Shown: positions 1 through 64,000 of the stretch, piece by piece
Numbering within the stretch: the stretch's first letter is position 1
Layout: each line of letters begins with the position of its first letter
DNA from: Hydractinia symbiolongicarpus
Taxonomy: Eukaryota; Cnidaria; Hydrozoa; Anthoathecata; Hydractiniidae
NCBI RefSeq assembly: GCF_029227915.1
Contig: NC_079880.1
Coordinates: 24,182,501-24,246,500, forward strand
Length of the DNA: 64,000 nt
Direction of reading: 5' to 3'
The notes under the pieces: generated by a model
What the model was told of the DNA's origin: nothing
Databases searched by the model: none
What the model saw: only the letters and a program-made list of their open reading frames with translations
Translations under genes and position numbers: made by a program

Positions 1-520
1 GCGAATTTGTGTTACTCCTAGCCCAAAATTTCACATTATTTATAGTCATATATGCAACAACATAAATTGGTGCTAATTGGTGTTGATAGCAACTTTCCAA
101 GCGACCCTTTACAATTATTAACTTTCTAATCTTAGTTCGAATTCTTGGAGAAACTATTTGTAAATTTCTTATAATAGGCATTCATATTAACAATGCAAGT
201 GATGTCCACTTGACATTTAAGCGAGCGTAGGTATTTCTCATCGAAGAACATTTTCTTGTAATAGTTATTAAAAACTTAACTTATGACTTCTCATTGACTA
301 TTTCCATATGACCTAATTGCGTGTTTTAAAGAATATATTCTTTGATAACTTTGTTTGTTTTGTGTTTTATGCTGGTGCCGAAGTGGCAATAAAAACTGAA
401 GATCAAAGAAGGAAATCGAACAACGACTAAAAATCCTTGTAATCATAACCACAAACTTTATTGGTTTAATTATATCAGTTACCAAGTTCTATATTCTAAT
501 CGATTAAAAGGCCAGTTCAG
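1..520. other. AT-rich non-coding stretch
   Basis: I see no convincing gene, RNA or repeat here. The short minus-strand open frame at 291-485 has no recognisable motif and is probably chance. Confidence 0.4.
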
Positions 521-522
521 TA

Positions 523-771
523 GTGCGAAATTTCATGGTATATGTGCATATTGTCTATTGGTGTGAAAGTGCAAAAAACACAGATCCGGTATCAAACTGT
601 CACGATATTTGTCAGGCAGGCTTTGAGCCCCGCTATACAAATAAAAAATGTTCCTTTATGTGTGAAAAATGTGATGAACAGCTTCAAACACAAATAGAAC
701 GTTATGTTCTCCTTATGCGAACAAATGCATTACATATAACTGTCAGGAAGCCAAACGAAACGAACTTTTGA
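523..771 (+). CDS. ShK-like six-cysteine peptide ORF (partial or exon)
   Basis: The frame encodes about 82 residues with six cysteines at residues 14, 26, 30, 43, 47 and 50. The spacing is C-x11-C-x3-C-x12-C-x3-C-x2-C, and the closing CxxxCxxC pattern is that of ShKT domains, which occur in cnidarian and nematode secreted proteins and in potassium-channel-blocking peptides. There is no signal peptide in this frame and the start is a GTG, so this is more likely an internal exon or a relic than a whole gene. The tail after residue 50 is not recognisable and runs into a decayed reverse transcriptase. Function is unproven; the cysteine pattern is the only support. Confidence 0.35.
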   Translation: MRNFMVYVHIVYWCESAKNTDPVSNCHDICQAGFEPRYTNKKCSFMCEKCDEQLQTQIERYVLLMRTNALHITVRKPNETNF

Positions 772-1335
772 CGTTAAGTATTGATCAACGACCATTTTAA
801 ATGCCTGTGAGTATAAGTACTTGGGTAATCTTGTGGATCCAAACCTGTTATTGAATGACTTAAAAGTAGATATCGAAAGGCATCTAACAGATTGCAACTC
901 CTTAATAAATTACGACAATATCTCACGAAATCTGTATAATATAATGCAATGAAAATAATGTAAATGATTGTGACAATACTCACTTACTGTGGTACATTAA
1001 ATTTAAATCTGAATCGTTCCCAAAAATCAAAATTGGTGTCAATTGAAAAAAGAGCGCGTAATATTACAGAAACCGATAATTTGACACCCATACAAAATCG
1101 GATTGAAAAACGAGCAAATATTTGTTAGACAATTGGTTGATCAAACATTGTGAAGCAATTTCCACTCGTATTTTCAGATAAATCGTCACGCAAAAGGAAC
1201 TCCGAATCAGAACTTCCAAATCAAATTACCTAAAGTTAAACTAGAGTTTGCGAGAAAACCGTTCTACTTCTCAGGCGCAAATTTATATATAACGCCTTAC
1301 CAATTGTCATTCGGAAGGAAAACTCTATGGTTATC
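700..1335 (+). pseudogene. Non-LTR retrotransposon reverse transcriptase C-terminal relic
   Basis: Reading across several stops and frameshifts gives the usual end of a LINE reverse transcriptase. A 'YKYLG' thumb motif lies near 812, an 'ILTYCGTLNLNLNR' segment near 975-1020, an 'IEKRARNIT' segment near 1045, and a 'FYFSGANLYNALP'-like end near 1265-1300. This resembles CR1/L2-type elements rather than the R2-like family at 35-55 kb. No intact frame survives, so this is a dead 5'-truncated copy. The exact 5' boundary is unclear because it abuts the ShK-like ORF. Confidence 0.6.
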
Positions 1336-1834
1336 TACAAGAAACACCTGGCGAGTAGGATGCCCAGGCCGCTCCCGCCAGCGGAAGCCTTCGCGGTCCC
1401 TGCCCCCGAAGCAACGCTGCACAAAGTACAACGCCCTTGACCTGGCCCTTGGGTAGCAGGTAAGCATTGTAAGATAGATTCTAAAATACGGAAAAGAATA
1501 TACTATATAAAACACAACTCAAATATATTAATATAAGCTTTTTCTGCAACAACGTTAAACATTAAAGCTTGAGACATGATAACACTGTCAACACACCCAT
1601 AAAGAACACCTGAGACCCATCAATCATCTAACATTGTGATATAATAGTCACATAGACAATACACAACTTTGATAAGCACCAAATCGAAATGGTAGGTTGC
1701 TTATTAAAGCTTATTATCATGTAACACTGACCAATACTTAAAAGCTTAGTGTTGCGTAAAAGCGAAACACGGAAAATTATGATACTTGTGAAAAAATAAT
1801 ATTTTTGTAAAACACCGTATTAACAACCTGTACT
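1336..1834. other. Intergenic stretch with a GC-rich patch
   Basis: Positions about 1345-1460 are much more GC-rich than the surroundings and carry several CpG dinucleotides. The minus-strand frame across it has no recognisable motif. The remainder to 1834 is AT-rich and featureless. Confidence 0.35.
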
Positions 1835-2239
1835 TTATAAACTCATTGTGTAGAAGTGAAAGCATGTGAACATGCGGTAAACCTTTTTCTGAAATGCAAT
1901 AACATCTACATGTGCACACAGAACACCTAATAACCCGTGTTTTAAAACTTTTTTTAAAGCAAGTAATTTTAATTTAAACACCCTTGCAACCAAATCTTGT
2001 CTATCGTAAGCAGATTGACTAGGTAACAAATTAGTAACAACTTTCTGGTCATTTTGGATTGCTAGTAAATGTCAAGAACAAATCTCGTTTACCTTTCTTT
2101 GAAACCAATGTCATTGCATCAAGGTACAACTGATGCATATTACGGGGTGAGCCAGAAAAGCTAGAAGGCAAAACAACAACATTACCTGCATGTAAGTTAC
2201 GTTGGTCTGCAGACGAAGAAGTCCTTGGTAGGACTCTGC

Positions 2240-2524
2240 TTAAAACTGGCTTTGATTTTGGCGAATAAATGCAAGCTGTTGGCCTTTAATTTTAACATAT
2301 GCATCTACTAAAAATTGCTGAAAAAATTTGCCTGCTAGATGAAGGGCAGAAAATTCTTGCCTAATAGCAATATATATAATAATATATATTATTATATATA
2401 TTGTATATATATAATATTCCACATGGGTTAGCCTATTTCTAACTGCAATAGCTTGCTCCCTGACATGGGCCATGTTTTGGTCCCAACCAGGCTCACCATG
2501 TGGAAATAAAATGGGATACATCAT
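2240..2524 (-). pseudogene. Helitron replicase fragment with microsatellite insertion
   Basis: This is the longest open part of the Helitron relic, 94 codons. It includes the 'PILFPHGEPGW' block and the 'GKFFQQFLVDAYVKIKGQQL' block that precede the Rep domain in Helitron proteins. Between them an expanded AT microsatellite is translated as a run of Ile and Tyr, with no counterpart in the family, so it arose by repeat growth inside the old reading frame. Confidence 0.7.
2368..2417. repeat. AT dinucleotide microsatellite
   Basis: About 50 bp of nearly pure alternating A and T, strongly self-complementary, inside the Helitron reading frame. It keeps the frame open. Confidence 0.8.
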
Positions 2525-3349
2525 AGGGTCAATATTGCATGATACATGATTTTCGGCAAATGTTGATTACGTGGATAAACAACATATCTCTTGCAGGAGG
2601 AGGTGCCCCATCATTACCAACAAACATGGCAGCAACTTCCTGATGCAAGGGGCATTATGCCTTCTACGATCATAACACTCGCGCATTACAATACTTACAA
2701 CAGAATGTGTCTGTTTTCCACTGCTGCTCTGGCTGTTTCTTCACGTTCCACTTTAACCATATTTCTATTAGCTGCAGCATATGGAGAATTCCTGTGAAGA
2801 AGGTTTTGAATTATCTGCATTGTTTCACGATTAAAATGAGCATGCGTTGGATTCTCAATACCCATGTTTAAATAGCTATAGCCTCTACGATATATAATTG
2901 GCTAAAATTAGGTACTTCATTTTGGGCAAGTAATAAAGCACCTGTGAAATACCTGTGATATATTTGACCACATATTGGTGGTCCATGACCTGGCGGTGGT
3001 CGAATGTTTGCTGACAAAAAGCAAAACTAAATGCATTATTGTATACTCTGATATACTTACGAAACTGTTTATCTTCCTGACGGTTTTTTTTTAATAACTC
3101 CTGATTGCTTTCTTATATGGCTATGATACTTACTGAGTTTCAACATTTATCTATTAGACACCTGCATGCCAAATTTTTAGGTCCCATACCTTTCAGAGGC
3201 TTTGATATTGGCCATTACTCGAAACTACCCCTAAAATCTCTATGAAATCCTTATAATGGGGAAATATAATAACTCCTGTTAGGATTACCCTTAGAACTTG
3301 AAACTTGCAACACAACTTCATTTCATCAAGAAGAATCATTTCGAATAAT

Positions 3350-3800
3350 TTTGACACGTGACTAATCCGATTTCCCGATTTTTTCGGATTTTACCCGAAA
3401 ATCGGAAAAAAACGGATTTTCGGGCAATTTTTGGCAATTTTTTATTCGATCCATGTAAAAACCGGAAGATATGTTAAAAAAAATTTATTTAGCTTTTAGA
3501 AACTTCAAACAGAATGTAAAAATTCGCTCTAGAACAAAAGTAATTATATTTTAAGCAGATAGTCGCATTTTTAACAATTTTCAAGCTTCCGATGACGTCA
3601 CAGAAAATGTGCTGACGCAAGCAAAAATTTATTGCTGCCATTTTGTTCCTTTTATGACGTACTGTAAGCGTGCCAAGTTTGATTCAATTTGAACAATCCT
3701 ATGAAAAGTTATTGAGGGGGGGGGGGGGCGGAATCCGCCCCCCCCCTGGTCATAGTATGTTCGAAAAACCCCGGACCGAATAGGGTTAACAATTCACGTA
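3350..3800. repeat. Dispersed MITE-like repeat, family A, copy 1
   Basis: Shares a long block with 40320-40620 and 46890-47190: a 'gtaaaaaccgga' start, a 'tttagcttttagaaacttcaa' stretch, then 'gatgacgtcacagaaaatg', 'tgctgacgcaagc' and a 'cgaataggg' end. This copy sits inside the Helitron coding sequence: Helitron-like translation ends at about 3800 and resumes at about 3345. No transposase is encoded. Confidence 0.7.
3720..3746. repeat. Poly-G/poly-C hairpin
   Basis: A run of 13 G from 3716, then CGG-AAT-CCG, then 9 C. The nine inner G plus CGG pair with CCG plus nine C, giving a 12-bp all-GC stem with a 3-nt loop. The matching position in the 40.3 kb copy of this repeat lacks the long G run. 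Confidence 0.8.
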
Positions 3801-4335
3801 TTTCAGCAGAAAATTGTAATATAGCACGCAGGGCCACTTTGCCATTGTGACAACACGTAAAACGATTTTCATTATTGAATTTAATTGGTCATTGTGGAGC
3901 TATTAAATTTAATAATGAAAATCATGCGTAGGAGGCAAGACATTGTTAATTCTAGCTAAATCTAAAAAACGTGGAACCCTAGCTCAATGACGCAATAATT
4001 CTGCCCTATGCCTTCCTTCTGATTGCTGGGGTAATTCATTTTCTCTTTTCACACGATGATGTTGTGCATCTACCTGTTTGCGAGCATTTGCGTTTTTTAT
4101 GTTTTCTGCTGCTCGTCTTGAATTTTGGCGTAGAGCATCTACTGCTCCACGCTGTTGGGACTGTTATAAAGTTTCATTGGCTCTCTGTTTCCTGTGACGT
4201 TCAACATCAATTCATCAAATCTTCGCCGCGGATCAACAACATCCAAATCATTATGTAAGAATTGCGTTTTCATGGAGAAAATTATTTGCATAGTTATGGT
4301 CCAAAAAAATAACTTGATTTTCTGGAGGAACATTC

Positions 4336-5637
4336 ATGTTAACCCTGGCAGCTTAAAACGAAATTAAAAACAGCAAAAAACTTCGCCTCATAGCTAGCTG
4401 TAACAAAAATGCAAAGAAACAAAGAAAGGATCCTAAGAATACAAAAAGTCTTCTTCAGAAGTATAAAAAAAAAGCAAAAAACGATGCAAATTATAGTAAA
4501 GAAACTTTACTGGACACCTTGCTCAGTCTTCTTGCTAATCTTCAGACCGTTCATTTCTCTTCGTCGGAGCGCGAGATGTTTCCAACGTTGCAAACGGACA
4601 GCAACCCAGGGCAAAGTTTAAAGGAACAATAGAGTTTTTGTAATAAAGCTCGTCGATTGGTTTGAAACTGTGTAATACGCCAAGAGCGGGAAAATAAAAT
4701 GGAATTTTCTCCACAGTGCAGCGACAGTGCATATTTTTCGTGGGTATTTTAAAAATTTCGTGTTTCTATAAGAGGACGCGACTTTCGCGGATAGGCAGAC
4801 AAAATACGGCTATTAATAAGAAATAAATCAAATTAAAAAATATAAAAAGCTTACATAGGTAGTAGTTTCATTATACCTTAAGCGATGGGTAAAACATTGT
4901 GACCTTTCTTAATTTTTATTGCGCATGTGATAGAAGAAAAGATTGGGGAAGATTTTGTGCTTTGTAACAGGTTCAGTATTTCTTAGGACAAGGGACATAT
5001 TGTTTTCATAAGAGTCAACATAATTAACAAAATTCTGTATATTAGAAACGACAGTTTTTTTCGACGTTTCAGGTGGTCATCCACTCATTATCAAGCTACT
5101 AACAAATTTACAATTTCTGATTTTTATAATTAGAAATAATTAATAATCATTAAATCATAATGCCGCTGATGTAACCTTTTTGTTCAATGGAGGCATATCT
5201 TTCGTTATGAACAACCTCTCCTTTTGTTGAATTTAACGACCTAATAAAACGAATTCGCATGTATCATACATTTACCACTTTTCCTGCATCTTTCTGGAAA
5301 GCATTTCCACTTCAGCAAAATTTTCCGCGGAACGGACAGATACAGAAAAAAAACCCATCTCCCTAAGGAGCGCTTAAACTTCTACAAAACCTCTCCCTAA
5401 GGAGCATTTAAACCGCAGCTGATGCTGGATTTGGGTATTTTTTTAAACATATTTTTTAGCTTTCAGTGTTAAATTGTACTATATCCAAAAATCTAAGCCT
5501 GAAGTTAAGACGTTCTTGAAAAAAAGTGTACATGTGAACATATGTTTCAAAATTTTAAAGTTATAAAAAATATCTTTTATATATTCCGTTTTCTTTTTTC
5601 AAACATAACTAAAATTATTTACATTTCGAATATGTTC
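4336..5637. other. Intergenic stretch with repeat fragments
   Basis: No recognisable gene; the overlapping frames at 4409-4732 have no motif. A piece of the mini-Helitron family appears near 4762-4830 (ending in a 'caaaatacggctatta' block). Two copies of a palindromic 'ctccctaaggagc' motif followed by 'ttaaac' lie at about 5360-5378 and 5393-5412. Confidence 0.45.
5060..5097 (-). ncRNA. Hammerhead-like end motif of a Penelope-like or LINE element (degenerate)
   Basis: On the minus strand the stretch reads 'cttgataatgagtgg', a short loop, 'ccacc', then 'tgaaacgtcg'. A GTGG/CCAC stem followed by GAAAC is arranged like stem II and the 3' core of a hammerhead ribozyme. The CUGAUGA box is not intact. 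It resembles the element end near 27.7 kb, which supports a shared transposon origin more than activity. Confidence 0.3.
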
Positions 5638-5856
5638 TTAACCATTGCAGATTTGTTTCTTGAAATATTTGCATTCATAATGACATCTCCACCAATGACA
5701 ACGCTTTGCACATTTATGACGTAATTGATACGTACAAGTCTGCGTTGGAACTGCTTTTACATTCGCTTTCTTCAAAGCTGCGCAGTTAATCTCTTGAACA
5801 TCGATCGAAACCACAAGTAATAAAAGACAAATAAAAACAGTTGAAAGTCTTTCCAT
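5638..5856 (-). CDS. Small secreted Cys-rich cationic peptide (toxin- or defence-like)
   Basis: The 72-residue product starts with a clear signal peptide: charged N-terminus, then a leucine/valine-rich core at about residues 7-18. A propeptide-like stretch follows, then a lysine/arginine-rich mature region. Its six C-terminal cysteines are spaced C-x7-C-x3-C-x4-C-x3-C-x7-C, a mirror-symmetric pattern around an inner pair of CxxxC motifs. Twin CxxxC motifs occur in helical-hairpin folds such as alpha-hairpinins and kappa-hefutoxins, but I do not recognise this as a member of either. An extra cysteine lies near the predicted signal cleavage site. The frame is intact, uses the only ATG, and a TATA-like box lies about 195 bp upstream. 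A venom, antimicrobial or signalling role is inference. Confidence 0.65.
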   Translation of the reverse strand: MERLSTVFICLLLLVVSIDVQEINCAALKKANVKAVPTQTCTYQLRHKCAKRCHWWRCHYECKYFKKQICNG

Positions 5857-6047
5857 ATTGTTGCTTTATTAGTCTTCGGCTGAAGGTTGTAGAATTAACT
5901 GGTTTTAATTTCTTCCAAACTTTCACTTTTCTTTGGTTTTCTTTCTTTGGTTTGAAGCTTATAAAAATGTTGCTACTTAAAACCACCTTTCGTTTTCCTA
6001 CTTCTTGTTTCGACACTGCTTTCTGTCTGAAGATCGAGTGATGACCC

Positions 6048-6058
6048 CTTTATTTATA
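6048..6058 (-). promoter_or_regulatory. Putative TATA box of the Cys-rich peptide gene
   Basis: Minus-strand TATAAATAAAG, about 190 bp upstream of the ATG at 5856. No ATG-led competing gene lies between. Confidence 0.4.
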
Positions 6059-6059
6059 A

Positions 6060-7180
6060 CATCACAATGATATTCAAAAGAAGTCACTGGGAAATTCCTG
6101 TAATATGGAAGACTTTAAAGATAGCTGCTCGGTTTAAGAAACAGGGAATTTTAAGACGAAGATAAGGGGATTGTTTGAAGTTGTTGTGGTAGGCACGTGC
6201 CACTTATGGTAAACAAAAAGTAAGTTGCAAGTATATTAAAAACAGGTCCAATTGCCGGAAGCTAAAGAGGAAAGTGGAACGATTTTTCTTTTGCAAATAA
6301 ATATTTATTTTTGTAGTTACACAAAACTGTTATTGAAACTTATAGTGTTTTTTTAAAAAAAAATTCCTGCAATTTATTGTATCCACACAACAAACTTTTA
6401 GTTATGAGCTTAAAAACTAATGGCTCTGATCGCAAAGTTATTTGTTATGGTTGTTTTAGGATAGACAACCGCAAAAAATTTTTTTTTAACATAATCACAA
6501 ATTATTATTTTTTTTTATTATTAAATCATCGTTTGTCATTATTTGTTTATATTTCATATCATGTTTATCATGTTCTCCTCCACAGTGTTTTAACATGTAG
6601 CTTTAGCGGACAGTTAGACAATGCTAAAGAAGTATCGCTCTATGTACAAATAAAATAATTGAATAAGAATCTTTCCTGAATAAGCGCCACAGGACTGTTA
6701 GGTCAGTGGTTTATAAATATTTATTAGGCGCCATGTTATATGAGCGCCCTGTCTATAAAATCAATATTTTAAATAAGCTTAAAATCAAGTGGGTGCTTAA
6801 TCAAGTGTTGACAGTATAAACTATATCATTTAAGCCATCAACACTAACCTTTTGTAATCATAGATTTTAAACAGTTTTTTTTTCAACGAGCAATAAATGC
6901 CTTGATCATGGTAAGCAATTTAGAATACCCTTTTTTCAATGTTAAATGGAAACAAAATCTTTCTCTTTTTTCCCTTTTAGATAATTTTTCGTAAAATGGG
7001 AAATTTTATTTTCGCTTATTCAAGAATTACTGAGTATATTTTTTTTAAGTTGTGGAAACAAAGAATGTCAAACAAGCAGTTTAAATTATTTTATTGGTAA
7101 GTTTGAATTTCATACGAAATTTTTAAATAATATTACTATATCACTATAAATAATTTAGAGAAAATAAGTAATATAGAGAA
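6060..7180. other. AT-rich intergenic stretch
   Basis: Contains a 93-codon plus-strand frame at 6377-6658 of low complexity with no known motif, which I do not call a gene. Several 'gcgcc' motifs at about 6680-6745 may be MITE debris. Confidence 0.35.
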
Positions 7181-7716
7181 CTAGTCGTTAACCCGTGAAA
7201 AAATCCACGGGTTGCCCGTCCTTTATATATACCGCATTTCGTATGTCTCGCTACTTGAGGTGCCATCTTGCGCAGAGACAGACAGACGACGGCTATTATT
7301 AGAGACTAGTCGTTAGCCCGTGGAAAAATCCACGGGTTCGCCCGTCGCAGCTAAGCTACCATTTTGCGTGACAGACAGACAGACGGACGGACAGACGTAT
7401 ACGGGCATTATAATATAGAAGTCGTTAAACCGTGGAAAAATCCACGGGGTCGCCCGTCCTTTATATATCACATTTCGTGTTTCCGTTACGGGACGCAGTA
7501 ACCCTTTTGAACAGACAGAATACGGCTATTATTAAAGAGACTAGTCGTTAGCCCGTGGAAAAATCCACGGGTTCCCCCGTCCTGTAAATTTACCCGTGGC
7601 AACAAAGTTGATAAAAATATATTGAATTTGATATTCGTGTTTCCGTAGCACGATTTTTAAACTCAGCAGGAAGTCCGCGAAGACACAGACAAAATACGGC
7701 TATTATTAAAGAGATA
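7181..7716 (-). mobile_element. Tandem array of four non-autonomous mini-Helitrons
   Basis: Four related units start at about 7181, 7306, 7420 and 7541. Read on the minus strand each ends in a hairpin of the form CCGTGG-loop-CCACGG, then 'gctaacga' and CTAG followed by T. That is the Helitron 3' signature: a palindrome about 10 nt before CTRR, with insertion at an A/T step. The opposite ends carry 'gacagacagac' and 'acggctattatta'-type sequence, and unit 2 ends in the 'tctatattataat' 5' terminus seen intact at 19764. Units lack coding sequence. Tandem arrays are known for Helitrons that read through or re-insert at their own ends. Confidence 0.7.
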
Positions 7717-8802
7717 AGTAACATAGAGAACGCTATAAATTTTAGCTTTTAGTGTTCTTTTATTTTTAATATACGTTTGTTTAATAGAATTTCAACTGGG
7801 TACGTTCTTAAGATGTTCTTAATTCAAATTCTCAAAATATATCTTTATAAACCAGAAAGCACTTGACCCTTCAATCTTTTAAAAAAATGAAATATATGTT
7901 TACACGGAAGACGAATTTTAGTGGTTAAAATCAGTTTTATTTCTTCTTGCACTCTTTACGTATTTCATATTTTCAACTGCCCAGCTTTGGTTTTCTCTTT
8001 AATCTTATCAAGAAATCAAATTATTTTTGTTGTCATTTATTCTAGTCTTAAAAATCAGTTAGTTCTCTTCTTCACAAATTGGGGAATTACTATTAGTTGG
8101 GGATAATCATTGGTTGGGGAAATTTATTTGTTGGGAAAAATTTCACGGACATTGACGTACATATTTTCACTTTTTCCCTTCAGGTCATCAAAATTTTGGC
8201 GAAAAATAAGTGTTTAAAAATTTAATAAAAATATGATGGAGTGATGTTTAATAAAAGACGATGCCATGTTTTGTGGTTTCAATCTATTTAATTGTTTTTT
8301 TTGTATGTCTTTATATATTTCACATTTCCAACAGTGAAGCTTTGGTTTTATTCAATCTTAGCAAGAACTTAAAAAAGTTGTTGTTGTGAAAAGGAAAGTG
8401 TTTATTCTAGGAACTGAAAATAAAAAATTAGCCTCCTAAAAATAAGTTAATATATTTTTCGCTGATGGATAACAGTAACCATCGGGAAAATCAGTTGTTG
8501 GGGAAATTTATTTGTTGGGAAAATTTGCAGACATTGAATTGAATGTTTTTAATTTTTAGCGAAGTACTGCAGTGTTTGTAACGACCATATTCACTCTTTG
8601 TTTTATACGTTCTAAGAACAATGTTTTGTTGACTTAAAAATCAAGTTTCAGGAAGCATTGGAAATGATTATATATCTAACTCCTACAATACTTTATCGAT
8701 AAAACATTTCCATAGGGTAGAAACAACAACAGTGCCAAGTTTAACTGTCAAATTAACCACATACACCAACATTTTGGCTGAATGCTTCTTCAACATAGCT
8801 AG
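7717..8802. repeat. Imperfect direct duplication in non-coding DNA
   Basis: About 7930-8155 and 8295-8545 resemble each other. Shared parts include 'tttcatattttcaactgcc'/'tttcacatttccaacagtg', 'agctttggtttt', 'tttattctag' and, most clearly, 'ggggaaatttatttgttggg' followed by 'cattga'. No coding potential is apparent. Confidence 0.5.
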
Positions 8803-9158
8803 TTACCTTATCGGTAAAAAAAAAGTCGACAAAAAAATTAGTCGGCAAAAATAAAAACTCGGCAAAAATATTAGTCACTTTTTGACGACTAAGTTTTTGA
8901 ATTTAGTTACTTTTTGCCGAATTAGTTTTTGAATTTAGTCACTAATAAAGAATAATTCCATAAAACTGATAAAAATTGACAACAAGGAAGAAAAATCGGC
9001 GGAGGGATGGTCGGAAGAAAGTTAGCTCGGAAAAAAAATGTCGGAAAAAAAGTTTGGTCGGTAATAAAAAAGTCGGCAAAAATTTTAGTCGGCAAAAAAT
9101 ATTAGTCTCCTAGCGAAAATTTAGTCACTTTTTGCCGACCTTTTCTACCATAAGGTAA
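8803..9158. mobile_element. TIR MITE with internal GTCGGCAAAAA motifs
   Basis: Ends are inverted: 'ttaccttatcggtaaaaa' on the left and the complement of 'ttaccttatggtagaaaa' on the right. Inside lie many variants of 'agtcggcaaaaa' and 'ttagtcactttttg' on both strands. No ORF and no clear target duplication. A partial relative lies at 18607-18748. Confidence 0.6.
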
Positions 9159-10419
9159 CAAACTACATTGTCGATAAAATCCCCGAAAATGTCGCCTTCA
9201 GAATTACGCCGACGTTGCAAGCTCGGTTGGCAACTAGGACCTCAAGCGATATTTTGCGGTACAGACTGAGGTAATCGGTTATTATTGAATTAGTGGTAAA
9301 ATAAACACAATTCAAATTCAACTGAAATAAACCAGCCATCCAGACAGAAAGTTCGACAACGGACACTGACTAAGTTTTTTCTGAATTTGTGTCTAAAATT
9401 ATTCGCATTATTCTGATAATGATAACAATTTCCAAAGCAGTCATTGAAATGTAGAAAACAAAAAAGTTTGAAAAGCAAAAAGTGAAATCGCGTTTGTAAA
9501 TACTACCGTATGAAAGCAATAAACAACAGTTAGTTTAATTGTAGTTAGTAAGTCAAATTTTGCCCTGTTGATAAACAAATAACCCGAATCAGAAGACCCA
9601 GCGTGTTTTTTAACCCTAGAAAGTCAATGGAGTTTAAATCAGAAAAGGGTTTGAAAACTGACGCCATTACGTACGTTAATTAAGTACGTTTTGGTGAAAA
9701 AGGTTACTGTGGCAATTTGCCCCAAATCTGGCAAAGTACCAGAATAAGACATTTTAATTGCTGTCGGTATATATAGTCGTGTTTAGAGAAGAACTTTTTT
9801 CCCCCTTTCTACGTCACATGTTAATTTTCATTGTGTAAATCTTACACGATAGAAGTATGCAACACTTGCTCCTTACCCTTTAGTGTTTACCTTTTTCAGT
9901 CTTACTGCCCAATTAGAATTTTTACGAGTATACTAAATTTGGAATAAAAGCAAAAAAAGAACCAAAAAATTTAAACAGTTTTTGATCCAAATGTATACCC
10001 CCAGGCATATGCAAGACAGCAATTTTCTTTCAAACGTAGAATGGTGCCAGTAATAAGAAATTCCTCAGTTTAAATCACAGATTCAAGTCACACAAAGCTA
10101 AACAATGGACACTTAGTATATAGTTTTATGTAGGTATATAATTTCATACTTGTTCAGAATTGGTTGCAGAGGATTTTTTAGAATGACTAGCGACTACACT
10201 AATATTTTAAAAGAAATGGATTTCCATATTTAGAATATTGTAACTCGCTAACATGATTCGTTGACTAAAATTTTATTGATTGGACAGTCGGCAAGCATAA
10301 AATGCTGTCATTTTCTAGGTACACAGTTAACATCAATAAAGTGGTTCATTTAAAAAACGCATTTAAATTGGCTATGGCTATCTGAAACCCAAAACGTCTA
10401 GTTAAAATAAAGTTTTATT
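9159..10419. other. AT-rich intergenic stretch
   Basis: I see no gene, RNA or clear repeat. Minus-strand frames at 9163-9478 overlap each other and have no recognisable domain. Confidence 0.35.
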
Positions 10420-11238
10420 TTATTTACAAACCAACCCTAAAGCAATCCTTCTGATGTTCTTATTTAGGAATATATAAACAACTGGATCCGATGTAAAGTT
10501 TATTATCCACAACAGTTCACCAATTTTGTTAATAACGTCTGCATGCTCTGTGGCGTACGAATTTGAAACAAAGTGCAACATATTAGGAACGCCAACACAC
10601 AGAATAAACGACATAATTATAATACAGGGTATGATAAATTGTTTTTTGTTAATCATTCGTTGTTCCTTGTGCGATTGTGGTACATGGAAACATTGCCTGC
10701 TCAGTTTTATTTTGTAGGTTATGTATGTATAAACACAAATCGTTAGCAATAAAAGAAAGATGCTAATAACAGGGCTTACTTTTAGATGGTAAACGTTCAA
10801 AATTACTTTCAAGTACGTATGCAGAATCAGTATTGGCGAAGTGGCTAAAATACCAACAAACCAACATAAAAGACATGCTACTTTTAAGCGAAACATAGTA
10901 ACTTTTTGCTTGTACTTAATATGCAAGAAAACACATAAAAAGCGGTCTGCAAGTATGAATACTAATGTCAATCCAAATGCTATGCTGGTCATCTCTAATA
11001 AAAACTGGACAATGACATGGAATAAAACGTTAACCGACATATCAACGGATATGATAGGTAAATATAGAAGATAGATAGTACATTTGATGATTTCAATCAG
11101 GCTCAGATTGATCAGCAAGACGTTATGTTTGTTACTGCATTGTTGGTATTTCACAAGACAGTATATTCCAAAAGCATTTAGTGATAAACCAATGACTAAA
11201 AATATCATGTTGGTCCAAAACAGATAGTCTGTTGCCAT
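10420..11238 (-). CDS. Intronless class A (rhodopsin-like) GPCR
   Basis: The 272-residue protein has seven hydrophobic segments at about residues 9-29, 41-63, 74-96, 115-136, 150-171, 197-219 and 238-258. Class A landmarks are visible: Asn in TM1 ('GLSLNAFG'), a TM2 'NLSLIEI' block with Glu at the usual Asp2.50 position, a DRF in place of DRY after TM3, and 'DPVVY' as the NPxxY motif in TM7. Loops are short and the C-tail is only about 13 residues. The extracellular N-terminus is short and lacks a signal peptide, as is usual for the class. The ligand cannot be inferred. The frame is complete from ATG to stop, and AATAAA overlaps the stop region on the minus strand. The Glu at 2.50 and the short length mark it as a divergent, lineage-specific receptor. 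Confidence 0.85.
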   Translation of the reverse strand: MATDYLFWTNMIFLVIGLSLNAFGIYCLVKYQQCSNKHNVLLINLSLIEIIKCTIYLLYLPIISVDMSVNVLFHVIVQFLLEMTSIAFGLTLVFILADRFLCVFLHIKYKQKVTMFRLKVACLLCWFVGILATSPILILHTYLKVILNVYHLKVSPVISIFLLLLTICVYTYITYKIKLSRQCFHVPQSHKEQRMINKKQFIIPCIIIMSFILCVGVPNMLHFVSNSYATEHADVINKIGELLWIINFTSDPVVYIFLNKNIRRIALGLVCK

Positions 11239-11366
11239 TGTTTTGCGTCTAATAAGTGTTTAATCAATTTTTAATAGTTCTCAAGGGTAGTTTTATTCCA
11301 ATACGTTTTTGTTGATAATTCATACACTAATCATTTGAAAAATGAACCAACTACTGAAGAATCCAC

Positions 11367-11375
11367 TTTTATATA
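11367..11375 (-). promoter_or_regulatory. Putative TATA box of the GPCR gene
   Basis: Minus-strand TATATAAAA, about 130 bp upstream of the GPCR ATG, well placed for a short 5' leader. Confidence 0.45.
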
Positions 11376-11863
11376 GACCTTTTTTAGTATATTTGCAAAA
11401 GTGATAAACAAGAACATGTGATGCGGATTAGACTTCAATGAGAAATTCAAAATAAAGTCTAATACTTATGTACAAAGATTATTAAGAATGTTCAAGTTTT
11501 TCTTAAGTATAGTAAATTCTAAATGCAAATATAGATCTTCTATAAGTTGCTACGATATTCATGGCTTGGCACAGAGTACAATAACGCCTTAGTTTTTTAA
11601 TTTTTTAAAATTTTCATGCTTTTATTCTCATTATGATTAGACAAACAAAACAAAATGGTGATATCTTTCACTGTTAGCTACGAGTATACTCGTAGTTTCA
11701 TTGTTTTTTTTAAAAATCTGTATTAACTGTGATTGACTAAAACAGGGCTGACTATAAAGATAATAAACCAAGTTAAATGAGGGTTAGATAAAATTTCTGC
11801 AGATCCAGCATCAACATTATGGTGGATCCGGTGATTCTGCTGCTCCTTGCGTTTACATTTCAT
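11376..11863. other. AT-rich intergenic stretch
   Basis: Nothing recognisable, apart from a short palindrome 'ctacgagtatactcgtag' near 11677-11694. Confidence 0.4.
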
Positions 11864-12110
11864 TTAAAAGGTTGATTGTACAATTCCATTTCTCAATTTT
11901 ATATTGATTAAAGAATTGGCAAATACTTTGGCATCGTGAAGGCTACCTGGCCATATGCACCCAACATCCGTAAAAAAGCATCTGTAATCACATAGAACCT
12001 GGACGTTGAGGGAAAAATATTGTTTATAGCAGAAATAATTCTGCAAGTTAACTAAGGGCCACAAATTGGAAGATAAGCTCCATCAACGCACCCGAATGCT
12101 TGCGTCATTT
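11864..12110 (-). pseudogene. HARBI1-like (PIF/Harbinger) DDE transposase relic
   Basis: Minus-strand translation gives '[11 protein letters not shown]' near 12100-12065 with the first catalytic Asp. After a frame break come '[14 protein letters not shown]' and '[11 protein letters not shown]', with the second Asp. This is the core of the DDE_Tnp_4 nuclease of PIF/Harbinger elements. The third acidic motif is not found downstream, and the frame changes between the two halves, so the copy is dead and truncated. A related N-terminal piece lies at 55972-56286 but need not be the same family. Confidence 0.7.
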
Positions 12111-12728
12111 CAAATTACTTTTACTTAAGATATTCTGCCACCATAAATCTGCTTGTCCGTTTTAATACCAGCACCAGCGTTTTTTTTCTGTTCATACGTC
12201 TCTGTCTCTGATAGAAGTTTTCAATTTTTAACATCTAAAGCTTCCATAAAACTATTAGGCTTTGCAACAGCAACAATACTACAGTAATACTTATTAAGCT
12301 CATCGTTAACAAACTGATTACATCTTGATTTTGTTAGAGGCCATCCTGTTATTTACAAAAAACAATTTCCGCACTTTCCTGTTATGACATAATTTCATAT
12401 TGATATCTACGCCATCCTGGCTGCCATGCTAGCCCTCTTAATATCAACGCGATTTCAAGTTGGCTCGTTTACCAAGCTAGCTCGGCAAACAAGCTAGCCT
12501 TTCCTCATATAAACAGCCCTTTACTGTGAATGATCGAATAAGTCCCTGGGGGTTATTTGTCAAAATGATTTTTAGGTAAAAGGGCTTATTTGGGAAGGGG
12601 AGGGGGTTGGAGGGAGAGTTAAACGGGAGAGGGCTTTTAAAAACATGCAAAAATGTAGTATGCAAAAAAATAAAAACAACAATTTCAATAAACACAGCAT
12701 ATCTTTCTAAAAGTAATAAAAACAAACA
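12111..12728. other. Possible upstream transposase debris and a G-rich patch
   Basis: Minus-strand translation of about 12345-12130 looks protein-like but interrupted and could be more of the Harbinger relic. A G-rich tract ('ggggagggggttggaggg') lies at about 12596-12614. No gene is supported. Confidence 0.3.
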
Positions 12729-13263
12729 TTAAGCGACCTTAATATCACTATCGCCTTCTTCGTCCTCGTCTACGATCGTCTCTAATGGAGCCGCAATAGT
12801 CATTTCCTTGGCATTTGGGATAAATGGTTTGACTTCCGTTTCTTTTACCAGTTGTATTTGCTCATTGAGCATTGCAAGACCAGCCTGACAGGACAAACTT
12901 AAAGCATTTGTAGTTGGAAAGAAAAGAAGGGAGGTTGGACTAGTTGTTTCAGCAAAGTATGTTGCTTTGACAAGGAGAAAGATATTTGGAAATATATTAT
13001 TCGAAAAGTTGCACGATGAAAAAGAAAAACACCGAAACTTTGACTTGGATGTTGTAACCACGAGTGTTTTTAATACCTCAACCTGCGATACTAAATACCA
13101 TTTAATCAATTGTTCATAGTAGAATTTTCTCAGTCCAAAAGATTAGCTCAGCATTTTATAATACCATAAACGTTAAAAGGCGCTGGCTCCTGAAATCGTT
13201 CTTTGAGGTAATTTGCATCACTTAAAAGAGATCCTAAATCCGTCGCTGCGTACGGTAAGAGAA
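12729..13263 (-). CDS. Unidentified gene, last two exons (putative)
   Basis: Two minus-strand stretches look coding. The upstream one (about 13263-13160) reads 'RVLLPYAATDLGSLLSD...KERFQEPAPFNVYG' and then hits a stop. The downstream one runs from a good acceptor (pyrimidine tract then CAG, about 12887) to the stop at 12729, encoding 'AGLAMLNEQIQLVKETEVK' and ending in an acidic tail rich in Asp and Glu. The donor between them is weak, so the join is tentative. I recognise no domain. It could be the 3' end of a host gene whose earlier exons lie beyond 13.3 kb, or a transposon accessory protein next to the Harbinger relic. Confidence 0.35.
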
Positions 13264-16200
13264 CCCTGCCTGGAAGTATTATCCATAATTTCTTGATATG
13301 TTAAAAGGAAGGTCATACAATTAGTTCGAAATATAACACAAAAGATTTAAACAATAATAAAATATATTATAGATTACTGAATTATTATTAATCAATTATT
13401 ATCTTCATATTGTTTAAAGAAAATGCTGGTAAATTTAATAGTGTCATTCATGTAAGAGGGGATTACTGTAATTTTTTCTTTAATATAGCAACGCAAGATG
13501 GCAGAAAAGAGGAGAGATGTGACAGCTCGTAACCATCAAGGCTAAAGTCATTTAAAAAAATGACTAAAGACTTTACTTATTATATAACGCTTCCCACGTT
13601 GATAAACGAAATTCAAGAGAAAGGTAGATCAGGGCACAAACAGATCAAGCAGACACGTGAATTTGGGTTCACCAAGGAGATAGGCAACAAGCGACAAGTA
13701 AGAAAGAATTAAACCTGTAAAATGCAGAAACTTAAGCAACTTTAAGGCAAAATTTTGTGTTGCTTGAAAAACATGTACACTGGGAATATTCAATTAAGTT
13801 GCCTTTCCGCCCTCTTACCGCCTTCTTCCCGCCCTCTTTGATTAAGCACCCTACAACTCCTTGAAATTTCAATAGACAGCGTGTTTGAGTTAGCGCCACG
13901 CTATCTCCTTACAAAAGTCGAGGTTAAAGCTACAGCCACTTCCATAACGCAATAATAAATTAAATTATTGTGATGCATGTCCATTTGTATTGCACTTTAA
14001 GGGTGCTGCCATCCCAAATGCATTAATGCTGACAAGTTTAATAAATGCCTCACTACATAAGATGGCAAACAATAATTGTATTCTTATTGTCCTTGCTTTG
14101 TACTGTGCTTTATCAAAAGAGAATATCCCTATACCCTTTGGCTCTGTATCTACTTTACCACCCTATGGAACATTCCAATAACATAGCTAGCTGTTTGACA
14201 TCGACTTTAAAATGTAATCTGACAGAAGCGAAGAAGCGTCGCGACAACATAATTTTATTTTGCATTGCAAGATACACAAATCAGAACTACATTTTATCGG
14301 ATTTTAAGAAATTCGGACAAAATCACATTTGTCCTATTCATAATTAACCCTATAAAACCTGTTTATGAGGGCAATACCGGAGAATATTGACCGACGTCAA
14401 AGTATTGCCCGAGCTTGTGAGGGCAATACGTGACAGAGGTCAATATTCGAAAGTATTGCCCGAAATAGACAGTTATTATATGGATTATTATCCGCGTACT
14501 GCATTTTACAACAAAAATTACAACATTATAAAAGCAACTATAAAAGAAACCACGTCTTTATAGAAACTATTCCCATATGGAACGTACATTCGAACAAAAA
14601 ATATTTTTTTAAATCGAATATCGTGTAAACATAGCAGGTCTTTATTGCAGCCACAACATTGAATTCTTTAAAAGATAAAAGTAAGTTTCACTTCTGTTTC
14701 GCGTTTTGTTTACTTTATTCCGTGTTTATTTACATTTAATGCTACGATATTTAAACTTTAAACACGGTTGCTATGGTAGCGGGCAATACCGTGGAATATT
14801 GCCCGCTATGACGTAAGTTCTAACCAATCACATTGCACGATTTTCGAAAATATCGATGCCGCTCCTTTACCCGGGTAATAACACTTTGTAATGCCTTTAA
14901 GATTACATTTTGTCAAGACAATAAAATTTGCTATATAGAGGGAGTCCGTAGGAAGCATTTTCAAAATATCATCCCCCTCTTTCCCTCAAAAAGTATTCTT
15001 TTATTTTACCTCCCCTATCAGTTTAGGTGTACATCTCTCACAGTGTTATCTTCTTGAAATCCAAAATTAAACCAGCATCGGTCTTTTCACACCAGGCAGC
15101 GTAGGCTCTGGGAGAGAAACTGTTGTTATATATTCTTTAGTTTATTTTTGAGGGAGGACATTTTACAGATCGTAGTTTACTTTACCGCCCAAAAAAATAC
15201 TGAATGAAAATTTTTCATTTGTAGGAACTCTTTTTTTGGAAATTCATGAGTAAAATGAAATTATTCATAAACATTCATAAACTGATGGTCTAGATGTCTA
15301 TGTGGTTCTGAAGTGTGTATACTTTCTTGAACCTTGACCTTTCGGGTGGTCCGTTTGTTATACGCCATTCTTCAAAGTGCGCGGGGATTGAGCCTATTAA
15401 ATCGTTTCGTAGTCCTTTTAAGGAGCTATGTTTGCCTAAGAAAGTAATAAGAAATATCTAGCTTTTAATGAAGACACGTGTTGTGCTAAATTGTTTACTT
15501 TTATATTACCATATCGTCTTTGTTGGGACGCGTTAGGCAATTTATTATAAAGCATACTAAAATTATTTTTACAAAAGGGTTGATGGCACACGACACCGCA
15601 ACTTCACTGTTTAAACACATGCTTGCATTTATTCATGCGAATAAAATTGATACAATACTAGTAACACAATTTTGAAATAGTTTAAATGTTTATATTATAT
15701 CCTTGGTATAATAAATGCAACGCTTCCTGTGCTCGACCATGATTTATATTTGTTTACATACGGTATCCCCCATTATTATATTGCATCATTTTAAATTTAT
15801 GATCGTGTTGAAATCGGGGAAAATTTCGGATTATCTTAAGTTGGAGAACTTCTGAAAAATGTTACTAGGAAGAAATATAGATGAAACATTGTTCTTTGTT
15901 TTTTAGTAGTTATGTCAGTACACTTTAGGATTTTGAAAAGTATTTTTTGTGTGGATACCACAACATAAATTTATATTTGACCCTCCCTTGAAACCAACTC
16001 TTATTTCATAGTAATATAACCCAGTAATGCAGTGAATAAAAACTTAACCTAAAAACTTAGAAATACAAAATACTACACTGTACATCACTGTGATCGCCTG
16101 AATAAATTTGTTTTAAATTATCATATTTGTTTTGAAACATGATAAACTGGTCTCTCCGGATGAGTAATTTTCTTTTCTACTGTTTGTAATTCTGGTAATG

Positions 16201-16528
16201 TAAGATTTTCTCAGATGTTTTTATTGTATAAATCTTAAGTTAAAGCGTAAGTTCCAGCATGTGATAATCGGGTAAGCGTGAAACTGATAGCCATCGGCGG
16301 TTTTTCATGTTTTCAAATTTCAAATAACAAATATGGAAATATTATACATTATTGCTTACCAAGTATAACGCAAAATGTTTTAGCGTGCATATTTTTATAT
16401 TACAATTAGTTTATATTTACTCACAGTACATTGGAACATCTTGTTAGTTAATCCAACATTTAACAAATTCAAAATTTCCTTATTTTGTCATTTTGCTTGT
16501 AGTTATTTCATAAGTGAACATTTCACAT
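13264..16528. other. Long intergenic stretch with an inverted-repeat family
   Basis: No supported gene; frames at 13990-14347 and 14833-15057 are short and motif-free. A repeat built on 'gggcaatac' and 'gtattgccc' occurs at about 14372-14465 and again at 14780-14810 ('gggcaataccgtggaatattgccc', an inverted repeat), bracketing about 300 bp. This looks like a degenerate TIR element. Confidence 0.4.
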
Positions 16529-16988
16529 CTATTTGCAGTCCATATCGGGTTTGTCGGATTGACGAAGAATATTGTCTACGAATCTTACATCATAAGATCT
16601 TTTATTCGGACGTATGTTTTGTCGTATCTTGGTACGACTGTAAAGATGCTCTACACCAAGTATGATTAGACATACGACCAGAGAGACTGCGATAACAACA
16701 ACGTAGCCACCAAAATATTCCAAAGCAAAACTTTTCTCTTCTGCGTTAAACGACTTGCATTCTGGTCTATAAAACCATTTTTCAGCCAATTGCTTAATTA
16801 CACCATTTTCTTTAAACTTTAAAATCGATAATGATACCTTATTTAGTAAGAGCGAATTCTTCTGAACAGCAAATGCCAGTTCACTTTCGTAACGTTCATC
16901 GATAAATGATGTTGTTTTGAAACAATATTCAGCTTTAGAAATGATTGATGAAGCAAAAAACTCCTCTGTGATGTATGCATCTAATCTT
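16529..16988 (-). CDS. iGluR exon 5: rest of S2, M4, C-tail
   Basis: Acceptor cttcag at 16989-16994. Encodes 'RLDAYITEEFF', the late S2 lobe with Cys residues suited to the conserved S2 disulfide, the segment 'VIKQLAEKWF' typical just before M4, a hydrophobic M4 ('GYVVVIAVSLVVCLIILG') and a tail of about 40 basic residues ending at TAG. Confidence 0.85.
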
Positions 16989-19900
16989 CTGAAGACAAAA
17001 CAGAAAACAATGTCGTCACCAAAATCAGATTTTTATTTTAAACAGGAAAAAGTTTGTTTCGGTTACTTTTATAAAGTCCTTGAACAGAACGACGTAAACA
17101 AAAGTGATGAATTTACACTAATTTCAATAATGTGTAGGTATCCATTTATAGAAACAGATTATTTTTTATCCCACTTTGCTGTGAAACAGCTGTAATAAAC
17201 TTAGTTAGATAATTGTTGTTTTTAGTACCCTATCAATACATTTTTGACATCAAAAATCTTCTGAAAGCATAAATAAATCGTAATTTTTCATTCTTTTGCT
17301 GACGTTGACAAGCACGAAAATGAGGTTACATTTTTGTTTTGCGTGTTATATATCAGCCAATTAACTTTTACGGCAGTAGTTCAGGAATTACTGTGGTGGG
17401 GCTATTTTGCCCTCAACCAACTTTTCATCGGGTCACAAATTTTGTAAATTGCGTACGGTCAACTTACTAAATAAAAAAAATTATTGGGCACACCACCTAC
17501 TTTTACTTTTAGTTTAGGCTTTGAAAGAAATAAAGAATGCCCTAAGTCTGAATTATTTTTATATACTTAAGAACATCACTAATATTAAAAACACCTCACT
17601 GACAAACTTTTCAGTTCTTTATTTTTTAACTTTCAGATAATACCAACAGTTAGTGGTAATGGTTATCTCTACTCACCCAGATATGATAGCTTTCACTGCT
17701 TCCTCACCATTGGCAACGGAATATGGCTTCATGAATTCATAAACCCTTTTGAATTGTTCGGAAGGGTGAAGTTGAAAGAAACTTTCAACTCTTGCATTTT
17801 TTAAGACGCCAAATGTAAATGCTTTTGTTGGATTAAGAATCTGTAAAGAAAAAAAATGATGGTGAGTACACTTTCAGCATGTTTAATTAAAAATGATTCC
17901 GATTTCCAGACTAGAGAGCTTACGGTAGGCAAGCTACAAAAAAGTAACAATTCATTAGAAATAATCAAATTATCAAGTCAAAGTTGCATCAATATGAAAT
18001 ATGCAGTGAATTTTTTTTTTTACGACATAGCATTAATTGGCATAAGCAAGATGAGTCTTATGACATGTCTGATAGCCTTGTGGTAGAGCGTTCGCTTTCA
18101 GTGCGGGAGGTCTTGGGTTCAAACCCCGGCCGAGTCCTGCCAGAGACTATAAAAGTGTGAATCTATCCTTTCTGCTTAGCGCTCAGCATGAGAATAGGAT
18201 TGATATCTTAGGCGGTTGTCTAGTTGAGCGATTGCTGTGCTTCCACGACTTTCGTAGCTCAAATGGGAGCTTTAAATGCGCTAGGACCCCCTTCGCAGGA
18301 CCCTCGTTGATAGCAGTACCAATAGGAACTGAAGAGGCTATCCTGGGTAAATAATAGTAATAATAATGTCGGCACACCCTCCTTTGAGTTCGGCTGTGTT
18401 TCTTGCAACCTGGTATCAACGACATCAGACACATCACAATTTTACGGAAGTAAACATTTTTTAAACAGAATATCATTATTTGGTACTTCTTTTGATATTT
18501 TACTTGTGGAAGGGCAAAGCAATTATAATTCTGATATTTTAAAGGTTTTATCTTGATCAAGTCCATCAAGTTTACTTTCAGAAAACACCATCTATGATCG
18601 TCTGGTGGGTAAGTCAGCTAGCAGGGAAAAACTTTTAGCCGTAAGTAACTTAAAGTCGGGAAAAACATTTAGCCAGGAAAAACTTTAGTGACTTACCCTT
18701 AAAATTAGTCACTTTTGTCTGTTTTTTTTATACTCCGATAAGGTAGTAGCAAGTCTAAAACATGATTGAATTTTTGGTGAATTTGTCCACTGAGACAAGT
18801 AACAACAGTTTAAAAAGTTTCTTTGTCCGCTGATTGAACAAATTTTAATTAAGCCAATCTGAATAATAAATTTGCATGCATAATTAAGCGTCTTTTAGAT
18901 TGACTTCATTGAATTTCACTAAAAAACTGTCCTGCCCTTGATGAAAATTTTGTTTTTAGTTTGTAATGGTTTAGAGCTAGCAATGAAATAGAATAAAAAA
19001 AGGCATTCTCTTATAGTACAAAAACGTTTTATCATAATTTTAGGAACAATCATTTCCAAAAAAAAATTAAAAGACGAGAGCATGATTTTTTGTGCTACTT
19101 GAATGGCCACTTAAATTCGCCACACTAGATGTAATGTCAGGGGTGAAGTCAAGTTGAGTTAACATTATCATAACCCTATATGATAATGAGCGAACTGTGT
19201 CTGTGACAGGAAAAGGCGACTTTATTGTGTAAACTTTTGTAGAATATCGTCTAAAAAATATCCTCTAAAAATATATTCTGTACTTTTAAAAATTTTATTT
19301 ACGTTTTTAACTGGCTAGCAATGAACATGTGATAAATTAAATAGACTTGATTAGCCAAAAATTTTATGGTTATATGCACATTTATTATATATGTATATAC
19401 AGGTTTACCATTATATAAGATACACAAAATATACATTCACACACTATGCCGTCTCTTAGACAGAGTGCTTAGCATAAGTAACGGAAGTTTGAAGAAGAGA
19501 TGGTGGATTTGTGATTTTTTAAAGTGCTTTTACTAGTTAAGTCTTTAGGTTATATATTAGCTGGTTGGCTATTACTTACTGTAGGTAGCCATTTTTAGCT
19601 TTAAACTAAAGCTTACTATTTCGCGGCTAACCTGTGAATTATCAACCAAAACAAAATAATAAACTTATCAAAAAATTATTCGGGGTCAGGTCTTTTAGTT
19701 TGTGCACCCACAATTATTTTACTTGCCCAATGAGTTCACTATAAGTTAAATAATAGTTAACTATCTATATTATAATATCCGTATACGTCTGTCTACCTGT
19801 CTGGCACGCAAAATGGTAGCTAAGCTGCGCAATAGCGAGAAGCACGCAGTGCGGTGTAAAAAGGACGGGCGAACCCGTGGACTTTTCACGGGCTAACGAC

Positions 19901-22900
19901 TAGTAAGTTTAAATATCGGATGAGCTATTTGAAGATATAATAAATATAATTCAATTTTAGCCGTTGCTAAATGACATTCTTTCATTCAAATAATAAATTA
20001 TTAAAAAATTTACCCAGACCAATAGTTGTTCGTCTAACATGGAATTTGCAAATTCTTTTTGCGTGAATCAGTCTATTCTTATAGCAATGTGGAACCAATT
20101 AAATCTTAAACATGATAAATTACTTTGGCAATTTTGTGCATTTTGTTACATTGCTTACATGATTACGAATGTGCATACTATTTTCTAAACAAAAGTTTTA
20201 ATTAGGGTGCAAAGTAATCATACCTTTTGATCATTTATTCCCGCAAAATCAGTAGATGTAGGGGTATGCATATTGTTAGCCGTCAGTTGTGCTGTATATG
20301 TAGACATTATGACAGTCATGCAGACAGCAAAAGTCAAGGCAGATAGACGTCCATGAATGGTGATGGGGTTTCGTCCTCCAATATCCCGTTGGAATATTAA
20401 ACCTGTGGTATACGCGAATACGTCTCGCCATGAAAAACGTTCTCCTGTCTTACTAATATTTTCAAAAACAAAAAGCACAATTTGAACAATCATGCCTGTT
20501 ATGGCCACCATAACAAGCAGTAAATTATCCAAAGGGTCTAGAAATTTCCATGTAATAAAGGATAAATTTTCTTCTGGTATAGTTCGTCGAATTATAGCAA
20601 AATACGAATTCTGGAAACCCACAGAAAAATCCAGCACATGTTGTCTTTGGGAAGTTTGTGTAATTCCCTGTATACCGATATCTGCTTTGTCAGAAAATAC
20701 TTCGTTAATAATTCCATTCCAAGTTCCATTTTCAACACCCCCAAATGCTCCATCCTCTGCTATATAAAGTTCAAATTTAACATGCCAATTGTTTGCAATT
20801 AAGGTTAGCAAATCGACTGCGAGCCCAAAGCAGCACGAATGCCTCCATTTTGTATCATTTTTCCTAGTGTCAGGAACAAGACACGATACGCCAACTATAC
20901 AGTCATTATCCACAGGATGTGAGCTCAGTGATATGCAATATGGAGCATATAGAACACTAACAGCTCTCCATGTCTCTTGCGGAAATCGCGCTTTCAAACG
21001 TGAATGTTGACTCGCTTTTACTTCAACGAAATTTGTATGTAACATGGGTAAGCTTTGAATTCTATGAATAGGTAAATTTCAAAGACACAAAGAGGTGAAT
21101 GCTATATATTTAAAAAAACGCACGACATATTTTTATAGTAAAGTAATCGGGAATAAAACAGTAAATAAATATCATTTTTGCAGGTTATAATTTTGCTGAG
21201 TGTTGATATAAAATATACCTATCACTTTACATTTATTTTGTTATTCATTATAGTTCTCAATCCGCAGGTAGTACAATTCATAGTAAGCATTAAAAAAATA
21301 AGAAAGTAACCCTGGATACTCACATGTGATTAAAATCTTTTGCCTCTAGTAACGCATTAATCTTTTTTACATTCACTATTTTTTCATCAACTCTAGTGTT
21401 TTGAAGGTTAACTAAGTATAACTTTGGGTACAATGTTTTCATTCCTTTAAACACATGTACTGATATATCTGTTGTTATAAACATAACTCTTCCAATGGCA
21501 TAGCGTTGCATTTTTTCCAATACCATATTCGCATCAAGTGGAGATAATAGGAGCAGTACTATCTCTGTTTTTTTCAGGAGCTGTGGTATGTAACTTAGTA
21601 TTTGATCTTTATACAATGCCTGGCAGACAAATTTCAGATTATTTTCTTTGAACTTTGAACGTAATGTGTTAACAATGATGTTATAACAATCTCTGTACGC
21701 TATGATCAATAGTTGTGTTGTTGAAAAATCTCTCATAATGTCTATCAACTCCTCGCTGTGATCTGTATCGTAAGATACAGTATGTTCTTGCTGTTCACTT
21801 TCATCCTAAACCAGAAAGAATTTACTGTTAGCAAAAAGATATAGTAAAACAAATATTTAAGAGCAAAGGTAAAAGATTTGCGTATTTGTGAAATATTTTA
21901 CCATACAAAGCCTTGATGCACTAATGTACGGTGCACGTGTTTAGTCTACATTTCCACAATTTTTGACAAAAAATGCAATAGCTCAAAACCAGTTCAGCTT
22001 ATTAAAAATCAATCACAGTTTTTAGACCTGCTTCTTGGTACAGAGCGATTATAAAAACAGGCAAAAGTATACCCGTGAACTAATATAAAACACCACGTAC
22101 ATTGATTAAAAATTCAAGCACTCAAAATATCTATAACATCGCCAGAACTGGTTCTATAAAGTTATATAGATACCCTAAGTACACACAACTTTTTTTAAAC
22201 ATTAGTCAAGCAGGTGACATCATATATAATAGACAGACAGAAATTCTATATGCGTGAAATACTAATGATTAAGCGCCCCTGCGCTTATTTTGTTACAAAA
22301 AATAATGACACACATTGAGTACAAAAAGGTTTTTTACTTAGAAAACTTGTAACCCATAGCAACTTCTGTTAGACCTATGTAATAAAATTGTTGTTATATG
22401 GTTTTTGTAGTTCATGTACTTTCTGACTTCCGTAATTTTGTTAATTAAAAGGAGACGAAAGGCGTTATGTTTTTAAGTCAAGTGTTTGTTACGCGACACC
22501 AAGTTTAGATAGGGTTAATACCCTACATAATCTATCACCGTAACACAATTTATCGTGGATATTAATTTTAAAAGGATATCAGAATAAAGACCTCTCAAAA
22601 TGTGTAAAAGGTAACCAGGGATAAATAATAATTTAGCTCTGTTATAGATAAAATTTGGTAGCTAATATTTACAACAGAAATTTGTTATTCGACATGTGTC
22701 TTTAAATGGAATAGAATTAAACAATACGCTGCCATTGATAAACTCATACTCATACTTCTAAACTGCTATGCTACATTTATAGTACAATCAAATTTCTACC
22801 AAGCCATTGTCAGGAGTAAATATATCAGAATCACAAACTAACTGGGAATCTCTTGCTATGAGCTGTTAAGGAAACTGCTACTGCTGTTATAGTGTTTATA

Positions 22901-25900
22901 TGTTGTTTAGCCAGATTGTTCCTTACAAGTTGCTTAATTTTTAAAGCATTTGAGCCATATATGGCTTATAACATGTGTCTTATATATTAATTTCCTCGCG
23001 TGAGTGAGCAAGTAAGTCCATGGCACAAAAGTCACTGGTCGCTTTCTTATTTCTCAAGCATTGTCTCCCCAAAGCATGGCGTTACGCTAAGAATTACTAA
23101 GTCAGAATAAAATGCAAAACGAGGGTTTATTTTCTATTCATGGTAAAATCGCATGAGGTGGTAACGGTTAATAATACCGTTTACACACGGTTTAGCATGC
23201 TCGTGCCCTATCTCACGGAAATAACTTGTTTACCAACTGAAAAGAGAAAGCCGGGGCGAGGAAGGCTATCTTCTATTTTATATCTTTTGTATTCATTTCT
23301 GAAAAATTTATTTTAAACAAAGCATATCACTGATTACCGGTCACAAAGTTAAAGCTTGTTTGTTTTTATTTTCCATTTTTGCGTTCTGGGACCGAGATTG
23401 GCACTATCGCATTCGAGTATAATTTAAATATAAAATGTAGCAAGTAAACGAGGTTGCTGTTGAGTATAAAAAGTTGGTATTAGTTAGAAATATTTCTATA
23501 AAGAAGGAAGACGTGTGATGGTATAGCGTGACAAAGAGAACTGATTGGAAATGCATCCGACAATACCATACATTTTCAATCCGACGAAGCGAAATTTATT
23601 AATCGAAGTAAAAAACTAATTAGACTTTTATCCAAAGACGCTAGCTAACTGAGAAAGCCAAAAAAATAAGGAGTGTTGTTTAAATTATCTGGTAAAGAGA
23701 TAAATTTAGGTTAGAACGATTTTTTAGGCGTTTTTAATAGCTGTGGTATGTAACTTAGTATTTGATCTTTATACAATGCCTGGCAGACAAATTTCAGATT
23801 ATTTTCTTTGAACTTTGAACGTAATGTGTTAACAATGATGTTATAACAATCTCTGTACGCTATGATCAATAGTTGTGTTGTTGAAAAATCTCTCATAATG
23901 TCTATCAACTCCTCGCTGTGATCTGTATCGTAAGATACAGTATGTTCTTGCTGTTCACTTTCATCCTAAACCAGAAAGAATTTACTGTTAGCAAAAAGAT
24001 ATAGTAAAACAAATATTTAAGAGCAAAGGTAAAAGATTTGCGTATTTGTGAAATATTTTACCATACAAAGCCTTGATGCACTAATGTACGGTGCACGTGT
24101 TTAGTCTACATTTCCACAATTTTTGACAAAAAATGCAATAGCTCAAAACCAGTTCAGCTTATTAAAAATCAATCACAGTTTTTAGACCTGCTTCTTGGTA
24201 CAGAGCGATTATAAAAACAGGCAAAAGTATACCCGTGAACTAATATAAAACACCACGTACATTGATTAAAAATTCAAGCACTCAAAATATCTATAACATC
24301 GCCAGAACTGGTTCTATAAAGTTATATAGATACCCTAAGTACACACAACTTTTTTTAAACATTAGTCAAGCAGGTGACATCATATATAATAGACAGACAG
24401 AAATTCTATATGCGTGAAATACTAATGATTAAGCGCCCCTGCGCTTATTTTGTTACAAAAAATAATGACACACATTGAGTACAAAAAGGTTTTTTACTTA
24501 GAAAACTTGTAACCCATAGCAACTTCTGTTAGACCTATGTAATAAAATTGTTGTTATATGGTTTTTGTAGTTCATGTACTTTCTGACTTCCGTAATTTTG
24601 TTAATTAAAAGGAGACGAAAGGCGTTATGTTTTTAAGTCAAGTGTTTGTTACGCGACACCAAGTTTAGATAGGGTTAATACCCTACATAATCTATCACCG
24701 TAACACAATTTATCGTGGATATTAATTTTAAAAGGATATCAGAATAAAGACCTCTCAAAATGTGTAAAAGGTAACCAGGGATAAATAATAATTTAGCTCT
24801 GTTATAGATAAAATTTGGTAGCTAATATTTACAACAGAAATTTGTTATTCGACATGTGTCTTTAAATGGAATAGAATTAAACAATACGCTGCCATTGATA
24901 AACTCATACTCATACTTCTAAACTGCTATGCTACATTTATAGTACAATCAAATTTCTACCAAGCCATTGTCAGGAGTAAATATATCAGAATCACAAACTA
25001 ACTGGGAATCTCTTGCTATGAGCTGTTAAGGAAACTGCTACTGCTGTTATAGTGTTTATATGTTGTTTAGCCAGATTGTTCCTTACAAGTTGCTTAATTT
25101 TTAAAGCATTTGAGCCATATATGGCTTATAACATGTGTCTTATATATTAATTTCCTCGCGTGAGTGAGCAAGTAAGTCCATGGCACAAAAGTCACTGGTC
25201 GCTTTCTTATTTCTCAAGCATTGTCTCCCCAAAGCATGGCGTTACGCTAAGAATTACTAAGTCAGAATAAAATGCAAAACGAGGGTTTATTTTCTATTCA
25301 TGGTAAAATCGCATGAGGTGGTAACGGTTAATAATACCGTTTACACACGGTTTAGCATGCTCGTGCCCTATCTCACGGAAATAACTTGTTTACCAACTGA
25401 AAAGAGAAAGCCGGGGCGAGGAAGGCTATCTTCTATTTTATATCTTTTGTATTCATTTCTGAAAAATTTATTTTAAACAAAGCATATCACTGATTACCGG
25501 TCACAAAGTTAAAGCTTGTTTGTTTTTATTTTCCATTTTTGCGTTCTGGGACCGAGATTGGCACTATCGCATTCGAGTATAATTTAAATATAAAATGTAG
25601 CAAGTAAACGAGGTTGCTGTTGAGTATAAAAAGTTGGTATTAGTTAGAAATATTTCTATAAAGAAGGAAGACGTGTGATGGTATAGCGTGACAAAGAGAA
25701 CTGATTGGAAATGCATCCGACAATACCATACATTTTCAATCCGACGAAGCGAAATTTATTAATCGAAGTAAAAAACTAATTAGACTTTTATCCAAAGACG
25801 CTAGCTAACTGAGAAAGCCAAAAAAATAAGGAGTGTTGTTTAAATTATCTGGTAAAGAGATAAATTTAGGTTAGAACGATTTTTTAGGCGTTTTTAATTT

Positions 25901-28545
25901 TGAATTCTCAGCTTTTTCTTAAATAATTAGTTCCTTGTTGTCTCTTAAGATTGAACAGGTTTTTTTACGCACAGTTTTATAACAATATACTCTGAATATG
26001 GTGAGGATTTGTATGATCCACAAAATTTGATTATAAAAGCTTACTTTCTTACTGCATAGTAAGCCGAACTTCTTTATTCGTCGGAATCAACAATAGAGCC
26101 GTAACATGTAGCAGATTTCACATTAGCTATAACAAATTATAGCAAGCCTATATTATTAAGGCATTATTTATTTTTAGGCAATAGTCATGGTAAGAATATA
26201 TATTAAGAATAATGAGGATTATATTTGTTAAAAAGTTAAGAATATTCAGGCTGAAGAAAAACACTCTCTTATCTCTTACGGAAGAATTTATCTAACCTAT
26301 TTAAAGTACTTCTCTGTTGCTCCTGTTTTTAACCCTACAGGACGGGGTAAAAGCCTAAACTTAACAAAATTTAAACAAGCTTAAACCAATGTTTACAACT
26401 GTCGATACGATCGTTTCAAACATATTCGATTCTTAAATTCGAGAACGCTGCTGGACAGTTGCGCTGTTTTCTTGATACGGTAAAAGGACAATGATCTGAC
26501 CTGTTATGCTCTAACATGCGACTATATTACATTGCTAAGTTTAACTTTATCATTTTTTGAAATCGTTGCAACGTTGTCAAATCTGATTTTTACATTCCGG
26601 AATGTGTTCTTATACCCACTATATTTTGAAAGAGTCTTCCTAGTTAATAACAAGCTCACTACCACTGGTACAGTTAGCCTACAAAGAGTCATATGTACCT
26701 TCACGGTGATTCGTGTCATCCTTCAGCTACTATTAACGGCATATCTACTGGTGTAGCAACAAGATTGAGAAGAATCTGCTCTTCTGATGCTGAGTTTGAT
26801 GCAAAAGCTAAGGAGTACAAAGCTTTTCTGGCCGCTAGAAATCACAAACCAGCTGTCATAAATAAAGCTTTTGAAAACATTTGTATTGTCACACGAAATT
26901 CGTCGTCTTAAGAAAAATAGTAACAAAACCTGTAAAATTATTTTTACGACTGAATACAACCCACGTGGCCCTAAATCGAAGAAAATCATTACGAAACATT
27001 TTGATTTAATTCACCAATCACTTATTTTATCTAGTATATTTCCTGAAGGTTCTATAATTCTACCATATAAACGATCAAATAATTTAAAAGAATTGATTGT
27101 TCGAGCAGATCCATACACAGTAAAAGAATTACCCTATCACAATCCAGGTTAAAAAGCATGTGGCAAAAAGTGAGACTCTTGCAATAATTTTGTTGATGCT
27201 GTCACTTCCTTTAAATGCTACGCATCTGTCAAAGTTTTCAAGATTAGAAAAGCAATCACTTGAAAAAGCAAAAACGTTGTGTACTTATGCTACTGTACTA
27301 ATTGTAATTTACGGGGAGTCGGTTCTACTCTCAATTGGAAAGCTAGATTATCAAATTACAAATCCCACGTTAAAAAAATGTTAAGTCATGCAGCATTGCC
27401 CGCCATTTTATTGAAAATTGTTGCGATAATGAGTTACTAACACGTTTTATGAGATTCATACTAGTAGACCGCGTTGACAATAAATGTATTAGACAATGTT
27501 GCAAGTCTTTTACTTAAAAAAAGAGAAATTTTGAATTGGCAATTTATGTGCCATACACAAAGGTTTAAATAACTATCATGATCGGCATCGTATAAGAACA
27601 CAATTGAAGATATTATTTCGGTTTGTCTGTTCAGTATTCATATTACTGTGGAAAGTTTATCATTTCTTAAACATGATAGTTTAGTAAGCGACGTTTCGGG
27701 AGATCCTTCTCCCATCATCGGGCAAAGTAAAATGATGTTGCGCATGTATTTATATAATTGCAGAGGATCAAAATTCATAAAAATTAACCAATCAGAAACG
27801 AGCTGATAATTATAGTTAATTACGGTATTTAACGTTTTCGGACCTAGATGTAGGTAAGTAATTCTTCCGTAGGGCTGGTAACCAAATATCAGGAAGTTGA
27901 TACGAGACGTGAAGAAAAACGAAATTGCGGACCACAGCTGGAGCAGAAGTCATCAGTTTAATTGGGATGAGAAGAAAATCATTGACAGAGAATCCAGAAC
28001 AACGGGCAGGAAGATTAAAGAAATCATCAACAGTGTAGAACGTAACAAACACATAAATATTAATGAGCGGACACATTATAACTTTATGTTTTCCAGATAA
28101 AATTAGAAAATTAAAAAAAAATTCGACAGTGTGTCGAAATTTTTTTTTAATTTTATAAAAAGCGGACACTTTCACATTTTTACAAGCAACCACTTTGTTC
28201 GGAGAAAATAAATTTTTCAACAAGCAACGAGAAGATTCTTACCTTTAGTGTACCCACTTCAATTTTAACTGCGTCTCCACCAAATGCGTTTAAAATATGT
28301 GTATGTCGTTTAGCCAGCAGATAAATGAGTTTAGTATCTTGTTTGTTGTAGTGACTCATGTAGAAATTGGAAAGTGGAATTAGTCCGTTAGACACATTGT
28401 GCAGAGAAATGTTCACATTTGACACAATAGCAGACCGATATTCTGTTTTGTTACGTAATATTATCAGAATGTTTTTTTCAGCACTGAATAAAAATTGTGT
28501 GATTACCACTATTGCTAATTGAAATACATTCTCCAAGTTAAACAT
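16529..28545 (-). CDS. Ionotropic glutamate receptor subunit, five exons
   Basis: Exons, in transcript order, are 28243-28545, 21324-21805, 20224-21052, 17677-17840 and 16529-16988. All junctions are GT-AG and phases match (0, 2, 0, 2), giving 745 codons. The protein has a signal peptide, a short amino-terminal domain (about 290 residues), ligand-binding lobe S1, membrane segment M1, pore loop, M2, M3 with 'STYTAQLTANN' (the SYTANLAAF gating motif), lobe S2, M4 and a short tail. The ligand-carboxylate Arg is present in 'TSQRQHVLDFS' (the T-x-x-R site), and the S2 acidic residue probably lies in 'AYITEEFF'. It is likely a plasma-membrane glutamate- or glycine-gated cation channel. The pore reads 'LIFQRD', so the Q/R/N site appears to be Gln. 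Subfamily is not assignable by eye. Confidence 0.85.
17677..17840 (-). CDS. iGluR exon 4: start of S2
   Basis: 164 bp between acceptor ttacag and donor gtgagt. It encodes 'ILNPTKAFTFGVLKNARVE' and 'FMKPYSVANGEEAVKAIIS', the usual S2 segment around the G-x-L/V-x-x-S-x-x-E/F stretch. Too short for simple ORF calls; found by translation between the flanking exons, and the frame closes exactly. Confidence 0.85.
18068..18375 (+). repeat. tRNA-derived SINE
   Basis: The head carries a pol III A box 'tggtagagcg' (18081-18090) and a B box 'gggttcaaacc' (18115-18125) at tRNA-like spacing, within a tRNA-like fold starting 'gatagcc'. An unrelated body of about 200 bp follows, then a 3' tail of 'taa/taat' trinucleotide repeats (about 18350-18367). 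It lies in iGluR intron 3, antisense to the gene. It is not a functional tRNA because the 3' acceptor half does not pair. Confidence 0.75.
18607..18748. mobile_element. Relative of the TTACCTTATCGG MITE
   Basis: Ends in 'ccgataaggta' and has internal 'agtcgggaaaaac', 'ttagtgacttacc' and 'ttagtcacttttg' motifs like those of the 8803-9158 element. The left terminus is degraded. Confidence 0.45.
19764..19903 (+). mobile_element. Intact 140-bp mini-Helitron
   Basis: Starts with TC ('tctatattataatatccgta'), has a 'gacgggcgaa' block and a 3' hairpin CCCGTGG-ACTTTT-CACGGG, followed by 'ctaacga' and CTAG. It is flanked by A on the left and T on the right, the Helitron target. It belongs to the same family as the array at 7181-7716. 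It lies in iGluR intron 3 between exons 3 and 4. Confidence 0.75.
20224..21052 (-). CDS. iGluR exon 3: S1, M1, pore loop, M2, M3
   Basis: 829 bp, acceptor ...aaag at 21053-21054 with a weak pyrimidine tract, donor gtatga at 20218-20223. Encodes the end of the amino-terminal domain, S1 with 'NGTWNGIINEVF' and 'ADIGIQGITQTSQRQHVLDF', M1, the pore 'AYTTGLIFQRDIGG' and M3 with the gating motif. The open frame continues two codons into the intron before stopping. Confidence 0.9.
21324..21805 (-). CDS. iGluR exon 2: amino-terminal domain
   Basis: 482 bp, from GATGAAAG after a tttag acceptor to donor gtgagt at 21318-21323. Encodes an alpha/beta segment similar to periplasmic-binding-like amino-terminal domains. 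Its 5' 227 bp are duplicated at 23739-23965. Confidence 0.75.
21579..23738. repeat. 2160-bp tandem duplication, copy 1
   Basis: Identical by eye, line by line, to 23739-25898. It begins inside iGluR exon 2 and extends into intron 1. No terminal repeats or transposon ends mark the borders; the junction between copies is 'tttttaat|agctgtgg'. Confidence 0.95.
23711..23965 (-). pseudogene. Truncated duplicate of iGluR exon 2
   Basis: Keeps the exon 2 acceptor and 227 bp of coding sequence, then runs into former intron DNA and stops after nine further codons at 23711. It has no donor. In the pre-mRNA it precedes the full exon 2, so it must be skipped to make the receptor. If used as a terminal exon it would give a secreted fragment of about 185 residues. 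Confidence 0.75.
23739..25898. repeat. 2160-bp tandem duplication, copy 2
   Basis: Second copy, directly adjacent. It carries the acceptor and first 227 bp of exon 2 but not its donor. Apart from that exon piece I see no coding sequence in the unit. Confidence 0.95.
25899..26640. other. Intron 1 DNA, no feature recognised
   Basis: AT-rich. The short opposed frames at 26522-26756 appear to be chance or the edge of the Penelope-like relic. Confidence 0.35.
26650..27580 (+). pseudogene. Penelope-like element relic: RT C-terminal part and GIY-YIG endonuclease
   Basis: Two overlapping frames (26693-26911 and 26871-27152) and broken frames after them read in order through 'GVATRLRRICSSDAEFDAKA', 'EYNPRGPKSKKII', 'ELIVRADPYTVKELPYHNPG', a Cys-containing 'CDSCNNF'-type segment (about 27165-27200) and 'GVGSTLNWKARLSNYKSHVKK' near 27315-27380. 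This is the usual run from the end of a Penelope-like reverse transcriptase into its linked GIY-YIG domain. Several stops make it non-functional. It lies antisense in iGluR intron 1. Confidence 0.6.
27688..27722 (-). ncRNA. Hammerhead-ribozyme-like motif of a Penelope-like element
   Basis: On the minus strand: 'ccgatgat', a GGGAGA/TCTCCC stem with a 4-nt loop, then 'cgaaacgtcgc'. Hammerheads need CUGAUGA, stem II, then GAAA; here the first box is CCGAUGA. Penelope-like elements are known to carry minimal hammerheads in their terminal repeats. The motif lies antisense to the upstream GIY-YIG frame, so it may belong to another copy. Confidence 0.4.
27850..28100 (+). pseudogene. Second GIY-YIG endonuclease C-terminus (Penelope-like)
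   Basis: The frame 27897-28100 encodes 'IADHSWSRSHQFNWDEKKII' and 'DRESRTTGRKIKEI', the pattern of the C-terminal half of retroelement GIY-YIG domains, where the Glu of 'DRES' is the catalytic acidic residue. The N-terminal GIY-YIG half is absent. Confidence 0.55.
28107..28154. repeat. Long perfect-type hairpin
   Basis: A 22-bp stem (left arm 28107-28128, right arm 28132-28154 with one bulged A) around a GTG loop. The inner part is TTCGACA/TGTCGAA; the outer part is an A-run/T-run. It sits between the Penelope-like relic and the donor of iGluR exon 1. Confidence 0.75.
28243..28545 (-). CDS. iGluR exon 1: signal peptide and start of amino-terminal domain
   Basis: 101 codons from ATG at 28545 to a gtaaga donor. 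Starts with a hydrophobic stretch of about 20 residues serving as the signal peptide. It then encodes a beta/alpha start suited to an amino-terminal domain. Assignment to this gene rests on strand, matching phase 0 at both sides of the intron, the signal peptide, and the lack of any other start for exon 2. The intron is about 6.4 kb. Confidence 0.6.
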
Positions 28546-30370
28546 TTTGTTTGATTTCCTTTTAGTGTTGCTCTATAGACGTTGTTGTTAATCCAAAATC
28601 GATAAATCACGATTTCTTCTCTTGCGACAGATGTATTGTAACAAAAAATACTTGACCTTATCTTTATTGTTCTAAAAATGTTTCACAAAATATTTAATTT
28701 TGTCTTTTGTCCCAAATACAAAATGTCGGTTATATTACAATAATATCGAGATTGTTATCTATTAAAACAATTTTCAACAATAACAGGTGATCTGCGTTTT
28801 GTTACCTATTCAATAGAAATTTAAAAGGTTAGAAAAGGAATTTTTTTTCACATACAACCCACCGGGCACAAATTCTCTTTAAGACGTCTAAAATTAGCTT
28901 TTCCCAGGTACGAAGGTGTTCTGACATAATCAAAACGTACTAGATAAGTCTTTTTGTAAACGCATTTTCACAATTCCCCATATAAACGTTTTATAGAACA
29001 TTACTAGTTCCACGCAATTTTAGTGGCTATAAGCCGTCTATAGCACGTTTCTTTGAAAACCTGATCAAGTCGTGTGAAAATATGTTTTTCACCCGACATT
29101 GCAGAGGAGTTGATACAGGAGTTGCTGCCAAAATATAGATACGAGTTTTGCATTACGTGTTGGTGGCTGACAGCATAAATATTGCTTTTATTTTCTAAAA
29201 AAAATCTGGTATTTCGCCATGCAGACACATTTTTTTATACGCAATCGGAAAGAACTTGAAATTTAAACATTTCGAAACATGTAGGCAACGAATAATAATA
29301 ATTTGTTTTGTATAACAGCAACAAAAAATGATGCAGAAAATAAATTTATACATGCATTGTCAATTTAAATTCTATCGTCTAGGTTTCGCTTTTTCAGCAA
29401 TTTGCCAATATTTATAACGATACTGCAAAATACTTTAAGATATAAAAACTTTCTGTTTCAAAAACATTTATCTCTAAAAGGACCATTTAAAATAGAGTCA
29501 TCAAATAAATAAATAAACTCTCTGAGAACATCAATAAAGAAAGCTAAAAAGAAAGCTAAAATTGGTTACTAAAGACGAAAAATGAAATGAAAAATAAATC
29601 GACAACTCTTAAAAACATCAATATATAAATGGTTGCAGAGTGGGAGCGGGTTATATACTCCATGTAGATACATTTCAAATATGAAGTAGAAGAATTATCT
29701 ACTCCTATAGACAATGTATTTAAAACAAGGTTCCTCGAGTAAAATGCAATCTCGTTCCTAGAGCTTCTTTTTCACTTTCTGATATACGTATCGGCGCGTC
29801 ACTAGCCACAAATCAGAAAGCACAAACGTAGCCTTGGAAAGAGATATTTATAAAATGCAAACACATTGCAACATAAATTATCTTAGTGATTATAATCAAA
29901 CGTAATTTTCCATTTCCTGTGTTTTTCTGCTTTTTAACAAAAAATCTAGCAAGACCGGAGAACGAGAATGAATCAATCAGGTTCAGTTCTTTCTTCTAAC
30001 AGTTAAGGTACCACTTTTAAAATTTTGCAAGGACTATTTTTGTCCCAAAACGACAGCCAAAGTTTCATATAGGTTGTGTAACCTGGAAAATATATACATG
30101 CATATCATAATATGAGAAAAAAGAAGAAAAGTAGGTTCGGATAACTCAATATTATCGTTTAATAAGGATGATTTTTTATTACCTTTTATTGTTCATTTGT
30201 GTGAGAAAAGTCGAAAGAATCTCAATTCATCTCTTTAGGTATTCTATACTATCAGAAATTAGAAGCAGCTGAAAGCAAAGTTAAAGCTATCTCTCCTTGC
30301 TTTGACTGTCAAATGGACATGCACTACAAGAAGTAGTTTTTTAAAGTAGCTTTTTTACATCCTTGGTCAC
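28546..30370. other. Upstream region of the iGluR gene
   Basis: AT-rich with no supported gene. The minus-strand frame 29004-29228 has no motif. A fragment 'aatctcgttcctagagcttctttttcac' near 29749-29776 is shared with about 40650-40680 and is probably a dispersed MITE piece. Confidence 0.4.
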
Positions 30371-30379
30371 CCCGCCATC

Positions 30380-33300
30380 TTGATTCCGCCATGTCGCAAC
30401 AACAACGCAATGCAATCCTGCCCCTTGCGGCCTGACTCCGCTCCAGCATCCGGGCAATTTATGCTCCAGATGCAACAAAACCAACTCGAGGTGCAAAAAC
30501 AAATGACCAATCTTTTCGCTCAACTCCCATCACTGTTACCTGCCACCAGCACATCGACTGAAAGTAAATCGCGCGCGAAACTTACGAGATTCATCATCGA
30601 CGCGATTCCACCGATAACCGCTGGAATATCTTCAAGGACAACGTTACGTTACAAAGAGATGGCCGGTTTGTCGAACTTACAGGACATTAGAAACGAACTT
30701 AGAGCTGCATGCTAACAAAAAGTGAATGAAATTATATTTAATTTTGTTGGTCCCAAAGGACGATCTCTCGGGTTCATCGAGTCAGTAGCCGTAAAAACTT
30801 TCCATCCTGAGGTATATCGACAACATTTTTATAACCTGAGACAAAGTGATTTCGAAACAGTTACATCGTTAATCTCTCGATTAAAAGCTTAAGCCATGCT
30901 CTGCAGATTCAATTACTCGGCAACCTGTGGAGACAACGGATGCGCCCCATCGTACGCTGAAGAAATGATTCGGTCCTAACTAGTTGCCGGACTTCAAAAT
31001 TCATTTCATCAATCAAAGGTACTTCCCAAAATGGAAATCTTAAAGACACTGAACCAGCTTACAACTCGTCTTTTAACCCTAGAATCAACAGAACGCGCCT
31101 CCTCTGAATTTCAATCATCACACCAGATGATATCTGACGTATCCGCATTGAAATCGAAACCATTGCTCTAACGTCCCAACAACAGCAACAAAACGTGCGC
31201 CGGATGTGGCAAGCATTTCCACCCAAAGGATCGCTCAACTTGCCCTGCCTACGGTAAAAATTTCAAAAACAGTAATAAACCAAACCAATTTGCCAATGTT
31301 TGCCGTAGTCCAAAGACAGCAGCATTTGAACTATCAACCGATGAGTCCGTCGATCTTTTATTGTCAGCAGTTGATTCTGCATCCCTTTTATGACTAGAAG
31401 GACTACCGCATGATGATCTAATCGACATTCGTCTTGTCCCAACCAAGCCAGAACCACCTCCGATGTTAGATATAGATTTGAAAATCAACAAGAAAGCTTA
31501 TATGAATCTTCGACTCAACGAACATTGGCCTCAAATCCAAAAATGCATTCACGTAAAAGCCGTAGCCGACACAGGTGCACAAATATGCACGACAGGTCCG
31601 CACATCCTCAAAAACATTGGTCAGGCTAAGAGATGACTTCTACCTACCAAAGAACCGTCTCAGAGGTGTGGTTAACAACGAACTTTCCTCTATCAGAACC
31701 CTTCTCGTAGATATTTCATCTCCCAACGGACAAACAACTGAACTGTTACACATATGCGAAGGGGTAAAAAACACATACCTCTTAGAAACAGCTCTCAAAT
31801 GCTTAGCCATTTTAAGCAATTCATTCCCCGAAAACCCTTCCGTCAACGCCACAACCGCAAGACCAGATTCCCAACATACCTCCCCCGCGCCGTGCGGTTG
31901 AAAAAACGATCATCGTGTCCATCATTACCCCAGAAGCTGCCATTTCCACCAACTAATAACCACCGATTGGACATTGGGAAATGGATTTGAAAAATTACGC
32001 AAGTAGCGCGTTTAACGTATGCAAGCAGCAAGACCTCCAGGTGATGACCAGCAGACCGCTTCAAATTTCGTTCTTGCCACCTAAAGCGGTTCACACCCTA
32101 ATTCCGATTCTGCATCATTGGAAATACGACACAAAATACCAACTTGCCTTTGACGTTGCACTCGGTATAATCGAACCGGTGCACCCCAGGACATTCAACC
32201 ACGTTGTGCTCTCGTATGGTCGTTGTTTCAAAGAAGGACGGCACACCAAGACGAACCGTTGATCTTCAGGATCTGAATAAAGCCACCCACCCGCAGGAAA
32301 ACGCACCACACACAGACCCCATTCAACATCGTCAGCTCGACCCCATCCAAGGTGAAGAAAACCGTTCTGGATGCTTGGAACGGGTACCAGAGCATTGCCT
32401 TATCGGCAGAATCCCGCAATGCAACAACGTTTATCACCGAATGAGGACGCTATAGGTACCTTCGTGCTCCTTAAAGTATTTCCGCATCCAGCGACGGATA
32501 CATCAAGCGTTTTGACGACATTACGATGGACTTTCCTAGAGTAGCTCGATGTATTGATGATTCACTTCGCCATGGATACAGTGGAATTTCCTGGGTTTGA
32601 TATAACTAACGATGGATACAGCCCACCTGCTCGTATATTGAGAACCATCCAAGACTTTCCCACACCAACATGTATTAGGAACGTACGGTTCTGGTTCAGT
32701 TTGATCAATCAAACGACATACGCCATTGCACAAGCCTCCGTCATGGCACCCTTTCAAGAACTGTTAGAGAAGGGAAAGAAATTTTACTGGGATAACACCC
32801 TAGAAGCAGTGTTTAAAAGTTCGAAATTCGAAATTATTAACTCTATCAAGGACGGAGTCAAATCATTTCAACTAAACCGACCAACGCGGTTGTCAACAGA
32901 CTGGGCAAAGACTGGTATAGGCTTTTATCTCAATAATATTGCCAGTGCCCAGACAATGATGATGTTTTCTGCGGTACTGACCATTGGAAACAATATACAC
33001 TGGTTCCCGATTTACGAAAGACTCGTAGAGTCGATATGCACCAATCGAAGGCGAAACGTTAGCCCTCCTCTTCGGAATCCGTAGCTGTAGAATGTTTGTC
33101 CTTGGCTGTCCTTCCTTAATCGTCACCGTCGACCACAATCTGCTCGTTCTTATCTTCAACAGCCGCGCTTTGGAGAAGATAGAAAATCCAAGTGTCTAAA
33201 AGTTTCGTGCAAAGAACCTCGTGTACAAAATATAAGAATCCAGCATCCGATGCAACATCGCGAATGAAAACCATTGCAGCAATGGGCGTCCACAATTGTG

Positions 33301-34475
33301 CTGCCTACATCGAAGAAGACATTGCCTTAGATCCACCGGGTGATATAATACGTATCGACCCGATCCGAAAGCACGCACAAAATGATCATATAAACTGCCA
33401 GAGATGTAATGAGATCGTTCTATCGCAACCGAAAAAACCTTTTGAAAGGCCACCTACCTCAACTGTCATATCCATTTCAGTTAGCCGTTACTAAGATCTT
33501 CCACATGGTTGGCCAGAAATACTTGATCTACTCAGATCGTTTTTCTGGGTGGACCGAAGTTGCCTTGTTTACGGGCCTCCTCGAATGCATCAACTCTTAA
33601 AAACATCCTTCGCCGATACTTCAGCACGTTTGGCATCCCTGATGAAAGTTCGTCCGACGGAAGCCCACCGTATAAATCCACCGATTTTTACACCTTCCTG
33701 AAGAACTGGTGAACACACCATCGACTTTCATCAACATATATGCCAAAGAGCAGCGAAAGGGTCGAAAGTGCTTTCAAAACCATGACAAGCATCCTAACAT
33801 CGAACGTAAGTCCAACAGAATCCCTCGAAACCGAAGCAGTCGCAAAAGCTCTTCTACTCCACAGGAACACACCCGCACCAGATATGGGAGTATCTCCAGC
33901 TGAGTTACTTTTTGGTCGAAACATTCCTATTCACCTCCCACATTCAATTTCATTTCGAAGAGAGCGGTCCGATCTAGCAGACGCTCGTCAAAAGACACGC
34001 TCGTCGATTAAAACTATCAACAAAGAACAACCAACAAGTCTTCCAACCACTGCAAGTTGGTGATTCTGTTGCCGTCCAGTACCAACACGACAATCATCCA
34101 TCTAGATGGGACAAGACTGGTTCCATTACGAAGACTCTCCCTCCCAGACCGTATAGAGTTGGAATTATGGGAAGTCGTAGAGTTACCCTTCGAAATCGTC
34201 GTTTCATTCGTAAGATCCCGCACGAATCTGCTAAGAATGATACACCGAAAATTCCGGAACATAAAAGAGAATGAGAACTTATAACAAATAATAGAAAAAC
34301 AACCGCAAGTACAACAAGAGAAAGTAGACACTGACAACAATTGGCTGAACTCCTTTACCTGCTCAGTTACCTAAACGGTCAACTTGTGAGGGAAAGTTAC
34401 CGTCGAAATACAAAGAGTTTATTTTAACTAAGGAACTTTTATTTTAACTTGAAAAAAAAGAAAGGAGGAAGGGAC
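30380..34475 (+). mobile_element. Ty3/Gypsy LTR retrotransposon relic
   Basis: In order: gag-like region (30380-31190), a Cys/His zinc knuckle (about 31196-31245), an aspartic protease with 'DTGA' (about 31569), reverse transcriptase with 'VVVSKKDGTPRRTVDLQDLN' (32210-32275) and a 'CIDD' active site (about 32549), RNase H, and integrase with a Cys pair ('CQRCNEI'), 'YLIYSDRFSGWTEV' and 'SSDGSPPY' carrying core Asp residues. A GPY/F-like tail lies at about 34140-34220. RT, RNase H then integrase is the Ty3/Gypsy order. Stops and frameshifts occur throughout. Base composition is less AT-rich than its surroundings. No 5' LTR was found upstream. Confidence 0.85.
32554..33084 (+). pseudogene. Gypsy RT end and RNase H fragment
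   Basis: 176-codon open stretch covering the RT thumb ('GFDITNDGYSPPARILRTI', 'DFPTPTCIRNVRFW') and the RNase H start ('LSTDWAKTGIGFYL', where the first catalytic Asp lies). It is the longest intact part of the element. Confidence 0.75.
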
Positions 34476-34720
34476 GTGTATATGCATCCAAATTATATCC
34501 GTTTATATTATCTCGATAGTTAACCCGTTTCGTATTTTATCTTAGTATGTTAAGTCACGTAATAACGCTTATTTATCAACAGCTATACAACTACGTGGAC
34601 ATCGATCATGTAAGTTAACATTTATTTCAATTTCAAAATGTATGTCCTCGTCCTTCGCAACATATATACCTGGGAAGCTGTACCAGAGACTTGAGAGTCG
34701 CTTTGATAGGAAATTGTAGC
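34448..34720 (+). repeat. Polypurine tract and 3' LTR start (putative)
   Basis: A purine run (about 34449-34470, 'aaaaaaaagaaaggaggaa') is followed by 'gggacgTGTATATGC', a suitable TG start of an LTR. A TATA-like 'atatatacc' lies near 34664. The LTR end is not identifiable without a second copy. Confidence 0.45.
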
Positions 34721-35480
34721 ATAATTAAGAAAAGCATTGTCCCTTCTATTTAACTTTTCATGAACAGGATTTGCAGCACAATCGTGAGAACCCGCGCAAC
34801 TTAACTTTTCATAGTGTTATTTTGCAGCATAATTGTGAAAAAATCAAGGTTATTTTTATATTTTAGATAGATAAAGCTTTTGTGATGTAATCATTGCTGC
34901 GAAACTCTACATAATTAAATGATAACTTATCAATCTTAACAACAGGTTGAACGTTAACTACAGGTAAACTGTGTCCCACATGAGTAATAGGCGTAATACT
35001 ATTTTTCCACACACCTCTATCACAATAGTTTCAATAAAAACACACAGACAACAGGCCACAGTTGCTCTGTCCAGCTAAAGAAATTATTTTGCTGAATAAG
35101 TTTTCGTGACAGTAACAAAATGTGTAGTTACATAACTATATTTAGCATCATAAAAATTATTAAATAACAAAGTTGTTGTAGCTAGCTAAAAACTGCATTT
35201 GGCTACTTTCACTTTTTAGCCAGAGGTAGCTCAAGAGGTAGAATAAATATTGATATGCCAAGCTGAATAAAACTTTAAAAAATAGGAATAAATACGGCTA
35301 GCTATAGCTAGCTAGCTAGCTTCAGCAAAATGCTGTTTCGAAATCTACCTTCCTAGCTAAAATCTTAAAATTGGTTTGTTTAAGATTAATGCTTGGCTAT
35401 AGAGAACGTGAAAATATATATCTATATTCCCGTACAGTTAGCGTTAAGAAATAAGAGAAAGAATGACCTGTTACAAATAA
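34721..35480. other. AT-rich non-coding stretch
   Basis: Two loosely repeated 'taacttttcat...gcagca.aat.gtga' phrases occur at 34750-34780 and 34800-34830. A 'gctagctatagctagctagctagc' run lies near 35297-35320. No gene. Confidence 0.4.
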
Positions 35481-35609
35481 GTCGACTCTTCTTTTTCCAA
35501 TGTCTAACAAAAGTTATTGCTTTTGGCGGATGGCATCATTAAATGTGGCTGGTGTCTTGCAGGAGGCAGGGAATGCTTACCAAGGGCCCGCACCAGATCC
35601 CAAGCATGA

Positions 35610-36516
35610 ATGAATTTCACCAATCCTCAAGTTTCCAGGAATAGCGGCCTAAAAAACTTGGGAAACACATATTATGCAAACTCAATCTTGCAATGTTTTT
35701 ATAACCTTCCAAAAGTTAAAGAAGCCATTTCTGTTAGCAAAACAACCTCAAAGTTAGGCGAAGCATTTGTAGGTGTTCTTCAAAGTTTGGCTGTTTCTAG
35801 AAGTCCAGTTGATCCCTCCCATTTTTTGCGTGCTATGAAACATCATATCTCAGCTGCTTAGGGAAGTGCATTTAATATCTTTGCTCAGCACGACGTCCCC
35901 GACGTCCCACGAGGTCCTTGAATATCTCCTACCTGGTCTGTCATTAGACTTTTCATTTCTTGGAAGTCTTTTTAGTATTGGCATCAAGACATCAACCACT
36001 TGCAATTCATGTCATATTACCAGCTCCTCAGAAGTTATAGCACCATGCATCCAACTTTCTCTGCACCCTAAGTTACAATCTTCCTTAGATAATTTCTTTG
36101 AAAGCGAGGAGTTGTCAGACACCAATGCCTACTTCTGCCATGTTTGCAACGCTCATCAAACTGCTCTAGTTGAAAAAAAGGTAGTGTCATGCGGTTCCCA
36201 TCTCATTTTACAGCTAAAACATTTTGCCAGTGCCAACGGCCTTGTGTCAAAAATTGCTTCTCGTATTACTGCTTACCCTGGTACCCTTTCCATACCTTTT
36301 ACCGTAGATGAAGAAGTGTAATTTCGTAAAAATTTTCAATTAAGGGCTATTATCAACCATTGCGGCAACTTAAATAATGGTCACTACACAACCATAGCCT
36401 TCGACCAAATGGTTCACAGGTGGATACATTGCAACGATAGAGCAGTAATTTTCTGCGATGACCGCCTTATTAACAGTCACGACTCATATGTTTTCTTTTT
36501 AGAAGAGCTGAGATAA
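35610..36516 (+). pseudogene. Ubiquitin-specific protease (USP/C19) domain, copy 1
   Basis: Cys box 'GLKNLGNTYYANSILQC' at about 35644: the catalytic Cys is replaced by Tyr (codon 35670-35672). The middle has a Cys-pair finger ('TCNSC' about 35998, 'FCHVC' about 36134). The His box is 'GNLNNGHYTTIAF' with His at 36382-36384, followed by 'WIHCNDRAV'. There is one frameshift or small insertion at about 35860 and an in-frame stop near 36320. USPs cleave ubiquitin from proteins; this copy cannot, lacking the nucleophile and the frame. About 300 residues, compact for the family. Confidence 0.85.
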
Positions 36517-36665
36517 GAACATTTAAACCAGAATGAGTCAGCAAGGGGGCTTGACTACACTCTGTCTTGTCTTTGGAAAGTGACGACTTCACTTATTACC
36601 TGAGTTAAAAACAAAGAATAGCACAGTTGAACAGAAAGTGGCCAAAGTTTACTTTAGGAAGATAG

Positions 36666-36775
36666 GGATGTCTAGTTTCTGCTGATGACCGTCCGCGGAC
36701 CTCTTCGAGGTGACCCAGCTAGACATCCAGGGTACTTAGGTTCAGAAATATGGGTCGAAACCTACCTGCCCTTGG
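36666..36775 (+). ncRNA. Structured 3' UTR RNA, copy 1
   Basis: Outer stem GGATGTCTAG (36666-36675) with CTAGACATCC (36719-36728). Inside lie 'ctgatga', a GTCC/GGAC hairpin and a CCTC/GAGG hairpin. Downstream a TAGGTT/AACCTA stem holds 'gggtcgaaacc'. The same architecture with different paired sequence recurs at 54701-54815. Confidence 0.65.
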
Positions 36776-36945
36776 TTAAAGTTCTGTTCATCTTTTCAAA
36801 TGTGTTGTGTCCTTTTTATTTTTTTATATTTTTTTTAATTAATTCCTTGTTAAAAAGGAGAATTGTGCTTTTAGAGGCATTTTCTCTAGAGGAGTACAAC
36901 CTCTAGCTTATTTCCAAAGACCTAACAGGTTGAGTTCATCATTGC

Positions 36946-36959
36946 GGTGGCTTGCCACC
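36946..36959 (+). terminator. 3'-terminal hairpin of the element, copy 1
   Basis: GGTGGC-TT-GCCACC after 'catcattgc', near the 3' end of the element. Copies at 39791, 39886, 45981 and 55306 keep the hairpin position with other sequences. A role in reverse-transcriptase recognition is inference. Confidence 0.45.
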
Positions 36960-37346
36960 TCTTTGTAAATTATCTTCTTGTTTAAGTACAACCGAAATCC
37001 ATTAGCTTTTTGATCATCCCTGTAAAGGGGAGAATACAGAAGTTTTCCAGTTGCTTCTTATTCTTTGAAGAGAAACCTCCATTTTTTAATTAATATCTCT
37101 GTCTTAAAAGGCTAGTTATATCTGCATTGCAGTGTAGTTACTCCTATTCTCCTTTTGGATAATCCTTGGTTAACCATTGATTGGATTTTTTTTTGGCTAT
37201 GTTTAGCAAATAGCGAAATGTCATTAGTAAACAGTGTACATTTACACTGAGCAGAAGATTCAGTAACAATTCTTTCACTGCCACAATGCCCAACTTCCTT
37301 TTGTTTAGCGGCAACCTACGACACCCTTCTCTCTCCAACCGATCTT

Positions 37347-38170
37347 ATGAGATATGGAATTGAGAAAGACAAAAGTTGCATTTTGTGCAAGAAACAATCC
37401 TCAAATATCTCTCACATATTAGGTGCCTGTAGGACCTTCCTTATGCAGGGTAGATACACATACCGCCACGACTCGGTTTTAATTGTTTTGGTTAATGCAT
37501 TAAAAGAGTTTTTGTCATCATATGAACCACTTAAGGTTTACAAGGTCAAAAAAACTAAAATCATTCCGGGCGGTCAATCACCATCTAAGAAGAGGAATAC
37601 AAAGTGTCCAGGCGTTCTTCACTTTGCTTCCGATTGGAAAATACTGTCAGATTTAGATTTCGTTTTGTTGTTCCACCATACATTGCAATAACACAACTAC
37701 ACCCAGACGTGTTATTAATATCGAGTTCTCCAAAACCGTAATTATCTTAATTATGTCCATGTGAAGAGAACACGAAATATTGGCACGAACGAAAGCTTAA
37801 CAAATATTCTTCACTTTGCTATGCTATTCAAAACAGTGGATGGATCGTGCATTTCTTTGCTGTTGAGGTGGGCACAAGGGGTTTTTGTTCAGAATCACTG
37901 AACATCTGTTTTCGTTGCCTTGGTTTCCCTAACAAGCCTCTACGTTTCCTATTAAATTCCCTAACTTTTATCTCCATGAGTGCTTCTTTTTACACCTGGA
38001 TGTCTCGAAATTCTACCACTTGGGTTTAGCCTGAAAAGGTTCCAATCGTTGCTGAAGTTTTTTGGGTTACAAATATGGCATATAAAAAACCAAAAACACC
38101 TGAGAAATCTTCAGCTAGTCACACAAAGTCTTGTAAAACCCCCCAAAAAACGAAAAACTTGCTACAAGGT
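37347..38170 (+). pseudogene. R2-type CCHC knuckle and restriction-like endonuclease, copy 2
   Basis: 'CILCKKQSSNISHILGAC' (about 37380-37430) is a CX2CX8HX4C knuckle, as found after the RT in R2, NeSL, CRE and related clades. 'RTFLMQGRYTYRHDSVL' follows. The endonuclease region is damaged: 'HFFAVEVGTRGFCSESL' (about 37850-37900) and the end 'LNSLTFISMSASFYTWMSR' survive, while the PD and ExT core lies in broken frames. The open frame then heads, over a linker rich in Lys, Pro and Ser, into the USP. Confidence 0.65.
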
Positions 38171-38190
38171 CTTTTAAAACAAAAGTCGCA

Positions 38191-39077
38191 TTGCCATCTA
38201 ACACTGAGTTTAGCAATAGCGGTCTAAAAAATTGGGGAAACCCGTGTTATGCAAATTCAATGTTACAATGTTATAACCTTCCAAAAGTTAAAGAAGCCAT
38301 TTCTGTCAGCAAAACAACCTCAAAGTTAGGCGAAGCATTTGTAGGTGTTCTTCAAAGTTTGGCTGTTTTTAGAAGTCCAGTTGATCCCTCCCATTTTTTG
38401 CGTGCTATGAAACATCATATCTCGGCTGGAAAAGAAGTATGTTTGATATCTTTGGTCAGCACAACGTCCCCGAGGTTCTTGAATATGGCCTACCTGGCCT
38501 GTCATTAGACTTTCCATATCTTGGAAGTCTTTTTAGTATTGGCATCAAGACATCACCCACTTGCAATTCATGTCATATTACCAGCTCCTCAGAAGTTATA
38601 GCACCACGCATCCAACTTTCTCTGCACCCTACGTTACAATCTTCCTTAGATAATTTCTTTGAAAGCGAGAAGTTGTCAGACACCAATGCCTACTTCTGCC
38701 ATGTTTGCAACGCTCGTCAAACTGCTCTAATTGAAAAAGAGGTAGTGTCATGCGGTTCCCATCTCATTTTACAGCAAAAACGTTTTGCCAGTGCCAGCGG
38801 CCTTGTGTCAAAAATTGCTTCTCGTATTACTGCTTACCCTGGTACCATTTCCATACGTTTGACCGTAGATGGAGAAGTGAAATTTCGTAAAAGATTTCAA
38901 CTAAGGGCTATTATCAACCATTGCGGCAACCTAAATAATGGTCACTACACAACCATAGCTTTCGACCAAAAGGTTCACAACTGGATACATTGCAACGATA
39001 GAGCAGTAATTTTCTGTGATGACCGCCTAATTAACAGTCACAGGTCATATGATTTCTTTTTAGAAGAGCTGAGGTAA
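38191..39077 (+). pseudogene. Ubiquitin-specific protease (USP/C19) domain, copy 2
   Basis: Best preserved copy. The Cys box 'GLKNWGNPCYANSMLQC' keeps the catalytic Cys (codon 38245-38247). Two zinc-finger-like Cys pairs follow ('TCNSC', 'FCHVC'). His box 'GNLNNGHYTTIAF' has His at 38943-38945, then 'WIHCNDRAV' with the Asn/Asp position. A single frameshift at about 38430 separates two long open parts; the second runs 212 codons to the TAA at 39075. Close to copy 1 but distinct from host USPs in lacking insertions. Mature element protein would end with this domain. Confidence 0.85.
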
Positions 39078-39100
39078 GAATATTATAACCAGACTGAGTC

Positions 39101-39470
39101 AGCAAGGGCGCTTGACTACTCTAAGTCTAGTCTTTGGAGAGTGACGACTCCACTTATTACCCCAGTCAAAAATAAAAACAAAATCAAGAAAAAATTAAGT
39201 TAGCAAGGGGGTTTGATCATACTAGGTTTTGTCTTTGGAGAGTGACGACTCCACTTATTACCCCGGTCAAAAATAAAAACAAAATCAAGAAAAAATTAAG
39301 TTAGCAAGGGGATTTGATCATACTAGGTCTTGTCTTTGGAGAGTGACGACTCCACTTATTACCCCAGTCAAAAAAAATATATATTAGCAGGGGGGTTTGA
39401 TCACACATGATCTAGTCTTTCAAGAGTAACGACTCCGCTTATTACCTGTGTTAAAAACAAAGAATGGCAC
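39101..39470 (+). repeat. 3' UTR tandem repeat, about 101-bp unit, four copies
   Basis: Units start at 39101, 39202, 39303 and 39386, each 'agcaaggg..', then 'ttga', 'agtgacgactccacttattacccc' and an A-rich spacer. Copies 1 and 3 of the element have only one unit (about 36539 and 54558). The units at 39202 and 39303 are nearly identical; the last is shorter and diverged. Confidence 0.8.
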
Positions 39471-39511
39471 AGTTGAACAGGAAGCGTTTAAAGTTCACTT
39501 TAAGAAGATAG

Positions 39512-39620
39512 GGATGTCTAGTTTCTGCTGATGGCCGTCCGCGGAGCTCTTTGAGGTGACCTAGCTAGACATCCAGTGTACTTAGGTTCAGAGATATGGG
39601 TCGAAACCTATCTGCCCTTG
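39512..39620 (+). ncRNA. Structured 3' UTR RNA, copy 2
   Basis: Outer stem GGATGTCTAG (39512-39521)/CTAGACATCC (39565-39574). Inner hairpins are slightly weakened by substitutions relative to copy 1. 'gggtcgaaacc' is conserved. Confidence 0.6.
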
Positions 39621-39790
39621 GTTAAAGTTCTGTTCATCTTTTCAAATGTGTTGTGTCCTTTTTATTTTTTTATATTTTTTAAATTAATTCCTTGTAAAAC
39701 GGGAGAATTGTGCTTTTAGAGGCATTTTCTCTAGAGGAGTACAACCTCTAGCTTATTTCCAAAGACCTAACAGGTTGAGTTCATCATTGC

Positions 39791-39804
39791 GGTGGCTTGC
39801 CACC
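39791..39804 (+). terminator. 3'-terminal hairpin, copy 2
   Basis: GGTGGC-TT-GCCACC, same position and sequence as copy 1. A variant hairpin ACAGC-TT-GCTGT at 39886-39897 follows in the next element fragment. Confidence 0.45.
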
Positions 39805-39898
39805 TCTTTGTAAATTATTTTCTTATTTTTAGATTGTGTAACCTCCTACAATTCAGAAACAAAAGATTAGGCTATTTCCATTATCACAGCTTGCTGTT

Positions 39899-40165
39899 TT
39901 GTTTTACAATCTACTTTATAATGCAACAAAAGTTGAATTTTTCACAAACACGATAGATGGTATCCCCTTATTCTGTCGATCCTCCTTTGTTTATGAGTTT
40001 GAGTGTCCTGGGTGCCATGATAAATATATTGGCAAAACAAAACGAACTTTACACGAACGTATACTTGAACATGCTCGGTATGATAACAATAGTGGTGTAT
40101 CAAAAAAGCTTTGAACATGTAACAATTACGTCCAACTTGAACTCTGGACTATGGCTAAGGAGTTG
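39899..40165 (+). pseudogene. GIY-YIG endonuclease fragment of a retroelement
   Basis: The frame 39899-40114 contains 'FVYEFECPGCHDKYIGKTKR' followed by 'LHERILEHAR', the N-terminal half of a GIY-YIG domain in the form seen in Penelope-like proteins, with a Cys pair in the loop. It breaks at about 40110 and the catalytic Glu region is not found. Confidence 0.6.
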
Positions 40166-40319
40166 TCCCTCTTTTAAATAGTTTGAACAGTTCTTGTAAA
40201 TTCACTCTGATGATAATTTCGTTGTAAATTGAAATAATAATATATTTTCGGAAAAAATATTTGTTGTGATTATTCAGATCTGATACAAGTTCTTGTCGCA
40301 ATTAATTTATTCGGACTCT

Positions 40320-40620
40320 TTTTTATTTTATTATTTTCATGCAAACTATGTAAAAACCAAAAAGTATGTTAAATAACTTTCATTAAATTCCCTCCAGAAC
40401 TAAAGTAATTAAATTTTATGCAGATAGTGGCATTTCAAGCTTTTGATGATGTCACAGCAAATGTGCTGACGCAAGCAAAAATTTATTGCTGCTATTTTGT
40501 TCCTTTCGTGACGTACTATAAGTGTGCTAAGTTTAATTCAATTTGGACATAAAAAGTTGTTAAGGAGGGCGGATCATAATATGTTTGAAAAACCCTGAAC
40601 CGAATTGGGTTAATCCATTC
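40320..40620. repeat. Dispersed MITE-like repeat, family A, copy 2
   Basis: Shares the 'gtaaaaacca', 'gatgatgtcacagcaaatg', 'tgctgacgcaagc' and 'aaccgaattgggtt' blocks with 3350-3800. It lacks the long G run. Confidence 0.65.
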
Positions 40621-41953
40621 ACCAATACATGATTCTGCCAATTAATCACAATCTCGTCCCCATAGCTTCTTTTTTGCTTTTTGATACGTGCCTAGCGCTA
40701 AAAAAGGCACACTTAAAATGGAACCTCTGTGGACAATATTACTAAACTAAAAATTTAGTTGTAAGGCCGCAGAAAAAGCCGCCGGTTTGCTGTTCCTCTT
40801 ATTTTAAATTATAAAAAAATCCACGGGTTTGCGGGTCTTTAGACTTCCGCCTGTCGGGATAAAGCTGCAGCGCACCAACAAAATATGTCTGCCTATTATT
40901 TGTGCTATGGTAGTCTAGAACACAAGCATTTAGAGCGCTCTATAACGACTTGAAACATTCGGCAAGTTGTGATATGACTTCTAGTATATATAAAATTTAG
41001 TTTTTATTAAAAAAGGTTTTGTGACTATAATTCCGTACGCGTTTACTCCATGGTAAAGAATTAAGTAACAATTACACCTGTTTCTTAAAATATAATTATA
41101 TAAATGGTTTTTAGTTCATAATTTAACTCTTCTTGTACAATAACTTCACCAACATACACACATATGCCATTGTCAAACACAGTCTCAAGAAATCGTTTAA
41201 ATTTTCCATTTTGTATGATATTCTAGCACCGAAAGGTTCGTGAGAATGAGACGCAGCTAGGAGCAAAACCTCTAAGACTTAACTAGTCGAGTTTATCATT
41301 GTATCACTTTGTAACTTTCATTCTTCTAAGTTCCGTTAAAAACAATCAAAAAAGCTTTTTTTAGCCAACCATGACTAGAAAAACATTTGCATATGCTGAG
41401 TATTCTTAAGTCTTTTGAAACAAATTGTGATGCAATACGTTTGATTCTGAACCAATGTCCAGACAAAGATCTTCCGGAAATATATTGATAGCTTTAAAAA
41501 CTGAAAGAGACCCCGAACAGTTATCGTGCATTACATTTACAATTTCCATGCTGCAACAAAACAAGCTATCAGCATTGCCATATCCAGTCTATATCGGGAA
41601 TATTTTAGTGCATGTGCTTCAACTCGCACGAGTAGTTGAATATAGACGTGTTATGATAAGCTGTTCATTGCAAGTGCTAACTGTTCGCACGTGCAATTTT
41701 TTTAGTGTTGTATAGAGTGAGAGTGAATTCTTATTGATGATAATTTATTTATCATGTGCATGATGTTCAACAAATTTGCTTAAGTTCTGGAGAGAGAAGT
41801 ATGAGAAATATATAATCCTGGACTTCTGGCTCGTGTTTTAAGTAGCGGGATAAACCATTTATTTTCAAAGAAATATATACCCCCGGTCTAAAATACTCGA
41901 TGTAATGGTATTATGAGCTACTGCTTCGCTTATGTATTGAATAGAACAGAGGT
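40621..41953. other. Repeat debris, no gene supported
   Basis: Around 40645-40710 lies a fragment shared with 29749. About 40812-40880 is a degraded mini-Helitron ('aaaaatccacgggttt'). The frame 41455-41715 is not recognisable. Confidence 0.35.
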
Positions 41954-42300
41954 TCATCTTTTTGTTGTTTTGTTGTTTCCGTACCCTTTTTCGGGTAGCC
42001 AATTTTGAGGGTCGAACCATCGCATATTTGTAAACATAGGGCCTTGGAAACCATCAAATCGTGCAGACAGGACTGTTTTTAATGTCTTCAATGTTTCTTT
42101 TTTATTTTGAGACGCTATTAGACGTAAATTTTCATTTAAAAAACCCATCTCTGCTAACTCTATCACCAGTCGATTCCTGCGAGTATGGTTAGCATTTCAT
42201 CATCTGTACCAGGTCCGCACATGGGAATGCACACAGTATTCGAGGGGCAGTTTATTTCATTCGAAAGTGTTGATCGATTGATTACCTGAATTCACGAAAA
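41954..42300 (-). CDS. Hypothetical exon with a UBA-like motif
   Basis: The minus-strand frame 41954-42166 encodes 'IELAEMGFLNENLRLIASQN' and 'KETLKTLKTVL', resembling the MGF-x-N helix of UBA (ubiquitin-associated) domains, then a Trp- and Phe-rich tail. Just upstream, in another frame, 'DDEMLTILAGIDW' also looks protein-like. No start or splice site fixes the model. It could be a host pseudogene or part of a transposon protein. Confidence 0.3.
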
Positions 42301-43180
42301 TAAAATAAGAAAGAAAACATTGTGAAAAATTGTGTACCGTATTAAAAAGAAGTCCAGAATTTCTCTCTCCCACAAGACACAGCAAGCAATAAGTCAACCC
42401 TGCCCTCGGTTTTTGTGAGGAGAGATCTTCTGTGAAGAATCTATTAATTGAGTCTCCTGTATAGCTTCCTGTTGAACTGTGCCCGTGACAAGCATTCTCG
42501 AAACATGTCACTTGCGACTTCTGCGATATACAACTTAATGATGTCCTGACCTTCAGTTCGTAAATAGGACGTGCACAACGTACTTCCTTATGAGTTCATC
42601 TCGAAACATAGAAAGCCAGTTAATAGTGAACTATTAACTTACGAAGTACACCATCAGGGAGGTAGGTCAATGGGACCTGTACTCCATTTCCATTTGTCAT
42701 CGTCTTAGGAGATCAATTCATTGAATTTATGACAGGTCTAGCCCCAATACAAGGTGAAACATTTGATTTGCACGTGCGAAATATCGCTCGTCTAAACAAT
42801 TTTGCATGTGTGCCTGCACGTGCGCGTGCGATCGCACGTGTCTCCCGACATTGACTGCATATCGTCAAAAAATGGATCGTTGTACAATCGTTTGCCAAAT
42901 ATTTACCCAAGTAATACAGCTATTAGAGTGCACGCATTTCTACTATTCCGTTCACGTGTGGATATTGGCTTGGTAGTGAAATCATGATGCAATCCATATG
43001 TGTAGAAACGTTACATTTATACACCGACAACATATTGGCCAGTTTGGAACCTGTTTTTCATCTCAAGACGATTGATAACTCCTTCCAATGAATGGAACGT
43101 GGCAGATTTGGAAGCATAAAAGTTGACTGGGTTGTAAAGTGAATTACTTGTTTAAGTTCGAGACGATATGTAATGGTTTT
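42301..43180. other. Unassigned stretch
   Basis: The minus-strand frame 42257-42511 has no recognised domain. About 42770-42850 is rich in 'cacgtgcg' motifs forming several short palindromes. No gene is supported. Confidence 0.3.
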
Positions 43181-43189
43181 CTGGGTTTC

Positions 43190-43890
43190 CGCCGTTGGAT
43201 TCCAAGTGTACCTTTCTAAGGGGCGGTTTCTTGGTCAGCCCAAGCATTATGATACGATTTCTCAAATCTTCATGTCTAAGATGCTGATTTTCATTCTTTG
43301 TCACAACCTCTCTAAGGGCTGAGTTCCAAGTCTACCTTTCTTAGACCTGGGCTCTCTGTCAGTAGGCAAAAGCAACAACGATACGAATTGTAGTTGTCGA
43401 CTCTTCTTTTTCCAACGTTTAACAAAAGTTATTGGTTTTAGCGGATGGTGTCAATAAATGCGATTGGTGTCTTGCAGGAGGCAGGGGATGCTTACTCAAA
43501 GGCCCGCACCAGATCCCAAGCATGAGTGAATTTCACCAATCCTCATGTTTCCACATTCATAGGTGTTTGTTTCAGTACACCCGAAATCCATTAGCTTTTC
43601 GATCATCCCTGCAAAGAGGAGAATGCAGAAGTTCTCCAGTGGCTTCTTATTCTCTGATTTATAATGCTATAAAATTTTCCATATCATTCTTTAACAACTT
43701 TTCTTCTTCCATAGATCTTTATAGTTTGAGATAAATGTCGACAAGAACACGCTTTTCATCTGTTAAGTCTGCTCAGCCTACGGCAGTTACGAATCCTTTA
43801 CTGTGTTGTGAAGCATCTCCGTCCCTTGATGATTTTACGTTCATTACATCTGCACGTAATATTTTGTTATTAGAATTGAAATAGTGTTTA
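43190..43890 (+). mobile_element. 5' region of the USP-bearing element family
   Basis: Contains the segment at 43396-43555 (shared with 35480 and 47435) followed by the 'gtttcagtac.cccgaaatccattagc' segment (shared with 36985, 45575 and 47545). Its position before a short ATG-led frame suggests 5' UTR. Confidence 0.5.
43735..43884 (+). CDS. Short ORF, possible N-terminus of the element protein
   Basis: 49 codons from ATG to TAG, rich in Ser and Thr at the start, with a Cys pair and 'SLDDFTFITSARNILLLEL' at the end. It follows the element's 5' segments directly. It is truncated by a stop and matches no domain I know. Confidence 0.3.
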   Translation: MSTRTRFSSVKSAQPTAVTNPLLCCEASPSLDDFTFITSARNILLLELK

Positions 43891-44940
43891 ATAATATGTC
43901 GAGACAAACCTGTTCTTAACAAGAACATATCATCTCCTTTGTACCTTTTTGGTAAGTTTCAATGACCTCTGGGAATACTGCCCACGAGAGTATGCTGATT
44001 CTGATCATTGAATTTTTTTGCGCTTTCACCATATTTGGTCAAAAAAATTACTTTTTTTTCATTACTTGATTTTAACGTTCTATATAAAATTTGTTGGAAT
44101 TCATGCGACTGTACATTGGAAATCCTAGAACTTCTACCGAAATCATTGAATACAGATTATGACGATAAATCTTGTCGTTTTCTCATTTAATATATTGCAG
44201 AATCTAAAAATATAGATGGCATATCCGTAGGTGCAGCTAGAGTAGTTAAAAATGGAAAGAGGAAGAGTTAGACTAATACTCTTATCACCCAGCCTCCAAA
44301 CCTTCTATAAAAGGTTAGCAACCAAGATGCAGATGATTGCGATTTAACTGTTTTTTTTTATCTAAACAGATGTAGTTTAATGTCAGTAGTTAAATACCAC
44401 TGTTTTACGGGTCCTGTTTAATGGTCAATTTTTTCTAAGAGAATCCTTGTTAAAAGGGAGGATTTTGCTATTTTGCAGAATCTTCAGAAAGTTACAACCT
44501 CTTAATTGACCAGCCATCATCAGACAAGTTATATTACAACAACCAGCTGTTTTGTCACTTCATCCACATTCCCTTTCAGTATTAAAAGAGTTTTCGTGTC
44601 GTTGTCAATGAAGTTGTTCCATATTACTAATAATAGAGAACTTAGCGATTGTATAGTGGTACCTCATTTTTTCTTCTTTAGTCTATGGAAGAATGTATAC
44701 CTTGTTTTAAAAATATTTAAGGAAAGAGAGACTCGTTTCATGTTACATGTTTATGGATTTAAATTTGCTTGATTTGGGGAACTTTTCGGTCAAAGGCAAA
44801 AAATGATAAAAAAAAGTTGAATTAAATGCGCGAAAAAGCGAGTCTTATATCATGTTAGATGTGTATCGGTTGGAATTCTTTTGGTTAAAATTTGATAAAA
44901 AAAAACGAATTCCGGCCAGAATCACACATTTTGGCACATG
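43885..44940. other. Fragments of the same element family and unassigned DNA
   Basis: A tail-type segment ('ccttgttaaaagggaggat ... gttacaacctct') at about 44445-44505 is followed by a CAGCTG variant of the terminal hairpin at about 44544-44549. No gene. Confidence 0.4.
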
Positions 44941-44984
44941 AGTTAGTTAGGGAACCAGTAGCGAAAAGAAATTATGAGATTGTT

Positions 44985-45330
44985 CGTTTAAAACATTTTT
45001 AATCTAAATATTGGGCATTTATTAAAGATCGGAATGTAGAGGAGTGGTTGAAATGCGATAACAGGGCAGTAGTTAAGGTTAAGCCGTCTGATATAATTCA
45101 ACAGTTATGTGTTGTTCTTTCTCAAGCTGTGAAACGCGAGTTTTGCTTTGTAAAAGGTGGAGGATTTCTTTTCCTAGCGGTTTTATTACCCCGGCTGTTA
45201 TTTTCACTGGCCGCCTACCGTAATTAATAAGTTTGCTCACTCCCCACTCTCTTACAGAGTAATTAAAAGAAGCTAAGCAAGGAGGTTTGACAATCTGTCT
45301 TGTTTTTGGGGTTTGACGGAGTCCATTGGG
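44985..45330 (+). pseudogene. USP domain C-terminal remnant, copy 4
   Basis: Encodes 'YWAFIKDRNVEEWLKCDNRAVVKV' in two pieces: 'KYWAFIKD' at about 45010 and 'EEWLKCDNRAV' at about 45038-45070. This matches the end of a USP (His box then W-x-x-C-N/D-R/x-x-V). It is followed by the family's 3' UTR phrase 'agcaaggaggtttgac'. It is more diverged than copies 1 and 2, so an older or different lineage. Confidence 0.55.
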
Positions 45331-45419
45331 GAGGCCATGTTTGCTCACTTTGTCTACAGGGTTAACGATCCTGATCCTGTATCCACAGTTATTGTTATAA
45401 GAAGCTTTTCAAGGGGGTT

Positions 45420-46010
45420 AGAAATTTCTTGTTCAGATCTTCGTGGATTTACGCCCATGCATTTTACCCCAGTAACTTCAGGCTGATCTTGACATACGGC
45501 TGGTCCCGAGCGTCAATCACCTGTGTAAGGCTAAGTGTTGGGATCCGTAACATATGTAGAAAGCTACTCCTCAAGTGTTTGTTTCAGTACAGCCAAAATC
45601 CATTAGCTTTTTGATCATCCATGTAAAGGGGAGAAGACAGAAGTTTTCCAGTGGCTTTTTATTCTTTGGAGAGAAACTTCCTTTTTTTCATTAACATCTC
45701 TGTCTTAAAAGGCTAGCCATATCTGCATTGCAGTGTAGTTACTTCTATTCTCTTTATAGTTTTATGTTCATATTTATTTGTTTCTTTCTATGTTGTATAG
45801 CACTTTGTAACTGGCAGTAGGTGTTTGTGATGTAATGTATATAGAGGGTCTTTAGTCCAATTACCTCGATTCTGCAGACTATTCTTGTAAAAAGGGAGAT
45901 CCTGCACTGAATATAGATCTCTAGAGGGTGTAACATCTACAATTCAAAAACGAAAGAGTCAGTAGACCAGTTCCATCATTACAGCTCGCTGTTTTATTAT
46001 CTCACAATCA
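45420..46010 (+). mobile_element. 5' and tail segments of the element family
   Basis: Starts with a stretch found inverted at 63890-64000, continues with the 'cagccaaaatccattagc' segment (45575-45740), and ends in the tail segment with hairpin ACAGC-TC-GCTGT at 45981-45992. No coding sequence remains. Confidence 0.5.
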
Positions 46011-46311
46011 TTTTTTTTTCTTAAAAGATTATTTTTTAATAGGCGCGGTACGGATGGAGCTTGAGTATAATTGAGCTTGACTATAACTAACTATTTTCCA
46101 TAGATTAACATGCGGAGTAGTAAAATTTTAAACTTTACTAAGATTTTCAAAATCTATTTTTTTTTGCAGAGCAAATTTTACCACCATGTTGATCATTCCG
46201 AGTGTTAATTAAAATAATTTTGTTCTGACTTGTAAACACCGACATAGCGACGCCTTTTACTCCGACTACGTAGAATAATTTATCATTGCATTCCGAGCGT
46301 TTGTCACTAAT

Positions 46312-46668
46312 TTAAGATAACAGAGATTCATTTTGTGTACTAAAAAACACATTCCTTTCCTCCGTCTGCGACAATATATTCGATGACAATATTTGTAACG
46401 CTTCCGCCATGTGAAGGAAACCAGATATTTTATTAGTATGATAAAGATAGTTACCTATGCCAATTGCACTGCAATTTATAAGCAAAGGAATATCTTTTAG
46501 CGCTGACCACGACGAAAAACTGAACTCGTAAATTGACTTCTTCACAGCAAAACCCAGCAATAACGATATCACAACGCAAGCGTTGCTGCTATTTGCATTA
46601 CAAATTGTACTTTGGGATAGTGATGATGGAAAAAGAATTGTTTCTAGACTTCCCATTTCCACACACAA
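46312..46668 (-). CDS. Hypothetical ORF, weakly cysteine-peptidase-like
   Basis: 118 codons without a good start. 'ICNANSSNACVVISLLLG' resembles the N/S-rich turn before a nucleophilic Cys and its helix in papain-like enzymes. A later 'SGFLHMAEALQIL' looks helical. No His or Asp partner can be identified. This may be an accessory protease frame of a transposon, or chance. Confidence 0.3.
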   Translation of the reverse strand: MCVEMGSLETILFPSSLSQSTICNANSSNACVVISLLLGFAVKKSIYEFSFSSWSALKDIPLLINCSAIGIGNYLYHTNKISGFLHMAEALQILSSNILSQTEERNVFFSTQNESLLS

Positions 46669-46712
46669 AATTCACCTTCTAATAAATCAACAACATATTC
46701 TTCTCCTGCAGT

Positions 46713-46889
46713 TCACAAAAAGCCTTCATTAAGGAATTTTATTTCGTCTCCAGATGACAATGTAGAAGAGGCACTGTCATCAAAGCTTTCTTCCACACTT
46801 TCAATCACTTCACCTCCGTGCGTTAAAGTTTTGTCCAGCCATATTCCAAAACAGTTGATCCCATTTTTGATAGTATCTTTGTACTGCAT
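46713..46889 (-). CDS. Hypothetical 58-residue acidic ORF
   Basis: ATG to TGA. Encodes 'NGINCFGIWLDKTLTHGGEV' then a Ser/Asp/Glu-rich tail. It is upstream of and on the same strand as 46312-46668 and may be part of the same broken gene. No domain recognised. Confidence 0.25.
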   Translation of the reverse strand: MQYKDTIKNGINCFGIWLDKTLTHGGEVIESVEESFDDSASSTLSSGDEIKFLNEGFL

Positions 46890-47190
46890 AATCTGGATTT
46901 TACACGAAATTGGAAAAAACGATTTTCTGGTAGTTTTTGGCAGTTTTTTATGCGATCTGTGTAAAAACCAGAAAATATATTAAATAACTTTTATTTAGCT
47001 TTCAGAAACTTCAAACAGAATGTAAAAATTTGCTGTAAAACTAAAGTAATTGAATTTTAAACAAATTTCAAGCTTTTGACGACGTCACAGAAAATGTGCT
47101 GACGCAAGCGAAAATTTATTGCTGCCATTCGGCTCCTTTTGTGAGGTACTATAAGTGTGCTAAGTTTAATTTAATTTGGACAAACCTATG
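46890..47190. repeat. Dispersed MITE-like repeat, family A, copy 3
   Basis: Shares 'gtaaaaaccag', 'tttagctttcagaaacttcaa', 'gacgacgtcacagaaaatg' and 'tgctgacgcaagc' with the copies at 3.4 and 40.4 kb. Confidence 0.65.
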
Positions 47191-47429
47191 CAAACTGGTT
47201 TTCGTACATTTGACTTAAAAGAATCGTACGATTTCTTCAGATGTTGAGATAACTCTAGTTTTATTTCACTCTGTTACAAAATATGAAAAGTTGTTTGAAC
47301 CTGACAATCTAATGCATGCCTTTTAGCGTGCATGACAGATAAAGCTGGAGTCACTGTTGAAGCAATAGCGTGTTCAAGCGATGTAACAAACTTCCAAAAT
47401 TTGTGCATGTCATCAATGATTCAATACAG

Positions 47430-47730
47430 CAATGAACTTTAATGCGCCTGGTGGCTTGCAGGAGGCAGGAAATGCTTACTCAAGGGCCCTCACCAGATCC
47501 CAAGCATGGATGAATTTCACCAATCTTCATGTTTCCACATTCATAGGTGTTTGTTTCAGTACAGCCGAAATCCATTAGCTTTGAGATCATCCCTGTAAAA
47601 GAGAGAATACAGAAGTTCTCCAGTTGCTTCTTATTCTTTGGAGAGAAACCTTATATTTTCAATAACATGTCTTAAAAGACTAGTTATATCTCCATTGCAA
47701 TGTAGTTACTTCTATTCTTTTTAATGAGTA
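47430..47730 (+). mobile_element. 5' segments of the USP-bearing element, another copy
   Basis: 'cttgcaggaggcagg..atgcttactcaa' through 'cagccgaaatccattagc' and 'agttatatctccattgcaatgtagtta', in the same order as at 43.4 kb. No ORF follows. Confidence 0.6.
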
Positions 47731-49700
47731 CATTGGATAGCCAAAGAGCTCTCCTTGAAACGTATTTTTGTGTCGACATGTACGGAGAACAATTCCAGTT
47801 TCTTTTTTGTTTGTTTGTTTAATTTATTTAAAGTCGAATATATAATTTGCAGTAGTTTTTAATTAATACATACAAAATCTAATAAAAACCGTCTACAGAG
47901 TTTGACATTTGCTTTGAGTTACCTGCTGCAGACTATATTCCACTTCAATCTAGAAATGTTAATTTTTCCACTTTAGCTTACTTGCAAGGTAAGAAAATGT
48001 CAACCCTATTGTGACTTGAACTTAAATCCCCTGACAAAATAGGAAAAAAAAACTTGTATTTTAAAACTAAGCTATTGAGTTGTGTATATTCAGAAAAGAA
48101 ATATAAATAAACATGGCCAAATAGCCCTTACCTTTTTCATACATCTTTCAGAGCCATATACTTGTTGGAAATATTCATTAACTTCACTATTGGTCTTAAA
48201 AAAAGGTTCCCTTGTAATACGTTCGGCTCTTTCTCCTAATTATATATTTACTTAAAAGTTTTAAAAATAAAGAACACATTGGAAATGTTCCAATGTGTTT
48301 TTTATTAAACGACAAGTGCCAGTATGAAATTTTAAGTATCCATCGCAAGTATCACAAATTGCTTCTTCACTTATAAATGTGTCCAAAATTATATTGCTAT
48401 TGCTTGTCCATTGTACATGGCTAACTACAATTTTTTGGTGCCATTCTTTATGGCTGTATACTTTCTTCCTTGTTTTCACAAAAGAAGATAGTAGCTATAC
48501 GGACTGCTTTATCACTTCGTTTCGTTATGGTGTAGCTTAAACAATAGAACATCGGCAACAATATTGAGGAGTAATAAACATACATACAAAAATATTCAAA
48601 CGTTTTTACCTGGTACAACCAAAGGATAATATCTGGTTTGGTACTTAAAAACTTTCAGATTTTTCTACGCACGTTGCGGCAGGTTACGTTTTCCCATTAG
48701 AAGAATTGCTGGATCATGTTCATTCATACTTAACATTGGTGATGTAGTCTTTAAAATCTTGCAAAGAAGACTTTTGTATGAGGTGCTTAAGCTGATGCCA
48801 CTGTCTACTACTTCCGGGTGGTTTTCGCAAAAATGAAACATAGTCAAACATAGAATTTGAAAAATCAAGCTTGTAAAAATTGGTTACCATGAAACATAAA
48901 ACAATGGATTAATAAGAAGGAGAACAAAGTTTTATATTCGCAAACTTCAAATGTACATTGAGATTTCTAACGCTATTAATTGTAATTGATCTAATTATTT
49001 CGAGACCAGGCTGCAATCAGAAGGAACTATCACCTGAGGTGTATTTATACTGATCAAGCATAATCGGTATTCCAAAAGACTTCACACTAAGCCAGAAAAT
49101 TTGAACAGTGTTTGAATTATAATCTCTATTTGTTATTTTTTGTATCACATCTTTTCTTCGAAATCCGAAAAAGTTCTTTGCCAGACCATTTATGTTTGCT
49201 GCCAGTCAATTTTTTTACAACCTTATTTGCAACTTTTGTTGGGTTCTTGGTAGTAATACTGCATAGTTATGATGTAGGGTCAAGTTTATAAGTACATTGG
49301 AACAGTGGCACACCCGATAACATTGATCGTAATACTGAACATTCTACTTCAATAAATAATTGATTGTCAATGCAGAATACATTCCTGATACATCTTATAG
49401 CCAATTCAATAAACAAGTCCACCTGAAAATTTCTCCACTTAATCTGCATTTGGTTTCCTCGCGAACAATAAGTAAGCTACCCCATGAAATATATTGCTGC
49501 CTTTCTAAAGGATTTTAGATTTTAACATTTTTGCACTAAAAAATCATGTCATTTATCCCCTAAAAATATGGAAAGAAACCTTTACTTTTGTGAAAAAATA
49601 AATATCAACAGAGAATTCTGTGTGAAGATATAAAGCAATGTATTTCCTTATAAAAACACAAACATTACTTAATCGGTTCGATTTGTTGTTACAGCTTCGC
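47731..49700. other. Unassigned stretch with one strong hairpin
   Basis: Minus-strand frames at 48261-48479 (with a 'CDTCDGYLKFHTGTC' Cys/His cluster), 48665-48868 and 49267-49449 do not match anything I know. A 12-bp perfect stem with ATG loop lies at 48273-48299. Confidence 0.35.
48273..48299. repeat. Perfect 12-bp hairpin
   Basis: AACACATTGGAA, loop ATG, TTCCAATGTGTT, followed on the plus strand by a T run. Confidence 0.8.
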
Positions 49701-49759
49701 CAGACAGCCGTCTTGACTTTTGCCACATTTTTGATCCCCTTGAAAGACACGGCCTTACC

Positions 49760-50578
49760 TCTCTGCTAGAATTGGTTAAATTAAAGCTGCGATCCTTTAG
49801 AGGAAAAAAGAACAGGAAGAAACGATGGAAAAGGCTTAAGTCTTACCGTGTGTTTATCAAAGATCCTTATCAGGCTGACAAAAATTAACTAGACCCTAAG
49901 AGCTTTGTCAAGTTCCAAGTACCAAAAGAGTCTATGGATGACCACAAAAAGAAATCATTGCAAGATCCAATGCGTGATGTACCATTGCCCTTATTGGAAA
50001 GTTTACCATTACCTCCTAAGCAGGCTAAAACCTTCAATACATCACCTTTTACATTTCAAGAATTTCAACAAGCTCTTCAGTCTCGCCGCAATGGCTCTGC
50101 GCTAGGTATCCATATGATACCATATAATGTTTACAAATATTGTCCCAAAACTGCTTCTTTCTTATTTAACACATTAAAATTATGTCTTAAACAGTCATTT
50201 TTTCCTTTGCAGTGGCGTGTTGCATCTGACGTTTTTATCCCAAAATGCAAGCCTCCCGATCCATCCTGCATAAAGGATTATAGACCATTAGCTTTATTGA
50301 ATGTGGAAGGTAAACTGTTCTGTAGCCTAATCTCGAAACGTTTAGAGACGCACAAAATAACAAATAATAACTCACCAACAAAAGTATTCAGAAAGGTTGT
50401 ATGGAAAAGGTTACTGGTTGTTGGGAGCATATGTCCCTAGTTTGGTCGGCATTAAAATCTGCCAAGACTGACAAAGCTTCAGTTTCAGCTATTTGGCTGG
50501 GTGTAGCTAATGCATACCCTTAGTACCGCACAAACTTATCTTCTTTGCTTTAGAACGTTATGGTGTATCACCTTCCTG
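49760..50578 (+). pseudogene. Reverse transcriptase, first part (copy 3)
   Basis: The open frame 49934-50440 covers the RT fingers: 'FTFQEFQQALQSRRNGSALG', 'FPLQWRVASDVFIPKCKP' and 'IKDYRPLALLNVEGKLFCSL', typical of non-LTR reverse transcriptases. A frame change leads to 'GCMEKVTGCWEHMSLVWSAL', then 'VPHKLIFFALERYGVSPSW' just before the nested transposon. The PxxLL and DYRP signatures fit R2-like clades. Confidence 0.75.
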
Positions 50579-50581
50579 GAT

Positions 50582-52203
50582 CCCAGCCGGCACACCAACG
50601 TCGCAGAGACGTTGTAGCGACGTCGAGTTTTACGTCGGTGCGACGTCCGCTCAACGTCAGAATGGAAAGTCGCGCAGACGTCGGCTTCGATGTCAGTGCA
50701 CAATGTCCTATCGACGTCCTGGCTACGTTGCCTAGACGTCTGCCATTTTACAGACGTATAACTAGGAAGTTAAACGACGTTACAGCGACTTAGCTGCGAT
50801 GTTAACGGACGTAACAAAGACTTTCTTTAAAACAAAAAGTGATTTTAAAAATTATTTTCTTTCATAATTTACTAGTATTCACATTTGTTAAATTACACTA
50901 GTATCAGAAGACACTTGATAACTCATATTTTTTACAATAACTTTATGTTCCCAAGCATAAACATTTTTCATCACCTCTTCATTTTTACGTGCATCTTCAG
51001 TATAGATACGATTTTTCATCGACTTTTTCTTCTATTTGCTATAGAAAGAAAATAAAGGTATTAAAATATGATCTAACTAGTGATATAAATTGCAAGGAGA
51101 AATTGTCACAGAAAGAAGATAAAAACTTTTTATATAAAAATATTTTTTTGGAAATAGCAAGATGTGTAATTGTAAAGCTATGTGTTCAAAGAGATATATA
51201 TTAACAGATTCTACAGTTTTCAATTGATGTGCCTAGATACAATGTTAGTTATAAAGTAACTAGACTAACTTACTGTTTCTTCTTCCTAAAGCGGGAATCT
51301 TCTCAATTCCTTTTTGTCGCTTTTTTCATCAACCTAAAATAAAGATATTTCATCTATAGCATATGCAAAATAATGACACCATATAAACTTGAAATATGTA
51401 TACATTGTATTTCATATAAATATTCAGGGTAACCCAGGGAATTAAAAAAAACTTACTGCTTGTCAGATCCTTTTTCAATATAATTTGAAATATTTCCACT
51501 TTCTTTCTTTTCTTCTATATGTTCGTAAAAAAAAATCTACAATACTTTACCAACAAAAAATGCTTAAAATTAACACGTAAGGATTTAAGAAAGAAACTGA
51601 CACATATATAACGTTTCAACAAATAAATTTCCAAAACGTTTGCAACTTCAACTTTCTTTGGTAAAGAGAAAAAACATGTTTTTATTTAAATTCGCAGCGA
51701 CTTCTTTTTCTGTTCGAAAGTGCGATATTTTAACAAATCAAATTCAATAAATTTTATCATATGGTTTGGTCACATCTATTACAAATTTAAACTGGAAACT
51801 TTTGCGCTTTCTCTGTTAAAGATAAAATTATAATAAAAACGTATCCATCTTCAATCTCCATAAGTCAGTCAGTTATTGCATTTGTAAAAACTGCGTTTTA
51901 TTTTTCTAAGAAAATTTTAAGAATAATTTTTGCCTGAAAAACTTATCGAAACTTACGTTAATGCGACGTTGGTACAACGTCGTGTTGAACTATAATTCCG
52001 TCTGATACCTTAACGTCGGATCGACGTCGGTTTATGGTCGGTATGCGACGTCGAAATTCCAGACGTTGTATCGACATCGGTTTATGGTCGAAGTACGGCG
52101 TTGGAAATTACGACGTTGAAGCGACGTTGTAACAACGTGGCCGACGTCGCGACGTAGCAGCGACTACCAACAGACGTCTGTACGACATCGTGTGCCTGCT
52201 GGG
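50582..52203. mobile_element. Nested DNA transposon with ACGTC-rich inverted ends
   Basis: Termini CCCAGCCGGCACACC and the complement of CCCAGCAGGCACACG. Subterminal regions of about 240 bp at each end are packed with 'gacgtc', 'acgtcg' and 'cgacgt' motifs. It is flanked by GAT on both sides, a 3-bp target duplication. Removing element and one GAT restores the RT frame ('SWILLIKTYYGGLWS'), which proves the insertion. The AT-rich interior (50830-51950) has no transposase, so it is non-autonomous. Superfamily not assigned. Confidence 0.85.
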
Positions 52204-52480
52204 GATATTACTTATTAAGACTTATTATGGTGGCCTATGGAGTAAATCCTTTTCACTCTTCCCTATCAGGGTGGCACTTGCATGAAAAAGGTATTTATAT
52301 TGGTTGCAACCTCTCGATTATTCTTTAATGATCCCGCCCAACCACCAATGAAAGCATTTATGGACGACATTTTTCTAATGTCTCCCTCAGCACATGATTG
52401 TCAGAAGTTCCGTGACCGTTGTATTACTGGCCTTAACTGGGCAGGCATGTCGCAGTATTGTCACTGAAATACAAAGGTAG
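52204..52480 (+). pseudogene. Reverse transcriptase, second part with FMDD active site (copy 3)
   Basis: 'LIKTYYGGLWSKSF', then after a frame change 'PPMKAFMDDIFLMSPS' (about 52345-52390), where MDD is the catalytic pair of the RT palm. The frame breaks at 52467. Confidence 0.7.
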
Positions 52481-52779
52481 CTGGGTATCATCAAATAGGG
52501 AAAGCTGGTTTTGGTCTTATTAAGCAGAAGGATATACCTACTAAAGGATGCCAAAAATACCGCAAAACCATCTCTGACATAGTTTATGAACACGAAGAGG
52601 AGATTTTACAAGCCCGTGCAGTGCAACTCCATATTCAAGACAACTGGATGAAATGGTGCAGTTACGTGTAAAACGATCTTTCGTGGAGCACCCTTTTGGC
52701 TCTGCCACAATGTCTAATTTGATTTTGATTGAGTCCACATAAGACACACTGCCTTCACCAATTAATCTAGTTCGCTGGG

Positions 52780-53420
52780 GATTACAAAAAGACGCAAGCT
52801 GTAGTTTGTGTAAAAAAAACATCTGTACAGTTCCCCATATCTTAGGTGCTTGTAAAGTTGTCCTAACTCAGGGTAGGTATTCATATCGTCAAGACACTGT
52901 GTTACGCACCCTTGTAACCTTCCTTCAAGATTTTTTATCGTTGTACAAACCATCTCCTTCCAACAAATCTAGAAATATTCGTTTTGTTTCTGCTGGTAGT
53001 TACTCCACGGCAAGGCAGAAAAAAACCTCCAACAGGCATTCTCCATTCAGCTTCAGATTGTCCAGTTATGTGTGATCTTGATACAACATTAATAATACCA
53101 CCTGATGTAGCTGTTACTGAACTTAGGCCTTGTGTTACTTTCTCGTAAGACAAGAGTAGTTATAGAGTTGACATGTCCTTGTGAGGAAAATATAGAGAAA
53201 TGGCATGACACGAAAACTGATAAATACTTTCTGTTATTGCGGACAATGCAAATTAATGGTTGGGCAGTTCACTTCTTCGCAGTTGAGGTTGGCGCTCGTG
53301 GGTACTGTTCAGATTCTGTGCGTACTTGTTTACGTCGTCTAGGTTTTTCACCCAAGTTAATTCGTTCACTCTAAAATTACTTGGTTCTATTGCAATGAAA
53401 TGCTCCTTCCATATTTGGTT
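52780..53420 (+). pseudogene. CCHC knuckle and restriction-like endonuclease (copy 3)
   Basis: 'CSLCKKNICTVPHILGAC' is a CX2CX8HX4C knuckle, then 'LTQGRYSYRQDTVLRTL'. The endonuclease shows 'LIIPPDVAVTE' (about 53090-53125) with the PD, and after a frameshift 'TRVVIELTCPCEENIEKW' (about 53150-53205) with the E-x-T core, then 'VHFFAVEVGARGYCSDSV' and 'LRRLGFSPKLIRS'. Knuckle plus PD-(D/E)XK-type nuclease downstream of RT is diagnostic of R2-group elements, which cut DNA with this domain to prime reverse transcription. Confidence 0.7.
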
Positions 53421-53589
53421 GGCCAGAGATTCAAACCCTTTGGAAACACTTACTACAACAACAGACGGTTTCCCTAAAAGCAAGTCACCTTTCAAATTTG
53501 CCAAAAGCAAATCATCTGTCCAAATAACTAAGAGGAAAATAAAATCTTCACGGTTAACAAAAGAGTTAATGCTTACAAACAGTTGCATA

Positions 53590-54500
53590 CAAAAAAGGGT
53601 AACACTTGCTATGCAAATTCTATTTTGCAATGTTTAAACTCCCTACCGCAATTCCATCTATCCCATCCGACAGGAAATCCTTCCTTGTAACCTCTTGTCG
53701 AATGTTTTCGATCAATTGTCATCTTCGAAAGTCCCAGTTGATCCATCCGCTTTTCTTGCCACCCTAAAAAATGCTATAAGTAAAGTAAAAGGTAATTTTG
53801 ATATTTTTACACAGCATGATGTTCCTGAAATCTTGGGTTATTTGCTACAGACTCGCTTTTTACTACTACCATGTTCCAGTATAGTACTAGAACTACAATC
53901 ACATATGACACATGTTTCCAATCACCATCTATTGATGAAATGTCTCTATTTCTTAAATTGCAACCAAGACCCACAATTCAGCAGTACTGAACCGGCATAA
54001 ATGGGGTATGCAGTATGCATAAATCCACATGAGAAAAAAGCTAGCCATTTTCACGATATGTTTTGCACATCAAGCGTCTATTTTTTTGACAAAGTTCTCG
54101 CTTGAATCCACCATTATGCTTTTTTTTATACCCGTTTGACGATAACAACATACGGGAAGTCCGTCACATGTGTTGGAGAAAAATAGCGACAAATGCCATA
54201 AAATTTTTTTAGAGTCGGCAAAAGATACAGAAGTGTCGGGATTTGCTATTCTTACTATAACGGGCAATCAAGACATGAAGTAAACAACGTAGAATGACAT
54301 CGACCCTGAGGTAAGAAGCTGTAAGCACTTTAAGATCAGAGCGCTTATAAACCACTCTGGTTCTCTTAATAGTGTGCACTATACATCCATTGTTCAAGAC
54401 CAAAAGACAGACCAGTGGCAATGACAGAGCTGTGACACAATATGATGTTTGGAAGGAACTTAACAGCAAACTGTCCTACGTCTTCTTCTTCCAGGCAATT
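53590..54500 (+). pseudogene. Ubiquitin-specific protease domain, copy 3
   Basis: 'GNTCYANSILQCLNSLPQ' (about 53598) keeps the catalytic Cys. 'VPVDPSAFLATLKNAISKVK' and 'FDIFTQHDVPEIL' match the same block in copies 1 and 2. A finger Cys pair is seen in 'YDTCFQSP' form near 53905. The His box is 'GSLNSVHYTSIV' near 54365, His kept but Gly lost. Stops and frameshifts separate the parts, and sequence between 54000 and 54250 is scrambled. It is clearly diverged from copies 1 and 2, so the USP has been carried by the family for some time. Confidence 0.75.
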
Positions 54501-54700
54501 TAAAATGATAGAAAATAAAATAAAAATAGAAAATTTTTAAAAATATATATCGCCTAGCAAGGGGGTTTGACTTGCTTAGTTCCCTTTTTACAGGTTCCTA
54601 CAAGCCTTGTCTTTGTGTGTAACGACCCCACTTATTACCCCAGTCAACTCTTGTATATGCCAATAGATTGCACGGATTAAAGAACATTTGATGACTGAAG

Positions 54701-54815
54701 AGGATTCCAGGGCCTCCTGATGACCACTTAGTGGACCTCAAATTAGAGGTGCCCTGCCTGGAATCCTGACACCCATTGATTGAGGCTTTGGGGCGAAACC
54801 GTTTGGTGTCAAGGT
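54701..54815 (+). ncRNA. Structured 3' UTR RNA, copy 3
   Basis: Outer stem AGGATTCCAGG (54701-54711)/CCTGGAATCCT (54757-54767), perfect 11 bp. Inside: 'ctgatga', hairpin CCACTTAGTGG and hairpin CCTC-AAATTA-GAGG. Downstream TGACACC/GGTGTCA encloses 'ggggcgaaacc'. Same layout as copy 1 with nearly all paired positions changed. Confidence 0.7.
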
Positions 54816-55305
54816 TGGTATTGTGCAATCTTTTGTTGTGAGTGTGTTTTTTTTGTTTTCTTTGTTGTTGTTTTTTTTCACTTATATTGTGTATCCTGCC
54901 AAAAGGAAGTTTAACTGTCTTCTTGGCAGTAACTTTGGAGGAACAAAACCTCTATGATATAGCCCTAAAACTTAACAGGTTGAGTATTTAATTGTGCTTT
55001 GTTGCAATGTTCAAATTTCTCTCTACAGCCTTAGCTACCATTATACTATAAATTTGCAGAATTAGCATATTTTCGGAGAAGACTGCAGACTAACTTCATT
55101 TTGCAGATCCCACACGGTAGTAATTTACGGAACCAGTAAATCGCAGTGCGTATAATTATACTGTATCCACTAACTATTCCGTTACAGCCTAGTTACAGGT
55201 TTTCCCTGACTGCTAACTATTGTACAGTTGTACCTAAAAGTACTAAAAGGGTTGAAACCTCTAACTATAGTATAACCAACTGTTATAAGAGAAGTGAAAT
55301 CATTG

Positions 55306-55315
55306 CAGCTAGCTG
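55306..55315 (+). terminator. Terminal hairpin variant of the element tail
   Basis: CAGC-TA-GCTG after 'atcattg' and before a T run, as at 45981. It marks a further tail fragment (about 55150-55330) after copy 3. Confidence 0.35.
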
Positions 55316-55367
55316 TTTTTTCACCTCATCATCAATGGCGTGTAGTTTCAGATCTTCTTTTGATACC

Positions 55368-55601
55368 TCATTTTATTTTCTTCACTTCAATTGTTGTTTG
55401 AGACGGTGGATGTGTATGTTCATTTACTTGCTCAACAAAATTACCTGTTATTGTCAACTTCACTCTTGCCTTGCATTGACCCTGCCGACGTAGTATACAT
55501 TCCCAAGAACAAATGTCGTTGGGCACCTCTTTTTGAAATGTATACATGTAACCATCAAGAATTAACATCCGGTTTTCTTTGTTCGTCTCAGTGAATTTCA
55601 T
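55368..55601 (-). CDS. FLYWCH zinc-finger fragment
   Basis: About 77 codons with 'LILDGYMYTFQKEV', then Cys residues in 'CSWECILRRQGQCKARVKL' and the closing 'NEHTHPP'. This is the FLYWCH finger (C-x-n-C, H-x-H), a DNA-binding domain derived from Mutator-like transposases and widespread in cnidarian gene families. The frame stops soon after the finger, at the border with the non-LTR element tail, so the protein is truncated. It may be an exon of a host gene or a transposase relic. Confidence 0.65.
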   Translation of the reverse strand: MKFTETNKENRMLILDGYMYTFQKEVPNDICSWECILRRQGQCKARVKLTITGNFVEQVNEHTHPPSQTTIEVKKIK

Positions 55602-55971
55602 TTTGAATTGAGTTCATCTATCTTAACGACTGAAATCGAGCAATTGTGACTTCGTAGTGTCACCACCAATTCTTTTGGGCAACTTTTTTATTACCAGCAA
55701 GTAAAAGTTTAGAAAAGCTATTACACAACTTACATATAAGTTTTTCATTGTTTTTTGAAAATATTGTTATACGAGTCAGATCAGACATACAGAACTAAAG
55801 GGGGCACTATTTTAATGTCAATATTTTATTTCCTGGAGAAGGAGAGGGTGGCAAAACGATCGAGGGGTAAATTCGTGGGGGCTATATTCTGAAGGGGAAA
55901 TGAATAATGGGGGAAATAGTCATACTTAACTATAATGAGCATAATATAATTCATAAAAATGTTTCGTTGTA
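55602..55971. other. Short unassigned stretch
   Basis: No recognisable feature between the FLYWCH and HARBI1-like fragments. Confidence 0.4.
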
Positions 55972-56286
55972 TCATGGGAAACCTTGCGTTTCTACTGAAA
56001 TTAGTTGTCTCATTTGATTAGATCCTTTTAACAAGAAGGATCGAAGCATGTTACAAAGTTCCGTGAAACTAGTTTGTGACATTCTTAAGTTTTCTTTCCA
56101 ATTAGAAGCTGGAACAGAACCGTCCATGAAATTTTTCCACCAAGCTGATGTTCGCCCTGTTTTTACCCAGCATCTTTGTGGGTATTCTCCACCAAAGACA
56201 ACAATCGTGTATTGGTTTTCATTTGTAGTGTTCTGTTCCTTATAATCTGACACATTAACATCAAGTTCAACTGTGCAGACGCACAA
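55972..56286 (-). pseudogene. HARBI1-like transposase N-terminal fragment
   Basis: Encodes 'GEYPQRCWVKTGRTSAWWKN' and 'NWKENLRMSQTSFTELCNML', the N-terminal region of PIF/Harbinger nucleases preceding the helix-turn-helix. It ends abruptly at about 55980, before any catalytic residue. It could be the first exon of an element whose rest is lost. Flanking DNA at 56400-56630 has 'gtgtaaacg' motifs on both strands, perhaps its subterminal repeats. Confidence 0.65.
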
Positions 56287-59200
56287 GCAGAAAGAAAAGT
56301 GTAAGAAAAATATTGTAATAACATTCTAAACCAAACCATGCGGTCATTTTTTGCTTATAAACACTGTTTATATGTCGTATGATTTCCTAAAAACCCGTTT
56401 TTATGTGTTTACACAATGTAAAAATATTTGAAAACGAAAAACTGAACGAAAACGGTAAAAACCTTTTCAGATTAGATTGCGTTTTCAATTTATCCGTTTT
56501 TATCATAATTGTAACTCAAAAGGAATAAATTTTCAAAAAACGTGTGTAAACGCAATCCGGAAAAGTTTCTATTTTTAGTAACATGACTCCTGTAAACGGA
56601 TAAATTAGCATTAGTGTAAACGTAGCATGAGAAACAATGTCTAAGACGCAGATCAACACAATTGGGAATACGCAGGTCAACACTATTGGGAAAAATTCGT
56701 AACTTTTCGCGTTTTGAATAACGTTTCGATTAACCTCTTAACATCGATATTAATGTTAGCCTTTTTGCATAAAATCACAACCACGTTATGGCGAAACCAC
56801 GAAACTCAACACAACTGTACAATAGCTTGATTGGTTTGGGAATACCGAAACCATAACGGTTTCAAAAACGCATGATAAAGAAACGCAGAAAAAAAATTAT
56901 TAAAGCCGGTTATTTTTTTGTTTTTGTATAGAACATCTTACGTAAAATGTTGTATAATTATACCACTTAAGATAAAATGCGCTTTTTAAAAATGATGACG
57001 TGAATGGTGATTATCGGATTAAAGTATGGACTTTCTAAAATATTTATACCGCTCAGAAGTGGTTGTATTAAAACGCAAAAGGAACATTTTTAAACGGAAA
57101 CATTGGATAATAAAAAAAGATAAAATATAATCGAAAAAAAAAGTCTCGCAAATTGTGGAGCAAAAGTGGAATTTATTTAATTTGATCAACTTAGGGCCAG
57201 TGACTCTGAATTTATTTCAAATTCCATAACCTGTTTCCCTCAATGTAAACAGCAAAACGCACAAAAGTCGATTAATTTGACGGAAGTAAATGCAATAAGA
57301 AATCAATTGTTTCTAAAAAACGATTACCTTGCATGAGACGTGGCCTGATATGAGGCATTGATTTAATTGTGTCAATGTTATGCTATTTCCTGTCTCTAGT
57401 GGCTAGCTATATTCATTCAATATTTGATAAGTCGAGTACAATAAACAAATTAAGCATGCTAATTAACAGACAATATTTACTTAACACCAATTTTTAAGTC
57501 TTTTCGGGGACGATAAGATACTTAATACCATGCCATACTTCCCTATGCTATTCTGATACTAAACTATATTATATTACATTATGCTATATTAAATTATATT
57601 GTATTATAGTGCAATATTTTAACTAAGTGTGGATATAGCTTTTAAGAACGATGGATAAAATTTTAAAAATGTTTCTTATTCAATAAAATTTATGGTTTAA
57701 TATAGATTTACAGTTGTCAAACAACTAATTACACCAGATAGCCTAAAAATTAATATATTTATGAAAATTTAAGCAGTATCAAATGTGTTGTAAAAATGAT
57801 CCTTTTTCAAATTTTGTATGGGTAATTTCAGGGTATATTTTTACTAAGCACCGTTGTTTGGGTGGAGCAGCTAGGGAAAAGTGCCTGTAAGTCTATTGCC
57901 ATAATTCTTTTTGGTTAGACTATGAAATGTGATACAGTCTGTTTTAATACAAGCGTCGCACACGGAATGCTGCGCTTATTAGATATATACAGTGTCGAAA
58001 TTCTGGTTAAGCACTTACAAAGGTGCACCATTTAAGACATCATATCATTTTTAAAAACAGCTTTCCCACAAATGCAATTATAATAACAAATCTTCCTAAA
58101 GGTGGCCGAAATTTTAAATAGCTAGAAAGGTTGTTGTAAAGTTTGCAATATTAATGATAAACAGTGCTCGATCAAGCAGTGTATACAGGTTAAGCATGCT
58201 GTTCTTCTGGATAAAGTGACAGGTACAGGTATAATTTTTAACATACATACGTAAGTAAAACGACATCAATAGGAAATAACATTACAGTTATGGATTCTTT
58301 AATCCCTGTCCCAATAAAAAATAACTTTTTCTGGCAAAACAAATCTTTCATAATAAAACTTCCATAACTGTATCTAAAACTTTTTAAATTGTTTGAGTAC
58401 GCTGTCTTGGCTATTCGATGGCAACTGCTCTGGATAATAAGTTATATGATGCGAATGTGCTGGAGACTTACTATATGCACCTTGAGGTCCATAACGTTAG
58501 GAACACAAGCTAAAGCTTTTGTTAATAAAAATGTGATTTCAAGCAACAACACATCCAATAAAACAACGGCCATAAAAGTATAAAATTTCAAATATAAATA
58601 AATTCTCTAGTTAAAATCTAGTTATAAACAGTAAAAGCACTGTTTAATCTCTTCATACCACAACAGAACCAGGACAATTTGAGATTTCGAACTATACTGT
58701 TGAATTTATTGCATTAAAGTAAGAATCAGACATATTTGCTAACGTCTTAGTATAGGAAAGCTTCTATAGCATTGTTTAATTTTCATGAGGTGCAGTTATT
58801 TCTGCGTCAATTAGACGATTTTCAAGTGTAAAATTTGGTAATATAAAATTAAATTAATTATTAAATCAATTTTAATCAATTATAAGGATCCCAATTGCCC
58901 ACTTTAAAACCTTTTTTAAAAACTTACTTTTTTCTTAATTCTTCGCAAACATTTTTGAATCTGAAATTAATGATGAGGTGAAAAAACAGCAATCTAAACT
59001 GATAATGTCGTACAATCTCAGAAGTATATGCACATTGACCATATATTATTTTGCGTTGGAAATATTTAAACTAAAAATGTTTAAAATTTTACAAACAAGC
59101 ATTACTTAATATCTTTTAATTAAAGAAAAGATATATTGCATATGCATATAGCGCATTAAAGTAATGAGAAAGAGCAGAAACGGCTGTATAATCAATTGTC

Positions 59201-61700
59201 AGTGAAGTCGAGCAGGGTTCTGTAACACCCCTTGTATTTATCACCATGGTGGTCATGAACGTGAGGCATAAACATCTTATACTAGACTGTGAATTGATGC
59301 TGATAAGAAAAAGGAACATTTGCCTGTTGTCACAACATGGTTGAGAAGAAGGGGTGATGAGATCGGTAGCCTTTTGTTATTGTAGAAGCCGGATCCTATT
59401 GAGTGGGGAACACTTTCTTGCTCTATCACCAACAATACCGAAGTCAATGACCACAACACTGCCTCTTTTTTTTTAGGGGGAGGGGGGATTAAACAGTGGT
59501 GTGTGCTCGTAAGTCATTAGGTGTGCCCTGGGGCTTTTTCGTGCAGATAGGTAAACATGGTATAACTTTATTTCGGCATATTATGATATTATTTATTTTC
59601 ACTGTGTAATAACTATAGATTTATATTCACTTTGTTGTAAATTTTGCAAAGAGAGAATAAGAACTTTGAAAAGGTTTTAACAATTTGACCTTTTTTGACA
59701 CTCAAATGGGAGAAGTGTAGTTAGTATTTCATTTTACACGATCTTTGCTTACACCTTATGGTATTGCGCTCTGGTATTTCTTTACAATAGATGTTTTAAA
59801 ACACTACAATTATGAAATTGTTGCCATTTAAGGTAACATCAGGTATCTCCTTTCAGTGAAAAGAATTAGCGTGACTACCAGTAAGTCGGCATTTCTCACA
59901 TACCAACAGAAAACGCGATAAAGAGAAATTGTCGGCGTATTTCTTGCTTAAATAATTAGCCGAATCTGATAAAAAAAAAGGACGTAAATTACTATACAAC
60001 GATGACAAATTGTTATGCCACTTCACAGATCAGGCTGATCATCGAAAACATAATTTTTAAAACAACTTGAAAACATTTGATGAAAATGGTGTTAGGGCCC
60101 TTATTGATATCATAATATGTTTAGATAACTAACTGTTAAAATCGCATGTTGTATTTTAAATGAAACATTTGCCTGACCCTTAAGCTATGTTTCTGCAAAA
60201 TCAACTACGAAACTTTTTCTGGGTGACGTAAATCTTTTTTTTAAAATGTTTGAACTTGCATACTTCAAAACGAGATTAGGTTTTGCTACAATTGATAGCC
60301 ATTCTTAAATCTACCTATTTTGCCTTCAGGTCGAGGCGTATAGATTTAATTGTTCAAAACTACGGCTGCCAAAATTTATTATGAGGTTATGGCGATGCAG
60401 AAGTTTGACCCTCTAAAAATTCTACATTGTAGGCCCCGAAGGATTTTTAAATTAGACCAAAACTTGACATCTCGATTTTTCAAATGTTTATTTACTAAGT
60501 TGTGCTGTGTTACGTTCAAAAGGTAGAAAGTCAATTTTCAAAAGAATTTGAAGAAAGATGAAAGGTGAAAAATGTTTCTTAATTTAATTAAGTGCCGCTC
60601 AATGTGGTGCGTAGTTTTTTTGAGTACAGCTTAAGATATCTTATATAAGAGGTAATTGAGTAACAAATAAACATGAAAAATAAAATGAGTTCATATCCGT
60701 AAATAAACGATCTCACCGTAGGTAATTATGCAACCATTTTTTCGTTGTGAAAACTTGGGTGTTGGCAATTCTTATATTACGTGGTTTCATTATTTAATAA
60801 TTTCCTGATCCAGCTTATTATAAGATTTACAGCAGAGCTTATCAGCTTATGGGTGATTTATGCGTTTGCACGTTTCATTTTGATAAGACCCTTTAAGGTC
60901 ATTTTAAGAATATGTTGTTCTTTTTCAATAGGTGAAAATATTATTTATTTTTTATTCTCTGAAATTTGCGAAGAGCAGTTAATTCGCACGAATTTTTTTT
61001 CTTTTTTATATGGTATGCTGTTTCGTCTGAACAGTGCCGAGACAACAACAAAAACAGACTAATTTTATGTTCTAAATAGCAGACCAGGCTAATACCATTG
61101 TATTATGAGCGTCAAATACTCCGCACAACGATAAAGCATGAAATTCGGATTTATAGACATGATAAGGAACAGAAAACCGCTTGTCAGTAATTGCGCCGCC
61201 ATTGTTTTACTACTGTCACCCTAACCTTCAAGACTGCCGTTTTTGTAAATGAGGTAAGCGTTTAGTCTTAATTAGTCTCAAATTTATTTCTATTTTTTAT
61301 TTAAAATAGTTTTACGTGGAATGATGCTATACGTGGAATACACTAATAATAAGAATGAAATATTATAAGTACTTGATCAAAGGCACCGCTCAACTCTTTT
61401 TGTACGCGAACTCTATAAATAAGCCAGAAAAATGCGGTTTCTTAAAACTTAAAGCCAAATAACTCATAACCAGGATTGTTCAGATATTTTTCATCAAAAA
61501 TGTTGTCAGTAAAGCTAATAATAATGGCATTTGTGTTTTGGGTAAATGTACTTGATATTTTTTTAAAATACCACTTGTGTAAACTTAGTTGAGTAAGTAG
61601 TAATAAATATATCAGTCTGTAGACATCTTAGATGCAACTGTCTTTGTTAATAGATATCACCTTGCAATATCTTAAATGAAGAAAAGCAGTTTATTGATTT
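56287..61700. other. Long AT-rich intergenic stretch
   Basis: No supported gene. Open frames at 58389-58583, 59116-59459 and 60781-61062 are short and low in complexity. About 56390-56630 may be a Harbinger-type MITE ('ttttatccgtttt' and 'aaacggataaa' on opposite strands). About 57540-57615 is a 'ctatatta' rich low-complexity tract. Confidence 0.4.
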
Positions 61701-61712
61701 TTATATTCCTTA

Positions 61713-63012
61713 GATCATTGATGCAGATACGGAAGTTCTAGTATTATCACAGCTAGATAGCAATAACACTGTGGTTCGTAATTTCAATTCAAGCAAATTG
61801 GTGAGAGAGAGGAAAAGATCATCTCCAAAAATTTCCTTGTGCTACTATCTACAGCTATTGCGGAATGTTACCAAAGTGAAAGCTCTCTGTGCCAGCTGGA
61901 AGACTTGATCTCCAACAAGTATAAGAATACAGTAACCATTACTGTACAAAATAACGGTGGAATATATTCTGTTGTTGGTTTGGGTTTGTCGCATAAGGCT
62001 TTATCTGATGAATTCATTAATTCAAAAGGAACGTTGGCCGTTAAAGTCAAAATAAGAGTCAGAAAACCTGAAAAACGTCCTCCTACAACAAGGACTTCTC
62101 CTAAACTACAACGACTTAGAAGACAAGGTAAGTATTATTATTTTTAATTACGTTTGCCTGTAAAAAACTTTGATAAAAAATTATTTTCTTCAACAACCTT
62201 TGTAGATTCTAATATTTCTGTTTGATTGGCTACATTTTAGGTGTAAGCGTTTGGTGTAAGTAAGTGTTGGAGATTTAGAGATATTAAAATTTTATATTCA
62301 TATACTTTATAAAATAGAGATGATATTGTTGCCCACATACTCTGACGCTGCATATTTTTAAAAGGTTTTTCGACGTTAAAACAACTTAAATTTTAAACGG
62401 AGAAGTAGCTACTATCACCTTTTTAATACAAAATAGAAAATTGAGATACCGTCTAGCCTAGGTGCATAAAACTAATTTCGCTTGAAAGTTAGATATTCAA
62501 ATATACTAGTACTTAATATTTTAATATTTTACCTTTTTCATAATATTTACTGTAACATTGATTTGGCTGAGTTATTTTGCACGTAAGTAATAAATATATC
62601 AAACTTATATATGTTATATAGACATGTTTGTAATTATGTTTCAGGATATGGCAAAAAGCCATGTCACTTGCCTTTCTCCAATGCAACATGTTGGACCCCG
62701 ACACCAAGAATAAGGTGCATGAAGGGATTCATATGTTTCCCACCGGTTACGACAGACAAAAAGCTGTTACGGTCAAAAAGGTTTTTATGGAAGACAGAAA
62801 GTGGGTTAATGTCACTCCAACGATTTTCTACTCAAAAAGAATGGCTTAAAACGCTAGCACTTGGTGGGAATGGTAAAAAGTTTGAGAAACTTGAAGCAAG
62901 AAACACAAGAAGCCGCAGAGATGTCGATATTTATATATCTGAATATCTCTCCTATAAAAATTGCATTAAAACTGTTGCAGACGGTATGGCAATGCTTTCG
63001 CGTCGCATTTAG
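61713..63012 (+). CDS. Unidentified spliced gene (at least two exons)
   Basis: Exon A ends at 62127 with a strong donor gtaagt; exon B runs 62645-63012 after a tttcag acceptor. Phase 1 matches and the joined frame stays open to TAG at 63010-63012. Exon A is open from 61782 and probably starts at an acceptor near 61854; an earlier exon may lie at 61713-61800 ('DADTEVLVLSQ'). The product has Cys-containing 'ECYQSESSLCQLEDLIS', a basic Pro/Arg-rich stretch ending 'KLQRLRRQ', a Cys-rich part ('CHLPFSNATCWTPTP', 'CMKGFICFPP') and a basic Arg-rich end. 'RLRR' and 'NTRSRRD' could be furin sites, which would suit a secreted precursor. An alternative frame across exon B (62661-62849) also looks protein-like, so the frame choice is not certain. 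Confidence 0.4.
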
Positions 63013-63830
63013 ACGTTCGTTTTGGTACAAGTTCAGAAATCAATAATTACACCCTAGATAATAGTTACTTTACCCTAATATTTACTTAATAGTTCATACC
63101 CTTAGGACGTTGTAACCGGTTTTACTTCTTGTAATATCTTTCCACTTGTATTTTTTATATTATTCATTATGTTCAAATGGTTGAAAAAATATATTGTTAA
63201 ATGAAGAAAAAATTGAAAATATAATTATCAAGCTATTTTCAACAAAATCTGCAGAGGGTAAACCTAAAAATGAAATCAGTATTTCTAATAAGGAATAAAA
63301 GATTAAAAAAAAGTTTAATAAATCGACCCATATCTTTTGTTTCCAATTTCTCTTTCCTTTAGCATTATGTCACTTCGAATTTTAAACGAAAAAGGCGGAA
63401 AAGTTAAAAGAATAAATAAATAAATGTAGTTTTTGAAATCATTGTATTCCACTTTTTATGTCACACGCTATAAGTTTACGTGCCATTAATCTGTCATTTA
63501 AAAGAGCACTAATGTATTATTATCATTAATCCGTAAATAACGGTGTTATTTTTAATTCGATTTCGTGCACCAAATTACTGCACCATTTCTTGTTGTGAAT
63601 TACTTTTCCTTTTGAATAAAACATATTCTGGTTATACTCTGTAAAGATTTACATGCTGTGTAAGGAAATATCCATGTTTACCAGGATAGTCTGCAGAGAC
63701 AAGTAATTAAATTAAACAACCCTCTTTGAACATTATGACACCTACTAAACGGATAATTACTAATTAAGGAAGGCAACACAACAAAGCACTGACATATTTG
63801 ATAAAGTTAATGTAAGGAGCGAGGAAAGAC
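63013..63830. other. AT-rich intergenic stretch
   Basis: Contains a possible polyadenylation signal AATAAA at about 63294 for the upstream gene. Nothing else recognised. Confidence 0.4.
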
Positions 63831-63889
63831 AGCAACCATCTATGCGCCATGACCAACCTGGCTGCAGCTTTCTACATGTGTTACGGTAT

Positions 63890-64000
63890 TCCTTTTTACA
63901 CAGGTGATTGACGCTTAGTACCAACCCAGGCTAGGGCCTACCTGAAGTTACTGGGGTAAAATGCATGGGCGTAAATGCACGAAAACCTGGAAAAGAGATT
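63890..64000 (-). mobile_element. Fragment of the USP-element family, inverted
   Basis: The minus strand matches 45420-45540: 'tttacgcccatgcattttac', 'cccagtaacttcagg' and 'gcgtcaatcacctgtgta' in the same order. It continues beyond the window. Confidence 0.6.

Follow-up and report, generated by a model that had tools for sequence, protein, structure and literature searches.

The window, the whole 64,000-nucleotide stretch of Hydractinia symbiolongicarpus DNA analysed here, harbours the remains of three copies of a LINE in which a ubiquitin-specific protease (USP) follows the reverse transcriptase (RT) and the restriction-like endonuclease (RLE), together with a scrap of a further USP (Table 1). 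Copy 1, which was absent from the earlier note on this DNA, shares 91% DNA identity with copy 2 and has lost its catalytic Cys (NTYYAN). Its host repeat has uninterrupted versions at 43455-43660 and 47438-47640, and the ends of copy 1 are therefore fixed within a few bases; compared with the uninterrupted repeats, in which its flanks rejoin, some 13 bp of target are gone.

Table 1. Positions of the LINE remains within the window
Feature	Positions	Strand	Evidence
Copy 1, 5'-truncated: USP (35640-36513) and 3' UTR, within dispersed repeat	35638-36977	+	tblastn P0001, 88-95%
Near-3'-end motif of copy 1: GGTGGCTTGCCACC (self-complementary arms) and TCTTTGTAAAT	36946-36970	+	exact match
Copy 2, 5'-truncated: zinc knuckle and RLE (37266-37978), linker, USP, 3' UTR	about 37266-39829	+	tblastn P0001, 74-84%
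Copy 2 USP domain: Cys box GNPCYAN, His box NHCGNLNNGHYTT, one frame shift	38215-39074	+	
Copy 2 3' UTR tandem units, period 101 then 83, expanded relative to copy 1	39121-39446	+	
Near-3'-end motif of copy 2: GGTGGCTTGCCACC and TCTTTGTAAAT	39791-39815	+	exact match
Scrap of further USP C-terminus	45009-45074	+	tblastn P0005, 59% over 22 residues, E 3.5e-4
Copy 3 pre-RT region and first RT part, frame-shifted	49736-50582	+	tblastn P0005, 53-75%, residues 180-463
Foreign insertion splitting copy 3 RT, about 1.6 kb	50583-52204	.	P0005 residue 463 resumes at 52205
Copy 3 RT palm, FMDD at 52357-52368	52205-52452	+	tblastn P0005, 56-71%
Copy 3 RT thumb, CX2CX8HX4C knuckle, RLE (CEENIEKWHDTKTDKY ... 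VEVGARGY)	52474-53365	+	tblastn P0005, 36-68%
Copy 3 linker and USP remains	53368-54491	+	tblastn P0005, 32%, 45%, 40%; P0056, 40-46% at end
Copy 3 3' UTR stretch common with copy 2 tandem units	54602-54647	+	85-88% identity over 43-47 bp; 3/25 mismatches

Copy 2 carries stops and frame shifts. The RLE-then-USP order claimed for it was confirmed. In Pfam searches its USP matched UCH (PF00443) at 38385-39074 (E 1.9e-14) and, around the Cys box, at 38137-38505 (E 7e-06), and in the PDB it matched USP8 (E 1.8e-13); its knuckle matched zf-RVT under the gathering score (E 0.0005). Copies 1 and 2 are 5'-truncated and have a common 3' end, as expected of an RLE-class non-LTR retrotransposon, and in both the USP and the 3' UTR were inserted as a single unit. 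The near-3'-end motif was exact in these two copies only and in 0 of 100 shuffles.

Copy 3 (49736 to about 54491) is dead, since its RT is split by a foreign insertion and several frame shifts are present. The order RT (FMDD), CX2CX8HX4C knuckle, RLE and USP had been claimed for it, and the one-frame relative P0005 indeed aligns in this order; it matches the linker and the USP Cys box GNTCYANS at 53368-53847 (tblastn) and the His box INHSGSLNSVHYTS inside 54299-54418. The knuckle and RLE part shows 48-51% amino acid identity to copy 2. Pfam gave just E 0.032 for RVT_1 in the RT piece at 49889-50437, and E 0.0008 for zf-RVT and 0.0069 for UCH, the last two under gathering scores. The putative RT and USP of copy 3, and the putative knuckles of copies 2 and 3, thus depend on the intact relatives for their assignment, local Pfam support being weak.

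The window copies decay neutrally (one pair compared). A locus-only pseudogene is ruled out for the family and true of the copies here.

One-frame relatives and class of the element

The earlier note had proposed to look for one continuous RT-RLE-USP frame in consensus copies, and such a frame was seen in relatives such as P0005. Among the matches listed, 72 proteins join the three domains in one frame, two of which (P0043 and P0114) are labelled as coming from a Pseudomonadales metagenome bin. The query of the first protein search contained the USP and thus favours USP-bearing matches, and the second search used RT-RLE alone (best 120 of 187 matches). All three domains were whole in none of the seven named Hydractinia proteins: five lack the USP, P0001 stops inside it, and P0056, an RLE-USP fragment, has a full USP but lacks the RT. 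Where present, the USP is the last domain, at the extreme C-terminus and preceded by a low-confidence linker.

RVT_1 was recognised in 30 of 30 members (Pfam), and in the PDB the RT part matched R2 and L1 proteins best, with structural Z of 23.9-35.1 for R2 rows and 22.0-30.1 for L1 rows, values that alone do not separate R2 from L1. The alignment to R2Tg 9dou extends to residue 1030 of 1051, and just four R2 rows cover the RLE part. The R-P-D, E-x-T, K and CX2C..H..C columns, corresponding to a C-terminal knuckle and a PD-(D/E)xK-like endonuclease, are invariant or nearly so. RVT_1, these columns and the R2 and L1 matches in the PDB point to an RLE-class (R2-like) LINE family, in line with the R2-type assignment proposed earlier. 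The R2 clade proper inserts into 28S rDNA, whereas the insertion site of copy 1 is a dispersed repeat, and at Rfam gathering scores the window yielded no rRNA. At the N-terminus, zf-C2H2 was matched in 3/30 members (Pfam), and finger-like motifs were seen in 8 of 12 proteins inspected (one irregular, P0102) and were lacking in the other four (P0005, P0126, P0110 and P0124).

Dualen/RandI LINEs bear OTU, a ubiquitin-type cysteine protease, and are similar to the present element in this respect, with OTU in place of USP. Dualen combines APE with OTU, whereas neither family was matched in the 30 members (Pfam). PMC4640811 describes Dualen as having APE plus RLE, and the nematode NeSL and Utopia-1_TSP as having an N-terminal Ulp1 protease. 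The latter two are likewise RLE LINE proteins that gained a Ub/Ubl-type cysteine protease; theirs is Ulp1 (C48) at the N-terminus, in contrast to USP (C19) at the extreme C-terminus here, and PF02902 (Ulp1) had no match in the 30 members (Pfam). Among the papers listed from the open-licence PMC literature, none describes a LINE with a USP, judged by title and opening of the abstract, in agreement with the earlier suggestion that a C-terminal USP on an R2-group protein is not known to have been described.

Distribution of the protease across the clade

USP-bearing rows are confined to one RT-RLE clade, and 86 rows of this clade have the fusion in common. The remaining 32 of its 118 rows score under the USP cut; 21 of these end 40-100 residues past the RLE, like USP-less elements, and some, e.g. 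P0099 and P0100, may be cut or broken models. Outside the clade, 37 of 39 measurable rows end 44-73 residues past the RLE motif, and the closest named USP-less relatives among the matches listed are RLE LINE proteins of Clarias, Fundulus, Astyanax, pipefish, Mytilus and others, with 34-39% identity to the queries. Several independent gains were weighed against one gain followed by losses: the 160-row RT-RLE tree requires 15 changes of USP label, part of which stem from short or cut models (P0111, at 12.5 bits, was counted as USP-less), so that the number of gains and losses is approximate. The USP profile was made from 14 of the same element proteins, and both large RT-RLE trees were calculated with FastTree and carry local support only. 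The USP appears to be dispensable in evolution.

USP distances correlate with RT-RLE distances. The USP tree was built on 49 of the 78 element rows, taking one subclade in full (20 rows) and every second row of the other 58. In its free, quick version, with many long branches, element USPs did not form one clade, and the USPs of L001 and L003 (IMG/VR) and L005 (a bacterial bin) fell among them in an unresolved part, with three changes. A constrained tree, keeping element USPs together and apart from seven outside USPs, was better than the free quick tree and was not rejected. Scans of GTDB and IMG/VR contigs yielded only distant USPs, with 0/5, 4/37 and 3/53 pattern matches confirmed. We infer a single capture from a cellular USP, followed by loss in some lineages.

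The clade adjoining the USP clade contains relatives with N-terminal Ulp1 and with C-terminal NADAR; P0214, on a long branch there, has Ulp1 (residues 236-400) and RT. Alongside the USP, these relatives suggest that accessory enzymes have been acquired by RLE LINEs on repeated occasions.

Predicted role of the protease and alternatives

The element versions have the USP fold and the zinc-finger cysteines, with the zinc site conserved. They share fold, Cys and His boxes and these cysteines with cellular USPs (USP2, USP46, USP8, USP15 and USP36), from which they differ in being fused to RT-RLE. The element USP is predicted to cleave ubiquitin. We consider, with a probability of roughly 0.7, that the window holds dead copies of an RLE-class LINE family whose relatives encode RT, RLE and USP in one protein that is predicted to strip ubiquitin from itself. 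As a tethered deubiquitinase, the USP would remove ubiquitin attached by the host, likely a hydrozoan, and the element protein would thus escape destruction until it has made its DNA copy. In the general model of LINEs, the newly made protein binds the RNA that encodes it, and so the tether could fit a role in cis; we give about even odds to the element's own protein or ribonucleoprotein being what the USP acts on. In mammals, host ubiquitin ligases are known to destroy LINE proteins (PMC10716122, PMC5570191).

A more far-reaching proposal is that one USP capture founded this large RLE LINE clade. The tethered USP, changing fast but presumably with its catalysis intact, would then serve the element as a counter-defence where the host restricts it through ubiquitin; it would have been retained across deep divergence and dropped by lineages with no need of it. 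We favour this tentatively, at slightly less than an even chance; fast divergence of the USP would also be expected from weak constraint outside the active site. If it were true, the conflict between host and retroelement over ubiquitin, of which mammalian L1 is the known case, would extend to non-bilaterian animals, and here the element would bring the antidote itself. Should the USP work as predicted, one residue in one element protein would allow a direct test of whether ubiquitin generally hinders retrotransposition in animals.

It is possible, though less likely, that the USP acts instead on proteins of the host's chromatin or of the target site, removing ubiquitin from histones or from repair factors where the DNA is nicked, and so opens the site or mutes damage signalling during target-primed reverse transcription. 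The linker tethers it beside the endonuclease, P0056 was named 'USP51-like' by NCBI, and its PDB matches include a chain of 3mhh (E 1.1e-13), yeast Ubp8, which belongs to the histone deubiquitinase module of SAGA. The best structural matches of the USP are, however, USP35, USP8, USP2, USP46 and USP12, the best sequence match is USP15, and no adaptor-binding part was recognised; the fold itself says little about the substrate.

Conversion of the USP into a ubiquitin-binding module that is no longer an enzyme seems improbable. The His is gone from one full-length member, P0028, and outside the triad the domain is highly variable; yet 109 of 110 full USP domains retain the complete set of Cys, His and Asp (107/108 without P0089 and P0090), despite a median pairwise identity of 26% (60 long rows). 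Still less probable is processing of the element's own polyprotein, by which the USP would split itself from RT-RLE or trim the C-terminus. Proteases process polyproteins in other retroelements, but USPs cut after the C-terminal Gly-Gly of ubiquitin, no ubiquitin-like domain was recognised in the 30 members (Pfam), and almost nothing lies behind the USP.

That the element here took up or overlaps a USP gene of the host by chance, without meaning for the element, a reading that a Hydractinia gene model such as P0056 might invite, is ruled out for practical purposes, as the earlier note had expected, by the clade-wide fusion, by the one-frame relatives and by the truncated copies, of which copies 1 and 2 bring the same USP and 3' UTR to a common 3' end and one interrupts a repeat known in uninterrupted form. 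Some 'ubiquitin hydrolase' gene models, P0056 among them, look like pieces of retroelements and call for a check before any tally of host genes includes them.

Copies of the element in the window

The window is AT-rich (35% GC), crowded with repeats and holds three decayed copies of one R2-like LINE family (copies 1-3). The earlier note had read in one copy a reverse transcriptase (RT, FMDD), a knuckle, a restriction-like endonuclease (RLE) and a ubiquitin-specific protease (USP), with the endonuclease-then-USP order recurring in copy 2, and both readings were confirmed. Frame-shifted copy 3 consists of a pre-RT region, RT with FMDD, thumb, CX2CX8HX4C knuckle, RLE and USP remains including Cys and His boxes. 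The proposed Pfam check was passed by copy 2 (UCH, PF00443, E 1.9e-14), whose USP was also matched by USPs in PDB, and gave only weak matches for copy 3 taken alone (UCH E 0.0069, RVT_1 E 0.032).

Features of the window
Feature	Position	Remarks
Copy 1	35638-36977	USP and 3' UTR only
Copy 2	~37266-39829	RLE, then USP
Copy 3, coding part	49736 to ~54491	frame-shifted
Foreign insertion in copy 3	50583-52204	1.6 kb
Dispersed repeat, four places	35481-35637 with 36978-37154; 43396-43657; 45575-45756; 47438-47723	first place interrupted by copy 1; at 45.6 kb right part only
Tandem units, copy 2 3' UTR	39121-39446	multiplied in copy 2, not in copy 1
Stretch related to these units	54602-54647	persists in copy 3
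Recurring reading frames	21323-21805 / 23714-23965; 23101-23313 / 25261-25473	2160-base spacing, by eye
ORF beside 2160-base repeat	20221-21078	resembles ionotropic glutamate receptor, by eye
Broken Ty3/Gypsy-like pol frames	31.1-34.3 kb	by eye

Copies 1 and 2 have a common 3' part including a GGTGGC-GCCACC motif, for which no other site was found in the window with up to 3 mismatches allowed. Two uninterrupted versions of the dispersed repeat reveal the target of copy 1, and by comparison with them its insertion cost the target ~13 bp. The copies show 5'-truncated LINE anatomy, and the USP belongs to the inserted unit. Comparison of the USP in copies 1 and 2 over 201 codons gave a dN/dS of 0.93, with 12 changes at first, 14 at second and 10 at third codon positions, and these copies are therefore dead and drifting.

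It should be added that the right flank of copy 2 is similar to sequence near 45.9 kb, and that the 2160-base repeat either arose by tandem duplication not long ago or was duplicated during assembly.

Relatives and domain architecture

Searching with joined RLE and USP pieces yielded 91 proteins, the top match being H. symbiolongicarpus LOC130628696 (P0001; 67% identity over 67% of the query), which is 74-84% identical to the RLE-USP pieces of copy 2 and runs from RLE through a linker into the USP, stopping about one third into that domain. A second search used RT-RLE alone, hence without bias to USP, and gave 187 proteins, 87 among the best 120 of which matched a custom USP profile; a third, started from the deeper part of the USP-bearing clade, returned 109. 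The combined set comprised 219 proteins, of which 129 exceeded 15 bits against the profile and 110 had a whole USP domain, including P0089 (a Gypsy protein) and P0090 (without RLE). RT, RLE and USP lie in one continuous frame, for which the earlier note had proposed a test, in 72 of the 110 (53 of at least 1300 residues); these relatives and the position of the USP within the inserted unit of 5'-truncated copies render a chance insertion very unlikely for the family. Two of the 72, P0043 and P0114, are labelled as Pseudomonadales metagenome-bin proteins and are perhaps misbinned animal DNA; no protein named from Hydractinia is among the 72. The searches returned seven such named proteins from Hydractinia, of which P0001 has a partial and P0056 a full USP.

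The USP occupies the extreme C-terminus (no more than 10 residues behind it in 102 of 104 measured), at a median of 101 residues from the RLE GxRG motif, and some members carry C2H2-type fingers at the N-terminus. P0056, annotated publicly as 'ubiquitin carboxyl-terminal hydrolase 51-like', has an RLE part before its USP and appears to represent the terminal RLE-USP portion of a family member, not a host USP gene; domestication is possible.

Constraint on the USP and its history

Catalytic Cys, His and Asp were found in 110, 109 and 110 of the 110 full domains, and all four zinc cysteines in 108. FMDD was invariant in a 30-row alignment, as were R-P-D, E-x-T and K of the RLE in a 40-row one. 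Among 60 hand-picked long rows, median pairwise identity was 0.51 for RT, 0.43 for RLE and 0.26 for USP. The first 150 residues of the protein gave 0.27 and the linker 0.13. USP conservation fell below that of RT in 1770/1770 pairs and exceeded that of the linker in 1461/1488. These counts and identities indicate a USP that is constrained at its active site but elsewhere changes faster than either RT or RLE, a pattern expected of a host-facing domain, which weak constraint would also give. The earlier note had raised, as a counter-argument, a USP with relaxed selection at this locus only; such relaxation is seen locally in the dN/dS of copies 1 and 2, yet the triad is kept in nearly all relatives with a full USP.

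In the 160-row RT-RLE tree, all 86 USP-bearing rows fell inside one 118-row clade (local support 99), and USP was absent from all 42 rows outside it (fish, Mytilus and others), 37 of 39 measurable ones ending 44-73 residues past the RLE motif. Of 32 in-clade rows scoring without USP, 21 have a natural-looking short end; some of the others are cut gene models, 7 having no RLE motif match. Since two USP-less clades (15 and 4 rows, support 100 each) accompany these short ends, USP loss is likely. USP and RT-RLE distances correlated (r 0.737 over 78 rows; best of 999 permutations 0.220). With 49 element rows and seven outside USPs, the free USP tree failed to recover a single element clade; the constrained one-clade tree was better and not rejected (p 0.856). 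Single capture followed by losses is the simplest, though unproven, reading. In an RT-RLE tree of the relatives, copies 2 and 3 grouped with Hydractinia rows (support 100 and 89), and the host is therefore likely a hydrozoan near Hydractinia.

Possible role and other protease-bearing retroelements

The USP is predicted to be a cis-acting deubiquitinase, which would shield the element protein from translation to target-primed reverse transcription. In mammals, LINE proteins are attacked through ubiquitin, ORF2p by TRIM41 with nuclear cGAS (PMC10716122) and ORF1p by UBR2 with TEX19.1 (PMC5570191). Removal of ubiquitin from histones at the target is a possible alternative. The USP is unlikely to process the element's own polyprotein, since a Pfam search of 30 members gave no ubiquitin-like domain and almost nothing lies C-terminal to the USP.

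Dualen carries an OTU domain. Nematode NeSL and Utopia-1_TSP are likewise protease-bearing RLE LINEs, but with an N-terminal Ulp1-like domain (PMC4640811) in place of a C-terminal USP. The Hydractinia genome paper assigns 4% of each genome to LINEs, and the word 'ubiquitin' is absent from its main text (PMC11067881). Among the literature matches listed, none describes a LINE with a USP, in agreement with the earlier note. A protease in an RLE LINE is thus already known; USP as that protease appears new, with a broad record behind it, although an earlier Repbase entry is possible.

Furthermore, a full USP that retains Cys, His and Asp lies between the protease and the RT of P0089, a pol protein of Ty3/Gypsy type (aspartyl protease, RT, RNase H, integrase); this USP groups weakly with outside USPs in the USP tree and is perhaps an independent deubiquitinase capture by a different kind of retroelement. 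P0214, on a long branch in the clade next to the USP-bearing one, combines an N-terminal Ulp1 protease with RT and by architecture appears NeSL/Utopia-like. Moreover, two RLE LINE proteins of the same neighbouring clade, P0191 and P0192, have NADAR (PF08719; E 8e-26 and 5e-31) as their C-terminal domain in the place of the USP.
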